A stretch of 64,000 bases of DNA from assembly GCA_003149065.1 (NCBI GenBank), contig QGFZ01000001.1:806001-870000 (forward strand), in the 5' to 3' direction. Positions 1-64,000 of this stretch are shown one piece after another (position 1 is the stretch's first letter; every line of letters starts with the position of its first letter). The position numbers and the translations under genes were made by a program. The stretch comes from Ruminococcaceae bacterium R-25 (lineage in GTDB: Bacteria; Bacillota; Clostridia; Saccharofermentanales; Saccharofermentanaceae). The notes under the pieces were generated by a model, which saw nothing but the letters and a program-made list of their open reading frames with translations, had not been told where the DNA came from and searched no databases.

Positions 1-134
1 TCCTCAGCAAGCTTTACCAGTTTTGGTAGAACCGCATCTCTTCCACAAAAAATATAACCAGATATATAAATTGCATCTCCAATTCTCAATTTTTTAATTA
101 CGTCATTAGTAATTGGAGTATTTAATTCAATCAT
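1..134 (-). CDS. Fumarate/tartrate hydratase beta-subunit-like protein, partial (3' end outside window)
   Basis: The first 44 codons of a minus-strand gene are visible, starting at ATG 134 with GTGAGG upstream. The start (MIELNTPITNDVIKKL, then RIGDAIYISGYIFCGRDAV) matches the N-terminus of the C-terminal/beta domain of class I, iron-sulfur fumarases and L-tartrate dehydratases: a TP(I/L) start, a (K/R)xGD segment, a Y(I/L)(S/T)G strand and a RD(A/V) turn. Such enzymes add or remove water on 2-hydroxy diacids and normally need an alpha subunit carrying the [4Fe-4S] cluster. The gene just upstream is a permease, not an alpha subunit, so the partner must lie further left or be absent. It appears to be the last visible gene of the metabolite module. 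Family assignment is fairly safe; the substrate (fumarate, mesaconate, tartrate or other) is open. Confidence 0.75.
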   Translation of the reverse strand, partial: MIELNTPITNDVIKKLRIGDAIYISGYIFCGRDAVLPKLVKLAE

Positions 135-226
135 ATTTAAACCTCACGTAAAAGCTTTACGAAAATCAAAATTACCATCATAGCTTGAGTTAAGACATAT
201 TAAACCATAATAATTTAATAACACTA

Positions 227-1636
227 TTATGTTTCAATTCTCGCAAATCTGTCTCTATATTTGATTTTACTCCAAACATAGAAAACTAAACCAAGAAAAA
301 CCCAACCACCAGTTATTATCAATTCTTCAAATGTCAATTGGCAACCTGAATTTGGTATAAGGAATAATACAACCATAATTCCTGACATCAACGACGCACA
401 TAATCCAACTATAAAATAATGTTTAACTTTATATGGTCTATGCATCTGAGGTTCTTTTTTTCTTAGTACTAAAAAAGACATTGATACAATACAATAAGCA
501 GTACAACAAGCAAAGCTAGCTGCATCTGAAATCCAAATTAGCATCGTCCTTCCAAAGAAAGGCGCTATTACAGAAAGTATGCCTATAAGAATTAAAGCAT
601 TGATAGGGGTCTTAAACCTTTTACTAAGTTTTGCAAAGCAATATGGTATCATATGTGATTCTGCCATAGAATATATGGCTCGACTTCCACCAATCAAAAA
701 CGAATTCCAGCTCGTAACTATACCACACATTCCACCAATAATAAGTATTTTAGCCATAACACTACTGTTAAAAACTTTTTCCATTGCAGATGCTGCAACT
801 AAACCGGACCCATTCATAGATTCTGAGATTTCATTAGGATTGAGAGCAAACCCAATAGCAAAAACGACAAAAGCATAGAAAGAAACTGCACAGATTATAG
901 ATACTAACAGTATTTTACCGATTTTTTTCAATTGAATATTAATCTCCTCCGCAACCTGAGGAATTACATCAAATCCAAAAAGAAAGAAAGGAGCTACAAC
1001 AGCAACAGAGAGTATATTCTTTATCGAATCAAAGCCATCACCAATTATAATCTGTCCATCGAGATTAATTGAAGAACCCGAAATTGTTGACGCTGAAACA
1101 AGTACTATTCCAACTACAGCAATGGTAACTGTTAACACTGTTTGCAGAATGGCAGCTGCTTTAATACCAACAATGTTAATTATAGTAATAACTATTGCCG
1201 AAACTACAGCAACTGCTAACCAAGATATATATATATCAAATCCAGCAACAGTATAGAGATATCCTTTTAGAAAACCAGGGAAAATGTACTGGATAATTGT
1301 AGGAAGAGAGCAAGCTTCAAAACAAACAACTCCAATATAACTAAGTATCAATGCCCAAGTACATACAAAAGATCCGGTTGGACCAAAAGCTTTGTAACTG
1401 AATACATGTTCTCCCCCAACCTTTGGCATAGCTGTTGTTAGTTCAGAATAAGTCATTCCAACCAAGAAAATCATTAAGCCACCAATAACAAAGCCTATTA
1501 AGGTACCAACTACACCGGCATTCTGAATCCACTTACCAGAAGAAACTACCCATCCCCATCCAATCATTGCCCCAAACGAGACAACAAGTATATCCCATAC
1601 ACCTAGAACCTTTTTAAAATGCCTACTATCGCTCAT
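227..1636 (-). CDS. APC-superfamily amino acid permease
   Basis: This 469-residue polytopic membrane protein has about 12 hydrophobic segments. The N-terminal signature VSFGAMIGWGW (residues 19-29) is the unwound TM1 substrate/ion site typical of amino acid-polyamine-organocation carriers; GWGW replaces the more common G(S/T)G. ATG 1636 is preceded by AAGGAG at good spacing. It probably moves an amino acid or related amine across the cytoplasmic membrane. It lies 20 bp after the ATP-grasp gene and 92 bp before the fumarase-like gene, so it probably shares their transcript. It could import a precursor for, or export a product of, the enzyme set around it. A permease of this kind is not a normal part of a capsule locus. 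Substrate unknown. Confidence 0.85.
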   Translation of the reverse strand: MSDSRHFKKVLGVWDILVVSFGAMIGWGWVVSSGKWIQNAGVVGTLIGFVIGGLMIFLVGMTYSELTTAMPKVGGEHVFSYKAFGPTGSFVCTWALILSYIGVVCFEACSLPTIIQYIFPGFLKGYLYTVAGFDIYISWLAVAVVSAIVITIINIVGIKAAAILQTVLTVTIAVVGIVLVSASTISGSSINLDGQIIIGDGFDSIKNILSVAVVAPFFLFGFDVIPQVAEEINIQLKKIGKILLVSIICAVSFYAFVVFAIGFALNPNEISESMNGSGLVAASAMEKVFNSSVMAKILIIGGMCGIVTSWNSFLIGGSRAIYSMAESHMIPYCFAKLSKRFKTPINALILIGILSVIAPFFGRTMLIWISDAASFACCTAYCIVSMSFLVLRKKEPQMHRPYKVKHYFIVGLCASLMSGIMVVLFLIPNSGCQLTFEELIITGGWVFLGLVFYVWSKIKYRDRFARIET

Positions 1637-1656
1637 ATTAACTCCTTAAAAAAGTA

Positions 1657-2787
1657 CTATTCCTGCCACCAGAATTCTTTATTCATCTTCCAACCTATAA
1701 GATCCTCAAATTCTTTCTTCATTCCCTTATTTCTATATAGCTGCCACATAAAATCACCACTATAATTCGCCTCCATAATGCACCAGCCCTTTTTACTCAA
1801 AACAAAATCCCAACCAATATATCTAAATTGTGGTAAAAGTGATGCGCATTCCTGAGCAAGATCTAAGAGTTGTTGCCAATGTGGAATCTTAAATCCAACA
1901 ATATTAATACCTGAATCCGGATGTACAGACCATACTTCACCGGATTCGTTCATACCCGGTGTATCGATTATTCCTGTTTGAGCATCAATTCCTGCATCCA
2001 TTGTTCCAAACACGGCACTGGTAAGGAAGTTTCCACCTCGACCAATTTTGAGCCATGGTTGATAAAAATGTGTCTTTCCATCTATTGTAACAGTTGGTAA
2101 TCTAACACCGTTTACTGATTCCGGATTGAAAACAGCAAGTGAATCATCCTGTTCAATCAATTCTTCAATAACAATTGAGCAATCTGTATTTTTAAGATAC
2201 TTTTCTTTTGTATTTTTAGCTTCATTAATGAGTTTTAAATAGAAAGTTCTAATTTCTTCTTCATTAAGGCCGATAACATCCGTTTTATAGACACCTCTAC
2301 CTCCGCTTAAATCTGATGGCTTAACAACAAATTCCTTATGTTTCGTAATGAAATCTAAGAAAACAGGATAATCATCGATTGAACGACACATAATCACATC
2401 ACGCCTATAATATTCTTTTAATAGCTGATATGTTTCATATTTATTGAATAATAAATGTGAATCTTCTTCCTTGTTGAGATAGTTCATATAGACCCAACGA
2501 ACTCTCAATGTCATATACTTACTTTTTTCGTTATGAGTCTTATTATAAAATTCATAATAAAAGTATTCATCTACTGTACATCCATATACCCAATAATGAT
2601 AAATAGTTATATAAAGATAATCATCAATATCCTTTTCTGAAGAACTTGGAAGCCTTGATTCTAACGTATCCCTCAACATACTCATAACTTTTGGGGTGTA
2701 TTTTTGAGGCATAATACTCACAATTTCTTTAGCAATACTAATCATTTCATCTTGGTTCTCGGTAATTCTAATCATATCCAGATTCAT
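1657..2787 (-). CDS. Sugar-transfer-associated ATP-grasp protein
   Basis: The protein has 376 residues from ATG 2787, which has a strong AAGGAGGGG site; an in-frame TTG 30 bp upstream has none. The C-terminal two thirds follow the ATP-grasp family found in polysaccharide clusters (Pfam ATPgrasp_ST): FVVKPSDLSGGRGV (nucleotide-binding lysine and glycine loop), IVIEELIEQ (hinge), then GVRLPTV, HPDSGINIVGFKIP and YIGWDFVLSKKGW...MEANYSGD, which supply the metal-binding E and N residues. ATP-grasp enzymes activate a carboxylate as acyl phosphate and couple it to an amine or thiol. The N-terminal third is an unassigned helical domain. With the second ATP-grasp at 3972-5213 it suggests two ligation steps, perhaps joining an acid to an amino sugar or amino acid. 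The acceptor is not known. Confidence 0.8.
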   Translation of the reverse strand: MNLDMIRITENQDEMISIAKEIVSIMPQKYTPKVMSMLRDTLESRLPSSSEKDIDDYLYITIYHYWVYGCTVDEYFYYEFYNKTHNEKSKYMTLRVRWVYMNYLNKEEDSHLLFNKYETYQLLKEYYRRDVIMCRSIDDYPVFLDFITKHKEFVVKPSDLSGGRGVYKTDVIGLNEEEIRTFYLKLINEAKNTKEKYLKNTDCSIVIEELIEQDDSLAVFNPESVNGVRLPTVTIDGKTHFYQPWLKIGRGGNFLTSAVFGTMDAGIDAQTGIIDTPGMNESGEVWSVHPDSGINIVGFKIPHWQQLLDLAQECASLLPQFRYIGWDFVLSKKGWCIMEANYSGDFMWQLYRNKGMKKEFEDLIGWKMNKEFWWQE

Positions 2788-2822
2788 AACAACCCCTCCT
2801 TTATATTTTGTAAACAACTCAA

Positions 2823-3959
2823 TTACGCCTCAAACAAATCTCTATACTTTGATTCATTCTCAATCACACCATATGCCTTAGCTCGCATAAGGATCTTTTC
2901 CGCCCAACATCTGTGTGGACCAATTTCATTCATCTTATTACCACTGGAACTCTTAACTACGCCACCACTAACATCAAGAATCTGAATGGCATCATCATAG
3001 ACTTCCTTAGTTACTGAAAGCATTCCGTTTACATAAGGTATGTGTGTTGGATGAATTATTGTTTTTCCAATAAAACCATTTGCTCTATCAAGCAGAAGTT
3101 CTCTCAACAAACCATCAACCGCATCGTTAATCAATGTTTCCTGCTTAAAAAGCGATGCGTTAATTGTATGGGGCATATCCTCAAATTTCATAGTCTTTTT
3201 TGCCCTGAAATACTCCCATACAGGACCAGAAACACTATAATCATTATGTCTTGAGAATACATTTAGCACATCTTTTAGACAATCTGCAACTGTCATAATA
3301 TCATATATCGTATAATTGATACCTCTTCTCATTCCAAATACGGATGACCAGTCAGTTCCACCAACACGAACATTTAGTACCAAAGGTTTATGCTTATCCA
3401 GAATTTCCTTTACGCTCATAAGTTCTGAGATACGACTTTCAAGATATGCCATTTCCTTACTTTCAAGAATCGGCATACCATATAACACTTCTCCAAATTG
3501 TTTATTCAAAAACTCAAGATGCTCAAAGTAACCTTCACCATTTTGGCTATTAAATTTGGGAAAATTAAAAGCAGTTATCAAATGTATATGTTCAGGTCTT
3601 AGCATTGAAGTAAAATGCTTAAATTGTTCAAGATTACGAACACGAAAAATAATAAGGGGGATCTCATCATAATTGATGGAGCCATTATCAAGTTCTTCAT
3701 TCAGAGAATCCAATAAATTAATAACGTTTTGCTCAGCTTCTGGAACCAATTCTTCTTTGCATGCATCTTCAAAACACATAACCATTGAAGTAAGTCCTGG
3801 GTATTTTTTTGTAAGGATTGGCTGAAGAAAATCTTTTGTTCCAGGCATATACATAGTTGCCCCTAAGCAATATCTTAGCAAATTGTGGTCAGTATACTTG
3901 TTAAAATGCACTGGTTCGATAATGAATTTAGTACTTGGTTGATTTGCATGATGTCTCAT
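2823..3959 (-). CDS. HpcH/HpaI-CitE-like C-C bond lyase (TIM barrel)
   Basis: The 378 residues resemble citrate-lyase-beta/malyl-CoA-lyase-like proteins, in particular the C-C_Bond_Lyase family: LGATMYMPGTK near residue 33, MVMCFEDACKEE (metal-binding acidic residues) near 60, a MPILESKEM strand, NVRVGGTDWSSVFGMRRG, and GKTIIHPTHIPYVNG, the usual IHPxHI/QI loop near the end. These enzymes make or break a C-C bond beside a carboxylate, commonly releasing or using pyruvate, oxaloacetate or acetyl-CoA. Relatives are known beside ATP-grasp genes in Ter-type stress operons, but no Ter gene is visible here. ATG 3959 is preceded by GGTGAT. It lies 12 bp after the ATP-grasp gene at 3972-5213. Family call solid; the reaction is inferred only. 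Confidence 0.8.
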   Translation of the reverse strand: MRHHANQPSTKFIIEPVHFNKYTDHNLLRYCLGATMYMPGTKDFLQPILTKKYPGLTSMVMCFEDACKEELVPEAEQNVINLLDSLNEELDNGSINYDEIPLIIFRVRNLEQFKHFTSMLRPEHIHLITAFNFPKFNSQNGEGYFEHLEFLNKQFGEVLYGMPILESKEMAYLESRISELMSVKEILDKHKPLVLNVRVGGTDWSSVFGMRRGINYTIYDIMTVADCLKDVLNVFSRHNDYSVSGPVWEYFRAKKTMKFEDMPHTINASLFKQETLINDAVDGLLRELLLDRANGFIGKTIIHPTHIPYVNGMLSVTKEVYDDAIQILDVSGGVVKSSSGNKMNEIGPHRCWAEKILMRAKAYGVIENESKYRDLFEA

Positions 3960-3971
3960 TTTAATATCACC

Positions 3972-5213
3972 TTATTTTTTTATATATAAATCTCTACGAA
4001 TAATGCTCTTTCCTGTTACATCATAAGCATCAAGATTGTTCATAGCATATTCAACTTTTTGGCATATTTCTTCACGAGAATTACCTCTAACAAGAAATGC
4101 AGCAATTCGACCTCCACTTGCCTTGTCATCAGTTATTCTCATCCCCTTTGTCTTATGAAAATGAATGCTATCAATGATACCTTTATCAATAAGATTATCT
4201 GCGCCATCTAAATGATCAAATACTGAAGGTAATCCATATATCAAGTTTACAGAGTAGAAATATTTAATTTCAGAGTATTTGAGGTCTACTTTCTTTTCTA
4301 GATATGAATCAATCGTTGCAGAAATAATATCAAAACCAGTATTATCCCTTATTGTCTGATAGCTAATACCTCCGCCTACTCTAGGCGCGAACTCAATAAT
4401 ACTTATTTCATCACCTCTAACAATCGCTTGTACATGAAGTGGTGTATTATTCAGTTCGAAAGCTTTAGCAATTTCAGTAGCAGCTGTTTTAATCTTCTTA
4501 ATAGCTATATCACTTATTGAAGGTGGAGTAATCGTTGCATAACACTTCAATACTTGCTTATCACCTTCGATAACGCTTAAACGTTCAGAGATCATTACAA
4601 CATTAGCAACGTAGTCTTGTACAAAACAATATGCACTAACTTCAACACCAGAGAAAAACTCTTCTACAACTGTCCTTCCTGTTCTGCTAACACTTTTTGC
4701 ATTTAATAGAAATTCAGTCAATTCTTCTTCATTATTGGCCTTTTTTACACCTGATGCAGCACAACTATCCGCAGGTTTTACCATTACTGGAAACTTCAAA
4801 TCAAAAGCCTTAACTTCTTCGCCATTATCAAGATATAGATATTTAGTGGTAGGAATCCCCTTCTCCACCATCATTCTCTTCATAAACCCTTTATTCGTAA
4901 TTTCGGAAGCGATTTTATAAGTATAAGGTTTAGTAAGTCCAAGTTTCTCAGCAACATAGCAGGCTGTGATATTCGCCTGATCAACGCATGCACTAATAAC
5001 AAGCTGAACATCATGTTCCTTTGCAACTTTAAGAACAGCCTCATTGTCCATTGTGCTTTCTTGTATATGAAGATCAGCAAAAGACTTTGCCGGAGGGTTA
5101 TCAAGATAATCTACAAGTATTACAAAATAACCTCGATTCTTCAGTTGTTTGATCAACTCAATATGTGGAGCTGTGCCACCAAGTACAATAGCTTTAGTCT
5201 TACTTATATTCAT
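3972..5213 (-). CDS. ATP-grasp carboxylate-amine ligase
   Basis: This 413-residue protein has the BC/CPSase-like ATP-grasp layout. A Rossmann-like pre-domain begins KAIVLGGTAPHIELIKQLK (residues 7-25). The ATP-grasp core follows: FPVMVKPADSCAASGV (phosphate-binding loop), TVVEEFFSGVEVSAY, and the catalytic metal site EFAPRVGGGISYQTI near residues 275-290. PRVGG is typical of L-amino-acid ligases and related dipeptide or acyl-amine synthetases. The start ATG 5213 overlaps the preceding stop (ATGA) and has GGGGAG upstream. It likely condenses a carboxylate with an amine using ATP. Next to the C-C lyase and a second ATP-grasp it points to assembly of an amide-linked small molecule. Substrates cannot be read from sequence. 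Confidence 0.85.
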   Translation of the reverse strand: MNISKTKAIVLGGTAPHIELIKQLKNRGYFVILVDYLDNPPAKSFADLHIQESTMDNEAVLKVAKEHDVQLVISACVDQANITACYVAEKLGLTKPYTYKIASEITNKGFMKRMMVEKGIPTTKYLYLDNGEEVKAFDLKFPVMVKPADSCAASGVKKANNEEELTEFLLNAKSVSRTGRTVVEEFFSGVEVSAYCFVQDYVANVVMISERLSVIEGDKQVLKCYATITPPSISDIAIKKIKTAATEIAKAFELNNTPLHVQAIVRGDEISIIEFAPRVGGGISYQTIRDNTGFDIISATIDSYLEKKVDLKYSEIKYFYSVNLIYGLPSVFDHLDGADNLIDKGIIDSIHFHKTKGMRITDDKASGGRIAAFLVRGNSREEICQKVEYAMNNLDAYDVTGKSIIRRDLYIKK

Positions 5214-6112
5214 ACCAAACTCCCCTTAGGAGACCAAACAGCATCTGGATAGTATTCGTCAATCATCCGTTTGACCAAACTACACTGCTTTGCACGTTTT
5301 CTAGCATCATCTTCTGTGCTATCCCAGCTATGAGTTGCAGCAACAGAACCTCCAGTTTTAAGATAAATAGGCGATGCAATCCTAATCATTTCTGGCACTT
5401 CATAATGCCTGATAAAACCGCCTGTCGACTTGGGGTTTTCGGTGTGAATATCAATAGGTACATCAATACCTTGTCTCATTGCAGAAAGCATTTGGAGTTG
5501 AATATCACGAACAGGGTTAATAGAATCTGCTCCAAGCAATTCAAGAACTTTAGCAGAACAAGGATTACCGTGACCGGCATGAGCAGAAACTTTGAAATGA
5601 CAATCTTCCGGAATCTCACCTGCCTTGCGTAATTCATTCAAAACCCAAAGACAACCTTCATCATATACAAGGAAGCCACGGCAACCTAATCTTGCTGCTC
5701 TCTTAACATCTTCAATTGCTCTGACTATCTGCTCCTGACCGCGCAGTCGATACCCCATCCTTACACCTTCTTCTGTATGAACAGAAGCAGAAGTATCTGT
5801 TGTGGCGCGAGGTCCAATTGCAAGAATAAGATCTGTTTCCCACTTTTTAGCAAGTTCAACCATTTTTCCAATCTCTTCATCAGTAAGGCGCATAATACCT
5901 TGAGTTTGTGTAACTCTATGAAGATAAAGCCCATAACTATCCATAGCCTCAAGTAATGCTTTCATGACCTTAGGTCCCTGTATACCAGGCACCTCAAACC
6001 TATACTGTCCACCATCTTTGAATCTTTTCTGAGATGTTGGCAAATCATAAGCATCGCCACCCGGAAGCCCAATCGACTTAAGAAACTCTCTAGTTTTATC
6101 CATACTGTTCAT
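5210..6112 (-). CDS. Peptidase U32-like TIM-barrel protein
   Basis: The 300 residues look like a TIM barrel of the group usually annotated as U32 family peptidase. Segments include LPTSQKRFKDGGQYRFEVP near the start, then TQGIMRLTDEEI, LAIGPRATTDTSA, AARLGCRGFLVYDEGCLWVL, KVSAHAGHGNPCSAKVLELL, DVPIDIHTENP and GGFIRHYEVPEMIRIASPIY. Proteolysis is unproven for many U32-like proteins, and several act on RNA or cofactor precursors, so a biosynthetic role is as likely. Four cysteines occur (in GCRGF, EGCLW, NPCSA and KQCSL), without an obvious radical-SAM CxxxCxxC. The start has GAGGT. It overlaps the ATP-grasp gene by 4 bp and follows the PrpD-like gene by 2 bp, so it is translationally coupled to both. 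Function not assigned. Confidence 0.6.
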   Translation of the reverse strand: MNSMDKTREFLKSIGLPGGDAYDLPTSQKRFKDGGQYRFEVPGIQGPKVMKALLEAMDSYGLYLHRVTQTQGIMRLTDEEIGKMVELAKKWETDLILAIGPRATTDTSASVHTEEGVRMGYRLRGQEQIVRAIEDVKRAARLGCRGFLVYDEGCLWVLNELRKAGEIPEDCHFKVSAHAGHGNPCSAKVLELLGADSINPVRDIQLQMLSAMRQGIDVPIDIHTENPKSTGGFIRHYEVPEMIRIASPIYLKTGGSVAATHSWDSTEDDARKRAKQCSLVKRMIDEYYPDAVWSPKGSLV

Positions 6113-6114
6113 AT

Positions 6115-7380
6115 TTATACCTCGTTTTCTTTATTAGCTCTTAATGCATATTCAACAAGCAATTGCTTTTTCTGTTCTCTCTCCTCTTTTGTCATTGGGT
6201 TCTCAGGTTCTCCCTTTGCATAATCTATTCTTTCTGAAACTTCAGTTCCATCATTCAATATAACGGTAACAATTGCAACTCTTTTAGCAGGGCATTCTGC
6301 CGTTAATTCTTCATCTTCAACAACATCAATCTTTTGAGCAAGCTTAATAGATGCATTGTTGAGTGGTTCATACAAAGACAAGTCAGCTCTGCCATACAAC
6401 AACGCCGCTGCAACAGCATAAGGTGTGCTAAGTTTAGCAGAGGCAACACCATTAATCAGCTTGTGATCATGCCCTTTAACACCTAGTGAATAAGTCTTTA
6501 CTACAACCCTTTCTATTTGATTAACGTCAATAGTATCTCGTAGTTTTATTGCAGCTTCAACAGCAGAATGACTATGTCTACATGAAGCATATGGCTTAAC
6601 ATATATGCGCTCTATCTCAAAGTATTCCTTATCACTAAGAAGCTTATCCTTATCATAACTATCGGCAAATAACTTAAAAAAGCCTCGCTCCCCACCAAGC
6701 ATATCATTTGGAACATTAAAATCTGAAAGTCCCATATAAGCAGAAACTAAACCATCCATTGCAGCTCTTCCCAAATTATAAGGTTTCATTTCAGAACTCT
6801 GTTCTTGTATTTCAAGCATGCCAGCAGAACTTGCAAGAGCCGCAGTTATAACCCTAGTTAATTGTTCCCGTTTCATGCCCATAGCAACTGCAACGCCAAC
6901 AGCAGATCCAATAGTTCCACAAGTACCAGCTGTGTGATAACCCCTTTTTTTATGCGATGGTTGCATACATATTGCTATTCTGCACGCAGCTTCATAGCCC
7001 ATAATGATTCCCTTTAACTTACATTCTTTAGAAAAACCAATCTCATCATTTGAAGCCATAATTGCAGAAATAACAGAAGCTCCAAGATGTATCATAGCAA
7101 ATCTCTGACCATCATCGAGTTCGAGAGAATGAGCATTAAACCCATTAATTAATGATGCCATTCGTCCATCAGTTGTATTATTACAACCGAATATTTTTGC
7201 TTTTCCTTCTGGCAGAATGCTGATAAGACTACTCCACTTTTTCCTATTTTTTGCAGCTCCTGCTTCTGTAACAGATAAATAGTCTTCAAGACATTCCTCT
7301 GCTTTTCGAGTGACTGCATTAGAAATTGTTGCTTCCTTGTTAATTAAATAATCAACAAATTCATCAATAACAACTGTCAT
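6115..7380 (-). CDS. MmgE/PrpD-family dehydratase-like protein
   Basis: From ATG 7380 (GGGAGAAAG upstream) this is 421 residues, close to the usual 440-480 of 2-methylcitrate dehydratase-like proteins; a longer frame to 7440 would run into the preceding gene. Family segments include MASLINGFNAHSLELDDG, HLGASVISAIMA, GYEAACRI, YHTAGTCGTIGSAVGVA, PYNLGRAAMDGLVSAYM, GFFKLF and VKPYASCRHSHSAVEAA. Relatives dehydrate 2-methylcitrate or act on related branched tricarboxylic acids (aconitate decarboxylase shares the fold). Placed beside aldolase-like, hydroxyacid dehydrogenase and fumarase-like genes, it would fit dehydration of an aldol product. There is no prpC or prpB gene nearby, so ordinary propionate degradation is unlikely. 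Confidence 0.85.
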   Translation of the reverse strand: MTVVIDEFVDYLINKEATISNAVTRKAEECLEDYLSVTEAGAAKNRKKWSSLISILPEGKAKIFGCNNTTDGRMASLINGFNAHSLELDDGQRFAMIHLGASVISAIMASNDEIGFSKECKLKGIIMGYEAACRIAICMQPSHKKRGYHTAGTCGTIGSAVGVAVAMGMKREQLTRVITAALASSAGMLEIQEQSSEMKPYNLGRAAMDGLVSAYMGLSDFNVPNDMLGGERGFFKLFADSYDKDKLLSDKEYFEIERIYVKPYASCRHSHSAVEAAIKLRDTIDVNQIERVVVKTYSLGVKGHDHKLINGVASAKLSTPYAVAAALLYGRADLSLYEPLNNASIKLAQKIDVVEDEELTAECPAKRVAIVTVILNDGTEVSERIDYAKGEPENPMTKEEREQKKQLLVEYALRANKENEV

Positions 7381-7393
7381 CACTTTCTCCCAA

Positions 7394-8362
7394 TCAAATG
7401 AACCTATACTGTTTGATTTCTTCAAGCATGCCTTTATCAAATAAATCGATATTCCTAAAAGCAGAATGCATCATCTTTCTAAAAGAATCCGATGTAACAC
7501 CAGCTATATGAGGAGTAAGTATCACATTGTTAAGCTTTGAAAGTGCATATTCATTGGGAATTGGTTCAGTTTCATGGACATCAATCCCTGCGAAACTTAT
7601 TTTCCCACTAGCAAGCCCATCATAAAGAGCATTTGCATCAACTACGCCACCACGAGCAGTATTAACAAGCACTACACCAGTTTTCATTTTATTAATAGAT
7701 ACTGCGTTTATTATGTGTCTTGTAGAATCAGTCAACGCACAATTAAGTGAAATAATATCAGAACACTTAAACAATTCATCAAGGCTAGCATATTGCATAT
7801 TGTTATCATGTTCATACTTTTCGTTCTGCCTTGATACATCATAATATAGTATTCTCACTGAAAATGGTCTCAAAAGAGAAACAAGCGTTTTTGCTGTATT
7901 ACCCATTCCAATTATACCAACCGTTTTTTCAGCTAACTCTGCTGTTTTAATACCTTGGCCCTGCTTGTTCCATATACCAAGTTTAGTATTACTGTCAATC
8001 TCTGTTAATCTACGCAAGCTAGCGAGAATGAGAAGTAATGAATGCTCAGCTACACTTTGTGAATTAACACCCTGATTAACATAAAGCGGAATTCCCATCT
8101 CTTTGATGGCATCAAGATCCAAAGAATCCAAACCAACTCCTGAACGCTGAATCATATGAAGTTTGCTAGCCTTTTCCAATACCGTTTTTGTAATTCTTAG
8201 ACGGCCTCCAGCAAGAATATAATCGGCATGTGGAACTATTGTTTCTAACGCATCTTGAGTAAGATCATCCACGAAAACAATTTGAAATCCATTAGGCACT
8301 TCACTCTTAACAATTTCAAGAGGAATGCCTTCGTATTTATTCGTTAACAGTATTCGTTTCAT
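7394..8362 (-). CDS. D-isomer-specific 2-hydroxyacid dehydrogenase
   Basis: ATG 8362 gives 322 residues; GGAG lies rather far upstream (14 nt), and an in-frame TTG at 8392 is the only longer alternative. The fold is clear: an N-terminal catalytic domain, a NAD-binding TVGIIGMGNTAKTL (GxGxxA/G type), then the catalytic trio of the family: Arg in NTARGGVVD, Glu in HETEPIP and His in LTPHIAGVT. It reversibly reduces a 2-oxoacid to a D-2-hydroxyacid with NAD(P)H. Close relatives include 3-phosphoglycerate dehydrogenase and hydroxypyruvate reductase, but no regulatory ACT domain is present. It stands between the PrpD-like gene and the flippase, 13 and 59 bp away, linking the metabolite genes with the capsule genes. 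Confidence 0.88.
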   Translation of the reverse strand: MKRILLTNKYEGIPLEIVKSEVPNGFQIVFVDDLTQDALETIVPHADYILAGGRLRITKTVLEKASKLHMIQRSGVGLDSLDLDAIKEMGIPLYVNQGVNSQSVAEHSLLLILASLRRLTEIDSNTKLGIWNKQGQGIKTAELAEKTVGIIGMGNTAKTLVSLLRPFSVRILYYDVSRQNEKYEHDNNMQYASLDELFKCSDIISLNCALTDSTRHIINAVSINKMKTGVVLVNTARGGVVDANALYDGLASGKISFAGIDVHETEPIPNEYALSKLNNVILTPHIAGVTSDSFRKMMHSAFRNIDLFDKGMLEEIKQYRFI

Positions 8363-8421
8363 ATAGATATATTCAACTCCGCTCGACAGCAATATAGGTA
8401 AGACTATGTCAAATAATTAGC

Positions 8422-9888
8422 TTATACACTTTTTTTAGTTTTAAATAATGATAATGCAAGATTCTTAGAAAATTCATAGCTTTCAATATGAAAGATTTTC
8501 GAACCAACAAGATAAATGCAAACACCTAAAGGCACTTGTATAACAAGTGTTAAAATATCATTCAATTTTAAGAAACTAACAGATAACACTACAGCACCCA
8601 TTGCTAATGATAATGCTATTTGAGGGAGCATATCCATTAACTGATTACGATAACCATAATTTAGCAACTTCCTGTTAGGCCAACTATTAATAATCTGACT
8701 AAGAATACTCGTAGCAAATAAGCTTAACGCCATGGCTTCAACACTAATAAACATAGTGATAACAAGTGCAATTAGGCCGACAACTTTCTTTATAATCTCC
8801 AATTTTAAAAATAAATCGCTACGTCCCATTGCTTTAATAGCATTAAGATTAGCAGTATGTATAGGATAAAATGCAAATGTAAAGCAAAAAATTCTTAAAA
8901 AGAAAACTGCAGGCAGCCACTTTTCAGAAAGAATTGTTTTAATGAGCGGCTCAGCACACACTGCTAAGCCAACCATTAATGGCATAATTAAATATGTACT
9001 TGTCTTTATAGCCCGACGAGTCATTTCTCGGACTTTACTTTTATCCTCTTGTGCCTTGGACAGAGTAGGTAAAAGAACCGAATCAATCGAACTATTAATA
9101 TTTGAAACTATTACTTCAGGAAACTGCTTTCCACGGTTATAGAAAGCTAAATCTGCCGAAGAATATAATTTTCCAATAATTAGAGATCTAAGATTATTAT
9201 ATCCGGTTTCAATTAGTGCTGAAACAAGAAGTTTCCATCCATATGAAAATAAGCCCTTAAGTCTCTTAAAAGAAAACGCTTTCTTCGGACGCCAGTCTAC
9301 AGTAACCCAAAGAATAACAGTATCCAAAGTAGCATTAAAAATATGCTGAGCTACAAGTGCCCATACTCCAAATCCCTTTAAAGCCATTAAAATGCCAATT
9401 ATACCTGCACCAATAGTTCCACCAAGTGTAGAAAAAAAGAATTTCTTAAACAAAAGATTACGACTAACATAAGCTTGCTGAACATTTTTAACACCAGAAA
9501 TTACAAGAGTAAGACTAAGCACGCGAACAATAGGTGTCAGCTCAGGCATATTATAGAATTGAGCAATTAAAGGAGCTGCCAAAAACATAATTCCATATAA
9601 CAAAACACAAACCGCAATATTGAAATAGAATACCGTAGAAAAATCAATATCGTCAGCATCTTTCTTCTGAATAAGAGCATTGCCCATACCACTATCGACA
9701 AAAACTTGCATTATTGTGGTAAAAACAGTTACAAGTGCAATTGTTCCATACAAATCAGGATCGAGAATATTGGCGAGAACAAGTGAAACAATTAATGCTA
9801 CACCTTGTGCTCCACAACGTTCTAGAAATCTCCAAATCAAATTAGTGATAACTTTATTTGGTTTTATAACACCGTTCTCATTATTCAT
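8422..9888 (-). CDS. Polysaccharide flippase (Wzx/MATE-like)
   Basis: This 488-residue membrane protein has roughly 12-14 hydrophobic helices and the start pattern of PST/MVF-family lipid-linked oligosaccharide exporters: LIWRFLERCGAQGVALIVSLVLANILDPDLYGTIA-type residues 16-50, then MQVFVDSGMGNALIQKKD. It would flip the undecaprenyl-linked repeat unit from cytoplasm to outer face for polymerisation. The start is ATG 9888, overlapping the stop of the GT2 gene (ATGA), so translation is coupled. With the polymerase at 11111-12292 it defines a Wzx/Wzy-type system. Confidence 0.88.
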   Translation of the reverse strand: MNNENGVIKPNKVITNLIWRFLERCGAQGVALIVSLVLANILDPDLYGTIALVTVFTTIMQVFVDSGMGNALIQKKDADDIDFSTVFYFNIAVCVLLYGIMFLAAPLIAQFYNMPELTPIVRVLSLTLVISGVKNVQQAYVSRNLLFKKFFFSTLGGTIGAGIIGILMALKGFGVWALVAQHIFNATLDTVILWVTVDWRPKKAFSFKRLKGLFSYGWKLLVSALIETGYNNLRSLIIGKLYSSADLAFYNRGKQFPEVIVSNINSSIDSVLLPTLSKAQEDKSKVREMTRRAIKTSTYLIMPLMVGLAVCAEPLIKTILSEKWLPAVFFLRIFCFTFAFYPIHTANLNAIKAMGRSDLFLKLEIIKKVVGLIALVITMFISVEAMALSLFATSILSQIINSWPNRKLLNYGYRNQLMDMLPQIALSLAMGAVVLSVSFLKLNDILTLVIQVPLGVCIYLVGSKIFHIESYEFSKNLALSLFKTKKSV

Positions 9889-10865
9889 TTGCAAATAATC
9901 TTCTTTACTTTACAGCCTATTGTTCTAACAAACGGAAACAAAAAATAGATATAATATTTTATCTTTGTAATTCGACTTTCTTTAGAAAAAAACTTTTTAT
10001 TATTCAGAACTTTTTTGAAGTCATTTTTAGCTACGTTTATTGAATAATCTTGTTGTTCAATAGCTTCTAAAAACAATAAATGATGCTCACGATTAGAATA
10101 ATCATCGGCCATCTTTAACATCGTTTTTACGGATTCAAGATTATTAATATATTTTGAAGTGTCTCTAGTAATTCTTTTTGTCCAGGATCCTTCCGTCCCA
10201 AACCTATAAACAGACATTACTTTACCAATGTAATAAATCGGACCACATAAAGAATAATAAATTGATTTTGGGTAATCTCCAACACCTTTAACAGCTCTTA
10301 CAAAATCAGGAGGGTTCTCATATACAGTTTTTCTAACCATTAACGAAGAAGTATGATACGATCTTGTACCACGCAAAACACAATCTTCCAGACTCAATAC
10401 TCTATTATGAAATGGAAATGGAACTGCTTTCTTTCCAGATTCAACGTATAAATACTCCGTGTTGTGAACACAAGCTACAAATGATTTATTATGTTCTAAA
10501 TAATCAACTTGACTTTGCAATTTGTTCTCATCACACCAATAATCATCGCCTTCACAAAAAGCAAGGTATTTACCTTTTGCTACAGGCAAAAAGAATGTTG
10601 AAGAAATAATGACGTGCTTTGAATATTGGTTCTCTGTTTGAAAGATAGGCTTAATAATATCCGGATATTCATTCTGGTATTCACGAATAATATTAGCAGT
10701 ATTATCAGTTGATGCATCGTCGTGCACTATAACCTCATATTTAAAACTTGTCTTTTGTTTAACAAAACCCTCCAATGCATCTCTAATATATTTCTCATGG
10801 TTATATGCCAAACATAAAACTGAAACGGTAATTTCATATTCATTATCAATTCTTGGATTTTCCAT
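9885..10865 (-). CDS. Family 2 glycosyltransferase
   Basis: A 326-residue GT-A glycosyltransferase. It starts with the GT2 strand VSVLCLAYNHEKYIRDALEGF (residues 13-33) and continues with EVIVHDDASTDNTANII (nucleotide-sugar-binding DDxSxD), then YLAFCEGDDYWCDENKL, whose GDDYW provides the metal-binding acidic motif. A basic hydrophobic C-terminus (KIKYYIYFLFPFVR) may associate with the membrane. It should add one sugar to the lipid-linked repeat. An AT-rich 245-bp gap separates its start from the polymerase gene, the longest break in this part of the locus, so a separate promoter or attenuation point may sit there. Confidence 0.9.
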   Translation of the reverse strand: MENPRIDNEYEITVSVLCLAYNHEKYIRDALEGFVKQKTSFKYEVIVHDDASTDNTANIIREYQNEYPDIIKPIFQTENQYSKHVIISSTFFLPVAKGKYLAFCEGDDYWCDENKLQSQVDYLEHNKSFVACVHNTEYLYVESGKKAVPFPFHNRVLSLEDCVLRGTRSYHTSSLMVRKTVYENPPDFVRAVKGVGDYPKSIYYSLCGPIYYIGKVMSVYRFGTEGSWTKRITRDTSKYINNLESVKTMLKMADDYSNREHHLLFLEAIEQQDYSINVAKNDFKKVLNNKKFFSKESRITKIKYYIYFLFPFVRTIGCKVKKIICK

Positions 10866-11110
10866 ATGTTTTTCTAAATAATACCCGAAGTTATATTATA
10901 AATTATAAAAACGGGATTAATCAGCATCTTTTCCTCTCATGTTTTGATTTTTAATGCTTTAACATCTTTGTTTTATTGCAATAAGCGTAGTTTGAATGTG
11001 CTTTTTGTTGAATTACAATAATACGCTGTTGAAAATAGCATTTGATACTAATAATCTTAAGTCTCTTAATATATCAATTCCTTAGTTAAAATACAAAAGC
11101 AAAAACTTAT
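10866..11110. other. AT-rich intergenic gap inside the polysaccharide cluster
   Basis: These 245 bp carry no open frame of useful length and no clear hairpin with T-tract. The stretch is very AT-rich and is the only sizeable break between the flippase-side genes and the polymerase. I found no convincing promoter, although several TATAAT-like strings occur by chance in such composition. It may be the scar of a gene exchange. Confidence 0.5.
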
Positions 11111-12292
11111 CTACGGTACAACAATTCCAGGATCATTATCAACATGATTTGGTTTGCTATAAAGCAAAAGAATAATAAATAACATAATGTTGAAATATGG
11201 CTTAAAAGTATGTAGCGATGTGGAAAAAGATAAAGTGACCATTGATATTATTACTGCAAAAGAAAATTTGTCTTGAAATTTATAAGAAGCACGAATAAAT
11301 GAACCTATAGCAAATAAATATATAAGCAAACCGATAATTCCTGTTTCTATTAAGGTTTCTAGGAAAATATTGTGCATAACATATCCATGCATTTTTCCAT
11401 ACTCAAAAATCTGAATTATGGAAGTTACAGTCCCGGTGCCTGCACCAAAGAATTTTGTAATAAATGATGACTCTTTAAATACTCTAATACCCTCTTCCCA
11501 TATTGCGTACCTTCCGACACCTTGAGAATTAATAATCGTATTTAATGAATACCTTTCCCGCAAGGATTCGGGCATAAAATACAATATGATAGCAAAAGCA
11601 GCAATAATCAGGATAATAGCACCAAAAATCTTAGCCAATTCTTTGGGCAACCGCTTTTTACTGGAAAACAAATACGCTAATATTCCAGTTGCAATAGCCA
11701 ATAATCCTCCTCGTGAACCTGTTGCAACAACTAGAACAAGATATAAAATTAACTCAATATAGGAAATTCTCTTCTTCTCTGATTTCTGAATTCTCTGTAG
11801 AAGGATAATAATCCCTGCAACTAAGTAACAACACAAATAATTGGGATCTTCACTGATTTTACTACTCAAAAACCACCGGCCACGACTAAAGTTTGAAAAT
11901 AACAGCATTACTATTGCAGTAGTCCTGGTAGACCATAGAAAACCATTCTTTATCTTCTTAATGTCATAACTATCAACTTCAAAAAAAGTACCCGTAAAGA
12001 TTAGTAAATACAGAAGCACATAAGAAATTGATCGATCAATTGATAAACTTGTATTCACTGACCAAGCAATCGAAAAACATGCAAAAAGCACGAACAACAA
12101 CTGAAAAATAACACATTGTCTATAGCGTCTAAGAATCCGAAATCTCATATACGCTATGACAACTGGAACAAACGCAATAAGCTTTAATAAAGATCCAAAT
12201 GTTCCAATTGAAAGTGCATTTAACGGCAAACAAAACAAATAGAAGCACAAGGCTTTAATGTATGCATTCTTCTGTTTCTCAAATGTATCCAT
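11111..12292 (-). CDS. O-antigen ligase/polymerase-like membrane protein (Wzy-type)
   Basis: The protein has 393 residues with about ten membrane segments and a long outer loop (about residues 235-300) containing YFMPESLRERYSL, GVGRYAIWEEGIRVF and KMHGYVMHNIFLETLIETGIIGL. The R...W...G and HNxFLExLxExGxxGL patterns are the core of the O-antigen ligase/polymerase domain (Pfam Wzy_C). It probably polymerises flipped repeat units on the outer face of the membrane. The start is ATG 12292; the GT4 gene ends 26 bp upstream. In a Gram-positive setting with an LCP protein the polymer would then be attached to the cell wall. Polymerase rather than ligase is inferred from context. Confidence 0.82.
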   Translation of the reverse strand: MDTFEKQKNAYIKALCFYLFCLPLNALSIGTFGSLLKLIAFVPVVIAYMRFRILRRYRQCVIFQLLFVLFACFSIAWSVNTSLSIDRSISYVLLYLLIFTGTFFEVDSYDIKKIKNGFLWSTRTTAIVMLLFSNFSRGRWFLSSKISEDPNYLCCYLVAGIIILLQRIQKSEKKRISYIELILYLVLVVATGSRGGLLAIATGILAYLFSSKKRLPKELAKIFGAIILIIAAFAIILYFMPESLRERYSLNTIINSQGVGRYAIWEEGIRVFKESSFITKFFGAGTGTVTSIIQIFEYGKMHGYVMHNIFLETLIETGIIGLLIYLFAIGSFIRASYKFQDKFSFAVIISMVTLSFSTSLHTFKPYFNIMLFIILLLYSKPNHVDNDPGIVVP

Positions 12293-12318
12293 ATTTACTT
12301 AACTTATGCTTGATAAAA

Positions 12319-13473
12319 CTAATCATCTATTAGATCCACAATTTTGCTAACAATTGAAGTATTGTCATATTCAAATGCATTACATACTTCTTTTATTCTT
12401 CTATATTTGGAATCATCAGATAACAGATTGTTTATCGTTGAATGAATATCTTCAATTGCTGCAACAAATCCATAATCATTATTTGATACATATTCAGATA
12501 CAGAAGGAAAATCAGTAGTTACTATTGGTGTGTGTAGAATCTTAGCTTCATTGATAACGTTTGGACACGCTTCAGAAGAAGAAAGGCAAACCAAAGCAGA
12601 AGCATTTCGAATATACGGATATGGATTATCGAGCTCACCTAATAGAACAACATAATCCTCAACTGAATTCTCCTTAATGCGATTTACAACAATATCCTTT
12701 TCGGCACCTCCATCACCTATGATGTACCATTTGAAGTCGACGTCATTGTCTTTAAGTTTCTTAGCTATACTTGGAATATACGAAAAACGTTTAACAGGAT
12801 CTAATCTTCCAACGGAAACAAGGTTTAGAATATTGTTTTGGTATGTCAGTTTCATTTTGTCCAAACTCAATGCCTTTATTCCATCAGAATCCATAATATT
12901 GTGAATTGCTACTACTCGGTTACCAACAGCAGGTACAATACTTCTAAAAACCGAAGCAGTATACTCAGAAACACAAACTATATTTGAATAGCGTTCATAA
13001 ATATTGCTTTCATCTTTTTTTGCACCATTTATATATCGAGAATAATCACAATGAACCCATGCAATCAGCTTATTTGCTTCTACAAAACTAACAATTTCTG
13101 TAGTGTAACCCTCTTGAAATGAGATCACAACATCGGCTTCGAATTTTGATAACGATTTGGCAATGCTTTTTGCTGTTCTTTCGTGAAATAGATGTGACAA
13201 TACTCTTAGTACAAAATCAGTAATTCTCCTAACTGATGCTGAGCATTTAGTATCCTTGGAAACTATACGTTTCACCCACTTAGGAAACCAAACCGAATCA
13301 TAAACAGTAAGCAAATTATAATTCTTGAACAATTTGAGATACGGTCCATAAGTATATAAAGAAAAAACCTCAAAATTATATTCTCGTTGACTCATTACCT
13401 CCAAAAAGTTAAGAAGAGATCTATTAACTCCTCCATGTGTCAAACCAGATGTCATAATAAGCACATTTTTCAT
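12319..13473 (-). CDS. Glycosyltransferase, GT-B fold (family 4-like)
   Basis: ATG 13473 gives 384 residues beginning MKNVLIMTSGLTHGGVNRSL, the normal N-terminal glycine-rich start of GT4 enzymes. A longer frame from TTG 13539 overlaps the preceding gene and adds unlike sequence. No good ribosome binding site is visible at either start. The C-terminal domain has NLVSVGRLDPVKRF, WYIIGDGGAEKDIV, YVVLLGELDNPYPYI and SSSEACPNVINEAKI; the EACPNVxxEA stretch is the nucleotide-sugar E-x7-E motif. It would transfer a sugar from a nucleotide donor to the growing lipid-linked unit. Confidence 0.88.
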   Translation of the reverse strand: MKNVLIMTSGLTHGGVNRSLLNFLEVMSQREYNFEVFSLYTYGPYLKLFKNYNLLTVYDSVWFPKWVKRIVSKDTKCSASVRRITDFVLRVLSHLFHERTAKSIAKSLSKFEADVVISFQEGYTTEIVSFVEANKLIAWVHCDYSRYINGAKKDESNIYERYSNIVCVSEYTASVFRSIVPAVGNRVVAIHNIMDSDGIKALSLDKMKLTYQNNILNLVSVGRLDPVKRFSYIPSIAKKLKDNDVDFKWYIIGDGGAEKDIVVNRIKENSVEDYVVLLGELDNPYPYIRNASALVCLSSSEACPNVINEAKILHTPIVTTDFPSVSEYVSNNDYGFVAAIEDIHSTINNLLSDDSKYRRIKEVCNAFEYDNTSIVSKIVDLIDD

Positions 13474-13525
13474 ATCTAGGCTATTACCAATTACTATGCA
13501 AATTACATTTACTGCTTTTTTATCA

Positions 13526-14749
13526 TTAAAGAGACTCAAGAAACTGTCTCATAACCTGCGTGTACTTATCAAAATGGAAAACTCCACTATCAAAACAGTA
13601 TTGCTTTGTATCTTTTCGCTTATCTTTAGAAGTTCTACATAGACGCTTTAGAAGATCGACATCAGAAGATGAGTCACCTGATAGCATAAAACCTAAAACA
13701 CCTTCTTTAATATATTCAAAAGTATCACTGATGGAATTCATTACAATTGGGGTTCCAACCGAAATGCTTTCAACGATTTTTGTCGAAAAACCGGCTTGGG
13801 TCATAAGGTTTTCGTCTCTGTAATTGATAGAATAATCCGAATTAGATACAATTTGTAAAGTTTCAGTATGGCTGAGTCGACCTAGAAACTCTATAGACTT
13901 ACATCTAGAAAGGGAATCTGCATGACGAGGAACACCAGTCAAATAGTCCGATTTTTGAATACCAACAATTTTAAAACTGTATGGTACATTTTGTTCTGTA
14001 AGCTCTAAAAACAAATCAATAACTTTGTCCAACCGATCTTTCATTCCTTTAACATTGGCTACTCCACCTGTAGTCTTAAATGGTGTTCCCGCATAAACAA
14101 AAGAAACAGTATCAGTTCTTTCTTCAATCCTAGGAGTGAATCCTTTTTCATCAAACAAAGGAGGCAAAATTAAATGGTTTCGACCATCTTTATGATAATA
14201 ATCGGCAATGAATTTACTAACAGCTATTATTCCATCAGCTTCCCTTTTATTTATTTTATGTAGATATGACCAATTTGCAGTCATAATATATTTTCTTGGT
14301 ATTGGCTGAATATCAAAAGTAGGAAGGTCTGCGCAGTTAACGATATATTTGACAGAATTTAACTTACACCATTTGATTATGCTATTTAAAAGAATCGAAT
14401 AAGATGGGCATTGATAAGATATCAAATATTTTATTTTTTTTGTTTTATTTATTTCATTCAAATAATTGATAATCAGATTTTTTAATTTATATATCTTAAA
14501 AAGTCCCAAAAAATTTAATGTGCTTGGAAGTTCTAAATAAGAACTATCTGAATCTAAGCATATATTATCTTGCTCAGCCAAACCAACAAATGATTTAACT
14601 TTAGTATTTATACCAATAAACGCAACTTCATAGCCAATGCTCTTAAATATATTTGCATTACTTCTGACTAAAAATGACTGGACATTTTCATTACGCAAGT
14701 CAAAATCACCTACATATATAATGCATTCTGATTTATTTGAAGAACTCAT
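13526..14749 (-). CDS. Glycosyltransferase, GT-B fold (family 4-like, divergent)
   Basis: This 407-residue protein has a two-domain GT-B layout. The N-terminal half begins IIYVGDFDLRNENVQSF; the C-terminal half has FVYAGTPFKTTGG, FKIVGIQKSDYL, IEFLGRLSHTETLQIV, SDYSINYRDE and FSTKIVESISVGTPIVMN, where KIVESISVGTP matches the donor-binding E-x7-E region. Start ATG 14749 is followed by SSSNKSECIIYV. It lies between two other transferase genes and would act on the same repeat unit. The N-terminal half is unlike common families, so the acceptor is not predictable. Confidence 0.82.
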   Translation of the reverse strand: MSSSNKSECIIYVGDFDLRNENVQSFLVRSNANIFKSIGYEVAFIGINTKVKSFVGLAEQDNICLDSDSSYLELPSTLNFLGLFKIYKLKNLIINYLNEINKTKKIKYLISYQCPSYSILLNSIIKWCKLNSVKYIVNCADLPTFDIQPIPRKYIMTANWSYLHKINKREADGIIAVSKFIADYYHKDGRNHLILPPLFDEKGFTPRIEERTDTVSFVYAGTPFKTTGGVANVKGMKDRLDKVIDLFLELTEQNVPYSFKIVGIQKSDYLTGVPRHADSLSRCKSIEFLGRLSHTETLQIVSNSDYSINYRDENLMTQAGFSTKIVESISVGTPIVMNSISDTFEYIKEGVLGFMLSGDSSSDVDLLKRLCRTSKDKRKDTKQYCFDSGVFHFDKYTQVMRQFLESL

Positions 14750-14774
14750 TTCCTTCTACCCTTAACTATCTCAT

Positions 14775-15587
14775 TTACCTCAAATGATCATACGCCCATT
14801 GAAGTAACTTTCCGGGCATAAAAAATACCGCTAACTGCATAAAAACAACGTAAGCATAATCACCAAAGGAGCAATAGTGCTGCTTCCAGAAATTTCTCCA
14901 AACATCAATCATCAGCTTTATGTTTTTCCACTCTTTACGACGCTTATATGTGCTTTTGTCAAAACGAAAGTCGACAAGTGGTTGTGCAATATTTACGCCT
15001 TTATAACCTTTATTTAAAACTCTTACCCAAGTATCAACATCCTGATTTGTACGCATGGTACTATAGTTTCCTGCGGCAATAATATCATCCCTATTTATCA
15101 TTAACGTAGAATGATTAAAAGGATTTCTACGTTTTGAAAACCTCAGTATGTCAGATTCTAATACTGGTACTTCCTTTACTCTAATCGGTTTTTCAGGTTT
15201 ATCTTCAAACTCATTAACATATGAACCGACTATAGATAATCCTTGATGTTCCTCAATATATTTAAGTTCAACCTCACAACGATCAGGATGTGAAATGTCA
15301 TCATCATCCATGCGAGCCACCCAATTATTCTTACAAAGAGGCAAACCATCGTGAAGGGCCTGACCAAGTCCAACATTTTGAGGCAATCTAACAAGATTCA
15401 ATATTTCTTCATTTCCTCGGAAAGCTGTCACAATTGCTCGATCTAATTCTTCGGTTATTGGACCATCACAAATTAAAACAAAATCATTAGTTTTCACTGT
15501 TTGTTTTAACATGCTAGACACACTTTGAATAAAATATTCTGGTGAGTCTTTTTTATAAACTGTCATTAAAACACTATAGTTCAACAC
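14775..15587 (-). CDS. Family 2 glycosyltransferase (AmsE-like)
   Basis: The 270 residues start at GTG 15587, 8 nt after AAAGGTGA; the next possible starts lack a site. Family markers are YSVLMTVYKKDSPEYFIQSV (residues 4-23), FVLICDGPITEELD, NVGLGQALHDGL and NNWVARMDDDDISHPDRC with a classical DDDD metal motif, then IVGSYVNEF. The short length and the MTVYKKDSPEYF start match the amylovoran/capsule AmsE-type transferases. It ends with a hydrophobic basic segment that may sit on the membrane. It probably adds one sugar of the repeat unit. Confidence 0.9.
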   Translation of the reverse strand: MLNYSVLMTVYKKDSPEYFIQSVSSMLKQTVKTNDFVLICDGPITEELDRAIVTAFRGNEEILNLVRLPQNVGLGQALHDGLPLCKNNWVARMDDDDISHPDRCEVELKYIEEHQGLSIVGSYVNEFEDKPEKPIRVKEVPVLESDILRFSKRRNPFNHSTLMINRDDIIAAGNYSTMRTNQDVDTWVRVLNKGYKGVNIAQPLVDFRFDKSTYKRRKEWKNIKLMIDVWRNFWKQHYCSFGDYAYVVFMQLAVFFMPGKLLQWAYDHLR

Positions 15588-15599
15588 CTGTATTCACCT

Positions 15600-16517
15600 T
15601 TAATATATAGGAGTTACCCAATTTTTAAACTTCTCGTTCACACCGCTAGCGATATCAACATAAGTCTTATGAAGAATCTTAGTTATTGATCCTTCTCCTA
15701 TTTCATATTTATCTATGCTCAAAACTGGAGTCAACTCCATTGCACTTCCACATAAGAATGCTTCATCAGCAGTATATAACTCGGTTCTGTCAATTGTTCG
15801 CTCGATTACTTCATAGCCTAAACTTTTAGCAATTTTGATAACTGTATCACGAGTAATTGACTCAAGGACTGCATCAGTAAATGCTGGCGTAATTACTTTA
15901 TTATCTCTAATCATAAAGAAGCAACTTCCAGGACCTTCAGATACCTTGCCATACTCGTTCAAAAACAAGCAAGTATCATATCCGTTCCTAAGCGCTTCTC
16001 TCTGACCATATCGGCTGTTAATATAATTAGCACCACATTTTATTCTGGGTGAAAGAGCATTCTCACTTATTCTTCTCCAAGAAGTAACACAAACCTTTAA
16101 TCCTTTTTTATTATATTCCGCACTTGTTCGTCCTCTTGGAATAGGAGCAATAAACATCTCAGTAGGACCGTCGGATCCCCAAGAACCAAAACCATCCACA
16201 AAAAGTGTTTGACGCACAGAAAGATTTTCATCATATTCGTTTGATTTGATTACATCTATAAAGGCTTTTTTCAATTCATCTTTGCTATAAGGACAATCAA
16301 TTTGTATTAATCTAGCTGACCTAAGAAGTCGATCATAATGGTCATCTAAACGAAAAGCATAAAGCTGCTTTTCGTCATCATTCCAATAACAAGGAATACC
16401 TTCAAAAACATTTAAACCAAACTGTGAAGATGGAGCAAGCACATTAATTTTTGCGTCATTTACATGTACCAATTCACCTTTAAACCAAATAATTCTTTCT
16501 GACACATCGTATTTCAT
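15600..16517 (-). CDS. Class IV (branched-chain-type) aminotransferase
   Basis: The 305-residue fold-IV PLP enzyme carries the catalytic lysine K160 in SPRIKCGANYINS, GLNVFEGIPCYW near the start, FVDGFGSWGSDGP, YDTCLFLNEYGKVSEGPGSCFF and AVLESITRDTVI, all typical of branched-chain aminotransferases and D-amino-acid/aminodeoxychorismate relatives. It moves an amino group between glutamate and a 2-oxoacid. ATG 16517 has GAGGT upstream. No other branched-chain biosynthesis gene is near; instead it stands between a glycosyltransferase and the initiating sugar transferase, so it probably aminates a dedicated 2-oxoacid made by the neighbouring aldolases. Confidence 0.88.
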   Translation of the reverse strand: MKYDVSERIIWFKGELVHVNDAKINVLAPSSQFGLNVFEGIPCYWNDDEKQLYAFRLDDHYDRLLRSARLIQIDCPYSKDELKKAFIDVIKSNEYDENLSVRQTLFVDGFGSWGSDGPTEMFIAPIPRGRTSAEYNKKGLKVCVTSWRRISENALSPRIKCGANYINSRYGQREALRNGYDTCLFLNEYGKVSEGPGSCFFMIRDNKVITPAFTDAVLESITRDTVIKIAKSLGYEVIERTIDRTELYTADEAFLCGSAMELTPVLSIDKYEIGEGSITKILHKTYVDIASGVNEKFKNWVTPIY

Positions 16518-16534
16518 AAAATAACCTCGTATTA

Positions 16535-17224
16535 TTAATCTATATCTGGAATATGAGCAATTCTAATAATCTCATCTTCTTCACACTTAGCTGCTTCAGC
16601 ATCTGACATTGAATCATCTGCCTTATTCTCATAAATATCGTCTTTCTTAAACACCTTAATTACAGATAACCAAAGTATCTTAATATCTTCAAGCACCCCA
16701 TATTTTTTGAAGTCATCAACATACTGATTATCAAATCCGACTTTATCATCCCAACTTATATCATTTCGTCCCTTAACTTGAGCAAGACCGGTAAGACCAG
16801 CTTTAACTTGAAAACGTTTCTTATATCGCTTATTAAGTGTATCAAAGTCACCTAATTCATAAGTAACGCATGGTCTAGGACCCACAACACTCATATCACC
16901 TTTTACGATATTAAACAATTGCGGCAATTCATCAATACTGCTATTACGAAGAAACCTACCAACTTTTGTTACTCTAGGATCGTTTTCATAATTAAATAGG
17001 CCTGCACCCATTTGTTCCGCGTTTACAACCATTGAACGAAACTTAAGCATATTAAAGACTTTACCATTAATAGTACGTCTGCCTTGCTTAAAGAAAACTG
17101 GTCCTTTCGAATCAATCTTAATTGCTATTGCAACTATTATCCAAAGTGGTAGAAGTATTAATGCAAGTAATCCGGCTGAAACAATATCAAACAATCTTTT
17201 AAAAAACAGATTAAATGTATACAT
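16535..17224 (-). CDS. Undecaprenyl-phosphate sugar phosphotransferase (bacterial sugar transferase)
   Basis: The 229-residue protein is a small PglC/WcaJ-C-terminal-type phosphoglycosyl transferase. It has one membrane-entering hairpin (residues 8-36, ending DSKGPVFF), then QGRRTINGKVFNMLKFRSM, RVTKVGRFLRNSSIDELPQL, GDMSVVGPRPCV, KAGLTGLAQVKGRNDISW and DVKxLWLS-like IKILWLSVIKVF. It starts repeat-unit assembly by moving sugar-1-phosphate from UDP-sugar to undecaprenyl phosphate at the inner membrane face. An acidic tail of about 35 residues (ENKADDSMSDAEAAKCEEDE) is longer than usual. It ends 17 bp before the aminotransferase start. Confidence 0.92.
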   Translation of the reverse strand: MYTFNLFFKRLFDIVSAGLLALILLPLWIIVAIAIKIDSKGPVFFKQGRRTINGKVFNMLKFRSMVVNAEQMGAGLFNYENDPRVTKVGRFLRNSSIDELPQLFNIVKGDMSVVGPRPCVTYELGDFDTLNKRYKKRFQVKAGLTGLAQVKGRNDISWDDKVGFDNQYVDDFKKYGVLEDIKILWLSVIKVFKKDDIYENKADDSMSDAEAAKCEEDEIIRIAHIPDID

Positions 17225-17226
17225 GT

Positions 17227-18483
17227 TTAACTATTACACCATTTATTAAAACTAAAAGTACGGAAAAGGTCTTCAAAAGTTTCCGCTCTTTTAATCATTT
17301 CAACAGAATCACCACAAATATCGAGAACCGGAAAATTTGGAAGTATAAAAGGCGGTTTCATAACTAGCGAATAGGATCCACAATTTTCAATAACAATGAA
17401 ATCTCCTACGGCTAATTTTCCACAAAAGTTTTTCTGAAGAACATCACCTTCAATACATGTATAGCCTACAATGTCCAAGTCCTTATAGTCTTTCTGAATC
17501 TCACCACCAGCAATAATATCCATAGGGGGATTAATTCCAGACATGCTGATATTCTTTTGAGAACCATATACAGTAGCTATAGTTTTTCCCCGAACTTCTT
17601 TAATTGTTTCAATTCTTCCAACAAATCTCATACAATCACCAGCAAGTGCAGAACCTGGTTCAATAAACAGGTAAGGAGCATCACTAGCATCTTTAAAATG
17701 TTCAGCAAATACTTTCGCTGCACGAGTAGCATAATCATCATAAGATATCTGAACAATACCTAATTGATTTCTTAAGCTATCTGGCATCTTGCCATAGATA
17801 CCACCGCCGATATCTAATCGCTCAGGTTTTAATCCGTACTTCTCAACAACGCTGTCATAAATCTTTATCATTCCTTCTGCTCTTTTAGTCCAGAACTCAG
17901 GAGAACGCTTAGCAAAATGAGCCTGCAAATTAACAAGTCTGATATTAGGAGATTCCTTTATAAAAGTAAGAACAGTATCAAAATCATCAGAATTAACATC
18001 AAAACCAAAACGTGAAACAACTCCGTCGCCAACATCATAATTACAACGAACTCCAACAGTTAAGATAGTATTAGGATTACTTTCTGCAATGGCACGAATA
18101 TTATCAATTTCATATACAGAATCAATATTTACTGTTCCTCCAGCCAACAATAAGTCTTTAACCTTATCGTCATTTTTAACTGGTCCATTCCATATAATAT
18201 GAGAAGGGTTTACTCCAGCTTTAAGTGCAATCTCCATCTCCATTTCGGAAACAACTTCTGCATAACCATCTAGTTGATCAACAATTTGAACTAACTTGGG
18301 AGTGTAATTAGTCTTATATGAATAAGCAATATTGAATTTGGAATAGTATTTTTTGAAAGCTTGGGATAATTCTTTATAATTGTTTTTAAAACTATCTGAT
18401 TCTAAAAGATAAAAAGCATTACCATAACGCTCTGATAGATTATTCAATATTTCAGTAGTTAATTGTTTTTTCATAGAAAACAT
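17227..18483 (-). CDS. Fold-III PLP-dependent amino acid decarboxylase (DAP/ornithine decarboxylase-like)
   Basis: The 418 residues form an alanine-racemase-like barrel plus beta domain. PLP lysine K57 is in AYSYKTNY; the glycine-rich phosphate loop is DIGGGIYG (224-231); EPGSALAG (275-282) and CIEGDVL with C343 and D347 supply the active-site Cys/Asp of group IV decarboxylases; HFAKRS near 189 is the stacking histidine. This group includes diaminopimelate, ornithine and carboxynorspermidine decarboxylases. The Lys motif YSYKTN and the substrate loop differ enough that I do not call lysA. Two close ATGs (18483, 18474) are possible; neither has a strong site. Next to a class IV aminotransferase and an aldolase it may decarboxylate an unusual amino acid. 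Confidence 0.85.
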   Translation of the reverse strand: MFSMKKQLTTEILNNLSERYGNAFYLLESDSFKNNYKELSQAFKKYYSKFNIAYSYKTNYTPKLVQIVDQLDGYAEVVSEMEMEIALKAGVNPSHIIWNGPVKNDDKVKDLLLAGGTVNIDSVYEIDNIRAIAESNPNTILTVGVRCNYDVGDGVVSRFGFDVNSDDFDTVLTFIKESPNIRLVNLQAHFAKRSPEFWTKRAEGMIKIYDSVVEKYGLKPERLDIGGGIYGKMPDSLRNQLGIVQISYDDYATRAAKVFAEHFKDASDAPYLFIEPGSALAGDCMRFVGRIETIKEVRGKTIATVYGSQKNISMSGINPPMDIIAGGEIQKDYKDLDIVGYTCIEGDVLQKNFCGKLAVGDFIVIENCGSYSLVMKPPFILPNFPVLDICGDSVEMIKRAETFEDLFRTFSFNKWCNS

Positions 18484-18490
18484 CTCATTT

Positions 18491-19342
18491 TTAAGTTTTA
18501 TTCTTTATTCGCTCAACTATAGTTTCAACGTCTTTAATCACTTCGATACGATTCTTATTGAAATTCTCAACTGAAACATTGCTTAAGGAGCTTTCAAAAA
18601 CTCTTAATGTTTTCATATTAACTTCAAATATTCTATCGATTTCATCTAAAGCATTTACTTTTTCAGCATCGCAAAATGATCGGGATAAAATTGCTCGAGT
18701 GGAACCTATTCTATAATGCTCCATAATTACCTTTTCGGCTGGAAGAAGACCTTCGCCAAGTTTAGCTATTCCGCCAAAACCATAAGGAATGCCAACGGCA
18801 TGAAATTTATTGCATAATTTATCAACAGTACCGTTAGCCAGTAACTCAAACATAAAAGTCATCCCGTATGAAAGATGAAGATCATTTAAGCCAATGTGAA
18901 TCTCATCAAAACCACCATTATCTAATACTAGATCAATGCAGTTAACAGCTTCTTTGGTTTCTAAAAGCAAAGTCGTTCTACATCTTCCATTAACGGCCTT
19001 AACAAACTCATTAACTTCATCTGGAGATTTCCAAAAAGGAAGCATTATTATATCAGCACCAGCATTTACTACATCGTCAATTTCTTTAATTGAACCTTCA
19101 TACCAAGAATTTATTCTTACCAACATTTCTGCCTTGGTAAGCAACGGTTTAATTTTAGATATATCTGAAATTGAATGCTTCGATTTAACTGTATCTAAAT
19201 TCTTCTGTCTTAATTCTTTGCCAAGAACTTCAAGATCTACCCAAATTCGATCAACACCATGCTTTTCAGCAATAAGAGCAACTTCGGGTTTGTTTGTAAT
19301 GTAAAACAGCTTAAGGTGATTTTCAGTCATATAAAACTTCAA
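18491..19342 (-). CDS. HpcH/HpaI aldolase-family protein
   Basis: A 283-residue barrel. LFYITNKPEVALIAEKHGVDRIWVDLEV matches the start of HpcH/HpaI enzymes (the D in VDLEV is metal-adjacent); ADIIMLPFWKSPDEV, TTLLLETKEAV (catalytic glutamate) and FDEIHIGLNDLHLSYG (usual hIGxnDLsxxxG) complete it. Such aldolases join pyruvate or oxaloacetate-like donors to an aldehyde, or catalyse the reverse. The start codon overlaps the end of the capD-like gene by 4 bp, so the two are translationally coupled. It is the second C-C bond enzyme of the locus, about 15 kb from the first. Its substrate is unknown; it is also the first clearly AT-rich gene after the composition change. Confidence 0.85.
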   Translation of the reverse strand: MKFYMTENHLKLFYITNKPEVALIAEKHGVDRIWVDLEVLGKELRQKNLDTVKSKHSISDISKIKPLLTKAEMLVRINSWYEGSIKEIDDVVNAGADIIMLPFWKSPDEVNEFVKAVNGRCRTTLLLETKEAVNCIDLVLDNGGFDEIHIGLNDLHLSYGMTFMFELLANGTVDKLCNKFHAVGIPYGFGGIAKLGEGLLPAEKVIMEHYRIGSTRAILSRSFCDAEKVNALDEIDRIFEVNMKTLRVFESSLSNVSVENFNKNRIEVIKDVETIVERIKNKT

Positions 19343-21261
19343 TACGAAGCAGGTTTATACGTCGGAACGATATCCATAACGTATTCCCTGATATTCTCAT
19401 CGTCTTCCTGGCTGTCATCATCGAGTTTAGCCAGTTTCTTCTTGAACTCTTCGTCGTCCATCTCAATAGGCTTGCCAATGAAGATCAACTTGTTCTTTGT
19501 TGTCTTCATACCTTCTTCAGCCATAAGCTTTTCTTCATAGAGCTTCTCACCTGGTCTTAAGCCTGTGTATTCGATCTTGATATCTACATCAGGTCTTAAT
19601 CCGGAAAGCTTAATGAGGTTTCTGGCCATGTCATCGATCTTAACAGGATCACCCATATCAAGAACGAATATCTCGCCGCCCCATGCATAGTAAGAAGCCT
19701 GAAGGACAAGAGATACAGCTTCAGGGATGGTCATAAAGAATCTTGTAATGTTCTTATCAGTAACAGTAACAGGACCACCTTCAGCAATCTGCTTCTTGAA
19801 CAAGGGGATTACGGAACCGTTTGAACCTAATACATTACCGAATCTTACGGCTACAAAAGTTGTATCAGGATGTTGTCTTTCCATCATCTGGATAACCATC
19901 TCACAGATACGCTTTGTAGCTCCCATGATATTTGTAGGGTTAACAGCTTTATCCGTTGAGATTAAGACAAATTTCTTAACGCCGGCATCTGCAGCAGCCT
20001 TAGCTGTCTTATATGTACCCATAACATTGTTCTTGATAGCTTCGTTCGGGCTGTCTTCCATCAACGGCACATGCTTATGTGCAGCAGCATGGAATACAAT
20101 ATCAGGCTTATAGTGCTGCATTACCGTTTCGATCCTGTGAGTATTTCTTACTGAACCGATAAGAGTTACGAGATCAAGTTCATCCTTGTACTTACGCTTT
20201 AATTCCTGCTGGATATCATATGCGTTATTCTCATAGATATCGAAGATAATGAGTTGCTTAGGATTATGTGATGCTATCTGACGGCAAAGTTCTGAACCGA
20301 TAGAACCGCCTCCACCTGTAACAAGAATTGTCTCGCCGGAGATCATGTTAAACACTTCTTCGTTATCAACCTTTATGGGATCTCTTCCGAGGAGATCAAC
20401 AAGATCAACTTCCTTTACCTGAGATATTGAGACTTCACCATTTGCTAACTGATCAATACCAGGGATCGTTCTGAGCTTACATCCTGTTTCTTTAGCTATA
20501 TCAAGATATTCTTTTCTTGTTGTACCTGAAGCTGAAGGAATAGCATAGATGATTGTATCAACATCATATTCAGCGGCCATTTGGATTATGTCATCCTTAC
20601 CACCTACGATCGGAACGCCATACAAAGATCTTCCGATCTTTGCAGGGTTATCGTCGATTATACATACAGGTTTCTGATTGGCACTGGCATAATTCTGGAG
20701 TTCCTTTATAAGTACGCTGCCTGTATTACCGCCGCCGATTATCATTATGTTCTGAATATTGCTGCTATCAACCTTCTTGCTGCTTGCTTCATGTCTGTTT
20801 GCAATTCTTCTAAGGATCCTATAAGCAAATCTGATGAAGCCGTGTAAAGCCATAGCCATTAGCGTACCAAGAATATAGAACGTAACCGGCATTCTCATAT
20901 GAAGAATCCAGGATGAGAAAACAAACATAGGCGTCAGGAACAGATAAGACTGTATGACTCTTATAGCTTCTTCCAAGGAGAAATACGTCCAGATACTGTG
21001 GTAGAGTCTCATTCCATAGAAGACAACAACTGTGAACAAAGCCCACAAAGGCACAAGATAACACATCCATTCAAGATACATTGGACTGATATCTTTGAAA
21101 TGCAGATCGTATCTTATATAAAGAGCAGCAAAGAATGCAAAGAATGTTGAAAGAACATCTGCAAACAGAATAACCATAGCCCTGCTAATCCAAGCCTTAA
21201 AGGTTAAGTGGTATCTTTTTTCTTTTTTGGATTCTTCGGTCGGTTTAGAGTCGTTGTCCAT
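19339..21261 (-). CDS. FlaA1/CapD-type nucleotide-sugar 4,6-dehydratase, membrane-bound
   Basis: ATG 21261 (GGAAAG upstream; a GTG at 21285 is less likely) gives 640 residues. Four N-terminal membrane helices (about 25-150) are followed by a CoA-binding-like Rossmann unit (IMIIGGGNTGSVLIKEL) and the dehydratase domain: ILVTGGGGSIGSELCRQI, VFHAAAHKHVPLMED, STDKAVNPTNIMGATKR and AVRFGNVLGSNGSVIP. The MGATK in place of YxxxK is the normal signature of the long PglF/CapD class. It probably converts UDP-GlcNAc to a 4-keto-6-deoxy sugar, a precursor of amino-deoxy sugars that could accept an amide-linked acid. Its base composition is like the conserved flank, not the AT-rich genes to its left. Confidence 0.92.
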   Translation of the reverse strand: MDNDSKPTEESKKEKRYHLTFKAWISRAMVILFADVLSTFFAFFAALYIRYDLHFKDISPMYLEWMCYLVPLWALFTVVVFYGMRLYHSIWTYFSLEEAIRVIQSYLFLTPMFVFSSWILHMRMPVTFYILGTLMAMALHGFIRFAYRILRRIANRHEASSKKVDSSNIQNIMIIGGGNTGSVLIKELQNYASANQKPVCIIDDNPAKIGRSLYGVPIVGGKDDIIQMAAEYDVDTIIYAIPSASGTTRKEYLDIAKETGCKLRTIPGIDQLANGEVSISQVKEVDLVDLLGRDPIKVDNEEVFNMISGETILVTGGGGSIGSELCRQIASHNPKQLIIFDIYENNAYDIQQELKRKYKDELDLVTLIGSVRNTHRIETVMQHYKPDIVFHAAAHKHVPLMEDSPNEAIKNNVMGTYKTAKAAADAGVKKFVLISTDKAVNPTNIMGATKRICEMVIQMMERQHPDTTFVAVRFGNVLGSNGSVIPLFKKQIAEGGPVTVTDKNITRFFMTIPEAVSLVLQASYYAWGGEIFVLDMGDPVKIDDMARNLIKLSGLRPDVDIKIEYTGLRPGEKLYEEKLMAEEGMKTTKNKLIFIGKPIEMDDEEFKKKLAKLDDDSQEDDENIREYVMDIVPTYKPASY

Positions 21262-21519
21262 AAAAACTTCTTTCCGGGAAAGCACAATGAAATTTTAAGT
21301 AAGCTACGCTATACGAAGCTTAATACTTCGCATTATTACATGATATTTGAAGCCTTATAACGCGCGCGTTGGCGACGATCATTTGGCCACAAAAAACAGA
21401 ACTACATAACTGTAGCCAATTAATAATTATACTATATATTAAATAATAAAAAAAGAATATGTATAGATTATTTGACTATTAATTCCTACCGGAAAGCTAT
21501 AGATTTGTTAACTTTGCAG
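21262..21519. other. Intergenic leader between LCP gene and capD-like gene
   Basis: This 258-bp gap contains no gene. Read on the minus strand it has TATAAT-like sequence at about 21425-21430 but no good -35 box at the right distance, so a promoter is only possible. An AT-only block (21420-21460) is followed by CGCGCGCGTTGG (21361-21372). It is the natural place for a second promoter driving the biosynthetic part of the capsule operon. Confidence 0.35.
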
Positions 21520-22548
21520 TTATTCTTCCTTAGCTTCTTCATAGAAGAGTACTAATACCTTGCGCTCTAAGTCATCCTGGTCAACATAATATTCGCGCGT
21601 AGCTCTATCTTCACCGGGGTTTTTCTCTATAGTCTCACCTATTGTCTTTAAAGTGCCAAGGTCCTTATACTCCTTAAGGTTATTGGCGAGATCCGATAAA
21701 GCATTCGCGCTCATGTCACTCGTCATGTACTCAGAAAGTGATAAGACTAAGCCAAGAGCAAAACCTGAATCAGCTTCCATCTTGGCATTTGCCTGTTGTT
21801 TCCAAGCGTTTAAGAATATCTGTTGGCGTTCCATACGGAATTCATTGGAGTCATCATCAAGACTCATACGAGATCTTACAAACTTTTCAGCCTGCTTGCC
21901 CTGTAGCTTTACTTTGGCACCTTCTATAAATGCCGGATCTGCTTCTTCAAGTCCGGCAGGAACAATAACAGATACTCCGCCTACCTGTTCATTTAAAACA
22001 GAAATGGCAGACATATTAAGCGCTATGTAGTGATCGACAGGGACATTAAAAAGTAATCCCTCAACAGCATCAACGGTATTTATGCATCTTCCCGTCTCAT
22101 TCTTGCCATAACTGTGAGCCAAGCAGATCTGAGCTTGGGCAATCGAATCCTTAGAACCATCCGCCAATAATGTCTGAATAGCGGTCATGGTCTCACGGTT
22201 AAGCTGAATTGCCTGATATGTTTTATTTTTATGATCAACAGCAAATACATATAAGACATCAGCCTGAGAGTTACTGATAGCCGAAACTTTATTAACCAGT
22301 TCCTCATTGTTATCGATACCCATAACGAGTATTACTTCCATGTCTTCACGGAACTGATAGTTCTTACCATCAAAATAAAGTTGCGGTGCTTGCTTTGTAG
22401 GTCTGGAATATGTAGTAACTTCGGACTCATTACCTGAAGGTTTGCTGATCATCTTTGTTACAGCAAATACCGCACCAACAAAAGCGCAAACAGTAATAAC
22501 CAATCCTACTATTGTTAATATCGTATCTTTCTTTGAATTCTTAGCCAT
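21520..22548 (-). CDS. LytR-CpsA-Psr (LCP) family cell-wall polymer ligase
   Basis: From ATG 22548 this is 342 residues: a short cytoplasmic tail, one membrane helix (LTIVGLVITVCAFVGAVFAV), then an extracellular LCP domain with VILVMGIDNN, SNSQADVLYVFAVDHKNKT, AIQLNRETM (phosphate-binding arginine) and the RMERQQIF segment. LCP proteins transfer undecaprenyl-linked glycopolymers onto peptidoglycan. Sequence between LCP motifs is divergent: GKNETGRCINTVDAVEGLL stands where family members have a G...(A/S)V...L stretch. No Shine-Dalgarno site is seen; a TATAAT string ends only 6 nt before the ATG, so a nearly leaderless message is possible. It would fix the capsule to the wall. Confidence 0.85.
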   Translation of the reverse strand: MAKNSKKDTILTIVGLVITVCAFVGAVFAVTKMISKPSGNESEVTTYSRPTKQAPQLYFDGKNYQFREDMEVILVMGIDNNEELVNKVSAISNSQADVLYVFAVDHKNKTYQAIQLNRETMTAIQTLLADGSKDSIAQAQICLAHSYGKNETGRCINTVDAVEGLLFNVPVDHYIALNMSAISVLNEQVGGVSVIVPAGLEEADPAFIEGAKVKLQGKQAEKFVRSRMSLDDDSNEFRMERQQIFLNAWKQQANAKMEADSGFALGLVLSLSEYMTSDMSANALSDLANNLKEYKDLGTLKTIGETIEKNPGEDRATREYYVDQDDLERKVLVLFYEEAKEE

Positions 22549-22561
22549 AAACGTATTATAC

Positions 22562-22590
22562 AATAATAAGGCGGCTTCAATGAAGCCGCC
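22562..22590 (-). terminator. Intrinsic terminator after the sortase-substrate gene
   Basis: GGCGGCTTC-AAT-GAAGCCGCC (22570-22590) is a perfect 9-bp GC-rich hairpin. On the minus strand it is followed by TTATTATT. It lies 28 bp after the stop of the surface-protein gene, so it should end or reduce transcription before the LCP gene. Confidence 0.85.
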
Positions 22591-22618
22591 TATAAAACAT
22601 CAATTAATAATTGTTTGA

Positions 22619-23209
22619 TTACTTAGTAGCCTTCTTAGCACGGATTGCAAAGATTGCGCCGCAAGAAATAAGAGCAACAGAGATCATAGCAATATATGCA
22701 GGAGCAAAATCACCAGTTTGAGGAGATGTCGTAGGTGAACCTACATAAATTGCGAAAGGTGAGAAGTCAGTAATTCCGCTAATATAAACTTCACTTAAAG
22801 GTCCTGTACAAATATTAAAAGCAAAACCATTTTTACCGTTGTGAATTACAATAGCATACTCATTTTCTGCTAAAGAAACCGGGAAATAAACCGTATGAGG
22901 ATTACGTCCCTCTAAATCATAAGTAGTAGCAGCTGGATCTTGTTTTACATCATAGCCGGCCTTAAATTTCAAATTCTCAACCTTAAGACCCTTAGCTTCA
23001 ACAGCAGCCTTAAGACCAGGAACAGTACTAAGATCCCAATTAGGATTTGATATCTCATTACCAATGAAGTATTCACATACATCAGTACCATCCTTGTCAA
23101 CGACATGCCAAACACCCGTACAAGGGCTTGCTGCCATTACAGAAATTCCTAACATAGCTACGATAACGGCAATGATAGGCATTACTACAAGTTTCTTCAT
23201 TTTATTCAT
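22619..23209 (-). CDS. Sortase-anchored surface protein (SPQTG motif)
   Basis: The 196-residue protein has a signal peptide (LVVMPIIAVIVAMLGISVMA, cleavage near AMAAS-like VMAAS at 25-29), a compact outer domain of about 130 residues with four cysteines (CTGVWH, VCEYF, NICTG region), and a complete C-terminal sorting signal: S162-P-Q-T-G-D167, a hydrophobic stretch of about 20 residues, then RAKKATK. The motif matches the (S/P)PxTG specificity known for Clostridioides SrtB rather than LPxTG. The class B sortase lies 78 bp upstream, so this is its likely substrate. GAGGAGG precedes the ATG. I do not recognise the outer domain. A DFSPF(A/T)(I/V)Y-like strand precedes the sorting signal, as in many clostridial wall proteins. 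Confidence 0.85.
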   Translation of the reverse strand: MNKMKKLVVMPIIAVIVAMLGISVMAASPCTGVWHVVDKDGTDVCEYFIGNEISNPNWDLSTVPGLKAAVEAKGLKVENLKFKAGYDVKQDPAATTYDLEGRNPHTVYFPVSLAENEYAIVIHNGKNGFAFNICTGPLSEVYISGITDFSPFAIYVGSPTTSPQTGDFAPAYIAMISVALISCGAIFAIRAKKATK

Positions 23210-23253
23210 TGGTTAATCCTCCTCGATTCATGCATACTTTAACCAAATAATCA

Positions 23254-23269
23254 ATCAATAATTATTGAT
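23254..23269. promoter_or_regulatory. Perfect AT-rich palindrome upstream of the surface-protein gene
   Basis: ATCAATAATTATTGAT is a perfect 16-bp inverted repeat 45 bp before the surface-protein start and 18 bp after the sortase stop. Its symmetry suits a dimeric regulator, but it is AT-rich and may be chance. Confidence 0.3.
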
Positions 23270-23286
23270 AATACCACAAAAATATT

Positions 23287-24096
23287 TTATGTCAATTCTT
23301 TTGCAATTACCAAATATCTCTTTGTTCTGTCGGTTCTAAGACAAGCCGAGAGTATCAAGACCTTGTCGCCGTATTGGGGCTTCTCGTTTGTTACGAGCTG
23401 CACTCCCTTACCGCTCTGTTTGTATACCCAATTAAAGAACTTATCGTATTCGGACTTATTACCGAAATTATTATAAGCTAAAACATGCTTATTATCATGA
23501 CAAACTGTTGCGATTATGTGATAAATTTTTGTCGAATTTGGCAAATAGATTACGACATACTGCGGATCGGCATTAATATCAATTTCATTAACTGTTGTTT
23601 CAAGGTTGCCAAACATTGCACCATCGCTCTGCCTGTGTCCGTAGATTATTGTACAGGGATCGTTAAACGGATCTTTATTATATGTATACTCTACAAATAA
23701 TGAACCGTTCTTTGCATAATTGCCTGTTGCATCATGAGAAAGGTAGAATGAGTCGTTGCCCTTCTTCATCAAGATCGGCTGGCTTACATAAGGTGAAGTC
23801 ATATAAAACCACCCAATGATATCGGAATTTGTCTTCTTCAATTCATCGAAGTTAACGGGATTCTTTATCTGTCCTTCTTTGGTTTCCTTATCGGGATCGA
23901 TAGTTTCAGTGATTATCTGTGACGGTTCGATCTCAGAAGGCAGTGAAGGATATGTGAACTCCTCGTAAGACTGCTGGGGAGCCTGCTTGGGAGGATTAAA
24001 ATAGCCGTTTGCCCAGAAGAAGTAAAACAACAATACTCCTCCTGATATGAACAATACAGCGCTCATGATCGTATAAATGAGTCTTTTTTTGTTCAT
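23287..24096 (-). CDS. srtB: Class B sortase
   Basis: The 269 residues have an N-terminal membrane anchor (9-28), a proline-rich linker and a sortase domain. The domain opens VNFDELKKTNSDIIGWFYM (81-99), the class B hallmark, followed by YLSHDATGNYAKNGSLFVEY, then catalytic H154 in IYGHRQSDGAMFGNL, C252 in LSACLRTDR and probable R260 in RYLVIAKEL. It cleaves a sorting motif after Thr and joins the protein to the wall cross-bridge. The adjacent gene encodes an SPQTGD protein. It stands between cpsB and that substrate, 20 bp from cpsB, so it is expressed with the capsule kinase genes. A sortase built into a cps operon is unusual. Confidence 0.93.
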   Translation of the reverse strand: MNKKRLIYTIMSAVLFISGGVLLFYFFWANGYFNPPKQAPQQSYEEFTYPSLPSEIEPSQIITETIDPDKETKEGQIKNPVNFDELKKTNSDIIGWFYMTSPYVSQPILMKKGNDSFYLSHDATGNYAKNGSLFVEYTYNKDPFNDPCTIIYGHRQSDGAMFGNLETTVNEIDINADPQYVVIYLPNSTKIYHIIATVCHDNKHVLAYNNFGNKSEYDKFFNWVYKQSGKGVQLVTNEKPQYGDKVLILSACLRTDRTKRYLVIAKELT

Positions 24097-24116
24097 CTTA
24101 AAGTCTCTCCTATCCT

Positions 24117-24818
24117 TTAAGTGGCGGCATCAAAGATCATCCGGCTCATATGCCATATGTGATCTATTGCTCCCTTTTTATCTTTCTTTTCCATTATCTC
24201 GACAGCTTCTCTTAAATTCGGCATTCTTGAACTTAAGTTATGACTGTCAGTTCCGAGTAGATCTATTCTTCCCAACTTCATGAAGCTTAAAGCATTCTTC
24301 TGCGTCTTCTCGATAAAGTATTCGGCATTGCACTGAATAATAAGGTTCTGATTATCGATCAGTCTTCTTACAAGTCTTTTGTCCTGGCTCATGTATCTTT
24401 CAATGTGAGCGATTATTACATTAAGACCCAAGACAGTAGATATCTCTTCTACCTCATCGATGTACTGTGGCTGCCAGTCCCTGAATGGCATCTCTATTAA
24501 AATAAAATTACTATTTCCTATACAGAGACTTTCCAAGTCATCGATCCTGCTCATGCCTCTGAAGTAATGGACTTCGGAACCTAAGATATACTTTGGTGCC
24601 TGAGGCAGCTGGCTTAATTCAGCTTCGAGTTTCTCTAATGCTCTGGCGCGTCTGTCAAGGAATCTGGCAGGAGACATCATGTCGGCATAAAAGTGCGGTG
24701 TGAATATAACCCCTTTTACTCCCTGCCTTACTTCCATATCCAGCATGTTAAGTGACATTTCGACATTCTTGCTGCCGTCATCTATGCCGGGAAGAATGTG
24801 ACAGTGACAATCAAACAT
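24117..24818 (-). CDS. cpsB: CpsB/CapC-type PHP-domain protein-tyrosine phosphatase
   Basis: The 233 residues form a PHP metal-dependent phosphatase: DCHCHILPGIDDG (3-15), GVIFTPHFY (37-45), GSEVHYF, NVIIAHIERY and LLGTDSHNLSSR supply the histidine and aspartate metal ligands. It removes phosphate from the CpsD tyrosine tail and so cycles chain-length control. It starts in the last base of the kinase stop (1-bp overlap), the usual arrangement. Length and motifs match the family fully. Confidence 0.93.
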   Translation of the reverse strand: MFDCHCHILPGIDDGSKNVEMSLNMLDMEVRQGVKGVIFTPHFYADMMSPARFLDRRARALEKLEAELSQLPQAPKYILGSEVHYFRGMSRIDDLESLCIGNSNFILIEMPFRDWQPQYIDEVEEISTVLGLNVIIAHIERYMSQDKRLVRRLIDNQNLIIQCNAEYFIEKTQKNALSFMKLGRIDLLGTDSHNLSSRMPNLREAVEIMEKKDKKGAIDHIWHMSRMIFDAAT

Positions 24819-25588
24819 CAGGACTGTTCACTTCTGTTCTTGCGCGGAGCAGAATATCCGTAGCCATAACCGTACTTATACTTGCTGCCATAGCCGTATC
24901 TGTACTTCTTGCTCTTAGCCTGAGCTCCGTTATATACGAATCCCAATACCTTAGCGTCAACGAGTTCACACTGTCTCAATGTATACTCCAGGTCAGATGC
25001 GATTGTATAGTCGTTTCTTACAACGATAACAAGACCGTCAGTAACTCTGGATACTACGAGAGCATCGGATACCTTGCCGACCGGCGGGAGGTCCAAAAGG
25101 ATAACGTCGTAGCTGTCAGCTAAGTTATCAATAAGTGAGCTGAATGCCTTGGAGCCCAAAAGCTCTGAAGGATTCGGCGGGATATCACCGGCCTGAACAA
25201 AGTCAAAACCCTTGATAAGTACATCTCTGTGAAGTGTAGCCTTATCGCTGTTGATACCGGCAAGCAAGTTAGAAACACCTGTTGTCTTAGGAAGATTAAG
25301 CTTCTTTCTTAATGTAGGAAGTCTCAAGTCACACTCAACAAGGATTACCTTACGTCCGGACTCTGCGATAGAGTATGCGAGGTTGATTACCGTAAGTGAC
25401 TTACCTTCACCGTGTACGGAAGATGTAATACCGATAACTCTGGCATTTCTGTCGCTTCGCTTTGTAGCGAACATCAGGTTTGTTCTTAAGAGGTTATAAG
25501 CCTCACGGCCTTCGAAGTTGAGCTTTGAGCCCAGGATGCTCATGCTGTTTTCAAAACTTCTGGGTGCAGTCTTCTTTTTCTTAGCCAT
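24818..25588 (-). CDS. cpsD: CpsD/CapB-type bacterial tyrosine kinase
   Basis: From ATG 25588 (GAGGTG upstream; a GTG 6 bp earlier is less likely) this is 256 residues. Motifs: Walker A SSVHGEGKS (56-64), Walker A' VILVECDLRLP and Walker B VILLDLPPVG. The C-terminus is a tyrosine-rich tail (KKYRYGYGSKYKYGYGYGY, about nine Tyr), the autophosphorylation cluster of BY-kinases. It needs the separate CpsC membrane adaptor encoded just upstream, whose stop is 2 bp from this start. The kinase controls polysaccharide chain length and export. Confidence 0.95.
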   Translation of the reverse strand: MAKKKKTAPRSFENSMSILGSKLNFEGREAYNLLRTNLMFATKRSDRNARVIGITSSVHGEGKSLTVINLAYSIAESGRKVILVECDLRLPTLRKKLNLPKTTGVSNLLAGINSDKATLHRDVLIKGFDFVQAGDIPPNPSELLGSKAFSSLIDNLADSYDVILLDLPPVGKVSDALVVSRVTDGLVIVVRNDYTIASDLEYTLRQCELVDAKVLGFVYNGAQAKSKKYRYGYGSKYKYGYGYGYSAPRKNRSEQS

Positions 25589-25590
25589 GA

Positions 25591-26424
25591 TCACACCTCA
25601 CTTCCCTTATTCTTGGAATCGATCTTAACATTAGCAGCACTTCTCGCTTTATCGCCGGCTCTTTCGTAAGATGCGCCATAACCATAGTAACCGTTGCCTG
25701 CATCTTCAACGAGGTCAGGTACTGTGGCAAGTACAGGGATATCCTTATATTTTTCAAGGAGGAACTCTTCTTCCCTGATCGTGCTGTCCATAAGAGAGAT
25801 GAGGATGATGATGCCGCAAGCCAAAACGAATCCGATCAGCATACCGATTGCCGTATTTTTCATATAGCTCGGTGATGATGCGGATCTTGCAACAACTGCA
25901 TAGTCGATAACGCTAACTGATGAACCTTCAACGATTCCTGAGATACCTGATGAAGGATCCACCATGATCTCAACAACTGTATTACATATATTAGCTGCCA
26001 TCTCCGGATCCGGATCAGTTACAGTGATCTTAAAGATAGGTGTGCTTCCTTCAGCACTGCCGTTTACCTTTGATCTTAACTGCTCATAAGTATAAGGGAG
26101 CTCGCCTTCAAATCTTGCCTGCTCCAATGTGGTGCGGCTCTTTAAGATTACACAGTATGTGTTGATAAGAGAGCTTGATGCGCTGATATCACCGCTCGTG
26201 ATATTAAGCTTTGTTGAGCCGATATCGAGCGAATTGTTATTAACGTACAAAAGCGCCGAAGACTGGTACTGGGGAGTAATAAAGAAGAAAGTGTATACGA
26301 AGAACGCAACGCCGCCCAAAAAAGCTGCCGCAACGATCAACCATACCCTGCTCCACAATACCTTGAGCAGTTTAAGCAGATCGATCTCCTGAACGTCCTG
26401 CTTGTTTTGCAGATTGTTTGCCAT
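25591..26424 (-). CDS. cpsC: CpsC/Wzz-type chain-length determinant and kinase adaptor
   Basis: The 277-residue protein has two membrane helices (about 28-50 and 188-207) flanking an extracellular domain, the Wzz layout. EIDLLKLLKVLWSRVW at the N-terminus and SYMKNTAIGMLIGFVLACGIIILIS near the second helix are typical. The cytoplasmic tail (STIREEEFLLEKYKDIPVLATVP) is the CpsD-activating region. It is the first gene of the capsule operon; the 262-bp upstream gap should hold the promoter, but I cannot single one out. The tail after that, YYGYGASYERAGDKARSA, is longer than in streptococcal CpsC. Confidence 0.92.
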   Translation of the reverse strand: MANNLQNKQDVQEIDLLKLLKVLWSRVWLIVAAAFLGGVAFFVYTFFFITPQYQSSALLYVNNNSLDIGSTKLNITSGDISASSSLINTYCVILKSRTTLEQARFEGELPYTYEQLRSKVNGSAEGSTPIFKITVTDPDPEMAANICNTVVEIMVDPSSGISGIVEGSSVSVIDYAVVARSASSPSYMKNTAIGMLIGFVLACGIIILISLMDSTIREEEFLLEKYKDIPVLATVPDLVEDAGNGYYGYGASYERAGDKARSAANVKIDSKNKGSEV

Positions 26425-26606
26425 CAGATAGTTACCTCATATTTCTTATGCATAATAAATATTTATAATCTAACTTATTAACTATAACACTAATTTGTTC
26501 AATTTCTATTGTTAATTTACAACAACAAAAATAATTATAATTCCCTATTAAATAACACAGATTACAAAGTCTTTTGATTTTTAAGCATAATTCCACTAAA
26601 ACATTT

Positions 26607-26653
26607 GCCGGCCAAGTGACGAGGGGTAACGCCCCCTCGTTACTTTGGCTGGC
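26607..26653 (-). terminator. Long hairpin, possible terminator of the zinc-ribbon gene
   Basis: About 20 base pairs form between GCCGGCCAAGTGACGAGGGG and the arm CCCCTCGTTACTTTGGCTGGC that follows a short TAACGC-type loop, with one bulge and two G-T pairs. A smaller hairpin (GCGCT/AGCGC, 26653-26671) adjoins. It sits 34 bp after the zinc-ribbon gene stop. On the minus strand only TGTTTTAG follows, a weak T-tract, so it could instead be an RNA-processing or repeat element. Confidence 0.45.
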
Positions 26654-26686
26654 GCTCCAAGCGGTAGCGCGGAAGGCAATAGAAAA

Positions 26687-28159
26687 TTACTCCACCCTTT
26701 TGGACTGCGCCGTGAACAGCATCATCAGTTCATTATAGGCTCCACCAACGCCTGGCATATTGTTTGTTGAGGTTCCGACCATTTTCTCGCCGTCAAAGTA
26801 ACTTACATACTGACAGCCGCCCATAAGGCCTGTCATCTTGTCCTTGTACTGCTCCCACTTGTCGATCTCATATTTTCTGATGATCTCCATAGCAGGCTCA
26901 ATAACATCAGCCGTAATGAAAAAGCGCTGCTTGTTTCTTACAACTAAGAGTTTCTTGTCATCAATCCTGTATACGAATAAAGATTCCTGTCTAGGCGGCA
27001 TGCAAGTCGCATATTCGGATATTCCGAAGAGCTGCTCCTTGATAATATCGGCACCACACTCAGAGCACTTATCCTCTGTCTGATTCGTAGCTCCGCAATT
27101 ATCACATGTCCACCCTGCCTTGGGTTCAGCCTCAGGATCAGCAATTTTCACGCTGTCATCCATCTTAAGGTCTACTGTAAAACAATTCGGGTTTCCCCAG
27201 TTAGCAAGATCCATATGGAGCGTGCCAAATCCGTACCAGATCTTAACGATTGCAAAGTGTGTTTTATTATTTTCATCCTCAAGCTTCCATTCTTTGGGAT
27301 ATACAGCGAATTCTTCGATATCGTGATCCGTATTCTTAAATCCGTTGACGACCATATTGATCCCATTCGAATCAGGGTCAAAGCTGTATTCCGTACTTTT
27401 ATAGAGATCCATAGGTATTCCGTTACTGTAATGAATTACATAGATCTTAAGGCAGTTGTCTTTAAAGATAAGCTTGTATAAGCCTGGTCCGTCACTCTCT
27501 GTCCATCCGTGCTGGAGAATCTGCCTCTTCTCAATCTCCTGATCTGCGGCTGACGATGTTTGCGCAGTTACCAGCTTACCGCAGTTAGGACAGAATCTGC
27601 TCATCGGGCCGTTATATCCGCACTCACACTGGAAAGTTGCTTCTTCCTTCCTCTGAGCACCGCAGTTCGGACAGAATTTGCTGTCGAAATAAGTTCCGCA
27701 AGCACACTGGTATTTACCGGCAGGAGCTGTGGCAACCTGTTCTTTACCTGCACGGATAAGCCTGATATCAATGACATTATTGGTTGCGAGATCTGTCAGC
27801 TTAAAGCAGAGATAATCGTTGTAGGTGTGCCAGCATTCGTTGATCCTGTAGAGCTCCTTATCGCCGTCTTTTAATATGGAACCTTCCAGACCCAGCTGCA
27901 TGTCTTCGTCATCATAACGTTTACTGACCATACCGCTGCTGCTTGCCATCATCATTGCCATTCCCATGAACCCACCGGTTCCGGAGAGTGTCATCGTACT
28001 GGTCTGTGTCAGAATAAAGCTGCGCGTAAGACTTGCACCGTTATAAGTCACGGTAATATTCTCAGGAACCGTAAGATCTGCCGTAAATGAACCGTCATTG
28101 TTCTTCCATATACCTGCCAGGAACTTATAGTTCTTGTAATTAGGGTTCATCTCCTGCAT
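26687..28159 (-). CDS. Zinc-ribbon protein of unknown function
   Basis: ATG 28159 follows GGAGGCGGATCT, a strong site. The 490 residues hold three zinc-ribbon units: CACG...CPNCG (about 170-187), CECG...CPNCG (about 193-210) and CDNCG...CSECG (about 368-386). Between and around them are beta-rich regions, the first beginning FLAGIWKNNDGSFTADLTVPEN, resembling a lipocalin-like sheet domain. No signal peptide or clear membrane segment except a Gly/Met-rich stretch (GGFMGMAMMMASSSGM). The C-terminal region (ISEYATCMPPRQESLFVYRIDD) is unassigned. It is a single-gene unit before the capsule operon. I cannot give a function; zinc ribbons of this sort often serve protein or nucleic-acid contacts. 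Confidence 0.75.
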   Translation of the reverse strand: MQEMNPNYKNYKFLAGIWKNNDGSFTADLTVPENITVTYNGASLTRSFILTQTSTMTLSGTGGFMGMAMMMASSSGMVSKRYDDEDMQLGLEGSILKDGDKELYRINECWHTYNDYLCFKLTDLATNNVIDIRLIRAGKEQVATAPAGKYQCACGTYFDSKFCPNCGAQRKEEATFQCECGYNGPMSRFCPNCGKLVTAQTSSAADQEIEKRQILQHGWTESDGPGLYKLIFKDNCLKIYVIHYSNGIPMDLYKSTEYSFDPDSNGINMVVNGFKNTDHDIEEFAVYPKEWKLEDENNKTHFAIVKIWYGFGTLHMDLANWGNPNCFTVDLKMDDSVKIADPEAEPKAGWTCDNCGATNQTEDKCSECGADIIKEQLFGISEYATCMPPRQESLFVYRIDDKKLLVVRNKQRFFITADVIEPAMEIIRKYEIDKWEQYKDKMTGLMGGCQYVSYFDGEKMVGTSTNNMPGVGGAYNELMMLFTAQSKRVE

Positions 28160-28226
28160 AGATCCGCCTCCGGTAAAAGTAATTTAATTGATTATAACAA
28201 TATAGCCTTGCTATTCATTAAATAAT

Positions 28227-28409
28227 TCATTGATTAAGATCCTCGAACATCTTTTCAGCTGATGAATAAGTCTTAACCACTTTCTTTCCGGAAGAAATAT
28301 CATTTGCCTCTTTAATAGCTGCTTCAGTAGCAGCATTGTATCTTGGAATGCGAACTTCAATAGGTAAATCGTTATCGTTCTCAAAGCGAGCTATCTGTTC
28401 AGATGACAT
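28227..28409 (-). CDS. Small RelB/DinJ-like antitoxin-type protein
   Basis: A 60-residue protein preceded by GAGGTAAGAA, a strong site. The middle-to-end (NAATEAAIKEANDISSGKKVVKTYSSAEKMFEDLNQ) matches the tail of RelB-like antitoxins: helix AxxEAxxI, a short K-rich turn, then the Y(S/N)S(A/V)EExxxxL helix. The N-terminal half (FENDNDLPIEVRIPRY) is short and lacks a full ribbon-helix-helix. It overlaps the XRE-type gene by 11 bp, so the pair is translationally coupled, as in toxin-antitoxin loci. No RelE-like toxin follows; the partner would be the XRE fusion protein upstream. Confidence 0.6.
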   Translation of the reverse strand: MSSEQIARFENDNDLPIEVRIPRYNAATEAAIKEANDISSGKKVVKTYSSAEKMFEDLNQ

Positions 28410-28968
28410 TTCTTACCTCATTCTCAATGATATTGAATCTTTTGAATTCCGGAATCGCATTAACAAAAGCATCCTTTAACACTGAATCATTATTTGATGC
28501 TATTGCCATTGCACGAAGACTTGCCGGATAAACAGGCTCATCAAGTTTACAAATACGAAGATCATCATAATCATCACATATAGGGATATCGTTTTCCCTA
28601 CTTATATAATCAACCATTGCAAGCAGATAAAGGCTTTCCGGATACCATTTTTTGTCAAAATAGACACGTATCTCCTGACTCTCAAGTGTATTAATAATAA
28701 AATCTATATCGCCTTGTTCCTTAACTCTATGACAGATTGAACTCTTATAATTCTCAAAGTCGGTTCTCTTGACTAAATATGGTGTTAAAAGTTCTTCCAT
28801 GGACACTTCCAGCGTATAAGCTAATCGGTATAAAGTTTCCGCACTGCTTTTCTCTAACTGAGTCTTACCGTTAACGATGTCATTAACGGTTGCATATGGA
28901 ACCCCACTGTTCTTAGCCAATCGGTATATTGTCATATTCTTTCTTCTGAGTGCTTCTTGAATAGTCAT
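28399..28968 (-). CDS. XRE-type HTH protein with conserved C-terminal domain, possible TA component
   Basis: The start ATG 28968 (GGTGAG upstream) gives 189 residues; ATG 28980 would be nearly leaderless. Residues 1-62 are a Cro/CI helix-turn-helix: MTIQEALRRKNMTIYRLAKN, GVPYATVNDIVNGKTQLEK and TLYRLAYTLEVSMEELL. The rest (about 75-189) is a separate conserved-looking domain with YPESLYLLAMVDYISREN, CDDYDDLRICKL, VYPASLRAMA and a final IPEFKRFNIIENEVRNV. I have seen such domains in clostridial XRE proteins annotated as toxin-antitoxin members, but have no named family. A perfect inverted repeat overlaps its own promoter, suggesting autorepression. It precedes and overlaps the RelB-like gene. 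Confidence 0.7.
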   Translation of the reverse strand: MTIQEALRRKNMTIYRLAKNSGVPYATVNDIVNGKTQLEKSSAETLYRLAYTLEVSMEELLTPYLVKRTDFENYKSSICHRVKEQGDIDFIINTLESQEIRVYFDKKWYPESLYLLAMVDYISRENDIPICDDYDDLRICKLDEPVYPASLRAMAIASNNDSVLKDAFVNAIPEFKRFNIIENEVRNVI

Positions 28969-28990
28969 AGATCTCACCATCCTTATAAGA

Positions 28991-29019
28991 ATTATAACGG
29001 CACACCGTTACACTTTCAA
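28991..29019 (-). promoter_or_regulatory. Promoter with embedded operator of the XRE/RelB-like pair
   Basis: On the minus strand TTGAAA (29014-29019), a 17-bp spacer and TATAAT (28991-28996) form a good sigma-A promoter. A perfect inverted repeat TAACGG-CACA-CCGTTA (28995-29010) fills the spacer and touches the -10 box, an ideal place for an autorepressing HTH protein. Confidence 0.75.
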
Positions 29020-29042
29020 CAAGAGCGCTTGTATTAGATTAA

Positions 29043-29080
29043 ATTAATAAAGCCGCTCACTTTACTACAGTGAACGGCCT
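29043..29080 (-). terminator. Terminator of metY
   Basis: GCCG-C-TCACT / AGTGA-A-CGGC (29052-29078) forms a 9-bp stem with one mismatch and a 7-nt loop. On the minus strand CTTTATTAATTT follows, 29 bp after the metY stop. Confidence 0.8.
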
Positions 29081-29108
29081 TTTAGTAAACAGATTAAATA
29101 ATTAACTC

Positions 29109-30386
29109 TTACCCAATCTTATCCAATGCCTGCTTGAGGTCTGCGATGATGTCATCAGGATCTTCCATACCTACGGAGAATCTGATGAGGTCACCGGGGA
29201 TGCCTGCTTCAGCAAGCTGCTCGTCTGTGAGCTGTCTGTGTGTATGTGATGCAGGGTGCAAAAGAAGTGTCTTGCAGTCAGCAACGTGTGTAGCGATCGT
29301 AGCGAATTCAAGGCTGTCCATGAACTTGATGGATGCTTCTCTTCCGCCCTTTACGCCGAAGCACATAACACCGCAAGTTCCCTTCGGGCAGTACTTCTTA
29401 GCGAGCTCGTGCTGTGAGTCAGACTCAAGACCGGGATACTTAACCCATGCGATTCTGTCATCCTGTGCCAGGAACTCAGCAACCTTCTGAGCGTTAGCGC
29501 AGTGACGAGCCATACGTACAGGAAGTGACTCAAGACCGATCTGGATGTAGTAAGCATTCTGAGGAGACTGGATGGAACCAAAGTCTCTCATGAGCTGGGC
29601 TGTTGCCTTTGTGATGTAAGCGCCCTTGCCGAACTTTGTAGCATATGTAAGTCCGTGATAAGACTCATCAGGTGTGCAAAGGCCGGGGAACTTATCAGCG
29701 TGAGCCATCCAGTCGAAGTTGCCGGAGTCGATGATTGCGCCGCCGACAGAAGATCCGTGACCGTCAATGTACTTTGTTGTTGAGTGAGTTACGATATCGC
29801 AGCCGAACTCGATAGGTCTGCAGTTAACAGGAGTAGCGAATGTGTTGTCCATGATGAGCGGGATGCCGTTGTTGTGAGCAAGCTTCGCAAACTTCTCGAT
29901 ATCAAGGATATCAACTGTAGGATTTGTGATAGTCTCACCGAATACGCACTTTGTGTTGGGACGGATGTACTTCTGGAGTTCTTCGAGAGGAAGTGTCTGG
30001 TCAACGAATGTGCACTCGATGCCCATCTTCTTGAATGTAACACCGAAGAGGTTATATGTTCCGCCGTAGATATTAGCTGAAGCGATGAAGTGGTCGCCTG
30101 CTTCGCAGATGTTGAATACTGCAAAGAAATTAGCTGCCTGGCCGGAGCATGTGAGCATTCCTGCATAGCCGCCTTCCATAGCGCAGAGCTTGGATGCTAC
30201 GAAATCATTTGTAGGGTTCTGAAGTCTTGTATAAAAGTATCCGGAAGCCTCCAAGTCAAAAAGCTTACCCATGTCTTCAGATGTGGCATACTTCCATGTT
30301 GTGCTCTGATAGATCGGAACCTGTCTCGGTTCGCCATTGCCCGGATTGTAGCCGCCATGAAGTGCAATTGTGTCAACTGTGCTCAT
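29109..30386 (-). CDS. metY: O-acetylhomoserine sulfhydrylase (Cys/Met metabolism PLP enzyme)
   Basis: The 425 residues match the long MetY subgroup of fold-I Cys/Met-metabolism enzymes: TIALHGGYNPGNGEPRQVPIYQST at the start, the substrate loop YFYTRLQNPTND (50-61), CSGQAANFF, the PLP-binding D180NTFATP and catalytic K205 in THSTTKYIDGHG, and a C-terminal THVADCKTLLLHPASHTHRQL with the carboxylate-binding arginine further on (LIRFSVGMED). It makes homocysteine from O-acetylhomoserine and sulfide. It lies 33 bp after tldE and may be read from the same transcript; no S-box or T-box leader fits in so small a gap. Confidence 0.92.
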   Translation of the reverse strand: MSTVDTIALHGGYNPGNGEPRQVPIYQSTTWKYATSEDMGKLFDLEASGYFYTRLQNPTNDFVASKLCAMEGGYAGMLTCSGQAANFFAVFNICEAGDHFIASANIYGGTYNLFGVTFKKMGIECTFVDQTLPLEELQKYIRPNTKCVFGETITNPTVDILDIEKFAKLAHNNGIPLIMDNTFATPVNCRPIEFGCDIVTHSTTKYIDGHGSSVGGAIIDSGNFDWMAHADKFPGLCTPDESYHGLTYATKFGKGAYITKATAQLMRDFGSIQSPQNAYYIQIGLESLPVRMARHCANAQKVAEFLAQDDRIAWVKYPGLESDSQHELAKKYCPKGTCGVMCFGVKGGREASIKFMDSLEFATIATHVADCKTLLLHPASHTHRQLTDEQLAEAGIPGDLIRFSVGMEDPDDIIADLKQALDKIG

Positions 30387-30419
30387 TTTTATGTCCTTCT
30401 TTCCTATTGATTACACTTT

Positions 30420-31793
30420 TTAATTCTCTTCGTCGTCGCCTGAGATAGCGAGTTCACCAACATAAACTGAGGGAGTAAAGAACTCACCCTCACCTGAAGG
30501 CAGGTTGATTATATCATTTCCCACAGACTTGATAGATTTTATTACATCATAGAAGTTTCCTGCAACAGTAATTTGCTCGACAGGTCTTCCCTTCTTGCCG
30601 TTTTCGATGAGATATCCTTCGCAAAGCAGCGAGAAATCGCCAGAAATAGCATTAACTCCGGCATGAAGTCCTGACAGATCGGTTAAGATTATTCCTTCAC
30701 CAACTTCTTCTAAAAGCTCATCAAAGCTCTTATCTCCTGCTTCAACTATAAGGTTTGTAGGCATCTCAGATACTGCAGATCCGCTCCTGAAACCGTTACC
30801 TGTAGACTTCTTTCCCGCCTTATTTGCTGACTTTAAGTCGTAGAGGGCTGTTGCAAAGGTTCCGTGGTCGATTATGGCCTTTTCTGTGGTAAGTACGCCT
30901 TCGTCATCAAAAGGGATCTTTGTAAGCGCCTTATCGTACATAGGCACTTCTCTTACCGTAAATACGTCAGATGCGATCTTGGTACCTTCCTTGTCAGCTA
31001 AGAGCGATAAGCCTCTCTGCATGGGAGTAGCAAAGAAATTACCGAAGAATACAGTAAAGAACTGATGGAATGCTTCTGCCTTAAGGACAGTCTTATATGT
31101 GCCGGGCTTAACTGACTTTGCGCCCATCTTGCCTATCAGGTTCTCTTTGAACTTCTGTAAGAACTTCTCCTGGTCGAAATCATCGATGTCCTTGCCGATC
31201 CAGTAATGTCCGCCGCTCTTAACGCTGCCGTCTTCATCTATAGCTCTTGCCGTGCCTACTAAAGAGATACCGTCAGTATCCCTATAGGAATGTAAGCCCT
31301 TAGAGTTGATTATGAGATACGGACCCGTGCTGCAAGCAATAGATAAATAATCAACTGCATCGATCCTCTTGTCTAACGCGAGTATTGCCTTCTCAAGCTT
31401 TAATCCGAGCTCTTCAAATGCCTTATATGTGTTCTTTGCATAAGCATCAGTGATCTGCGAATAGTAAAGGTCCTTGTTATCTTCATCGCAGTAGATAAAC
31501 TGCGGATCTTCGTCATTTAAGACTTCGCAGTTCTCCATTGCTGACTTTAAGAGGAAATCGATTGAATTCTCATCGAGGATATTGGTCGAGCAATATCCCA
31601 TCTGGCCGTTCTTAAGGCCCCTGAACGAGAGCGTGCTCGTGGCACTGTTCTCATAGCTTGCAACTTCCCCTTTAAGGATGTCGATGCTCATGGAAGATTC
31701 AGAGGCAAAAGACGCCTCGCATTCTTCAAAGCCGTATTCCGTGCCGGCCTTAACGAGCTTTTCCATAAACTTTTCTGCTGTCTTTATATCCAT
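30420..31793 (-). CDS. tldE: TldE/PmbA-type protease subunit
   Basis: The 457-residue protein matches PmbA/TldE, the partner of TldD: ECEASFASESSMSIDILKGEVASYENS, LSFRGLKNGQMGYCSTN, SKGLHSYRDTDGISLVGTARA, then TNLIVEAGDKSFDELLEEV, GIILTDLSGLHAGVNAISGDFSLLCEGYLIENGKKGRPVEQITVAGN-like C-terminal core (pieces at about 365-420). It lacks an HExxxH and depends on TldD for zinc. The TldD/E heterodimer degrades unfolded peptides and matures some RiPPs. It starts 3 bp after tldD, in the standard order. Confidence 0.92.
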   Translation of the reverse strand: MDIKTAEKFMEKLVKAGTEYGFEECEASFASESSMSIDILKGEVASYENSATSTLSFRGLKNGQMGYCSTNILDENSIDFLLKSAMENCEVLNDEDPQFIYCDEDNKDLYYSQITDAYAKNTYKAFEELGLKLEKAILALDKRIDAVDYLSIACSTGPYLIINSKGLHSYRDTDGISLVGTARAIDEDGSVKSGGHYWIGKDIDDFDQEKFLQKFKENLIGKMGAKSVKPGTYKTVLKAEAFHQFFTVFFGNFFATPMQRGLSLLADKEGTKIASDVFTVREVPMYDKALTKIPFDDEGVLTTEKAIIDHGTFATALYDLKSANKAGKKSTGNGFRSGSAVSEMPTNLIVEAGDKSFDELLEEVGEGIILTDLSGLHAGVNAISGDFSLLCEGYLIENGKKGRPVEQITVAGNFYDVIKSIKSVGNDIINLPSGEGEFFTPSVYVGELAISGDDEEN

Positions 31794-31796
31794 GGT

Positions 31797-33182
31797 TTAT
31801 GCCTCTCTTCCGCCGACAAGTATAGATGAAACTCTTATGGTAGGCTGGCCAACCGTAACAGGAACTCCGCCTGATACTGATCCGCACATACCTGCTGCGA
31901 GCTGTAAGTCGTTACCGACCATATCTATGTTCTTTAAGATCTCCTGGCCCTTGCCGATGAGCGTTGCTCCTCTTACGGGTTCTGCGATCTTACCGTCTCT
32001 TACCATATATGCTTCATTTACTGCGAAGTTGAAGTCACCCGTAGAAGTATCAACAGAACCGCCGCCCATCTGTGTAGCGTAAAGGCCGTACTCAGTATTG
32101 GCGATTATGTCCTTAACATCAGATTCGCCGTTGCAGATATAGGTATTGCTCATTCGTGATGTCGGAGCGTATGAATAGTTCTGACGTCTGGAGCATCCTG
32201 TGGGCTTAGCGTTCATTCTTCTTGCGCCGAGCTCATCTATCAGGTAGTTCTTGAGGATGCCGTTCTCAATAAGCAGTAGGTCAGATGAAGTATTGCCTTC
32301 ATCGTCTGTTCCGTATGAACCCCACTCGCCTTCTATCCTTGCATTATCTCTGGCACTAACGATAGGAGATGCGATCTGCTGGCCGAGCATATCTGTAAAA
32401 TAAGACATCTTTATTCCAACAGCCGTGGCTTCCAAGGCATGACCGCAAGCTTCATGGAAGATTACGCCGCCAAAGCCGTTACTTAAGATTACCGGCATCT
32501 TTGCTGAAGGCGCATATCCTGCATTAACCATACGGATAGCCGTATCACAGCATTCCTTTGTCTTATCGATAATGGGGTATTCGTTAATGAACTCATAGCC
32601 CTTCATGGTACCGGGAGCAACTCTTCCACTTTGCTTCTCGTTGTCCTTAGTGGCAATAGTCTCAACCGAGAGCCTGATACGGTTTGTCGTATCTTCAGTA
32701 TTAACGCCTCTTGTGTTGATTATCTTGGCTGTCCTTACGGATGAAGCGATCGATCCTGCAACCTGAGTAATGAGCGGATCGTAATTAAGCGCATAATCAG
32801 AAGACTTTCTGAGGAAATCGACCATGTCTTTCTTGGGTACTGACATGGGATCGATCTCGATACGGGTCATGGAAGTCTTACAAAGGTCTTTCAATGCCTC
32901 TATCTGACCCTTGTCATTGCCCTTTATCGCTGCAGCAGCTTCCTTGGCAAGCTTTAAAAGCACTTCCAGGTCATTATCACTGGAATATACATAAACCGAA
33001 TTGGTTCCTGATAAGAGCCTTATACCGGTACCGGAATCAAAGCCTGTTGCAGCTCTTATTACCTGTCCGTTAAGAAGGCTGACCGATTTGGACTCAGTTA
33101 CTTCCTGAAACACTTCGGCGAAATCCGCCGTAGTTGACATTGCCTCTTCCAATATCCTAAGGCAATCACTGTCGTTAAACAT
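31797..33182 (-). CDS. tldD: TldD-type zinc metalloprotease subunit
   Basis: The 461 residues contain the TldD zinc motif H243-E-A-C-G-H248 in GGVIFHEACGHALEATAVG, preceded by MPVILSNGF and followed by SYGTDDEGN (glycine-rich, substrate-channel region) and NYSYAPTSRMSNTYI. The C-terminus VGNDLQLAAGMCGSVSGGVPVTVGQP is typical. With TldE it forms the barrel-shaped peptidase. AGAGGGA precedes the ATG, and TATAAT (about 33218-33223 on the minus strand) lies upstream without a clear -35 box. No RiPP precursor was noticed nearby. Confidence 0.94.
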   Translation of the reverse strand: MFNDSDCLRILEEAMSTTADFAEVFQEVTESKSVSLLNGQVIRAATGFDSGTGIRLLSGTNSVYVYSSDNDLEVLLKLAKEAAAAIKGNDKGQIEALKDLCKTSMTRIEIDPMSVPKKDMVDFLRKSSDYALNYDPLITQVAGSIASSVRTAKIINTRGVNTEDTTNRIRLSVETIATKDNEKQSGRVAPGTMKGYEFINEYPIIDKTKECCDTAIRMVNAGYAPSAKMPVILSNGFGGVIFHEACGHALEATAVGIKMSYFTDMLGQQIASPIVSARDNARIEGEWGSYGTDDEGNTSSDLLLIENGILKNYLIDELGARRMNAKPTGCSRRQNYSYAPTSRMSNTYICNGESDVKDIIANTEYGLYATQMGGGSVDTSTGDFNFAVNEAYMVRDGKIAEPVRGATLIGKGQEILKNIDMVGNDLQLAAGMCGSVSGGVPVTVGQPTIRVSSILVGGREA

Positions 33183-33533
33183 ATTAATCCCTCTATTCTA
33201 ATTAAATAAAAAATATTATATCGCATTAAACGGCTAAATGAATGGTATCAAAATATACCCGGAAATTACTGATGCCTGAACATATAGTTGCGTGTAGGTT
33301 TTTTCAGAGCTTTTTTGCGGGCTTTTGTCGGTTCCTTGCAGTTTTTTGTCGGAAACGAGCTGTCTTTGTAGGTTTTTCAGCGGAATCTTGTCGGTTTTGC
33401 TTGTCGGATTTCAAAGGTTTTGTCGGCCCGGACAGCAAGATATAAGTCAGATTTCAAAAGTTTAGTCGGCTCGGACAGCATGCTATAAACTGAACAAAAG
33501 CTACCAACTAACAATCGATACCACCTCAACAAT
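33183..33533. repeat. Intergenic region with irregular GTCGG repeats
   Basis: The gap between tldD and the acyl-CoA ligase (386 bp) has no credible gene. From 33318 to 33475 the string (T)TTGTCGG recurs five times plus one TTAGTCGG variant, always after a T-run. At the right end a 43-bp direct repeat is clear: GATTTCAAAGGTTTTGTCGG...CGGACAGCAAGATATA (from 33407) and GATTTCAAAAGTTTAGTCGG...CGGACAGCATGCTATA (from 33450). Confidence 0.7.
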
Positions 33534-33555
33534 AAGGCCGTCTTGCGACGGCCTT
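33534..33555 (-). terminator. Terminator of the acyl-CoA ligase / pyr operon
   Basis: AAGGCCGTC-TTGC-GACGGCCTT is a perfect 9-bp hairpin 15 bp after the ligase stop; on the minus strand ATTGTTG follows, a modest T-tract. It probably ends the pyr transcript. Confidence 0.85.
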
Positions 33556-33569
33556 GAATGCGGTGTTTA

Positions 33570-35279
33570 TTAATATCTCTTGATCTTCTTAGAAGTATTC
33601 TTTTCGAACTCTGTCATTCTAAGGACTGTGTTCTTGATCTTCTTGTAGCTCTCGAGCTTCTCGTTGGTTGCCGTAACGACTTCCTTCAAGATGCCCATGA
33701 TCTGATCTTCAGTAGGATCTGTCTCGATTCCGAGCTTGCCCTTGATTTCTTCAAGATCAGGATAGATCGTAGCTGTTACAACGATATCGTCCTTAACCTC
33801 ATCGTTGACGCCGGATACGACAGACTCAGCGACGTAAGGAGACAGAGACAACAGATACTCGATCTCTTCAGGGAATACGTTCTTGCCGTTCTTTGCGATA
33901 ATAACGTTCTTCTTACGGCCTGTGATGATGCAGAAACCGTCTTCATCGATATATCCCAAGTCACCTGTGTGATAGTAGCCGTCCTTATCGAGTGCGATTG
34001 CTGTATTCTCAGGATCGTTGTAGTAACCCATGAAGTTGTTATCGCCCTTGGAGATGAACTCGCCGATGCCGTTTTCGTCAGGATCAAGGATCTTAACGTC
34101 GCAACCCGGCAAAGGCAGACCTGCAGCGTGGTTCTTGAAGAACTTGTCACGGTTGAGAGCCAGGATAGGTGCGCACTCTGTGAGGCCATAGCCCTGAACG
34201 CACTTGAAGCCCATTGTCTGGAAGAATGTGAGTATCTCAGGATTTACCGGAGCACCGCCCAGGATGATGAGTCTCATTCTGCCGCCGAAGATATCATGGA
34301 TCGGCTTAAAGAGCTTTCTTCTCATAGAAACGGGCAGATGCAGAGCGTTAGCGAGCTTCATACCTGTGGCGAGCTTTTTCGCCTTCTTGGGATCTTCCTT
34401 AAGGCCCTTCTGGATCTTCTTATAGAACAGTTCGAGCATTACAGGAACCATGAGGATACATGTAGGTCTTACTTCCTGGAGGTTCTGAGCGATGTAGCGG
34501 AGGCCTTCGCAGATACCTACGGTCGTGCCTCTATAGACCTGGCCCAAGAAGCCGCAGGTGCATTCATATGTGTGATGCAGAGGAAGAACCGAGAGCCATA
34601 CGTCATTGCGGTCAATGTAGAGCATTGAGAACATGGACATAAGGTTCTTGCAGATATTCTTCTGGCAGAGCATAACTGCCTTAGATTTAGCTGTTGTGCC
34701 TGATGTGAAGAGCAAAATAGTCATTTCTTCAGGATCGATGGTAGCTTCAGTGAAAGTCTTATCGCCTGCTGCGAGCTTCTCTTCACCGGCCTTCAGGCAG
34801 TCCTGATAGTAAAGGAATCTGTCGTCATCAAGCTTTTCGGTGCAGATCCAGTACTTGATCGTATCGACCTTGCCGTAAACCTGCTTAACGATGTCGAGCT
34901 TTGACTTGGAGAATACAAGGATCTCAACTTCAGCTCTTGTAAGCATGTTGAGAACGTCGTCTACAGGAAGCTCTTTGTCCAGAGGAACGATGCAGCCTGT
35001 GCCGTTGGTTGTTGCGAGATATGTTGTGTACCACTCATATCTTGTCTCGGCGAAGATCGCAATTCTGGCACCCTTCTTAACGGTGCTCATGAAATATGTG
35101 CCGAGTGAATCGATGTCGTGATCGTATTTTTCTGTGGAGATCGGGATATACTCGCCGCCCTTCTTCTCTTTTACGAGGAAAACAGGGTTCTGCGGGAATT
35201 CATGAAGTCTTTTCTTGATAACGTCTCTTAAGTTATGGATCTCTGTTACTTCATAGAGGCCTGAATACGGGTCTTTCAT
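33570..35279 (-). CDS. AMP-dependent acyl-CoA synthetase/ligase
   Basis: The 569-residue ANL-family enzyme has the AMP-binding P-loop LLFTSGTTAKSKAV (about 190), LILGGAPVNPEIL, GYGLTECAPILALN (A5), YYHTGDLGYIDEDGF (A7), ITGRKKNVIIAKNGKNVFPEEIE (A8) and a final KIKRY with the A10 lysine region (NTSKKIKRY). It joins a fatty acid or other carboxylate to CoA through an acyl-adenylate. ITGRKKNVIIxxNGKN is typical of FadD-like long-chain enzymes. Its ATG overlaps the pyrE stop (ATGA), so it is translationally coupled to the pyrimidine operon, an unexpected position. Confidence 0.9.
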   Translation of the reverse strand: MKDPYSGLYEVTEIHNLRDVIKKRLHEFPQNPVFLVKEKKGGEYIPISTEKYDHDIDSLGTYFMSTVKKGARIAIFAETRYEWYTTYLATTNGTGCIVPLDKELPVDDVLNMLTRAEVEILVFSKSKLDIVKQVYGKVDTIKYWICTEKLDDDRFLYYQDCLKAGEEKLAAGDKTFTEATIDPEEMTILLFTSGTTAKSKAVMLCQKNICKNLMSMFSMLYIDRNDVWLSVLPLHHTYECTCGFLGQVYRGTTVGICEGLRYIAQNLQEVRPTCILMVPVMLELFYKKIQKGLKEDPKKAKKLATGMKLANALHLPVSMRRKLFKPIHDIFGGRMRLIILGGAPVNPEILTFFQTMGFKCVQGYGLTECAPILALNRDKFFKNHAAGLPLPGCDVKILDPDENGIGEFISKGDNNFMGYYNDPENTAIALDKDGYYHTGDLGYIDEDGFCIITGRKKNVIIAKNGKNVFPEEIEYLLSLSPYVAESVVSGVNDEVKDDIVVTATIYPDLEEIKGKLGIETDPTEDQIMGILKEVVTATNEKLESYKKIKNTVLRMTEFEKNTSKKIKRY

Positions 35280-36130
35280 ACGTTTGCATATCCTTTCTCT
35301 ATGGCGAGCTCGGCACGTTCCTTGTTCTTACCGCCCTTAGCGATCTCCTGGGCGATGAAGTCCGGATTAGCCTTTAAGAAAGCTGTCATATATTCAGAAG
35401 GGTTCTCCAGGAAGTGGAGGATCATGGCCTTCTGTGTTTCATTAATAATACCATTAGATTCAGCTTCATCAAAAAGGTTCTTGTCGATTCCTGTAAGCGC
35501 ATGAAGCTCTACACCAAGGTTCTTAAGTACTTCCCTGCCGTTCTGGCATCTGTCAACTACTGCAACTGTATCTGTGATCTCAGAACCCAAACCTCTGATT
35601 ACAGGGATCCAAGCTCTCTCATAAGATGATGCCTCAGTGATGAGGTCAGCGATATGGAGGGCTTTCTTGCCCTTGAGGTCAACTCCCTTAGAATCAACTG
35701 CAGGACCGTCGATCTTTTCGGAATATACGGATGTCATGTCCTTGTAGATAGTAAGATGCGGTTTGCCAAGCAGATATGCGGGCATCATGGAGAAGAAATA
35801 GTCACGTCTCTCGCCGCCTGAGATGTAATCGAAGTCCAATCCCTTAGCTGCTTCAGCGAGCTTGTCGGATACCATCTTGAATGTGCCGCCCTTGTTGTAG
35901 TATGCGAGCATCATGTCGAAGATCTCTTCGGGAGCTGTGAGCTTGGAATCAGAGATAGCCTTCTCAATGCGCTTGAGGACTTCGCCTGCAGCTGCCTCAT
36001 TCTCCAAAAGGAAGTGTGTATTGATGAAGAAAGGTCCGAGCTTTCCTGATGTATACCAGAAAGGCTGGTTCTCAGGTGCTACCCTTACAGCTTTTGTTGC
36101 GAACAGTGCTTCGATTATCGTGTTTTCCAT
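35276..36130 (-). CDS. pyrE: Orotate phosphoribosyltransferase-like protein (long variant)
   Basis: The 284 residues are longer than the usual 190-230 of PyrE. The start (AVRVAPENQPFWYTSGKLGPFFINTHFLL) and YISGGERRDYFFSMMPAYLLGKPHLTIYKD agree with orotate phosphoribosyltransferase. The PRPP loop region reads LHIADLITEASSYERAW instead of the common DDVxTxGxS, a clear deviation. A helical C-terminal extension (about 215-284) has no match I recognise. It converts orotate plus PRPP to OMP. Position in the pyr operon, after pyrD, supports the call; no other pyrE candidate is present. A 70-bp gap with a hairpin precedes it. Confidence 0.8.
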   Translation of the reverse strand: MENTIIEALFATKAVRVAPENQPFWYTSGKLGPFFINTHFLLENEAAAGEVLKRIEKAISDSKLTAPEEIFDMMLAYYNKGGTFKMVSDKLAEAAKGLDFDYISGGERRDYFFSMMPAYLLGKPHLTIYKDMTSVYSEKIDGPAVDSKGVDLKGKKALHIADLITEASSYERAWIPVIRGLGSEITDTVAVVDRCQNGREVLKNLGVELHALTGIDKNLFDEAESNGIINETQKAMILHFLENPSEYMTAFLKANPDFIAQEIAKGGKNKERAELAIEKGYANV

Positions 36131-36158
36131 ATCTCTATCTCCTATGTCTTATTTTGAA

Positions 36159-36186
36159 ATCTGCACCGCTATACAGCAGTGCAGAT
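36159..36186 (-). promoter_or_regulatory. Intercistronic hairpin between pyrD and pyrE
   Basis: ATCTGCAC/GTGCAGAT gives a perfect 8-bp stem with an inner GCT/AGC pairing. It lies in the only real gap (82 bp) inside the pyr operon, just after the pyrD stop. Without a good T-tract it may be a processing or stability element, or a weak attenuator. Confidence 0.5.
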
Positions 36187-36200
36187 CTTAAGTCATATTT

Positions 36201-37118
36201 TTACCAGCGCTGCAAGGTGCCGGTAAGGTCCTTTAATGCCAAAGCGTTATCGGCACAGTACTTATCAAGATCTTCAGTGATCTTAACAGGAAGCGCCGGA
36301 TGAACGAGGCATGCCGTACCGATCTCAACAGCAGACGCGCCAGCGATCATGAACTCTACAACGTCTTCGTAAGATTCAATACCGCCGCAGCCAACGATCG
36401 GGATATCCAAAACAGTGGAAGCCTCAGCTACCATGCGGATGGCAACGGGCTTTACTGCAGGACCTGAATATCCGCCAGTGTTATTGGTAAGTACAGGTCT
36501 TCTTGTCTTTATGTTGATCCTCATGCCCATCAGCGTGTTGATGAGGACAACTGCGTCTGCTCCGCCCTCCTGGGCAGCCAGTGCCGTAGCCTTGATATCC
36601 GTAACATTAGGCGTGAGCTTGATCCACAAAGGAAGATCAGTAAGCGAACGAAGCTTAGCCGTAATAGCCTTGATTGCTTCAGGATCAGAGCCGATCGTCA
36701 TGCATCCTGCCTTAACGTTCGGGCATGAGAGGTTGATCTCCAAAGCATCGATCTTATCCTTATGAGGATCTAAGGTCTCTACCATCGCGATATAGTCTTC
36801 GAAAGAATGGCCAGCCACGTTAACGATAACGGCAGCACCTGATTCCTTCATGAAGTCCAAGTCATTTTCGATAAAGTAATGAACGCCGGGATTCTGAAGT
36901 CCTACGGAATTAAGCATTCCTGAAGCGCACTCGGCAACTCTTACACCGGGATTGCCGTTTCTCGGCTTAATGGTAAGGCCCTTACTTGAGATACCGCCAA
37001 GGATGGACAAGTCATAATACTCTGAGAGTTCACGGCCGAAGTTACATGTGCCTGAAGCTAAGATAATAGGGCTCTTAAGGTTTACTGAGCCTACATTAAC
37101 ATTCAAAGAAGCGCTCAC
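36201..37118 (-). CDS. pyrD: Dihydroorotate dehydrogenase B, catalytic subunit
   Basis: The 305 residues are a class 1B FMN barrel: SPIILASGTCNFG, GGISSKGLTIKPRNGNPG, a catalytic-type cysteine in VAECASGMLNSVGLQNPG, ALEINLSCPNVKAG, LPLWIKLTPNVTDI, TNNTGGYSGPAVKPVAIRMV, IVGCGGIESYEDV and MIAGASAVEIGTA. It oxidises dihydroorotate and passes electrons to NAD through PyrK. The start overlaps the pyrK stop by 4 bp, as expected for an obligate complex. Confidence 0.95.
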   Translation of the reverse strand: MSASLNVNVGSVNLKSPIILASGTCNFGRELSEYYDLSILGGISSKGLTIKPRNGNPGVRVAECASGMLNSVGLQNPGVHYFIENDLDFMKESGAAVIVNVAGHSFEDYIAMVETLDPHKDKIDALEINLSCPNVKAGCMTIGSDPEAIKAITAKLRSLTDLPLWIKLTPNVTDIKATALAAQEGGADAVVLINTLMGMRINIKTRRPVLTNNTGGYSGPAVKPVAIRMVAEASTVLDIPIVGCGGIESYEDVVEFMIAGASAVEIGTACLVHPALPVKITEDLDKYCADNALALKDLTGTLQRW

Positions 37119-37885
37119 CAGACCACCTCCTTGCTGTCAAAAACAGGGCCTTCCTTGCAGCACCTGACATTCTTAAATCCGTCAGGACCGTCATCCTTGA
37201 CCTTGACTGTGCAGCAGAGGCAGATGCCTGCGCCGCAAGCCATTCTCTGTTCCATGGAAACGAGGCAGTTAAGGCCTTTTGATTCAGCCCATCCTGCTAC
37301 GGCCTTCATCATGGGGATGGGGCCTACACAGCATACGAGAGTTTTCGCGGGATCTGCAATCGAGATAGTATCAAGGCCTGCAATTACAGTTCCCTTGATA
37401 CCACAGTCACCTGAATCTGTTGTCAGGATATATCCGTCTTTTTGAAGGATAACCTGATCTTTGCATCTGAAACCTTCACAAACTGTGACGTTTTTGCCCT
37501 GTGATGACAGTGTCTCATAAGCGAAGTTTATCGGGAACACACCCGTTCCGCCGCCTGTGAGGATAACGTTTTCGTAACCTTCGAAGTCAAAGCCGTTTCC
37601 TAACGGACCTAAGCAGTCGACAACAGTTCCAACAGTAAAATCAGCAATCTGTTCTGTGCCCTTGCCTACGACCTTAACGCCGATGTTGAAGGTGCCTTTT
37701 TCGCGGTCGACAGACGCAATACCGAAGGGGCGCTTTAAGAACATGGTGCCTGCCGAGATATTTACAAACTGTCCGGGAATAGCAAAACTTGCTATCTCAG
37801 GACATGAGAATCCGAGATAACAAGTATCGCTGTTTAAAAATTCTTTTGTAATTAATTTGATTTTATATTCTTTACGGGTTGCCAT
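37115..37885 (-). CDS. pyrK: Dihydroorotate dehydrogenase B electron-transfer subunit
   Basis: A 256-residue FAD/[2Fe-2S] protein: FLKRPFGIASVDREKGT (FAD-binding RPxx(I/S)), VILTGGGTGVFPINFAYETL (NAD-binding glycine loop) and a C-terminal cluster MACGAGICLCCTVKVKDDG...VRCCKEGPVF whose cysteines bind [2Fe-2S]. It relays electrons from PyrD FMN to NAD+. It ends 4 bp into pyrD and starts 4 bp after pyrF. Confidence 0.95.
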   Translation of the reverse strand: MATRKEYKIKLITKEFLNSDTCYLGFSCPEIASFAIPGQFVNISAGTMFLKRPFGIASVDREKGTFNIGVKVVGKGTEQIADFTVGTVVDCLGPLGNGFDFEGYENVILTGGGTGVFPINFAYETLSSQGKNVTVCEGFRCKDQVILQKDGYILTTDSGDCGIKGTVIAGLDTISIADPAKTLVCCVGPIPMMKAVAGWAESKGLNCLVSMEQRMACGAGICLCCTVKVKDDGPDGFKNVRCCKEGPVFDSKEVVW

Positions 37886-37889
37886 TAAA

Positions 37890-38843
37890 TTATACGTACT
37901 TACGGTTCATTAAAGCTGCGTTGAGCTTTTCTTTCATGTCTTCTGCTTCAAATCTTGCTGCCTTGCCGAAATCTTCGGGCTTGAAGAAATCTGCTTTCTT
38001 CTGCCATGCAGTCATGATGGATCTGGAAGCATTGACGATTCCGCCCTTTCCATATGCTGTAAAGCTTGCTACTGCCTCATCTGCTCCTGCGCCCTGAGCG
38101 CCGTAGCCCGGGATAAGCATGAATGTGTTAGGCATTCTCTTTCTGAGATCAACTGCCTGCTCAGGCCATGTAGCACCGATAACTGCGCCGACTGATGAGA
38201 AGCCTTCCTCACCGATCATGGGCTCGCCCCATTCAGCTACCTTGTCTGCTACTGCTTCATAGAGCTTTCTGCCGTCACCGAGTTCCAGATCCTGGAAATC
38301 GCCAGCAGAAGGATTGGATGTTCTTACTAAGCAGAAGATGCCCTTGCCGTCTCTTGCTGCTACATCGATGAAGGGCTGAACGCCGTCGATACCGAGATAG
38401 CAGTTAACTGTAGCAGCATCAAAGCCGCTCATCTCCATCGTCTCACCCAAAAGAATGGAGGTCTTGCCGATGATGCCCTCAGCATAAGCTGTAGCTGTGG
38501 AGCCGATATCGTTACGCTTGCAGTCACCGATAACGAGCATGCCCTTTCTCTGAGCATATCTTGCTGTAAGGAGCATTGTCTTGATCGCGTCAACACCGTA
38601 CATCTCATAGTAAGCATACTGGAGCTTAACTGCAGGTACGATGTCGTATGTATGGTCGATTATCTCTTTGTTGAAGAGCCAGATAGCCTTTGCAGTAGCC
38701 TTTGTGGCCTCTTCAGGGAAAAGCTGCTCGGCATAATGCTTGATGTGATCCGGAATGTAATCAAGCTTTGGGTCAAGGCCTATTACCGTAGGGTTATTAA
38801 CCTCAGCGATCTTTCTTACCAGACTATCAGCAAAGTTTTTCAT
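37890..38843 (-). CDS. pyrF: Orotidine 5'-phosphate decarboxylase (long type)
   Basis: The 317 residues match the longer PyrF subfamily: PTVIGLDPKLDYIP at the start, VPAVKLQYAYYE, the catalytic GDCKRNDIGSTATAYAEG (DxKxxDI-type Lys/Asp array), DGVQPFIDVAARDGKGIFCLVRTSNPSAGDFQ and FMLIPGYGAQGAG. It decarboxylates OMP to UMP. The ATG 38843 lies inside the end of pyrC (17-bp overlap) with GGAGG 9-12 bp upstream. Confidence 0.94.
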   Translation of the reverse strand: MKNFADSLVRKIAEVNNPTVIGLDPKLDYIPDHIKHYAEQLFPEEATKATAKAIWLFNKEIIDHTYDIVPAVKLQYAYYEMYGVDAIKTMLLTARYAQRKGMLVIGDCKRNDIGSTATAYAEGIIGKTSILLGETMEMSGFDAATVNCYLGIDGVQPFIDVAARDGKGIFCLVRTSNPSAGDFQDLELGDGRKLYEAVADKVAEWGEPMIGEEGFSSVGAVIGATWPEQAVDLRKRMPNTFMLIPGYGAQGAGADEAVASFTAYGKGGIVNASRSIMTAWQKKADFFKPEDFGKAARFEAEDMKEKLNAALMNRKYV

Positions 38844-40086
38844 AAGTGACTTTTCCTCCCATTACTGTCAATAATGTTTCGCCGTAGAGCTTCCAGCCGC
38901 CGTAAGGAGTATTCCTTGACTTAGAAAGCATCTTTTCCTTGTCGAAAGTAAATTCGTTCTCAAGGTCGAAGACTGCGAGATCTGCATCGTCACCTATGTT
39001 CATGCCGCCTCTTCCAAGCTTTAAGATATTGGACGGGCCGTAGCACATCAGGTCGATGAGTCTTTCCATTGAGATCTCACCTGTCTTAACAAGATAAGTG
39101 TACCCCAAAGCGAAGGCAGTCTCAAACCCTAATATACCATTCAAAGCGACAGAAAACTCACATACTTTCTCGTCAGCATGATGAGGAGCGTTGTCTGTGG
39201 CGATCGCATCGATCGTTCCGTCCTTGATTCCTTCGATGATCGCCTCAAGGTGATCTCTCGTTCTGAGTGGCGGATGCATCTTGAAGTTTGTATCGTATGT
39301 TTCGCACATATCGTCTGTCAGTGTGAAGTAATGAGGGCATGTCTCGCATGTGACCTTTACTCCCCTTGCCTTGGCATCTCTGATCATGCGGACGCCGCCC
39401 TTTGTGGAGACGTGGCAGATATGTACAGGGATATTAAGATATTCCGAAAGGATTATGTCTCTTGCGATCATGATATCCTCAGCTGCCGTAGGGATTCCCC
39501 TGATTCCGATCGTTGTGGATACCGTGCCTTCGTTCACTGCACCTTCCGAAAGGCTCTTGTCTTCGCAGTGATTAAGAACAGGAAGATCAAAGTCTGAAGA
39601 ATACTCCATGACCTTTCTCATGATGCCTGCATTCTTGATCGGGTGGCCGTCATCAGAAACTGCAACGATGCCAGCTTCCTTCATAAGGCCCATCTCTGAG
39701 ATGAGCTCACCGTCGATGCCTTTTGTAGCTGCACCGATCGGATAGACTCTGCAGTTGTCGGCTTCCTTGGCCTTCTTCATGATGCCGCTTATTACAGCCG
39801 CATTATCTGCAACAGGATTAGTGTTAGGCATCGGGCAGATAGATGTATAGCCGCCCTTAGCTGCGGAAGCCGTACCGGTCTTAATCGTCTCTTTGTACTC
39901 TCCGCCCGGTTCTCTTAAGTGGCAGTGCATATCGACAAGGCCGGGTGTAACGCACGCGCCTTTAAGGTCGATTACTCTGTCAGCATCTGCTTCAGCGAAC
40001 TCTGCTGCGAACTTGCCGTCAGCGATATAGATGTTTGATGTCTTGTCTTCATTGTATTTCTTAGCGTTCTTTAAGATTAATTTCAC
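38827..40086 (-). CDS. pyrC: Dihydroorotase
   Basis: The 419-residue amidohydrolase belongs to the class I type: VTPGLVDMHCHLREPGGEYKETI with the HxH zinc motif, YTSICPMPNTNPV, AVSDDGHPI, LNHCEDKSL, VHICHVSTKGGVRMI, CETCPHYFTLT and the catalytic Asp in IATDNAPHHADEK. It cyclises carbamoyl aspartate to dihydroorotate. It overlaps pyrB by 4 bp. Confidence 0.95.
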   Translation of the reverse strand: MKLILKNAKKYNEDKTSNIYIADGKFAAEFAEADADRVIDLKGACVTPGLVDMHCHLREPGGEYKETIKTGTASAAKGGYTSICPMPNTNPVADNAAVISGIMKKAKEADNCRVYPIGAATKGIDGELISEMGLMKEAGIVAVSDDGHPIKNAGIMRKVMEYSSDFDLPVLNHCEDKSLSEGAVNEGTVSTTIGIRGIPTAAEDIMIARDIILSEYLNIPVHICHVSTKGGVRMIRDAKARGVKVTCETCPHYFTLTDDMCETYDTNFKMHPPLRTRDHLEAIIEGIKDGTIDAIATDNAPHHADEKVCEFSVALNGILGFETAFALGYTYLVKTGEISMERLIDLMCYGPSNILKLGRGGMNIGDDADLAVFDLENEFTFDKEKMLSKSRNTPYGGWKLYGETLLTVMGGKVTYEKLC

Positions 40087-41012
40087 AGCTGGTTCCTCCT
40101 TGCCATGAGCAGGTATAGCACAGCCATTCTGACTGCTACACCGTTTGTTACCTGTTCATTTATTACCGACTGGTCGCAGTCGTAGACTGCTGTCGGGAGT
40201 TCAACACCGTGGTTGCAGGGGCCGGGGTGCATTAAGAATGCATCAGGCTTTGCCAGTGCCAGCATCTCAGGTGTGATTGCATAGAATTTTGCGTATTCTG
40301 CGATTGAGGGGAAAAGTGACTTCTGCTGGCGCTCGAGCTGTACTCTAAGTCCCATTACAGCGTCAGCATCCTTGATGCAGTCAGCGACAGAGTCAGCGAT
40401 CCTTACGCCCATGTTTTCGATTCCTACGGGCATCATGGTCTTAGGTCCGTAGACTGAGACGTTGGCGCCGAGCTTCTTTAATCCGATCGCGTTGGATCTT
40501 ACTACTCTTGAGTGATAGATATCGCCGCAGATCGCGATATTCTTGCCCTCGAAAGTATCGAAACGCTCATACATCGTTAGCATATCAAGAAGCGCCTGAG
40601 TCGGGTGCTCATTCATGCCGTCACCTGCATTTACAACGGATGCCTTGAGGTAAGGCGCGATAAAGTGAGGAGCGCCGGACTGGTTATGTCTCATGATGAT
40701 GATGTCTGTACCCATCATGTCGATCGTTCTTGCAGTATCAAGGAGCGATTCGCCCTTGTTTACAGAGCTTCCTGAAGTTGAGATGTTAGCCGAAGCCGAT
40801 CCCATGTACTTGGAAGCAAGCTCGAAAGAGAGCCTTGTTCTTGTTGAATTCTCATAGAAGAGCGTTACTACCGACTTGCCCTGAAGGTGTGAAGTCTTCT
40901 TGTTGGCAGACGAAATTACGAGCTTCATTGTTTTCGCTGTATCAAGGATCTCCATGATCTCTTCTGCGGTAAGCTGCTTCATACCGAGGAGATCTTTACT
41001 CTTAAGTCCCAT
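40083..41012 (-). CDS. pyrB: Aspartate carbamoyltransferase catalytic chain
   Basis: The 309 residues carry the carbamoyl-phosphate loop YENSTRTRLSFELA, the second-subunit loop SGSSVNKGESLLDT, IIIMRHNQSGAPHF, NAGDGMNEHPTQALLDM and MHPGPCNHGVELP. It makes carbamoyl aspartate. No pyrI regulatory chain follows, as usual in Gram-positives. The 1-bp overlap with pyrR (TAATG-like) couples translation. Confidence 0.95.
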   Translation of the reverse strand: MGLKSKDLLGMKQLTAEEIMEILDTAKTMKLVISSANKKTSHLQGKSVVTLFYENSTRTRLSFELASKYMGSASANISTSGSSVNKGESLLDTARTIDMMGTDIIIMRHNQSGAPHFIAPYLKASVVNAGDGMNEHPTQALLDMLTMYERFDTFEGKNIAICGDIYHSRVVRSNAIGLKKLGANVSVYGPKTMMPVGIENMGVRIADSVADCIKDADAVMGLRVQLERQQKSLFPSIAEYAKFYAITPEMLALAKPDAFLMHPGPCNHGVELPTAVYDCDQSVINEQVTNGVAVRMAVLYLLMARRNQL

Positions 41013-41563
41013 TATCCTTCCTCCTCCTTAAGCAGTATTACTCTGTCCTGGCCGTCGACTTCCTTAACTTCGACATCGATGTGCTCAGTGATAGCCGTAG
41101 GAACGTTCTTTCCGACATAGTCAGCTCTGAACGGCAGCTGTCTGTGACCTCTGTCGATAAGGATCGCGAGCTGGATATTAGCCGGGCGTCCCATATCAAA
41201 AATGTTCTCTATGGCAGCTCTTGTAGTTCTGCCTGTAAAGAGAACATCGTCAACTAAGATTAACTTCTTGTCATTTACATCAAAGGGAATATCCGTGCCG
41301 TTAACAACGGGGTGAGCTGAGAGCATCGAGAGGTCGTCTCTGTAGAAAGTGATATCAAGGATACCCATCGGCACCTTAACGCCTTCGATCTCTTCTAACA
41401 GCTTTCTGATACGGGTTGCAAGAGGCACGCCTCTTTTCTGGATTCCGATGATCGCGACATCCTTAAGTCCGTCGTTACGCTCAACGATCTCATGCGAGAT
41501 CCTTATGAGGGCACGGGACATAGCCGCTTCATCCATCAGTTCATGACCGGGAATTAAGACCAT
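41012..41563 (-). CDS. pyrR: PyrR bifunctional pyrimidine operon attenuator / uracil phosphoribosyltransferase
   Basis: The 183 residues match PyrR: MDEAAMSRALIRISHEIVERN, VAIIGIQKRGVPLATRI, the PRPP loop LILVDDVLFTGRTTRAAIENI and AILIDRGHRQLPFRADYVGKNVPTA near the end. It binds UMP/UTP and the pyr leader RNA and so promotes termination when pyrimidines are ample. It is the first gene of the operon it controls; a recognisable binding loop lies about 100 nt upstream. GGAAGGAG precedes the ATG and is part of the terminator stem. Confidence 0.96.
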   Translation of the reverse strand: MVLIPGHELMDEAAMSRALIRISHEIVERNDGLKDVAIIGIQKRGVPLATRIRKLLEEIEGVKVPMGILDITFYRDDLSMLSAHPVVNGTDIPFDVNDKKLILVDDVLFTGRTTRAAIENIFDMGRPANIQLAILIDRGHRQLPFRADYVGKNVPTAITEHIDVEVKEVDGQDRVILLKEEEG

Positions 41564-41677
41564 AAAAAAACTCCTTCCGCCTGTTATATGTGGTTATGCA
41601 CCACCCGTCCGGCTAGAAAGGAATCCGTAAAAGCAAGTATATGTTGTTTACAGCCACTTACGGCCTCGCCGGACCGT
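41564..41677 (-). promoter_or_regulatory. PyrR-type transcription attenuator in the pyr leader
   Basis: Read on the minus strand: (1) anti-antiterminator ACGGTCCGGCGAGGCCGT (41660-41677), matching the PyrR consensus UCCxGxGAGGCY in its loop; (2) antiterminator pairing of GTCCGGC (41668-41674) with GCCGGAC (41607-41613); (3) terminator formed by TCCTTTC...GCC (41611-41622) and GGCGGAAGGA (41571-41581), then seven Ts directly before the pyrR ATG. The three structures exclude one another. The terminator 3' arm contains the pyrR Shine-Dalgarno site, so the same fold could also block translation. Confidence 0.85.
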
Positions 41678-41697
41678 TTAAAGTTTTGCTGTAATGA

Positions 41698-41726
41698 ATT
41701 CTATATTTAATGGGAGATAAATGCAA
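41698..41726 (-). promoter_or_regulatory. pyrR: Promoter of the pyr operon
   Basis: On the minus strand TTGCAT (41721-41726), 17 bp and TAGAAT (41698-41703) form a sigma-A promoter. Transcription should begin near 41690, giving a leader of about 127 nt that contains the attenuator. Confidence 0.7.
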
Positions 41727-41761
41727 GGAAGTAAATGTGTCATTTTTCCCGCTTTCCGCCC

Positions 41762-41794
41762 AAACAAAAACTGCACCACTTAGGCGCGGTGCAG
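41762..41794 (-). terminator. Terminator of the lipoprotein gene at 41820
   Basis: CTGCACC/GGTGCAG (41771-41794) encloses a 10-nt loop; the minus strand continues TTTTTGTTTG. It lies 26 bp after the lipoprotein stop and insulates the pyr promoter. Confidence 0.9.
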
Positions 41795-41819
41795 TCTTAG
41801 AAAACTATAAAAAATAATA

Positions 41820-42215
41820 TTATCTCTTAAACTTAACGATATCGCTGCCGTCCAAAGACCTTATCGTCAGTTCGTCTGATGAAACGGAATAAGTGAACGT
41901 ATAGACTGTCTTTCCATATGAACCGTCGTCAGGATAAAGGAGAAGATGACCTTCCTTATCGTCTACCTCGTATCTTCCGGATTCAGCAGAGATGCTGCTG
42001 GAAAAACCGACATGATCGGTGCTGCTGACTCTCTTGTACGTACCGTTCTTTTCGAATTCGAGCTGGCCGTACTCATCCTTGAGCTTTGAATAGCCGGAGT
42101 TATAGCTGAACTGCTTCCACTTGCCGACGAACTTGTCCTTATCGCCGCAGGCCGTAAAGCCGAATAAAACACAGAGCAGCAATAAGACAGATAATGCCTT
42201 GACACCCTTTCTCAT
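41820..42215 (-). CDS. Small lipoprotein with lipocalin-like domain
   Basis: ATG 42215 with GGGAGG upstream gives 131 residues. The signal peptide ends in a lipobox GFTAC (Cys at about 23). The mature part is a small beta-rich domain: VGKWKQFSYNSGY, QLEFEKNGTYKRVSSTD, GRYEVDDKEGHLLLYPDDG, VYTFTYSVSSDELTIRSLDG. This GxW...F...DGTY...GxYxx...L pattern is typical of lipocalin-like/DUF5640 proteins that are common in clostridia. It is anchored to the outer membrane face. The gene at 44332-44739 is a paralogue. Function unknown. Confidence 0.8.
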   Translation of the reverse strand: MRKGVKALSVLLLLCVLFGFTACGDKDKFVGKWKQFSYNSGYSKLKDEYGQLEFEKNGTYKRVSSTDHVGFSSSISAESGRYEVDDKEGHLLLYPDDGSYGKTVYTFTYSVSSDELTIRSLDGSDIVKFKR

Positions 42216-42294
42216 ATAGACCTCCCGTAACATAAAACCATAAAGCACAAAAATTTGATTATCTGAATTATAACAAACAATTTGTCACGAATTA

Positions 42295-44223
42295 TTACGC
42301 TTTCGAATCAGTTTTCCCGAAGAACAGCTGGTTATCGTAACTTATAAGCAGATTATAAGTCTGATTGTATCCGTTCCTGAGCTTTGCTTCATTAGCTTCG
42401 TATTCTCTGATCTTATCGGCTAATTCGTTCCACTCTTCGGATAATGTATTGTTAATTGCCTTGGGGCCTATTGCATCAGCCCTTAGCTTCATTTTCATAA
42501 GTTCTCTTTTAAATCTCGAGTACTTTTCCAATACATCAACGAATACTTCCCAGGTGTTGAAATACTGTTCAAATTCAGCTGTGGCGGATTCCGCTTTGGC
42601 TTCCGTTATAACCTTTTTTACGATCCCAAGCCTACCCAGATCAAAAGACGCATCAGGACTTATTGCTTTCAGGGATCTCCAGCGGCCGGTGTTGATAATA
42701 CGCATCCTGTAAGCGAGCATTTTTTCGGGCTCGTCAGAAGAAACCTTATCGACTTCAATTGTCCTGATCCTGCGCTCGTTTTCCGTAAACTTTCTGTATT
42801 TAAGGTTAAATGTGCTCTCTAATTCTTCTTTTTTCTTAAGAAGATCCGGTAGTTCACTGTTCTCCCCATCGCCTTCCATCTGGGCGCAGACATCATAGTA
42901 TTCGTGAGCAACATCGAAAAGGTCCTTAACCTCTGCAAAATAATCGCCCTTAAAATCCATCGTATTGATTATCGCTTCATTCATCCTCTGATCCAACAGA
43001 TCCCAGTCGACATTGGCGAGCTTATCGTTGAGCTTAAGCTGGATAAATCCGTACATCTTTGCAGCACAAAGGATCCTTCCCCTGTTAGCATCGAAATCAG
43101 CCTGATCGTCTTCCAATATCATGGAAAACCACTTGTCGGCAGATTTAAAATCACCGTCTTTAAGGCAGCTCTTGGCCTTAGTCAAAGGATCTCCGTAAAA
43201 ACGCTCATAATCGTATGAAACTCCGCAGTGATCGCAGATAAAGAGCTTCTGTCCTTTATCGAGCTTTAACTCTGCACCGCACTTTTTGCAGACATGTGTC
43301 TTTTTAAGTTCGGCAGCAACAACTGCAGGGTCTCTTCTGGAATATGGAGACCTGGACGGAATCGTGGTAAATTGCCTGCCGGCGGGTTTGGCAATTTCAG
43401 CCTTGGCTTCTTTAACACTCTGAACTCCGGATTCAGCCTTAAGTCTGGGAAGTTCTTTATAAGCTCTCTGATAAGATTCTTCTAAGGCTTCGACCTCTTT
43501 TTTCATCTCATTAGCTACAGTCTTCATCTCGTAGTAAGGCTTTTTCTTCGCCTCGACCTCAGGCTCCATCTTAGATTCCTTAATACCGCCGTAAGCAAAC
43601 CCGGCGATCAGGACGATTACCGGCAAAAGAAGACACAAGAAAAAATCCAACGCTCCTGATTTCTCGCCCTTACCAGCAAGAACTATAAATCCGACGAAGA
43701 AATGGACTACAGCATAAAGTGTTGCCCCGCACCCGATACCGCTTTTATATTCTGCACTTCTGAGGCCATCTTCAGCAGCCTTTAATTTGGCATTACATTT
43801 TGCACTGAGTTCCGTATGCTTCCTTGATATCTCAAACATCTCGGCAAGCTTTGCAAAATAAGGCGCAGCAGGACCTGTCTGATACCTGGGATCGTTATTA
43901 AATATAGACTGGAGCTTTACGCTGAATCTTTGGGGATCTTCAAACTTATCAAGAGACTGGACTTCGCCAACGGCGCACGCATAACCATAAAGGAACTCCA
44001 GTTCCTCAGGCTTTTTACTTAAGAGATATTCATACTTCTGCCTGGCAGCAGCATAATCGCACCTCTTTAAAGAAACTTCTGCCTGCTCGAAAAGGTCAGC
44101 GCCGTGGAAATCGACTACGTCAAAGTGATTGCCGCAAAACGGGCAGTCAAAGGTATCAGCAACTCTGTCTACTTCCAGAAAGCTTCCGCATTCAGGACAT
44201 GAATAACACTTGAGTTTTGCCAC
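42295..44223 (-). CDS. Membrane protein with duplicated zinc-ribbon/TPR-like units
   Basis: The best start is GTG 44223, 7 nt after GGGGAGGGG, giving 642 residues. The protein is built twice: ribbon YSCPECGSFLEVDR...FDCPFCGNHFD plus helices AEVSLKRCDYAAARQKYEYLL near the N-terminus, and ribbon HVCKKCGAELKLDK...FICDHCGVSYD plus AKSCLKDGDFKSADKWFSMIL near residues 315-380. Two membrane helices (about 168-222) and a charged coiled-coil-like stretch (KKEVEALEESYQRAYKELPRL) separate them. The C-terminal 250 residues are helical and unassigned. It may sense or scaffold at the membrane; I do not recognise a named family. Confidence 0.75.
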   Translation of the reverse strand: MAKLKCYSCPECGSFLEVDRVADTFDCPFCGNHFDVVDFHGADLFEQAEVSLKRCDYAAARQKYEYLLSKKPEELEFLYGYACAVGEVQSLDKFEDPQRFSVKLQSIFNNDPRYQTGPAAPYFAKLAEMFEISRKHTELSAKCNAKLKAAEDGLRSAEYKSGIGCGATLYAVVHFFVGFIVLAGKGEKSGALDFFLCLLLPVIVLIAGFAYGGIKESKMEPEVEAKKKPYYEMKTVANEMKKEVEALEESYQRAYKELPRLKAESGVQSVKEAKAEIAKPAGRQFTTIPSRSPYSRRDPAVVAAELKKTHVCKKCGAELKLDKGQKLFICDHCGVSYDYERFYGDPLTKAKSCLKDGDFKSADKWFSMILEDDQADFDANRGRILCAAKMYGFIQLKLNDKLANVDWDLLDQRMNEAIINTMDFKGDYFAEVKDLFDVAHEYYDVCAQMEGDGENSELPDLLKKKEELESTFNLKYRKFTENERRIRTIEVDKVSSDEPEKMLAYRMRIINTGRWRSLKAISPDASFDLGRLGIVKKVITEAKAESATAEFEQYFNTWEVFVDVLEKYSRFKRELMKMKLRADAIGPKAINNTLSEEWNELADKIREYEANEAKLRNGYNQTYNLLISYDNQLFFGKTDSKA

Positions 44224-44304
44224 TTCTATTCCCCTCCCCAAAAACTCCTGTGTCAGTCGAAAATTAATTACTTATGTCAGTAATATCTTTAAGAACCAAT
44301 TACG

Positions 44305-44355
44305 TCTTTCTGTTATATCTTTCAGTTTCAATTACTTTCTGTTATATCTTTCAGT
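44305..44355. repeat. 29-bp direct duplication over the lipoprotein stop codon
   Basis: CTTTCTGTTATATCTTTCAGT occurs at 44306-44326 and again at 44335-44355, an offset of 29 bp. The second copy encodes the last residues (ERYNRK) of the lipoprotein at 44332; the first lies just beyond its stop, so the gene end was duplicated downstream. Confidence 0.9.
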
Positions 44356-44739
44356 ACCAAGGCCTGTCGTAATCGTCAGATAATCACTGGTCACAGTATA
44401 TTTGTAGAAATACTGCTGATCACCGAAAGTGTCATCGTGCCAGCCGTCATCGGGCGTTAAAATCAACTCATTATCTTTTGTATTGAGCTCGTACTTGCCT
44501 GTGTTTACATCCGTATAAACACTTCCGCTAAATACCATCTCCTGAACTTCCTTATAAGTTCCGTCACTGTTAAATGTCCATGTTGATTTACTGACAGATC
44601 CCATAAACTCTGTTGAGTTTCCGGGCGCAGGCACCCATGTACCGACAATAAGCTTCTTAGCTCCGCCATCACATCCCGTAAGCATAAAAAGCAACGAAAT
44701 AACCAAAACCGCCGCGAATAACTTAATACGACTGCTCAT
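44332..44739 (-). CDS. Small lipoprotein with lipocalin-like domain (paralogue)
   Basis: ATG 44739 (GGAGG upstream) gives 135 residues with a lipoprotein signal ending MLTGC. The mature domain has LIVGTWVPAPGNSTEF, STWTFNSDGTYKEVQEM, TGKYELNTKDNELILTPDDGW and YKYTVTSDYLTITTGLG. It follows the same strand order as the protein at 41820-42215 and is probably its paralogue. It would sit on the outer membrane face. The plus-strand gene at 44885 starts 145 bp away divergently. Confidence 0.8.
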   Translation of the reverse strand: MSSRIKLFAAVLVISLLFMLTGCDGGAKKLIVGTWVPAPGNSTEFMGSVSKSTWTFNSDGTYKEVQEMVFSGSVYTDVNTGKYELNTKDNELILTPDDGWHDDTFGDQQYFYKYTVTSDYLTITTGLGTERYNRK

Positions 44740-44884
44740 AAAAACCTCCGGTCCATATCCGACCAAACAAGCGCCATAACGCGCATTTCTACCCTTAACC
44801 AATATTGATTATATCAAATATCGGACATGAATCAAAGAAATGTGATACGATGAAATTACTATATTTTCGGGGAGGGATTTGAAA

Positions 44885-45445
44885 ATGACATTAGAAGAAA
44901 GCATCGCTCTGGCAGAGAAGTTCCAAAAAGATCTTGCACAGGTAGAATCTTATGACCGCCAGATAAAAGACAACATTGCCGAAAGCAAAAAGCCAATAAC
45001 CATCAATGTAAGACGCCGTTCTATGTTCAGATACTTTTGGCCATGGATCCTCTTTTCGGGTACGCTCCTGTGTTTGGCTCAGTTTCTTGCTTTGATCATC
45101 ATGACCAAGAAGCCTGAGCTCTTAACTCTCGTAACCATACTCGCATGGGCTATCCCCATAGGGTTACTGATCCTAGGTATCGTGATATCAAAGAAGAAAG
45201 CCAAGGAAGACAACGGAGCATATGAGATCGCCAAAGATATGGCAGAAGAAAAACGCGTCAACCTACTAGAACAGAGCAAAGAACTTGTATCAAAGAAAAG
45301 TCAGTTAGAGTTTCAGTTAGCAGCCAATCCTAATTTTGTACTGATCCCAGAAGACAAACGCAAGAGTTCATCGATGGCAAGAGCCAAGCTCTTCCTTCAG
45401 TCCGGCAAAGCAACCGACTTCGAGGACGCAATGAAAAAGGTCTGA
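44885..45445 (+). CDS. Small membrane protein with two TM helices and a coiled tail
   Basis: ATG 44885 follows GGGGAGGG at 8 nt; an upstream TTG adds two residues. The 186 residues comprise an N-terminal helix (EESIALAEKFQKDLAQVESYDRQI), two membrane segments (about 52-75 and 81-101) ending in a basic SKKKAKE, and a helical cytoplasmic tail (KRVNLLEQSKELVSKKSQLEFQL). The last stretch, SSMARAKLFLQSGKATDFEDAMKKV, resembles a short amphipathic helix. No family recognised. It is the only plus-strand protein gene between 1 and 52 kb, and the first 64-bp repeat array follows its stop. Confidence 0.7.
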   Translation: MTLEESIALAEKFQKDLAQVESYDRQIKDNIAESKKPITINVRRRSMFRYFWPWILFSGTLLCLAQFLALIIMTKKPELLTLVTILAWAIPIGLLILGIVISKKKAKEDNGAYEIAKDMAEEKRVNLLEQSKELVSKKSQLEFQLAANPNFVLIPEDKRKSSSMARAKLFLQSGKATDFEDAMKKV

Positions 45446-45461
45446 TTCTCTAGTGCAAAGT

Positions 45462-45702
45462 CGGCTAAACGGACGGCTATAGCCGTTCAAAATACCGTCC
45501 AAATAAGCTAAAACAGTAAAAGTGACGGCTAAACGGACGGCTATAGCCGCTCAAATTACCGCCTAAATAAGCTAAAACAGCAAAAGCGACGGCTAAACGG
45601 ACGGCTATAGCCGTTCAAATTACCGCCCAAATAAGCTAAAACAGCAAAAGCGACGGCTAAACGGACGGCTATAGCCGCTCAAATTACCGCCCAATCAAGC
45701 TA
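45462..45702. repeat. Tandem array A: 64-bp repeat, about 3.8 copies
   Basis: Units begin CGGCTAAACGG at 45462, 45526, 45590 and 45654, exactly 64 bp apart and differing at only a few bases. Each holds the perfect palindrome CGGCTATAGCCG, then (C/T)TCAAA(A/T)TACCG, AATAAGCTAAAACAG and (C/T)AAAAG(C/T)GA. There are no unique spacers. The array fills a convergent gap between the plus-strand membrane gene and the lipoprotein at 45732. Confidence 0.95.
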
Positions 45703-45725
45703 AAGGCTGCCCTAGAGCAGCCTTT
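45702..45725. terminator. Hairpin between convergent genes
   Basis: AAAGGCTGC-CCTAGA-GCAGCCTTT is a perfect 9-bp stem at the end of array A, 7 bp before the lipoprotein stop. It could terminate the plus-strand transcript (GCCATTTTAT follows) and, less clearly, the minus-strand one. Confidence 0.65.
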
Positions 45726-45731
45726 GCCATT

Positions 45732-46187
45732 TTATACGTCTCCTGAATTTCCCGTTCGTCTTAAGAATACCTCGAGATCCACCGCTTCGCCTTCAAAGTT
45801 CCTTCCGACAGCGGTATTACGGTCTACTATATACCACTCAATAACAGTTCTGTGGCCGGGATCGCCCTCTGCTTCGTTGCCTTGAACATCTTCGTATATA
45901 CAGATGTAGACTGTATCACCTTCAACATGATCTATTGCAACGTTCGGACACTTCTCGCCTGTACAGAATTCATAGTAAGTAGCGGCCCAAGTAACCAGCT
46001 GTTCGTCCGTGTAGCCCTCTCCTTCAGTTTTCGCAGATGTATCTTCAACAGGTACATCGATCACAGCATTTTCACTAGCAACAGATTCTGAATCAGCTTT
46101 TGAAACCGCCGTTTTATTCCCGCCTGCACAGCCTGTCGCGGACAAAATCATACCCGCGCACAATATTGCAATTATAGATTTTTTCAT
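45732..46187 (-). CDS. Lipoprotein of unknown function
   Basis: The 151 residues begin with a lipoprotein signal ending SATGC (Cys20), then a Ser/Thr/acidic linker and a C-terminal domain: YTDEQLVTWAATYYEFCTG, VAIDHVEGDTVYICIYEDV, TVIEWYIVDRNTAVGRNFEG and EAVDLEVFL. The same order of segments recurs in the protein at 46359-46871, so the two are paralogues. The domain resembles small extracellular alpha-beta proteins common in clostridia, but I have no family name. It is exported and membrane-anchored. Confidence 0.75.
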   Translation of the reverse strand: MKKSIIAILCAGMILSATGCAGGNKTAVSKADSESVASENAVIDVPVEDTSAKTEGEGYTDEQLVTWAATYYEFCTGEKCPNVAIDHVEGDTVYICIYEDVQGNEAEGDPGHRTVIEWYIVDRNTAVGRNFEGEAVDLEVFLRRTGNSGDV

Positions 46188-46358
46188 ATCAATACCATCC
46201 TATTATTTATTTCCCCAATATCCGGCCGAGTACATATCCGGATGATACGAAAATTCTATCTATAAGGCCAACACGGAACAACCTGATAATACGGCACAAA
46301 TGGTTCAGTAATTAGGCAAAAACGGGGTTAAAAGGCGGGGCATCAAGATGCTAAACGA

Positions 46359-46871
46359 TCAGATAAACGCCGTCAGATCAATTGTCCGGCCGTGTATGTC
46401 GGTGCCGACGCCGGTCTTCCTGTCGACCTTGTACAAATCTTCGGTATATGTGCGCATCATCCCGTCCTGATAGTAATTCTCATAGAAACGGATATAAACG
46501 ATGTCACCGCTGACACGGTCGATCTCAACAAATTCAGTAAGCTGACCGACAAAAGCCGAATAGCGCTTCTTAGCAAGCTCTAAAAGTTCATCGTTGGTAA
46601 AAGCTTCTCCGTCAGTCTTAAGCGTAAATCCGCCTGAACCATAGATCGACGCTTCGGATACTCTGTTTCCGTATTCCTGACCGGGTTCGTCTACCGCTTC
46701 GTACTCAGGTTCCTGAACGCTTCCGGTCACAATAGTACTCTCTGAAACAACTGCACTTTCAGGAACAGTTATTTTCTCCGTCACAGTAGTATTGGCAGGC
46801 TCATCAACACAGCCGGTCAAAAAAGCTGCAATTAGAATACTTGATGCCACTAACGAAAACTTCTTATTCAT
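46359..46871 (-). CDS. Lipoprotein of unknown function (paralogue)
   Basis: The 170 residues carry a lipoprotein signal with lipobox FLTGC (Cys21), a long disordered linker rich in Val, Ser, Thr and Glu, and the domain FTNDELLELAKKRYSAFVG, VEIDRVSGDIVYIRFYEN, YTEDLYKVDRKTGVGTDIHG, RTIDLTAFI. The domain aligns by eye with that of 45732-46187 (YTDEQL, VEGDTVYICIYED, YIVDRNTAVGRNF, EAVDLEVF). They probably arose by tandem duplication; the linker differs. Confidence 0.75.
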   Translation of the reverse strand: MNKKFSLVASSILIAAFLTGCVDEPANTTVTEKITVPESAVVSESTIVTGSVQEPEYEAVDEPGQEYGNRVSEASIYGSGGFTLKTDGEAFTNDELLELAKKRYSAFVGQLTEFVEIDRVSGDIVYIRFYENYYQDGMMRTYTEDLYKVDRKTGVGTDIHGRTIDLTAFI

Positions 46872-46917
46872 AACTCCTGTTCCCCATTACGGCTTCGGGC
46901 CGGTCACAGTCATTATA

Positions 46918-47841
46918 TCAAAGAACCCCTGCCTTCTTCAGGAAAGACTCAATATAACCCGTATAAGCATCGAATCCGGCGATCTGCCTGCTCATTGCGT
47001 GGCCCGCACCCTCAACATAGATGAGTTCAGTATAAGCTGTGCCCTTTTTCGCTTCATCGTAAAGGGTCTGAGCGTGATACGGCTTAACTAGCGTATCGCC
47101 CGCGCCGTGGATAAAAAGGATCGGCACGTGGTTGTCCTTCAGGTATTTAAGAGCATTAGTCTCTTTGATATCGACCTTATAGAGGAGCTTCCCTGCAATC
47201 CTCACGAAAGGCACGAGACACTGCATATGGATGTTCTTGTAACCGTCGTAAACAACATTATAAGTGCCCAAAAAGCAGCAGTCCGACACGATGAAATCGA
47301 TCTTCGGGTCAAAACGCAGAACATGGATAGAGGTAGAACTCCCCATCGACTCGCCCTGAAGACCAAGAACTTTAAGGTCTCTGTAGCGAGAACGTGTATC
47401 ATCGATCACGTGCTTTAAATCTTCAGATTCAACAAATCCCAGCGTGCACTTATCGGGCTTGTTCTCACCGTGGGTCCTCGCATCGTAGATAATGCACGAA
47501 AACCCGAGCTTTATGTAGCAGTTAACGTATTTGACCGCGCCATAGCGGCTGGATGTGTGCCCGTGGCAGACGATGACGTACTTTCCGGTGCCCCTTGTCT
47601 TGTCCGTGCTTACGAAAACAGCATGAAGGATATATCCGTCCTTGCCTTCAACCGTATATTCTTCTTTGTCGTATGAATCAAAATCCAGCCAGAGCCCGCG
47701 CTTCTTGTTGCCGTTGATCTCGCGCTCTTTAGGGATCAGCTTCGGCTTAACAGACACCGCCGCATTACGCCACGAAAAGATAACGAGGCCGATCAGGAAA
47801 ATTGCAGCTAATACGATCAATACGATTAAGGCCCAGTGCAT
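46918..47841 (-). CDS. Membrane-anchored alpha/beta hydrolase
   Basis: The 307 residues have one N-terminal membrane helix (ALIVLIVLAAIFLIGLVIFSW) and an alpha/beta hydrolase domain: YVIVCHGHTSSRYGAVKYV (oxyanion region), CIIYDARTHGENKPD, the nucleophile elbow LGLQGESMGSSTSIH (GxSxG, Ser), VPILFIHGAGDTLVKPYH (Asp) and VEGAGHAMSRQIA (His). It probably cleaves an ester or peptide bond at the membrane; whether it faces in or out is unclear. It is a paralogue of the protein at 51472-52452. Confidence 0.85.
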   Translation of the reverse strand: MHWALIVLIVLAAIFLIGLVIFSWRNAAVSVKPKLIPKEREINGNKKRGLWLDFDSYDKEEYTVEGKDGYILHAVFVSTDKTRGTGKYVIVCHGHTSSRYGAVKYVNCYIKLGFSCIIYDARTHGENKPDKCTLGFVESEDLKHVIDDTRSRYRDLKVLGLQGESMGSSTSIHVLRFDPKIDFIVSDCCFLGTYNVVYDGYKNIHMQCLVPFVRIAGKLLYKVDIKETNALKYLKDNHVPILFIHGAGDTLVKPYHAQTLYDEAKKGTAYTELIYVEGAGHAMSRQIAGFDAYTGYIESFLKKAGVL

Positions 47842-47912
47842 CTTATCCCTCCGTGAATTATTAGAGAGATTATAACATCAAATTAGTGATGACTCTTTAT
47901 TGTTCCCCAAAA

Positions 47913-47994
47913 CCTATATAATCGTACTGCCAGTTCGATTTTGTCGGTTTTCGCGAAAAAACTCCTAAAATCGAACTCAGAGTACGATTATAGG
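47913..47994. repeat. Long palindromic element, copy 1
   Basis: Arms TATAATCGTACT...GTTCGATTTT (within 47913-47942) and AAAATCGAAC...AGTACGATTATA (47967-47992) pair except for a 4-5 nt internal loop. GTCGGTTTT follows the left arm. The element fills the gap between the ABC permease stop and the hydrolase start. A closely similar, inverted copy is at 55641-55722. Confidence 0.9.
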
Positions 47995-48027
47995 AGTTTC
48001 AGAGTACTATTAGTTTTCTGGCTGAAA

Positions 48028-48939
48028 TTATCTTCTTCTGTAAGTCTTGTTATAAAGAACCGTCATGGCTGCGATGCAGATAAGAGCAATTACAGCGACA
48101 TACAGAACCGATGTGGAGATCCGGAAATCTATGCCGAACGAAGAAGCATTAAAACTGAAAGTATCCTTGATCGCGCTGATGAATGCACCGTTATCCAGAC
48201 CATTAATATCGTTATTGATCGAATCAGCAATGCCGCTAAGGAGCACATTCCTGATCATGGAAGTGATGTGGCTTCCTGGGAAAAGATTGCATACAGACTG
48301 TACTCCGTCAGAAAACTGCGACAGCGGAATATATGCGCCGATAACAAACCCTGATGCTGCTGATAAGATCCCGAAGAAAGCCGTGCATGTCGAAGAGTTC
48401 TTGAACAGGAGCACAACGACCATAAACAAAGCTGTCGAAGATACAGAACCCAATAAAACGATTCCATAAGCCTGTGCTATCTGAACTAAACCCAAATGAG
48501 TGTCACCCATAAAACCAAGAACGGTAAGTCCGATAGTCAGGATCAAGCCGGACATTATAAACGCGCAGATACTTGCCGATGTAAAGTACGAGAGGATTAT
48601 CTTCCATCTCTTCAAAGGCGTTGAGCAGATATCAGAATCAACTCCCGCTTCCTTATCCTTAACGATCGTCTGAAGGCATGTATAAGGAACGGTGATCAAG
48701 GTTGAGCCCAGGATTCCTGAGAGCAGGATGCCGTTAACAAACATATCAATGTCGCCTGAAGATATGATATTCTCAAGTCCCTTCATTGTTGCGGTAAGTG
48801 CGTCAACGAATGTATCCTTAAGGAACAACAGGTACAAGACGAAGACGATCATGGAAGTCATGAGCGAGAAGATTATCGCGAGCACGTCCTTGAAATATAT
48901 GAGAATGTTTCTTTTTGTTAATCCGATGAAGTCTTTCAT
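48028..48939 (-). CDS. ABC-2 type transporter permease
   Basis: The 303-residue protein has six membrane helices and the ABC-2 layout: KRNILIYFKDVLAIIFSLM at the N-terminus, then VPYTCLQTIVKDKEAGVDSDICSTPLKRWKIILSY, where the cytoplasmic helix EAGVDSDICSTPL contacts the ATPase, and IPLSQFSDGVQSVCNLFPGSH between the last helices. It would export a lipid, peptide or drug with the ATPase encoded directly upstream (no gap). Substrate unknown. Confidence 0.9.
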   Translation of the reverse strand: MKDFIGLTKRNILIYFKDVLAIIFSLMTSMIVFVLYLLFLKDTFVDALTATMKGLENIISSGDIDMFVNGILLSGILGSTLITVPYTCLQTIVKDKEAGVDSDICSTPLKRWKIILSYFTSASICAFIMSGLILTIGLTVLGFMGDTHLGLVQIAQAYGIVLLGSVSSTALFMVVVLLFKNSSTCTAFFGILSAASGFVIGAYIPLSQFSDGVQSVCNLFPGSHITSMIRNVLLSGIADSINNDINGLDNGAFISAIKDTFSFNASSFGIDFRISTSVLYVAVIALICIAAMTVLYNKTYRRR

Positions 48940-49842
48940 TTATGCCAGTTCCTTTCCTGTGAGATTCAAGAACACATCGTCCATCGTGCCCTTGATGTAT
49001 TCGTAGTCACGGATCTCTCCCCTGTTTTCATAAAGGAATTCCGTAATCGCCCTGTCTGTCGTGATGTTGTAGTGGTCAGCGTCGTAGATGAACTTGTCAG
49101 AGATAGAAGTGATCAAGGCCTCAGCCTTTTCGCTCTTTGCCGTATACCAGACCAGTTTGGAATGCGCGTACTGTGATTTAAGTTCTGCCGGCGTTCCCTT
49201 TGATACGATGTGTCCCTTATCCAAAATGACAACGTGGTCGGCGTCTCTTGTCTCTTCCATATAGTGGGTCGTTAAAAAGATCGTCATCTTGTGCTCTCTT
49301 CTTAAGTAATTGATGTAGTCCCACACGAGTTTTCTGGATTTAGGGTCAAGTCCGGTCGTCGGCTCATCAAGGAACAGGATCTTCGGGTTGTTGATAAGAG
49401 CCCTCATAATGTCGACCCTTCTTCTCTGTCCGCCCGAGAGTTTCTCATACTTTCTGTCCCAGATGTCCTTCATCTCGAACTTCTCGGAGAAGGGCTCCAA
49501 ACGCTTCAAGACTTCCTTTTTGGATAATCCGTAGTAAGAGCCCCTTGTTAAAAGGTTTTCCTTAACCGTAAGCTTCTTGTCGAGTACCGAATTCTGAAAA
49601 ACGATTCCGTTGATCTTTCTTATCTCGTCATCCTCTTTTCCGAGCTCATGGCCGGCGATAAAGGCCTGACCGTCAGTTTTTTCGAGCACCGTGGTCAGCA
49701 TATTTATCGTTGTGGACTTGCCGGCACCGTTTTCGCCTAAGAATGCGAAAAGCTCGCCCTCCTCAACATCAAAAGATATACCGTCAACCGCGGTGAAATT
49801 CTTGTAGTTCTTTTTCAGGTTTTTAACTTCGATGATTTTCAT
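48940..49842 (-). CDS. ABC transporter ATP-binding protein
   Basis: ATG 49842 follows AAGGAGG; 300 residues. Walker A GENGAGKSTTINML, Q-loop FQNSVLD, signature LSGGQRRRVDIM, Walker B ILFLDEPTTGLD and switch H in FLTTHYMEE are all intact. The C-terminal 70 residues are the accessory region of multidrug/antibiotic DrrA-like exporters (KGTPAELKSQY). It pairs with the ABC-2 permease. The upstream LytTR/DUF3021 genes are a common regulator pair for such exporters. Confidence 0.93.
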   Translation of the reverse strand: MKIIEVKNLKKNYKNFTAVDGISFDVEEGELFAFLGENGAGKSTTINMLTTVLEKTDGQAFIAGHELGKEDDEIRKINGIVFQNSVLDKKLTVKENLLTRGSYYGLSKKEVLKRLEPFSEKFEMKDIWDRKYEKLSGGQRRRVDIMRALINNPKILFLDEPTTGLDPKSRKLVWDYINYLRREHKMTIFLTTHYMEETRDADHVVILDKGHIVSKGTPAELKSQYAHSKLVWYTAKSEKAEALITSISDKFIYDADHYNITTDRAITEFLYENRGEIRDYEYIKGTMDDVFLNLTGKELA

Positions 49843-49945
49843 GTCAATTCCTCCTTGCAAGGCCAAATTACCTTAAAGGAGCGCACATGAAAATAGCCGC
49901 ACTACCAAGTTGCGGATTAGGGTTACTAAGTTGCGGAAAATGGGA

Positions 49946-50386
49946 TTATTCTTCGTCCCTGATGTCGTCTAACGCCTTATTTATCTTGTTGTCGTCGCGC
50001 TTGTGGAACCACAGTGATACGACCCATACGAAAATATAAACAGCAAAGTAGATAATGCTCATGAAAATGAATCCGTCAATCTTTGTGTACCATTTGAACA
50101 CGAGCCCGAAAAGGCTGACGATCGCATAAAGCCCGATGCAGTGAAGCACTATACGGACGATATACTTATTCTTAGGCATATCAGTATCCATAAGCCAGAT
50201 CACAGTCGGCAGCGAGCATACTGCGCCAGTCAGAACGATCGAAACCATCTGGAGCCAGTCCATCTTGAATTCATATAAGGGATCACCGCCAAAGACCGTA
50301 TAGCAAAGGCCTTCGATTATTATTCCGACGAGGATCGCAAAAGAGATCATCATTGTCTGTTCGAGCCAGAGCTTAAACTTGTTCAT
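49946..50386 (-). CDS. DUF3021 family membrane protein
   Basis: The 146 residues have four membrane helices with short loops (IILFAILVGII-like 14-30, MVSIVLTGAVCSLPTVIWL, IVRIVLHCIGLYAIVSLFGLVF, FIFMSIIYFAVYIFVWVVSLW) and a charged end. This matches DUF3021, which is nearly always paired with a LytTR gene. It overlaps the LytTR gene by 4 bp. In such pairs the membrane protein is thought to restrain the LytTR regulator (membrane inhibitor), although this is not shown here. Confidence 0.85.
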   Translation of the reverse strand: MNKFKLWLEQTMMISFAILVGIIIEGLCYTVFGGDPLYEFKMDWLQMVSIVLTGAVCSLPTVIWLMDTDMPKNKYIVRIVLHCIGLYAIVSLFGLVFKWYTKIDGFIFMSIIYFAVYIFVWVVSLWFHKRDDNKINKALDDIRDEE

Positions 50387-50820
50387 CCTATTCCGAGCCT
50401 CCTCTTAACTTCCTTTACATATCCTCTCGAAATGACGACGACTTCGTCGTTTAAGAGCGTTGCGTCGATCCTTCCGGAGATCTGGGACTTAACATTACGG
50501 ACCTTCTTGAGGTTGATAATCATGGACTTGGAGCAACGCATGAAATAGCCGCCGAGCATGACTTCAAGCTCATAAAGCCTGTATTTACAGTCATAGCAGC
50601 CTTGCTTGGTATAAACGAAAGTCTTCTTGTCGACGGATTCGATATAGTAAACGTTCGACGCCTTAATTATGTAGGTCTTCCCGTCCTTACTGACAGCAAA
50701 GCCTTTCGCGTCGCCCTCTAAGAGCTCTATAGCGCCTGAGATCTCATCAGTTATCTCGACCGCTCTTATTACGGCCTGCTCCTGCTCTTTGGAATCTACT
50801 TTCTCGATATGGACCTGCAT
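50383..50820 (-). CDS. LytTR-type transcriptional regulator (stand-alone)
   Basis: The 145 residues lack a response-regulator receiver domain. Residues 35-145 are a LytTR DNA-binding domain: GKTYIIKASNVYYIESVDKKTFVYTKQG, YRLYELEVML, FMRCSKSMIINLKKVRNV and LNDEVVVISRGYVKEVKRRLG. With DUF3021 and the ABC genes it forms a four-gene unit that probably controls itself. AGGAGCG precedes the ATG. Confidence 0.92.
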   Translation of the reverse strand: MQVHIEKVDSKEQEQAVIRAVEITDEISGAIELLEGDAKGFAVSKDGKTYIIKASNVYYIESVDKKTFVYTKQGCYDCKYRLYELEVMLGGYFMRCSKSMIINLKKVRNVKSQISGRIDATLLNDEVVVISRGYVKEVKRRLGIG

Positions 50821-50848
50821 TTGGCGCTCCTGTTCTTTATCCGCAAAG

Positions 50849-50857
50849 ATTATAGCA
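50849..50857 (-). promoter_or_regulatory. Extended -10 promoter of the LytTR operon
   Basis: On the minus strand TGCTATAAT is an extended -10 element 29 bp before the LytTR start. A good -35 is lacking. It lies back-to-back with the tRNA promoter. Confidence 0.55.
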
Positions 50858-50875
50858 GATTCGCGGGCTTTGAAA

Positions 50876-50904
50876 TTGACAAAGAATAGTCACTTTAATA
50901 TAAT
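50876..50904 (+). promoter_or_regulatory. Consensus promoter of tRNA-Leu
   Basis: TTGACA (50876-50881), 17 bp, TATAAT (50899-50904): a perfect sigma-A promoter, starting transcription about 5 nt before the tRNA. Confidence 0.93.
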
Positions 50905-50915
50905 TACTTCGCTAC

Positions 50916-51000
50916 GGGGTTGTGGCGGAATGGCAGACGCAGCAGACTCAAAATCTGCCGACCATAAATCGTGTGGGTTCAAGTCCCACCAGCCCCACCA
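50916..51000 (+). tRNA. tRNA-Leu (anticodon CAA)
   Basis: The 85-nt class II tRNA folds completely: acceptor GGGGTTG/CAGCCCC, D-arm with AATGGCAGAC, anticodon stem GCAGA/TCTGC around loop CTCAAAA (anticodon CAA, reads UUG), long variable arm (CGACCATAAATCGT), T-arm GTGGG-TTCAAGT-CCCAC, discriminator A and an encoded CCA end. Confidence 0.97.
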
Positions 51001-51028
51001 AAAGCTGTCCTTATGGGCAGCTTTTTTT
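51001..51028 (+). terminator. Terminator of the tRNA-Leu gene
   Basis: AAAGCTG-T-CC / GG-G-CAGCTTT starts in the base after the CCA end and runs into a seven-T tract, an intrinsic terminator on the plus strand. Confidence 0.93.
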
Positions 51029-51036
51029 GTCCTTAA

Positions 51037-51090
51037 TCCCCAATATGGACAGCATTCCCCAATGGACGGCATTCCCCAATATGGACGGCT
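51037..51090. repeat. Short direct repeats between tRNA and array B
   Basis: CCCCAATATGGACAGCATT, CCCCAATGGACGGCATT and CCCCAATATGGACGGC follow one another at 17-19 bp. They lead directly into the first unit of array B. Confidence 0.75.
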
Positions 51091-51440
51091 GTTTGGGCGG
51101 CTACAGCCGTTCGTTTTACCGCTATTATTGCTGTTTTAGGCCGTTTGGACGGTATTTTGGGCGGCTATAGCCGTTCATTTTGCCGTCCGTTTGGCTAACA
51201 CAGGCCGTTTGGACGGTATTTTGAGCGGCTATAGCCGTTCGTTTTACCGCCATTATTGCAGTTTTAGGCCGTTTGGACGGTATTTTGAGCGGCTATAGCC
51301 GTTCGTTTTGCCGGCCATAAACACAGACCCAAAACGAATACGGCAACAGGTATGGCTACTGCCTTATTGAATACCTGATTTAAGGGCTAAAATCGAATAA
51401 AATACGGCAACCAATGCGGCTATAGCCGTATCGAATGCCG
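51091..51440. repeat. Tandem array B: 64-bp repeat, four clear plus two decayed copies
   Basis: The centre CGGCTA(T/C)AGCCG recurs at 51098, 51162, 51226 and 51290 (64-bp steps), then as decayed TGGCTACTGCC near 51353 and again intact at 51417. The unit reads GGACGGTATTTTGAG-CGGCTATAGCCG-TTCGTTTTACCGCC; GG(A)CGGTA and TACCGCC can pair around the palindrome. The reverse complement shares the palindrome and the TCAAAATACCGTCCAAA flank with array A, so the two arrays are inverted copies of one family. It lies between tRNA-Leu and the convergent hydrolase gene, and no gene is seen in these 443 bp. Confidence 0.93.
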
Positions 51441-51471
51441 TATCGAAAATAAAAAACCAATCAGAAAAAAT

Positions 51472-52452
51472 TCACGCAGCCTCAGCGTCAGAAGCAGCTT
51501 CGCCCACTACTCCGGCCGCATCCAAAAAAGCACCGATCTTGTCGCGGTACGCGTCCTTACCTGCAACGTCACGAGCCTTGGCATGTGAAGCGCCGGGTAC
51601 GATCCAGAGTTCTGAATGTGCGTGCTTCTGTGCTTCATCGTACATATCCATGCTGTTGTCAATGTCGATCCAGTCATCGTCGCCGCCGTGAACAAACAGG
51701 ACAGGAACATTTCGAAGCTTCATAGCCTCAATAGCGTTTATTTCACCGGTATCGATTCCGTATAAAAGCTTAAAACCGATATCAGCACAGTAACCGAACG
51801 GGTTAAGATGCATGTCGTTATACATGTCGTGAAGCATATACTTAAGACTCTCGAAACCGCAGTCGGAAACAACAAAATCGACTTTATCCGTATAGCGGAG
51901 TACGTTCAGAGATGCTAAAGATCCCATAGACTCGCCCTGCAGGCCTAAAACAGATACATCTCCAAACCTCGAAAAAGTATCTTCAATAAGACAATTCAGA
52001 TCCAGTGACTCATATCCTCCCATAGTGCATATAGACGATGCATTGGCTCCATGGCCTCTAAGATCGTAAATAATGCAGGTAAACCCAAGCTCGATGTAAG
52101 GATCGACGAACTTAACAACTCCGTATTTGTTGCTCTTGTGTCCATGGGAGATGATGACGTATTTACCCGTACCGCGGGTTGTTTCAGAAACAACAGATGT
52201 TACATGGAGCTCATAGTCCTGATAGCACTTAACAATATAATCTTCCTTATCATAAGAGTCGTATCCGCCCCACATGCCGGCTTCCTTGGTATAGTCCTCT
52301 CTGTCCTGATAAGATTCGCGCTTGGGATGCGTGATAGATATGGTAGTTCCGACGGCTGCACCTATGAGATTCAGCACAATAAAGACAGCAATAGATATAA
52401 GGATTATCTTAAAAACCTTTTTCTTATTGACCGGTTTTCGAGCTTTGGACAT
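51472..52452 (-). CDS. Membrane-anchored alpha/beta hydrolase (paralogue)
   Basis: ATG 52452 (GGGGTGA upstream) gives 326 residues. A membrane helix (FKIILISIAVFIVLNLIGAAVG) is followed by the hydrolase domain: YVIISHGHKSNKYGVVKFV, CIIYDLRGHGANASS, nucleophile elbow LGLQGESMGSLASLN, VPVLFVHGGDDDWIDIDN (Asp) and PGASHAKARDVAG (His). Strand order and the GLQGESMGS elbow match the protein at 46918-47841, so they are paralogues of a clostridial family often annotated as lysophospholipase or dienelactone-hydrolase-like. Array B lies just beyond its stop. Confidence 0.85.
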   Translation of the reverse strand: MSKARKPVNKKKVFKIILISIAVFIVLNLIGAAVGTTISITHPKRESYQDREDYTKEAGMWGGYDSYDKEDYIVKCYQDYELHVTSVVSETTRGTGKYVIISHGHKSNKYGVVKFVDPYIELGFTCIIYDLRGHGANASSICTMGGYESLDLNCLIEDTFSRFGDVSVLGLQGESMGSLASLNVLRYTDKVDFVVSDCGFESLKYMLHDMYNDMHLNPFGYCADIGFKLLYGIDTGEINAIEAMKLRNVPVLFVHGGDDDWIDIDNSMDMYDEAQKHAHSELWIVPGASHAKARDVAGKDAYRDKIGAFLDAAGVVGEAASDAEAA

Positions 52453-52652
52453 ATAAATCACCCCATATATTTACTATAAATAAGTATAGCAAATTAAAGT
52501 GAAAATCATTCTACCTTGTTGGGTATGTTTTTAGACTAATATCGACAATTCTCAAACAAAACTGACGCAAAAACACGAAAAATTTCAACACTATTTCAGG
52601 ATTAAAGTTATATAATTACGTTGTTAAATTTTAAGGAAAGAGGTTACCGATT

Positions 52653-54266
52653 ATGGCAAACATTGATTTGACAAAGTACGGCATCACCGGTACTACCGAG
52701 ATTGTCTACAACCCTTCTTATGAACTCCTTTTCCAGGAAGAGACAAAGGAAGGCCTCACAGGTTATGAGGTAGGTAAGGTTACCGAGCTCGATACCGTTA
52801 ACGTTATGACAGGTATCTTTACTGGTCGTTCCCCTAAAGATAAGTACATCGTTATGGATGAGAACTCCAAGGACACAGTTTGGTGGACAACAGACGAGTA
52901 CAAGAACGACAACCACCCTATGACAGAAGCTACATGGGCTGTTGTTAAGGATATCGCTCAGAAAGAGCTCTCCAACAAGAGACTTTTCGTAGTTGACGCT
53001 TTCTGCGGTGCAAACAAGGATACAAGAATGGCTATCCGTTTCATCGTTGAGGTTGCTTGGCAGGCTCACTTCGTAAAGAACATGTTCATCGTTCCTTCTG
53101 ACGAGGAGCTCGCTTCTTTCGAACCTGACTTCGTTATCTACAACGCTTCCAAGGCTAAGATCGAGAACTATGCAGAGCTCGGACTCAACTCTGAGACATG
53201 CGCTGCTTTCAACATCACATCCCGTGAGCAGGTTATCATCAACACATGGTACGGCGGTGAGATGAAGAAGGGTATGTTCTCCATGATGAACTACTACCTC
53301 CCTCTCAAGGGCATCGCTTCAATGCACTGCTCTGCTAACACAGACATGGAAGGTAAGCACACAGCAATCTTCTTCGGTCTTTCCGGTACAGGTAAGACAA
53401 CACTTTCCACAGATCCTAAGAGACTCCTCATCGGTGACGACGAGCACGGTTGGGACGACAACGGCGTCTTCAATTTCGAGGGCGGCTGCTATGCTAAGGT
53501 TATCAACCTCTCCAAGGAAAACGAGCCTGACATCTACAACGCAATCAAGAGAAATGCTCTCCTTGAGAACGTTACAGTAGCTGAAGACGGCAAGATCGAC
53601 TTCGCTGATAAGTCCGTAACAGAGAACACACGTGTTTCTTATCCTATCGACCACATCGAGAAGATCGCTAAGAACGTCAACAAGATCTCTGCAGGTCCTG
53701 CAGCTGAGAACGTAATCTTCCTTTCTGCTGACGCTTTCGGCGTACTCCCTCCTGTTTCCATCCTCACACCTGAGCAGACAAAGTACTACTTCCTCTCAGG
53801 CTTCACAGCTAAGCTTGCTGGTACAGAGCGTGGAATCACAGAGCCTACACCTACATTCTCCGCTTGCTTCGGTCAGGCATTCCTTGAGCTCCACCCTACA
53901 AAGTATGCTGAAGAGCTCGTAAAGAAGATGCAGAAGTCCGGTGCTAAGGCTTACCTCGTTAACACAGGTTGGAACGGCACAGGCAAGAGAATCTCCATCC
54001 CTGATACACGTGGTATCATCGATGCTATCCTCGACGGTTCTATCAAGAACGCTCCTACAAAGAAGATCCCTTACTTCGATTTCGAAGTACCTACAGAGCT
54101 TCCCGGCGTATCCACAGAGATCCTCGATCCTCGTGATACATACGCTGATGCAGCTGAGTGGGATGCTAAGGCACAGGATCTCGCTGGCAGATTCATCAAG
54201 AACTTCAAGAAGTATGAGACAAACGATGCTGGTAAGGCACTCGTTGCAGCTGGTCCTAAGTTCTGA
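52653..54266 (+). CDS. pckA: Phosphoenolpyruvate carboxykinase (ATP)
   Basis: The 537 residues match the ATP-dependent enzyme: [36 protein letters not shown], Walker [10 protein letters not shown] (242-250), metal-binding [24 protein letters not shown], and [23 protein letters not shown]. It interconverts oxaloacetate and PEP with ATP/ADP; in anaerobes it often runs toward oxaloacetate for succinate formation. Codon choice is strongly uniform, suggesting high expression. AAGGAAAGAGG precedes the ATG, and TATAAT at 52611-52616 is a likely -10. A terminator follows. Confidence 0.97.
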
Positions 54267-54294
54267 TACTTTTAAGGTTTCAAAAGACCATTTC

Positions 54295-54326
54295 AGAGGC
54301 TGTCCGATCGGACGGCCTCTTTTTTA
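54295..54326 (+). terminator. Terminator of pckA
   Basis: AGAGGC-T-GTCC-GATC-GGAC-G-GCCTCT followed by six Ts, 29 bp after the pckA stop: a strong plus-strand intrinsic terminator. Confidence 0.95.
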
Positions 54327-54446
54327 GGCAAATCAAATTGTTAAAGTCTGTTATATTTGTATGAAATTTTTAAGAATTTGTGAGTTTTCGAACATTTATT
54401 GTGGTATATTTGAAATATCAAATAATTTTATAAAAGGTTTCTCGGA

Positions 54447-55007
54447 ATGAAAAACACAAAAGACATCAGAGTTATAAGGACGCAGGCAGCTATTTTAGAG
54501 GCTTTATCCGTGCTGGTCCAAAAGCAGAAGCTCACATCCATTACGATCACCGACCTCTGCGCACAGGCAAAGATCAACCGCAACACGTTCTACTATCACT
54601 ATAACAACATCTTCGAGTTCTTAGATGAGCACCAGAAGATCGTTTTAGCTGACTTGGCAAAAGTTGCCGAACACGCAAAGATCCACAGCAAGGAGATCCA
54701 CGTCGAACTCTGCTACGCTCTTAAAAAACATCCTTACTTTTTGAATATACTGCTCTCCCCTAACTGCGATGTCGATTACTATAACGACATCTTCTCAGCA
54801 GCAGCAAAGGTTACCGAAGTATTCAATTCCGGCAACAAGAAGCCCACAGGCAAAGATAAGTATATTTCAATCTATACGAACTACGGTACTAACGCGATCA
54901 TCCGCGCATGGATCCTTAACGGTATGAAAGAAACGCCTGAAGAGATCGGCGATATCATCTGGGAAGTTTCCAGCAAAGGACCCTTTAACTTAATGAAATT
55001 AAAATGA
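54447..55007 (+). CDS. TetR/AcrR-family transcriptional regulator
   Basis: The 186 residues have the TetR N-terminal DNA-binding fold: IRTQAAILEALSVLVQKQKLTSITITDLCAQAKINRNTFYYHY (first helices plus the recognition helix TFYYHY), followed by a helical ligand domain ending IIRAWILNGMKETPEEIGDIIW, typical of the DhaS-like TetR_C group. It probably represses a nearby or distant gene on ligand loss. pckA lies 180 bp upstream in the same direction with a terminator between, so it has its own promoter. Confidence 0.9.
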   Translation: MKNTKDIRVIRTQAAILEALSVLVQKQKLTSITITDLCAQAKINRNTFYYHYNNIFEFLDEHQKIVLADLAKVAEHAKIHSKEIHVELCYALKKHPYFLNILLSPNCDVDYYNDIFSAAAKVTEVFNSGNKKPTGKDKYISIYTNYGTNAIIRAWILNGMKETPEEIGDIIWEVSSKGPFNLMKLK

Positions 55008-55029
55008 TCTTCCGAAAATCTGCGCACGT

Positions 55030-55063
55030 AATAAAGGCTGCATCAAGTTGTGCAGCCTTTATT
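55030..55063. terminator. Bidirectional terminator between the TetR-like and membrane genes
   Basis: AATAAAGGCTGCA/TGCAGCCTTTATT forms a 13-bp stem in a convergent gap of 80 bp, with T-rich sequence on the exit side of each strand. Confidence 0.9.
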
Positions 55064-55087
55064 ATTTGTTAAGTTTTAATGCGAAAA

Positions 55088-55525
55088 TTAATCTTCTGCG
55101 AATCCGCACCAGATCATGGTGATGAGCATTACGGCAGCGCCCAACAAGAGCAATACCATAGCAGGACCGTCATCAATAGTGTACTTAAGAGCAGAACCGC
55201 CAAGAGCGGACATGTACTTGCTGGTAAGACCCAGGATAGCTGCTGCACTCTCCTTGCTGATCATCATATTCCAGCAGGAATAGAACGTAATGCCCGCACT
55301 GATAAAGGTCGCAATAACATAACCTTTTTTAAGCCCGACGATCGCAGAACCTAATACAACCAGGTCAGCAACAATGATGACAATTCCGTAGATTACCGAA
55401 TTGCCGGAAATCAGCGAAATGACACCCTCAGTTTTAGTGCCCGCCTTAACGATATACATCGGAACACAAACACCAATGATCGACAAAACGCATCCGATCA
55501 TCAAAAGAACTCTTCGAAGACTCAT
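55088..55525 (-). CDS. Small four-TM membrane protein
   Basis: The 145 residues have four hydrophobic helices (about 6-27, 41-63, 69-86 and 119-140) with a SKESAAAILGLTSKYMSALGG loop between helices 3 and 4. It starts MSLRRVLLMIGCVLSIIGVCVPMYIV. No catalytic motif; family not recognised, although similar small proteins of clostridia are annotated as hypothetical. It is a single gene read toward the TetR-like gene. Confidence 0.7.
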   Translation of the reverse strand: MSLRRVLLMIGCVLSIIGVCVPMYIVKAGTKTEGVISLISGNSVIYGIVIIVADLVVLGSAIVGLKKGYVIATFISAGITFYSCWNMMISKESAAAILGLTSKYMSALGGSALKYTIDDGPAMVLLLLGAAVMLITMIWCGFAED

Positions 55526-55640
55526 AAATACCTCCCTTATTCATTTAAAGTCAACGAAGAAATATTAACATTAAAAAAGATTTTTGAGAAGTATATTCTA
55601 CAATTGTAGAACCGCAAAACAATTCCTTTGTTCCGAAATG

Positions 55641-55722
55641 TATATAATCGTACTACCGGTTCGATTTTCAGAGATTTGAGACTAAAACCGACAAAATCGA
55701 ACTACCAGTACGATTATATAGG
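55641..55722. repeat. Long palindromic element, copy 2
   Basis: Arms TATATAATCGTACTACCGG... (55641-55668) and AAAATCGAACTACC...CGATTATATAGG (55693-55722) pair except for an ACCG/CCAG internal loop. AAAACCGAC precedes the right arm, so it matches copy 1 (47913-47994) in reverse orientation. Confidence 0.9.
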
Positions 55723-55807
55723 TTTGGACCTGGTGATATTAGTAGCACCTGAAAGATTCGCCGTCCACTGCTATCGCTCCTATCCGCAACCCGCCTGAAC
55801 ACCAAAA

Positions 55808-55892
55808 ACAGATCAGCCTGATGCAGTCAAGGCCTTTAGCATTCGAAAGAATGTGCCGAAGGCAGCCTTGACGGCTAATAAGGCTGATCTGT
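55808..55892 (+). ncRNA. Possible structured RNA with GAAA-capped stem
   Basis: Three nested helices form: ACAGATCAGCCT/AGGCTGATCTGT (12 bp), TCAAGGC/GCCTTGA (7 bp) and GCATTC-GAAA-GAATGT, with CCTT/AAGG between. The GNRA tetraloop appears on the plus-strand RNA. No T-tract follows, so it is not a simple terminator. It lies in a 461-bp gap between the palindromic element and the terminator of the fusion gene. Whether it is transcribed is unknown. Confidence 0.4.
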
Positions 55893-55922
55893 ATAAAAAT
55901 CATGGCGGGGTGCGATAGAAAA

Positions 55923-55948
55923 AGAGGTTGCCATCTCTGACAACCTCC
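55923..55948 (-). terminator. Terminator of the TIM-barrel/acyl-CoA ligase fusion gene
   Basis: GAGGTTG-CCATCTCTGA-CAACCTC: a 7-bp stem followed on the minus strand by TTTTTC, about 40 bp after the stop. Confidence 0.8.
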
Positions 55949-55986
55949 TGAATTAGTTTTAGTCTCTAACAATCTTGCTGACGTTT

Positions 55987-58512
55987 TTATGCTGTTACGA
56001 TCTTGTTCGCATTCTCAAGGCCGTGCCTCTCGACTGCTTCTTCCCTCATCTTGTACTTCAAGATCTTGCCTGCCGCATTCATCGGGAAACCGTCAACGAA
56101 GTCAACGTATCTCGGGATCTTATGCTTAGCCATGTGTGTCTTAACATATTCCTTGATCTCTTCTTCGGATGACTCTTCGCCGGGCTTAAGAACTACAGCT
56201 GCGAGGATCTCTTCGCCGTAGTCAGCGTCAGGAACACCGATTACCTGAACATCCTGGATCTTGGGATGTGTATAAAGGAAGTCTTCGATCTCCTTAGGAT
56301 AGATATTTTCGCCGCCGCGGATGATCATGTCCTTGATACGTCCGGTGATCTTGTAGTAACCGTCTTCAGGTCTCTTGAGGGCCAGGTCGCCTGAGTGGAG
56401 CCAGCCGTCTTCATCGATAGCAGCGGCTGTTGCTTCGGGCATCTTGTAGTAACCCTTCATGATGTTGTAACCGCGTGCGCAGAACTCGCCGGGTACACCG
56501 TCAGGGAGTTCCTCACCTGTCTCAGGATCAACGATCTTTGTCTCAACGCCGAAGATGGAAGGTCCTACGGTATTAACTCTCTGCTCAATTGTGTCAGTTG
56601 TCTTGGACATTGTTGTTGCAGGAGAAGCTTCTGTCTGGCCGTATGTGATAACGATCTCAGGCATGTGCATCTTCTCGATAACTTCTTCCATTGTCTTGAT
56701 CGGGCAAGGTGAACCTGCCATGATACCTGTTCTCATGTGGGAGAAGTCTGTCTTCGGGAAGTTCTCGTGACCTAACATTGCGATGAACATCGTAGGAACG
56801 CCGTGGAAGCATGTGATCTTCTCCTGATTGATGCAGTGTAAGCCTTTTCGAGGTGAGAATGCAGTGATAGGAGACATTGTAACTGCATGAGTTACAGATG
56901 CTGTCATTGCGAGTACCATGCCGAAGCAGTGGAACATAGGAACCTGGATCATCATGCGGTCGAAGGATGACAGATCCATGCAGTCGCCGATTGCCTTTCC
57001 GTTGTTAACGACGTTATAGTGTGTGAGCATAACGCCCTTAGGGAATCCTGTTGTGCCGGAAGTGTACTGCATGTTGCAGACATCGTGCTTATCAATAGTA
57101 CGACGGATCTTCTCAACGTCAGAAACATTGACCTTTTCAGCCAACTTAGGAAGCTCATCCCAGTGGAAGCAGCCCGGAACGTGTGACTCACATGTGATAA
57201 CGTTCTTTAATACAGGAAGTCTTGCTGATTCGAGCTTACCGGGTTCGGAATCCTTTAATTCAGGGCAGATCTCGTTGATGATCTGGATATAGTCGCTGTC
57301 CTTATACTTGTCGATCATGACGAGTGTGCAAGTGTCGGACTGTCTCAAAAGATACTCGATCTCGTGGATCTTGTAAGCTGTGTTAACAGTTACGAGTACG
57401 CAGCCGATCTTAGTTGCTGCCCAGAATGTCAGATACCATTGGGGAACATTGGTTGCCCAGATTGCAATGTGGTCACCTTTCTTGCATCCCATTGCGAGGA
57501 AAGCACGAGCGAGGTTATCTACGTCGTCTCTGAATTCAGGATATGTACGTGTGTAGTCGAGCTCTGTGTAACGGAACGCATACTGGTTCGGGAAAAGCTC
57601 GCAGATCTTATCCAATACATCCGGGAATGTGAGGTCGATCAATGTTTCCTTGGGCCAGGGATAGTAACCTGTACCTCTTGTGTCCATCTGAAGCTCGAAC
57701 TTCTTCTGAGGACGGTAGGATTCCATATAATTTGCGAACTGAGGAATAACGATGCCTGCAGAATCCAGATCCTTGGACCATCTGTAGACCCACTCCAGAG
57801 ATACATAACCGAGATAGTCGATTGATGTAAGAGCATCGAACATTTCCTTCAAAGGCATGTCGCCCATGCCCATGAGCTTATAGGAAACTTTGCCGTCAAC
57901 CATGACGGAGTCTTTTACGTGAACGTGCTTTATATATTCGCCAAGGTTATTTACTGTCTCTGTAGGAGTCTCGCCCATGAATCTGTAAGGGTGATGCATA
58001 TCCCAGAGAGCAGCTGCCTTACGTGAACCGATGGCATCAAGAACTCTCTTCAGTCTCTTTGTATCGCAGTAAACACCGTTTGTCTCAAGGAGCAATGTAA
58101 CGTTCATTTCCTCTGCATAAGGAACGAGCTCTTTCATGATAGAGATAACGACTTCGTCGTCGATCTCTTTTTCGGGCGCGGGATTACGGTCACCCAAGAC
58201 ACGGATATAAGATGTGCCGAGCTTATTAGCGAGCTCGATGTAAGCACGGATCTCAGCGATCGCCTTATCCTTTGTCTCAAGATTATTTACAGGCTCACCT
58301 GATGAAAGACAAGGGATAGCGAGCTTTAATTCCTTGAGCTTAGCTACTGTCTTAGGAAGATTTGCTTCAGTAAACGGCGGAGCCTTGACTGAGAATATAT
58401 CCTGGCCGAGGCCTCTGATCTCAATTCCGTTGAAATTGAAGTCCTTTGCCATTGAGTAAATGTCCTGCCATGAAAAATCAGGGCATGCGAGTGTTGAAAA
58501 GCAAGTTAACAT
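55987..58512 (-). CDS. Fusion: xylose-isomerase-like TIM barrel plus AMP-dependent acyl-CoA synthetase
   Basis: The 841 residues join two enzymes. Residues 1-270 are an AP-endonuclease-2/xylose-isomerase-like barrel: FNFNGIEIRGLG, LGTSYIRVLGDRN, NVTLLLETNGVYCDT (metal-binding E), AALWDMHHPYRF, YIKHVHVKDS and GYVSLEWVYRW. Residues 285-841 are a FadD-like ANL ligase: IAIWATNVPQWYLTFWA, P-loop MQYTSGTTGFPKGVMLTHYN, VITYGQTEASPATTMS (A5), GWLHSGDLA (A7), YKITGRIKDMIIRGGENIYPKEIE (A8) and NAAGKILKYKMRE (A10 lysine). The ligase half activates a medium/long acyl acid; the barrel would isomerise or epimerise a sugar-like substrate. The frame is open throughout, with no internal start evident. An unusual pairing. 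Confidence 0.92.
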   Translation of the reverse strand: MLTCFSTLACPDFSWQDIYSMAKDFNFNGIEIRGLGQDIFSVKAPPFTEANLPKTVAKLKELKLAIPCLSSGEPVNNLETKDKAIAEIRAYIELANKLGTSYIRVLGDRNPAPEKEIDDEVVISIMKELVPYAEEMNVTLLLETNGVYCDTKRLKRVLDAIGSRKAAALWDMHHPYRFMGETPTETVNNLGEYIKHVHVKDSVMVDGKVSYKLMGMGDMPLKEMFDALTSIDYLGYVSLEWVYRWSKDLDSAGIVIPQFANYMESYRPQKKFELQMDTRGTGYYPWPKETLIDLTFPDVLDKICELFPNQYAFRYTELDYTRTYPEFRDDVDNLARAFLAMGCKKGDHIAIWATNVPQWYLTFWAATKIGCVLVTVNTAYKIHEIEYLLRQSDTCTLVMIDKYKDSDYIQIINEICPELKDSEPGKLESARLPVLKNVITCESHVPGCFHWDELPKLAEKVNVSDVEKIRRTIDKHDVCNMQYTSGTTGFPKGVMLTHYNVVNNGKAIGDCMDLSSFDRMMIQVPMFHCFGMVLAMTASVTHAVTMSPITAFSPRKGLHCINQEKITCFHGVPTMFIAMLGHENFPKTDFSHMRTGIMAGSPCPIKTMEEVIEKMHMPEIVITYGQTEASPATTMSKTTDTIEQRVNTVGPSIFGVETKIVDPETGEELPDGVPGEFCARGYNIMKGYYKMPEATAAAIDEDGWLHSGDLALKRPEDGYYKITGRIKDMIIRGGENIYPKEIEDFLYTHPKIQDVQVIGVPDADYGEEILAAVVLKPGEESSEEEIKEYVKTHMAKHKIPRYVDFVDGFPMNAAGKILKYKMREEAVERHGLENANKIVTA

Positions 58513-58638
58513 AAATAAATCCTCTTTATATTAATATAACAACCTTGTGATTATATAAGTTAAGGTGTGATTTGTAAAATTCCTCACAGATTAATGGCCT
58601 GTGACTGCCGGCTGAACATTATTAAATAGCGGCCTGGA

Positions 58639-58770
58639 TCAGCCTAGCTCGAGAAGTAGGTCGTTAAGCAAAAGAGAATCGAAAAGAAGGTCAGATTTAA
58701 TGGACAGCGCCTTAACAACGCCGCAAGCCGTATAGTTAATTGAATTGTCTTCTAAGGTGATCTTCACCAT
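58639..58770 (-). CDS. Possible small protein, 43 residues
   Basis: A minus-strand frame begins at ATG 58770 and encodes MVKITLEDNSINYTACGVVK followed by a leucine-rich end (SDLLFDSLLLNDLLLELG). The best upstream AAGG site fits an overlapping ATG at 58778 in another frame, so initiation is doubtful. It lies 38 bp after the FakA-like gene in a 296-bp gap that otherwise shows nothing. It may be chance. Confidence 0.25.
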   Translation of the reverse strand: MVKITLEDNSINYTACGVVKALSIKSDLLFDSLLLNDLLLELG

Positions 58771-58808
58771 CAGACATCAATTAGACCTTCCTTTCGTCAA
58801 AATAGCGC

Positions 58809-60413
58809 TTATAAAAACGCAACAACGTAATTATATATGTTTTGTCCGCCTACGCAAGAAGAAATTTCAGCGTTGGGGCAAATAGCTTTTATGTCAGATT
58901 TCATAGAATCGGACAAAGCCTTGTCTTCTTCAGTATCTGCAAAGATCTGAACTGACCTGCAGGAAGCTACGGAAGGAACCGTAGGAATGAATGAAGCAAG
59001 GCATTCCTTAAGATCAGATGATGCACATGTGATGATGTCATCGTCCAAAACTCCGATAAAATCTCCGGCCTTAACATCTACGCCGTTATAGACACCTGTC
59101 TTGTCAGACTTGGCGATAAGTCCTGTGTGAACGCCCTTCAAAGCTGCGTTCATGTTAGCTTCGATCTCAGAAGCTGAACCGTTCGTACCTGCAAGAGTAA
59201 TAGCAAGATATCCTTCAGCCATGGACTTGGTGGGAACAATGGAGATCTTTGAATCCTGATATACTTCCCTTACCTTTTCAGCGGTCATGATGATGTTCTT
59301 ATTATTAGGCAGGATGATTATGTTCTTTGCAGATGCGGCCTTGCAAGCTTCCGTAAGGGTCTGGACAGATACGTTGTTGGACTGGCCGCCCTTTGCGATC
59401 TCATTTACGCCGTAGTTCTTGAAAAGGCTTGCAAATTCCTCACTGTCAGCAACAGCCACGATAGCTACATCCTTCTTTCCTGAAGCAAAACTCTCATGGT
59501 GCTGGATCGTCATGTTTTCGATCTTGATCTTAATGAACTCACCATATCTGTGATAGTAAGTCATTACGGCTTCAGGCTTTACGGTATGGATATGGACCTT
59601 AACCTGCTTGCCTTCCTGAACAAGGACCAGGGAATTACCGAAGTCTCTCATATCGGACCTTACGAGGGGCTCATTAAAAGATGCCACCTTATCATCGTCG
59701 ATCTTTAAGATAAGCTCTGTGCAGTAACCGAACTCTGCAAGGCCTTCGCCCATAGCTGCAGCGCCTGCTTTAGCAACGGATTCAAATTCGGAAAGATCGA
59801 TATTGAAAGACTCGTCCAAAGCTTCGAGCATACCTGTTACAAGGCATACGAAGCCCATGGCGCCTGAATCTAAAACATCATACTGCTTTAAGACAGGAAG
59901 AAGTTCAGGCGTATGCTTCAAAGATTCGGAAGCGCCCTCAACGACATCTCTCATGAATTGTTCAGTCGTCGTATCTTCATCCAGGTTGTCTTCGGCATTT
60001 TCCTGAGCCTCACGGCAAACAGTAAGGAATGTGCCTTCAACAGGCTCAGCTACTGAGTTATAAGCACTCTCTGTACCTGCCAAAAATGCTGCATAAAGAG
60101 ATCCTGCATTAAGTTCATCAAAATCCTTAAAAGCCTTAAGGAAACCCTTGAGCCACTGAGAGAGGATAACGCCGGAGTTGCCCTGTGAACTCATGAGGGC
60201 ACCGGTATAAAGTTCGTCGAAATCAGAAGGCCTTAAGTCCCTGTCGCCGATCTCGGAAAGGACGGTCAGAACGCCGCCCATCGTCTTATCCATGTTCGTA
60301 CCCGTATCACCGTCAGGGATCGGGAAAACATTCATCTCGTTTAACTGCTGCTTGTTATCAAGGATCTTCTTTGCTCCGCCTATGAGCATCCTTTTAAGAA
60401 CTGATAATTCCAT
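58809..60413 (-). CDS. fakA: DAK2/YloV-type fatty acid kinase (FakA-like)
   Basis: The 534-residue protein has an N-terminal DhaL domain: MNVFPIPDGDTGTNMDKTM (Mg-ATP aspartates), ALMSSQGNSGVILSQWLKGF and VLDSGAMGFVCLVTGM, then the FakA middle and C-terminal domains: YCTELILKIDD, DMRDFGNSLVLVQEGKQVKVHIHTVKPE and IVAVADSEEFASLFKNYGVNEIAKGGQSNN. It phosphorylates fatty acids presented by a DegV/FakB protein. A DegV-type gene lies two genes upstream. The usual asp23 gene is not adjacent. Confidence 0.9.
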   Translation of the reverse strand: MELSVLKRMLIGGAKKILDNKQQLNEMNVFPIPDGDTGTNMDKTMGGVLTVLSEIGDRDLRPSDFDELYTGALMSSQGNSGVILSQWLKGFLKAFKDFDELNAGSLYAAFLAGTESAYNSVAEPVEGTFLTVCREAQENAEDNLDEDTTTEQFMRDVVEGASESLKHTPELLPVLKQYDVLDSGAMGFVCLVTGMLEALDESFNIDLSEFESVAKAGAAAMGEGLAEFGYCTELILKIDDDKVASFNEPLVRSDMRDFGNSLVLVQEGKQVKVHIHTVKPEAVMTYYHRYGEFIKIKIENMTIQHHESFASGKKDVAIVAVADSEEFASLFKNYGVNEIAKGGQSNNVSVQTLTEACKAASAKNIIILPNNKNIIMTAEKVREVYQDSKISIVPTKSMAEGYLAITLAGTNGSASEIEANMNAALKGVHTGLIAKSDKTGVYNGVDVKAGDFIGVLDDDIITCASSDLKECLASFIPTVPSVASCRSVQIFADTEEDKALSDSMKSDIKAICPNAEISSCVGGQNIYNYVVAFL

Positions 60414-60446
60414 TTAACTTAGGTCTCTTTCTCTTATTCCTATTAT

Positions 60447-61403
60447 TTAGCCTTTGTAATTGATGAAGTCAGTGACTGCCTTATCGTAAGCTTCAAGATT
60501 CCTGATCCTCAAATGAGAGTGTGCGCCCTCATCAAACCAGACCATCTGCTTTCTTTTTGAGCCGCTGGCATCGTTTATCATGTCGAAATACTTAGGCAGT
60601 GATGAAACGTCCTGCCTGCCGCAGATCATGAGCTGGGGCACTTCGACATTCCTTATGGCCTTAATGGGCTTATTCTTGAAAATGTCGATCTTTGCATATT
60701 TCTTGAAAAGAAGTCCCATCTGAAGACATACAGGGAATGTGGGCTTTCCAAGGTTCTTTGTCCTCTGCTTCAATACATTGTAGAAAGAAATAAAAGGTCC
60801 TTCCAAAACGATCGCATCGACATAAGGATTATGCTCAGCTGCAACATTTATCGCAGCAACAGAACCGATGCAGATACCGTGGATAACGAAGTGGTCGATC
60901 TTAAACTGCTCATGGACCTTTCTGATCCATGCATCAAGATCTTTTCCCTCTAAGATTCCCGAACCTGTATACTTGCCTTCGCTAAGGCCTGCAGCTCTGG
61001 GGTCTACAACAATAATGTTGTATTTATTTTTCTGATAGAGATCAGCGAAATAATAGCAATATTTGCAGGTCTCTGCCCTGCCCGCCATTATTATCGCTGC
61101 CTTATCATATCCGAAATCAAAATATTCGCCCTTCATCTTGAGGCCGTCAAAAGAAGTAACTTCGATCTCGGTCATGTAGGAAGCGTTCTCATTGCCCCAC
61201 TTCATGCCGGTATCGAACATTACCGTGTGCTCGGCGTTTTCGGGCGCGCTGTTTCCCCTGGCCCACTTTTGCTGTGAGTCACGGATAAACATGTTCGCAT
61301 ACTGCTTTTTGGCGATCTTCATGCAGAAGACCCACATGAAGATAAAACCGCCGATAAGCAGTACAGCTAAAACTATTAAAATTATTGCTAATACAGGATT
61401 CAT
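60447..61403 (-). CDS. Membrane-anchored alpha/beta hydrolase
   Basis: The 318 residues open with a membrane helix (LAIILIVLAVLLIGGFIFMWVF) followed by a hydrolase domain: DKAAIIMAGRAETCKYCYYFADLY, NIIVVDPRAAGLSEGKYTGSG, the elbow FVIHGICIGSVAAIN, where GICIG has Cys at the nucleophile position instead of Ser, VPQLMICGRQDVSSLP (Asp) and FDEGAHSHLRIRN (His). It is more distant from the other two hydrolases. Start and the DegV stop share one base. It is located between fakA and the DegV gene, suggesting a role with acyl lipids. Confidence 0.82.
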   Translation of the reverse strand: MNPVLAIILIVLAVLLIGGFIFMWVFCMKIAKKQYANMFIRDSQQKWARGNSAPENAEHTVMFDTGMKWGNENASYMTEIEVTSFDGLKMKGEYFDFGYDKAAIIMAGRAETCKYCYYFADLYQKNKYNIIVVDPRAAGLSEGKYTGSGILEGKDLDAWIRKVHEQFKIDHFVIHGICIGSVAAINVAAEHNPYVDAIVLEGPFISFYNVLKQRTKNLGKPTFPVCLQMGLLFKKYAKIDIFKNKPIKAIRNVEVPQLMICGRQDVSSLPKYFDMINDASGSKRKQMVWFDEGAHSHLRIRNLEAYDKAVTDFINYKG

Positions 61404-62332
61404 CAGAGCTTAGCCTTGATCTCTTCTAAGATCTTTGTCTCTTCAGCAAGACCTTCGGAGATTTCTTTACCCATGTAGAAAGCAACTACCATGCCGGGGC
61501 CGATGGAAGAACCGTTAGCCATGTTGACTGTTGTAGGAATGATCTCTGCAGTAGGGAAATTCTCGCGGATAAGTTCCTGGAGCTGGAGCCACTGTGCCTT
61601 ACGGAATGTGTGGGATACGAAGATTCTCTTCGGCTCAGGATCGATAGTAGCCTTCATGTATTCGATCACAGCAGAGAAAAGCTTCTTATAGCCTGTAACC
61701 TTTGTGATGATCTGGTTCATACCGTCGCGGTTGAACTCAGCGATAGGCTTGATGTTGATGAGTGATCCCATGAATGCGGAAACATTTGAGCAACGTCCCA
61801 TCTTAGCAAGGAACTTAAGATCGTCAACTGTACCTGTCTGGTGGCATCTGTGCTTATTGTTTTCGAGCCACTCGGCAACTTCTTCCAAAGACTTGCCTTC
61901 CTGCTTCATCTCACCTGCATAAGAGCAAAGGAGACCGTCACCACCGGAATAACGGAGTGAGTCAACGCAGATGATCTTTCTTTCAGGATACTTTTCCAGA
62001 AGGTTCTGAGCTGCCTTTCTGCATGAATCGAATGTATTTGAAAGAGAATGAGAAAGCGAGATGGAGAGGATATCAAGACCCTGCTTCAGATACTTCTCGA
62101 AAAATGCCTCCTGAACCTCAATGTTCTTGATACCTGTTGTATACATGGAATCCTTGGACATTGATGTATAGAAATCCTGAGGTGAGATATTCTCCCAGTC
62201 GAGCGTAGAGTCTTCGGTATGTCCGTCAGGGAATGTGATATTTCCCGGAAGATAATCGTCAATGCCGAATCTCTTTCTGAGATCCTTTGTAAGGTCTGTT
62301 GAGCTGTCTGTGAGAATTACATAATCAGCCAT
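61403..62332 (-). CDS. fakB: DegV-family fatty-acid-binding protein (FakB-like)
   Basis: ATG 62332 (AAGGAG upstream) gives 309 residues: YVILTDSSTDL at the start, the TTGIKNIEV segment, ISLSHSLSNTFDSCRKAAQ (fatty-acid carboxylate contacts), ICVDSLRYSGGDGLLCSYAG, TGTVDDLKFLAKMGRCSN and INIKPIAEFNRDG, all in DegV order. FakB holds a fatty acid for FakA to phosphorylate. The next genes encode a PlsC pair and an acyl carrier domain, so the operon probably feeds exogenous or recycled acyl chains into phospholipid. Confidence 0.92.
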   Translation of the reverse strand: MADYVILTDSSTDLTKDLRKRFGIDDYLPGNITFPDGHTEDSTLDWENISPQDFYTSMSKDSMYTTGIKNIEVQEAFFEKYLKQGLDILSISLSHSLSNTFDSCRKAAQNLLEKYPERKIICVDSLRYSGGDGLLCSYAGEMKQEGKSLEEVAEWLENNKHRCHQTGTVDDLKFLAKMGRCSNVSAFMGSLINIKPIAEFNRDGMNQIITKVTGYKKLFSAVIEYMKATIDPEPKRIFVSHTFRKAQWLQLQELIRENFPTAEIIPTTVNMANGSSIGPGMVVAFYMGKEISEGLAEETKILEEIKAKL

Positions 62333-62427
62333 TTTCTGTTCTCCTTGTTTATATGTATTAAAATTTGAAAACTTATTCTTAGATCTTTCCAATCTAAATA
62401 AGGCTTAACGCCTAAAAATACCTTTTC

Positions 62428-63822
62428 CTATTTTCCACCAGCTTTTGCACTCCTTGCCTCTTCGATTTCCTTACTGATCTTTTCAAGATTCGCCTTCATC
62501 TCGGCTCTTATCTTTCTGATGTAAGAATTCATACCGGGCTTGGTCTCGGAAATCGCCTGACGCTTCAAGCTGTATAAGGCTTCGCGCATTATTTCATTGG
62601 CTTTCTCCAAAGACTCATTATCTGTTACAAGCCCTTCTTTGTCAAACTCAATCGGGTCTCCGACAACGAATCTTGTAGGCTTGAACATTTTATAAGATGT
62701 ATGAATATAAACAGGCACTACGGGCCTCTTTGTGTAGATCGAGAGCATAGCAGGTCCCTTCTGGAATTCTATGAGTTCATCATCGTAATTCATATGTCCT
62801 TCCGGGAAGATAATGAAAGGCTCATGGTTCTTAAGACCGTTCATCATGGTCTTCAACGAGTTCCAGTCAAATCCGGACCTGTCGAGCAGTACGCATCCCA
62901 TTGCCTTTTCGAAAAAGCCCCATGACTTATTAACTTCAGCAACATCCTTTGCAGCGAGGCTCCTGCAGTAAACTCTCTTGAAAACATAGTAAAGAAGCGC
63001 AGAATCGATCCACCAGGAATGGTTTGCGACAATTACCATGCCCTTGTCCATATATCTTGTACCGCGGGCAAGATCACCTCCGTAAGTGATCTTCGTTCTC
63101 ATGAGGAGTTTAATACCCGGCATAGCCGTAGCCTTCATGAAGTTATAAAGGAAACCTGCATACTTCGGGCGCTTTAACTTTTCGCCATCGGCAATAAGGA
63201 AGTTTCTTAAATAGAACTGCCTGTAAGTTTCAGTCCTCTCCTGGAGTTCTCTTGTAAATGCCTCTGCCCTGTCCTGCAATGTATCAAGGCCTTCACGGCA
63301 GATATAAGTATCCGGATACATGTAGCTTCCTACAAATACCAGATCCCTTTTGCCCGGTCCGATACGTCCGTTATGGAAAACAGGAACGATAGGACAGCCA
63401 GAGCTTAATGAGATAAGAGCTGCCGCCTGCTTATATTCCATGAGCTTTCCTTCGGTCTCAATATGACCTTCCGGGAAGATCAGGATATCGCAGCCTTTGT
63501 TAAGCACCTCAACAGCTTTATTTACAGCATCCATGTTGCCTGTAACTTCATCAACACGGATAACGCCCATTGCCTTCAAAAGGAACGTAAGAAACGGATT
63601 AAATGCATAGAACTGCGCTCCTACGAGCACGTACTTTCTCCTTCCCGGGAATGCGAGCAAAGCTTCTACATAATCCAGGAACGCAGTGTGGTTCATGGCA
63701 ATGATCTTAGGGCCCTTATACTTCTGCTTTATTTCCTTACGAAGATATATCTTCTTTATCGGGAAAAGGATCAAAGCAGGGATTATGCTGTTTAAGATAA
63801 GGAGCCATCTGATTAAAAACAT
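62428..63822 (-). CDS. Tandem PlsC-type lysophospholipid acyltransferase
   Basis: The 464 residues contain two glycerol-phosphate acyltransferase domains. The first has MNHTAFLD (HX4D) near residue 43 and LIFPEGHIETEGKL near 115; the second has VANHSWWIDSALLYY (HX4D) near 265 and FIIFPEGHMNYDDEL near 340. A hydrophobic N-terminus and central RTKITYGGDLARG hinge separate them. Each domain alone would move an acyl group from acyl-ACP, acyl-phosphate or acyl-CoA to a lysophosphatidate-like acceptor; two in one chain could fill both positions. The start shares one base with the acyl carrier stop (TAATG). Confidence 0.9.
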   Translation of the reverse strand: MFLIRWLLILNSIIPALILFPIKKIYLRKEIKQKYKGPKIIAMNHTAFLDYVEALLAFPGRRKYVLVGAQFYAFNPFLTFLLKAMGVIRVDEVTGNMDAVNKAVEVLNKGCDILIFPEGHIETEGKLMEYKQAAALISLSSGCPIVPVFHNGRIGPGKRDLVFVGSYMYPDTYICREGLDTLQDRAEAFTRELQERTETYRQFYLRNFLIADGEKLKRPKYAGFLYNFMKATAMPGIKLLMRTKITYGGDLARGTRYMDKGMVIVANHSWWIDSALLYYVFKRVYCRSLAAKDVAEVNKSWGFFEKAMGCVLLDRSGFDWNSLKTMMNGLKNHEPFIIFPEGHMNYDDELIEFQKGPAMLSIYTKRPVVPVYIHTSYKMFKPTRFVVGDPIEFDKEGLVTDNESLEKANEIMREALYSLKRQAISETKPGMNSYIRKIRAEMKANLEKISKEIEEARSAKAGGK

Positions 63823-64000
63823 TATTCTTTTGACTCCTTATTCTGTTCGATAAGATAATCCGCAATTGCCATAGGCGTAATAAGCGGAGTCTCAGTCATG
63901 TTGAGATTTCTGCCTGTAGCTTCAGCAACTTTGGAGAGCATCTCGACATATTCCATCGAATCGCCGCCAAGCGTAACGAAATTAGATGTTTCAGTGATCT
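63822..64000 (-). CDS. Acyl carrier domain, partial (5' end outside window)
   Basis: The visible 58 codons end a minus-strand gene. FVTLGGDSMEYVEMLSKV contains the phosphopantetheine-attachment serine (GGDS), followed by helix 3 and IADYLIEQNKESKE at the C-terminus, a typical acyl/peptidyl carrier end. It may be a free carrier protein or the tail of an AMP-binding synthetase (GGDS is common in such fusions). The stop overlaps the acyltransferase start, so the carrier probably delivers acyl chains to the PlsC domains. Confidence 0.75.
   Translation of the reverse strand, partial: ITETSNFVTLGGDSMEYVEMLSKVAEATGRNLNMTETPLITPMAIADYLIEQNKESKE

Follow-up and report, generated by a model that had tools for sequence, protein, structure and literature searches.

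What kind of element is the series of palindromic repeats that separates a tRNA-Leu gene from an alpha/beta hydrolase gene in the genome of Ruminococcaceae bacterium R-25, and why does it keep a period of 64 bp? The window, i.e. the whole stretch of 64,000 nucleotides analyzed here, contains this series (array B) and a related one (array A). Array B is a member of a family of tandem arrays that are scattered over intergenic sites in one genus of Clostridia. According to the reading which we favour, and to which we assign a probability of roughly 0.4 based on the sequences, the arrays would be DNA with dyad symmetry whose helical phasing is under selection, perhaps because a protein that bends or wraps DNA uses them as a platform.

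Arrays A and B in the window

In array B, copies of the 12-bp core CGGCTATAGCCG, identical or with one difference, begin at positions 51098, 51162, 51226, 51290 and 51417, the fifth unit is recognizable by a weaker core (GGCTACTGCC) at 51354, and the 64-bp phase is unbroken over all six units (Table 1). A preceding sequence-only reading had described this phase correctly, while the positions which it listed as palindrome centres (51098, 51162 etc.) are where the cores start, with the dyads about 5.5 bp further along. Its fifth unit, "about 51353 (decayed)", is likewise in phase and not simply decayed, as units 5 and 6 belong to a second subfamily with the pattern ATACGGCA...CGGC..GCCG..TGCCGTAT. 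Second-subfamily units in 64-bp phase are also present at five further loci of the same genome (L010, L012, L013, L015 and L018). At L013 (3526-3692), a third type of repeat, GCAAAAGTCGGGCACTGCCCGATT-like and with a 63-bp period, lies beside them.

Table 1. Coordinates of the features in the window and of tandem repeats with other periods at loci of relatives
Feature	Position	Strand	Remark
ORF without Pfam match, stop just ahead of array A	44879..45445	+	
Array A, four 64-bp units, subfamily I, forward orientation	45448..45703	+	
Small ORF without Pfam match, faces array A from the right	45732..46187	-	
tRNA-Leu (CAA), left neighbour of array B	50916..51000	+	
Terminator-like hairpin AAGCTGTC..GGGCAGCTTTTTTT in the gap between tRNA-Leu and array B	51002..51029	+	by eye
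17-bp tandem, TCCCCAATATGGACGGCAT-like, about 3 copies, abuts array B on the left	51037..51089	+	
Array B proper, four 64-bp units, subfamily I	51072..51327	-	tetrads GGC-N9-GGC-N4-GCC-N9-(G/A)CC
Two further units, second subfamily (ATACGGCA...), in phase with array B	51328..51455	.	
Alpha/beta hydrolase gene, right neighbour of array B	51472..52461	-	
Other-period tandem repeat of a relative, L101	1150-1410		
Other-period tandem repeat of a relative, L112	2470-2595		
Other-period tandem repeat of a relative, L135	2205-2445		
Other-period tandem repeat of a relative, L136	1938-2066		
Other-period tandem repeat of a relative, L140	1985-2170		
Other-period tandem repeat of a relative, L142	1925-2065		

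TRF called a period of 64 for both array A (45462-45704, 93% matches) and array B (51092-51318, 83% matches); as the whole unit including the linker repeats and there are no unique spacers, a CRISPR array was rejected. The proposal that B is an inverted relative of A was confirmed: the reverse-complemented units of B carry CGGCTATAGCCG and TCAAAATACCGTCCAAA as in array A, and the two arrays form inverted-repeat arms of 106 bp with 83% complementarity. It had further been suggested that both arrays could recombine and invert the 45.7-51.1 kb segment. This inversion is not supported: all matches to 44.0-54.6 kb in the two relatives examined, G002 and G064, keep the orientation of the window, and A and reverse-complemented B have no identical run longer than 19 bp in common. 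One stray inverted match of 93 bp in G002 stems from about 55.6 kb, outside the A-B segment.

Several further observations were made in this region. The orientation of the tRNA-Leu relative to the neighbouring LytTR gene (window 50383-51000) is as in the window in G002, G064, G066 and G015, and opposite in G010, G060, G069, G007, G082, G001 and G019, which reflects a local inversion or relocation. An imperfect, TAATCGTACTGCCAGTTCGATTTT-like inverted repeat at 47899-48010 recalls, by eye, a repeat family of the relatives (L136, L140, L142).

Distribution and turnover of the array family

Within the own genome (G000, 3.07 Mb), 13 array loci were listed, A and B included. A 16-base core pattern with up to two mismatches matched 27 times forward and 28 times reverse, compared to 11 and 7 matches of the backward-read pattern, and many of these matches were grouped at 64-bp spacing; both the excess and the grouping show that they are not due to chance. 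The same groups were recovered by a sequence model built from 30 units. Across 20 arbitrarily placed 20-kb stretches of this genome together with the window, the two arrays of the window were the only matches to a 64-bp period (65% threshold), and the arrays are therefore few and discrete.

The ORF-based gene context suggests that the arrays sit between genes; since ORFs of at least 70 aa overlap some of them, we do not claim this position for every array. Among 46 arrays (44 with two called neighbours), 30 were flanked by co-directional, 8 by convergent and 6 by divergent genes, compared to 118, 25 and 33 of 176 background gaps of at least 40 bp. The ORF calling ignored tRNAs and small genes: some divergent calls are wrong, and array B was counted as co-directional because tRNAs are absent from the calls. 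With 8/44 arrays versus 25/176 background gaps between convergent genes there is no enrichment, and a general role at such sites is not supported; for the two arrays, the sequence-only reading had considered it possible that they insulate or end convergent transcription.

The sequence model matched 13/85 genomes of the genus, including the own one, at an E value of 0.001 or better, and a minority of the species in this one Clostridia genus carries the family. Arrays of the relatives are spelled with other letters and share the plan GGC-N9-GGC-N3/4-GCC-N9-GCC plus 64 bp, with single arrays showing a period of 59, 63 or 65. The tetrad with a 3-base loop is enriched in part of the genus (forward matches: 74 in G010, 53 in G072, 39 in G066 and 32 in G060; backward control 0 in each), and yielded 0-2 matches versus 0-7 in the control in 30 genomes from other genera of the family. 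A pattern of two units spaced at 64 bp was found in 12/188 genomes of the order, all belonging to 1/30 genera (control: one match in one genome), and in 1/391 genomes of a class sample, again of the same genus. The own genome scores 0 here because the pattern requires 3-base loops, while its loops mostly have 4 bases. When named genomes were scanned for pairs of GGCTATAGCC cores at a distance of 64 bp, with records of the own genome possibly left out, 10 stretches were returned. Nine of them lie in MAGs titled Clostridiales, Clostridia or Ruminococcaceae, three of these from sheep omasum, and the tenth is a REP-like pair in a Halomonadaceae MAG. On a one-gene tree of 24 genomes, in which 9/21 inner branches are open, the carriers cluster but do not form one clade (2 changes versus a shuffled mean of 8.2; 0/500 shuffles as low as 2). 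A literature search of openly licensed papers, covering titles and abstract beginnings, did not find the 64-bp array family.

This Halomonadaceae MAG (L093, 637-710) harbours a pair of GCGGCTATAGCCGC palindromes at 64-bp distance, which looks like an ordinary REP pair of the Pseudomonas type; its match is regarded as a coincidence.

Next, arrays at shared sites were compared between relatives. At two sites, the difference between G066 and G072 amounts to exactly 192 bp (3x64) and 128 bp (2x64), respectively; between these two relatives, the arrays change by whole units, which supports the earlier interpretation of array B. At another site, G009 and G060 differ by 240 bp, which is no multiple of 64; judging by eye, this site has also gained or lost a block from a different subfamily. 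Five more sites common to two to four genomes, drawn from loci fetched for holding arrays, differ in subfamily or copy number. A fairer sampling than such array-chosen loci is provided by locus 1, where the comparison was anchored on a flanking gene (G072 gave no match to this gene, G046 a short and G008 a partial one; G055 was excluded). At this locus, G000, G002, G009, G010 and G060 carry arrays, and there is no 64-bp array in G064, G007, G069, G054, G066 and G082, with other repeats present in the gap of G066 and G082. The same gap in 12 non-carriers showed no 64-bp array by eye and in a period scan.

The B site is occupied by two units of another subfamily in G002 and by none in G064, and the A site holds no array in either relative. 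As G064 lacks arrays at A, B and locus 1 and G002 lacks one at A, array occupancy is not obligatory. At the empty B site and locus 1 of G064 the flanks have diverged, and no target-site duplication, as a MITE or transposon with defined ends would leave, was obvious by eye. At most loci of the own genome, the subfamily differs from that found in relatives at the orthologous site. In the draft genomes of relatives, some arrays are located no more than about 110 bp from the end of a contig (e.g. G066:C17, G066:C36, G072:C55 and G064:C8).

Quite different tandem repeats are also found between genes of the relatives, some of them in the same gaps; their periods are 50, 55, 62, 65 and 72 bp (Table 1). 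By eye, the 72-bp family of G015 follows the same right-right-left-left plan of half-sites in 12-bp steps.

Unit geometry, helical phase and predicted curvature

Each 64-bp unit consists of a dyad-symmetric tetrad of half-sites and a linker of about 30 bp. Overall, 325 tetrad matches were collected in 15 genomes (at most one mismatch in 12 bases), taken from loci picked for holding arrays and including some single matches that may be chance. Tetrads that neighbour each other within 140 bp form 222 pairs, of which 153 are spaced at exactly 64.0 bp centre to centre. Where both tetrads have 3-base loops (144 pairs), the spacing is 64 bp in 114, 63 in 8, 41-61 in 20 and above 100 in 2; for two 4-base loops (46 pairs), it is 64 in 39, 65 in 2, 63 in 1 and 128 in 2, with 49 and 53 occurring once each. 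The 31 mixed-loop pairs and one 5-base-loop pair range from 50.5 to 129.5, and G012 shows a spacing of 63 bp. Since pairs with 3-base and with 4-base loops both come to 64 bp, the linker makes up for the loop, a compensation that may reflect very few events, one or two. The earlier observation that the phase is kept despite drift of the sequence thus holds over many divergent subfamilies in 15 genomes.

The half-sites of one unit are alike in both the direct and the inverted sense. A dyad that is recognised by a protein should show this, but homogenisation within the unit could also yield it. When nested and interleaved pairing of half-sites were compared, all six half-site pairs resembled each other and only 8/79 clusters gave information, of which three favoured interleaved and one nested pairing and four were ties.

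A length of 64 bp corresponds to approximately six helical turns. Segments rich in G+C take turns with segments rich in A/T at intervals of 10.67 bp, once per turn and six times per unit, and they do so in the linkers as well. For this analysis, the 153 units with a next unit at 64 bp were grouped at 75% identity into 35 clusters, which are not independent of one another. The G+C power at the sixth harmonic (64/6 = 10.67 bp) was 1.88 versus 0.25 in shuffles (z 39), and 10.67 bp was the strongest of 16 harmonics in 32/35 clusters. Because the tetrad itself contributes to this signal, the linkers were tested alone; they are in phase in 35/35 clusters, with a z of 15.6 versus shuffles within the linker.

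Predicted curvature was calculated with De Santis-type and Bolshoy parameters in overlapping windows. Above the 95th percentile of the genome were 204/209 array windows with the former and 127/209 with the latter. De Santis-type predictions make B and A the second and third peaks of the whole 64,000-nucleotide window, with 0.5% of genome windows reaching their means. In the Bolshoy predictions, array B is ordinary (mean 1.093, reached by 39% of genome windows), array A stands out little (mean 1.157, reached by 14%), and the peak at the left edge of array A ranks fourth in the window. The two models disagree on array B. The strongest predicted peak of the window, at about 33340 in both models, lies beside a 43-bp tandem repeat at 33387-33532.

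Spacings at junctions cluster near 41, 51 and 61 bp, an outcome which depends on the threshold used for grouping: the groups were first typed by eye, then formed automatically at 40% and then at 20-35%. With a free period, strict grouping at 20% and 25% was equalled in 0/1000 and 16/1000 simulations, and loose grouping at 30%, 35% and 40% in 191/1000, 611/1000 and 1997/2000. With the period fixed at 10.5 bp, the numbers were 0, 2, 15 and 157 of 5000 for 20, 25, 30 and 35% grouping.

Possible explanations: shape selection, passive amplification or RNA

If the arrays are maintained for their helical phasing, selection would act on the geometry of the duplex, i.e. on in-phase bending combined with a repeated dyad, which recurs on nearly the same helix face every six turns. 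An array could then serve as a phased platform for a putative nucleoid protein, or for a protein that recognises the half-sites as a dimer or tetramer, and this platform would set local bending and supercoiling in the intergenic gap. The number of units might be tuned through slippage or unequal exchange, and copies at separate loci may be homogenised by recombination. The protein, the bending and any effect on neighbouring genes are inferred. This reading draws on the constant period, the phased linkers, the predicted curvature, the likeness of the half-sites, the whole-unit differences between G066 and G072, the junction spacings and the presence of the two-unit pattern in 1/30 genera of the order. 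Points against it are the Bolshoy predictions for A and B, the loss of the junction clustering under loose grouping, the variable occupancy, the 63-bp spacing in G012 and the strong RNA folding. As all subfamilies may share one ancestral unit, period and phasing were possibly inherited and not selected.

The latter is the core of the strongest competing explanation, a passive or selfish REP-like palindromic satellite that spreads and amplifies in gaps without doing harm, in which 64 bp would derive from one ancestor plus homogenisation and the shape would be without function. We consider this a serious contender, though it falls clearly short of even odds. Such an origin is consistent with the mosaics in which blocks of different subfamilies abut, the differing subfamilies at orthologous sites, the variable occupancy between close species, the occupation of the same gaps by repeat families of other periods in some relatives, the whole-unit differences between G066 and G072, and the dependence among clusters. 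However, it does not account well for linkers which are phased in 35/35 clusters though they differ widely by eye, or for units with 3-base and 4-base loops that both total 64 bp. Eukaryotic satellite DNA likewise keeps a constant unit length while subfamilies turn over and amplify locally, but the arrays described here are bacterial, short (2-9 tetrads in the loci read) and spread over many intergenic sites.

REP and BIME sequences with GTAG or CGTC tags have been described as extragenic palindromes of 20-40 bp, often clustered and of several types per genome, which lie mostly downstream of genes and may form large clusters of tandemly reiterated units or dimers; links to supercoiling and RNA ends have been proposed for them (PMC3733652). 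The arrays resemble these REPs in being short extragenic palindromes with many copies (13 loci in G000; 325 tetrads in 15 genomes), in their location and in their mosaicism, whereas the strict head-to-tail period of 64 bp, the helically phased linkers and the half-site tetrad are features of the arrays. Within 10 bases outside the outer GGC/GCC, the GTAG tag was found in 0/153 units and CGTC in 1/153. The Y1 transposase (RAYT, PF01797), the usual mobiliser of GTAG-REPs, was detected in 0/12 carriers, several of which are only 77-89% complete, compared to 3/13 other genomes and 5/14 control genomes. Mobilisation by a RAYT is thereby rejected or at least weakened, and with practically no tag in addition, membership in the tagged REP class is unsupported. 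The result on the Y1 transposase also speaks against the passive satellite. Overall, we judge selection on duplex geometry slightly likelier.

Other known repeats share single traits with the arrays. Stem-loop repeats of bacterial genomes such as Bor, Ype and Efa are intergenic and biased to the 3' ends of genes, and some form repeat families (PMC1590033); the words "tandem" and "periodic" are absent from that text, in contrast to the 64-bp arrays. Helically phased A-tracts in prokaryotic chromosomes have been linked by the authors to nucleoid compaction and bridging proteins (PMC3940949). A/T runs in helix phase are common to both; the A-tracts, however, are described there as a genome-wide statistical signal, whereas here the signal is concentrated in separate tandem arrays, which have dyads and a unit of fixed length.

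It is rather improbable that the arrays are RNA elements, transcribed from the upstream gene, whose hairpins protect or end the transcript. The folding z of A and B ranges from -5.1 to -11.2 on both strands, z is below -2 in 54/70 single inverted-repeat strands, and many authors regard REPs as RNA elements (PMC3733652); given these strong z-scores, such a role keeps some likelihood. On the other hand, several arrays are preceded by what, by eye, looks like a terminator hairpin, and pairing is consistent at the GGC/GCC steps only: outside them, spacers pair in 17-60% and outer flanks in 51-69% of the 35 clusters. A hairpin requires neither a 64-bp period nor phased linkers. At the gathering score of Rfam 15, the tRNA-Leu was the only match in the window, and in a relaxed search all matches of arrays A and B remained below 40% of that score, by which a known Rfam RNA was rejected. 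Insulation of convergent genes or inversion of the 45.7-51.1 kb segment by paired arrays, which had been suggested by the inverted relationship of A and B and their position between a plus-strand and a minus-strand gene each, is highly improbable in view of the collinear relatives, the short exact match and the gene context reported above.

Returning to selection on duplex geometry, its most far-reaching form, which we regard as doubtful at present, would be a bacterial satellite in which geometry and not sequence is inherited and selected, forming a pre-bent platform read by a putative clade-specific protein. If this is true, dyads every six turns and phased linkers would persist while the letters are rewritten between species and the shape is kept, and the function would be comparable to that of nucleosome-positioning arrays, setting local supercoiling between genes. 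Intergenic palindromes of bacteria are usually ascribed to transposases or RNA hairpins, and neither fits these arrays cleanly. If confirmed, the family would offer a natural, replicated test of DNA-shape selection at defined sites of bacterial chromosomes, and the array itself would be the bait for the protein that reads it.
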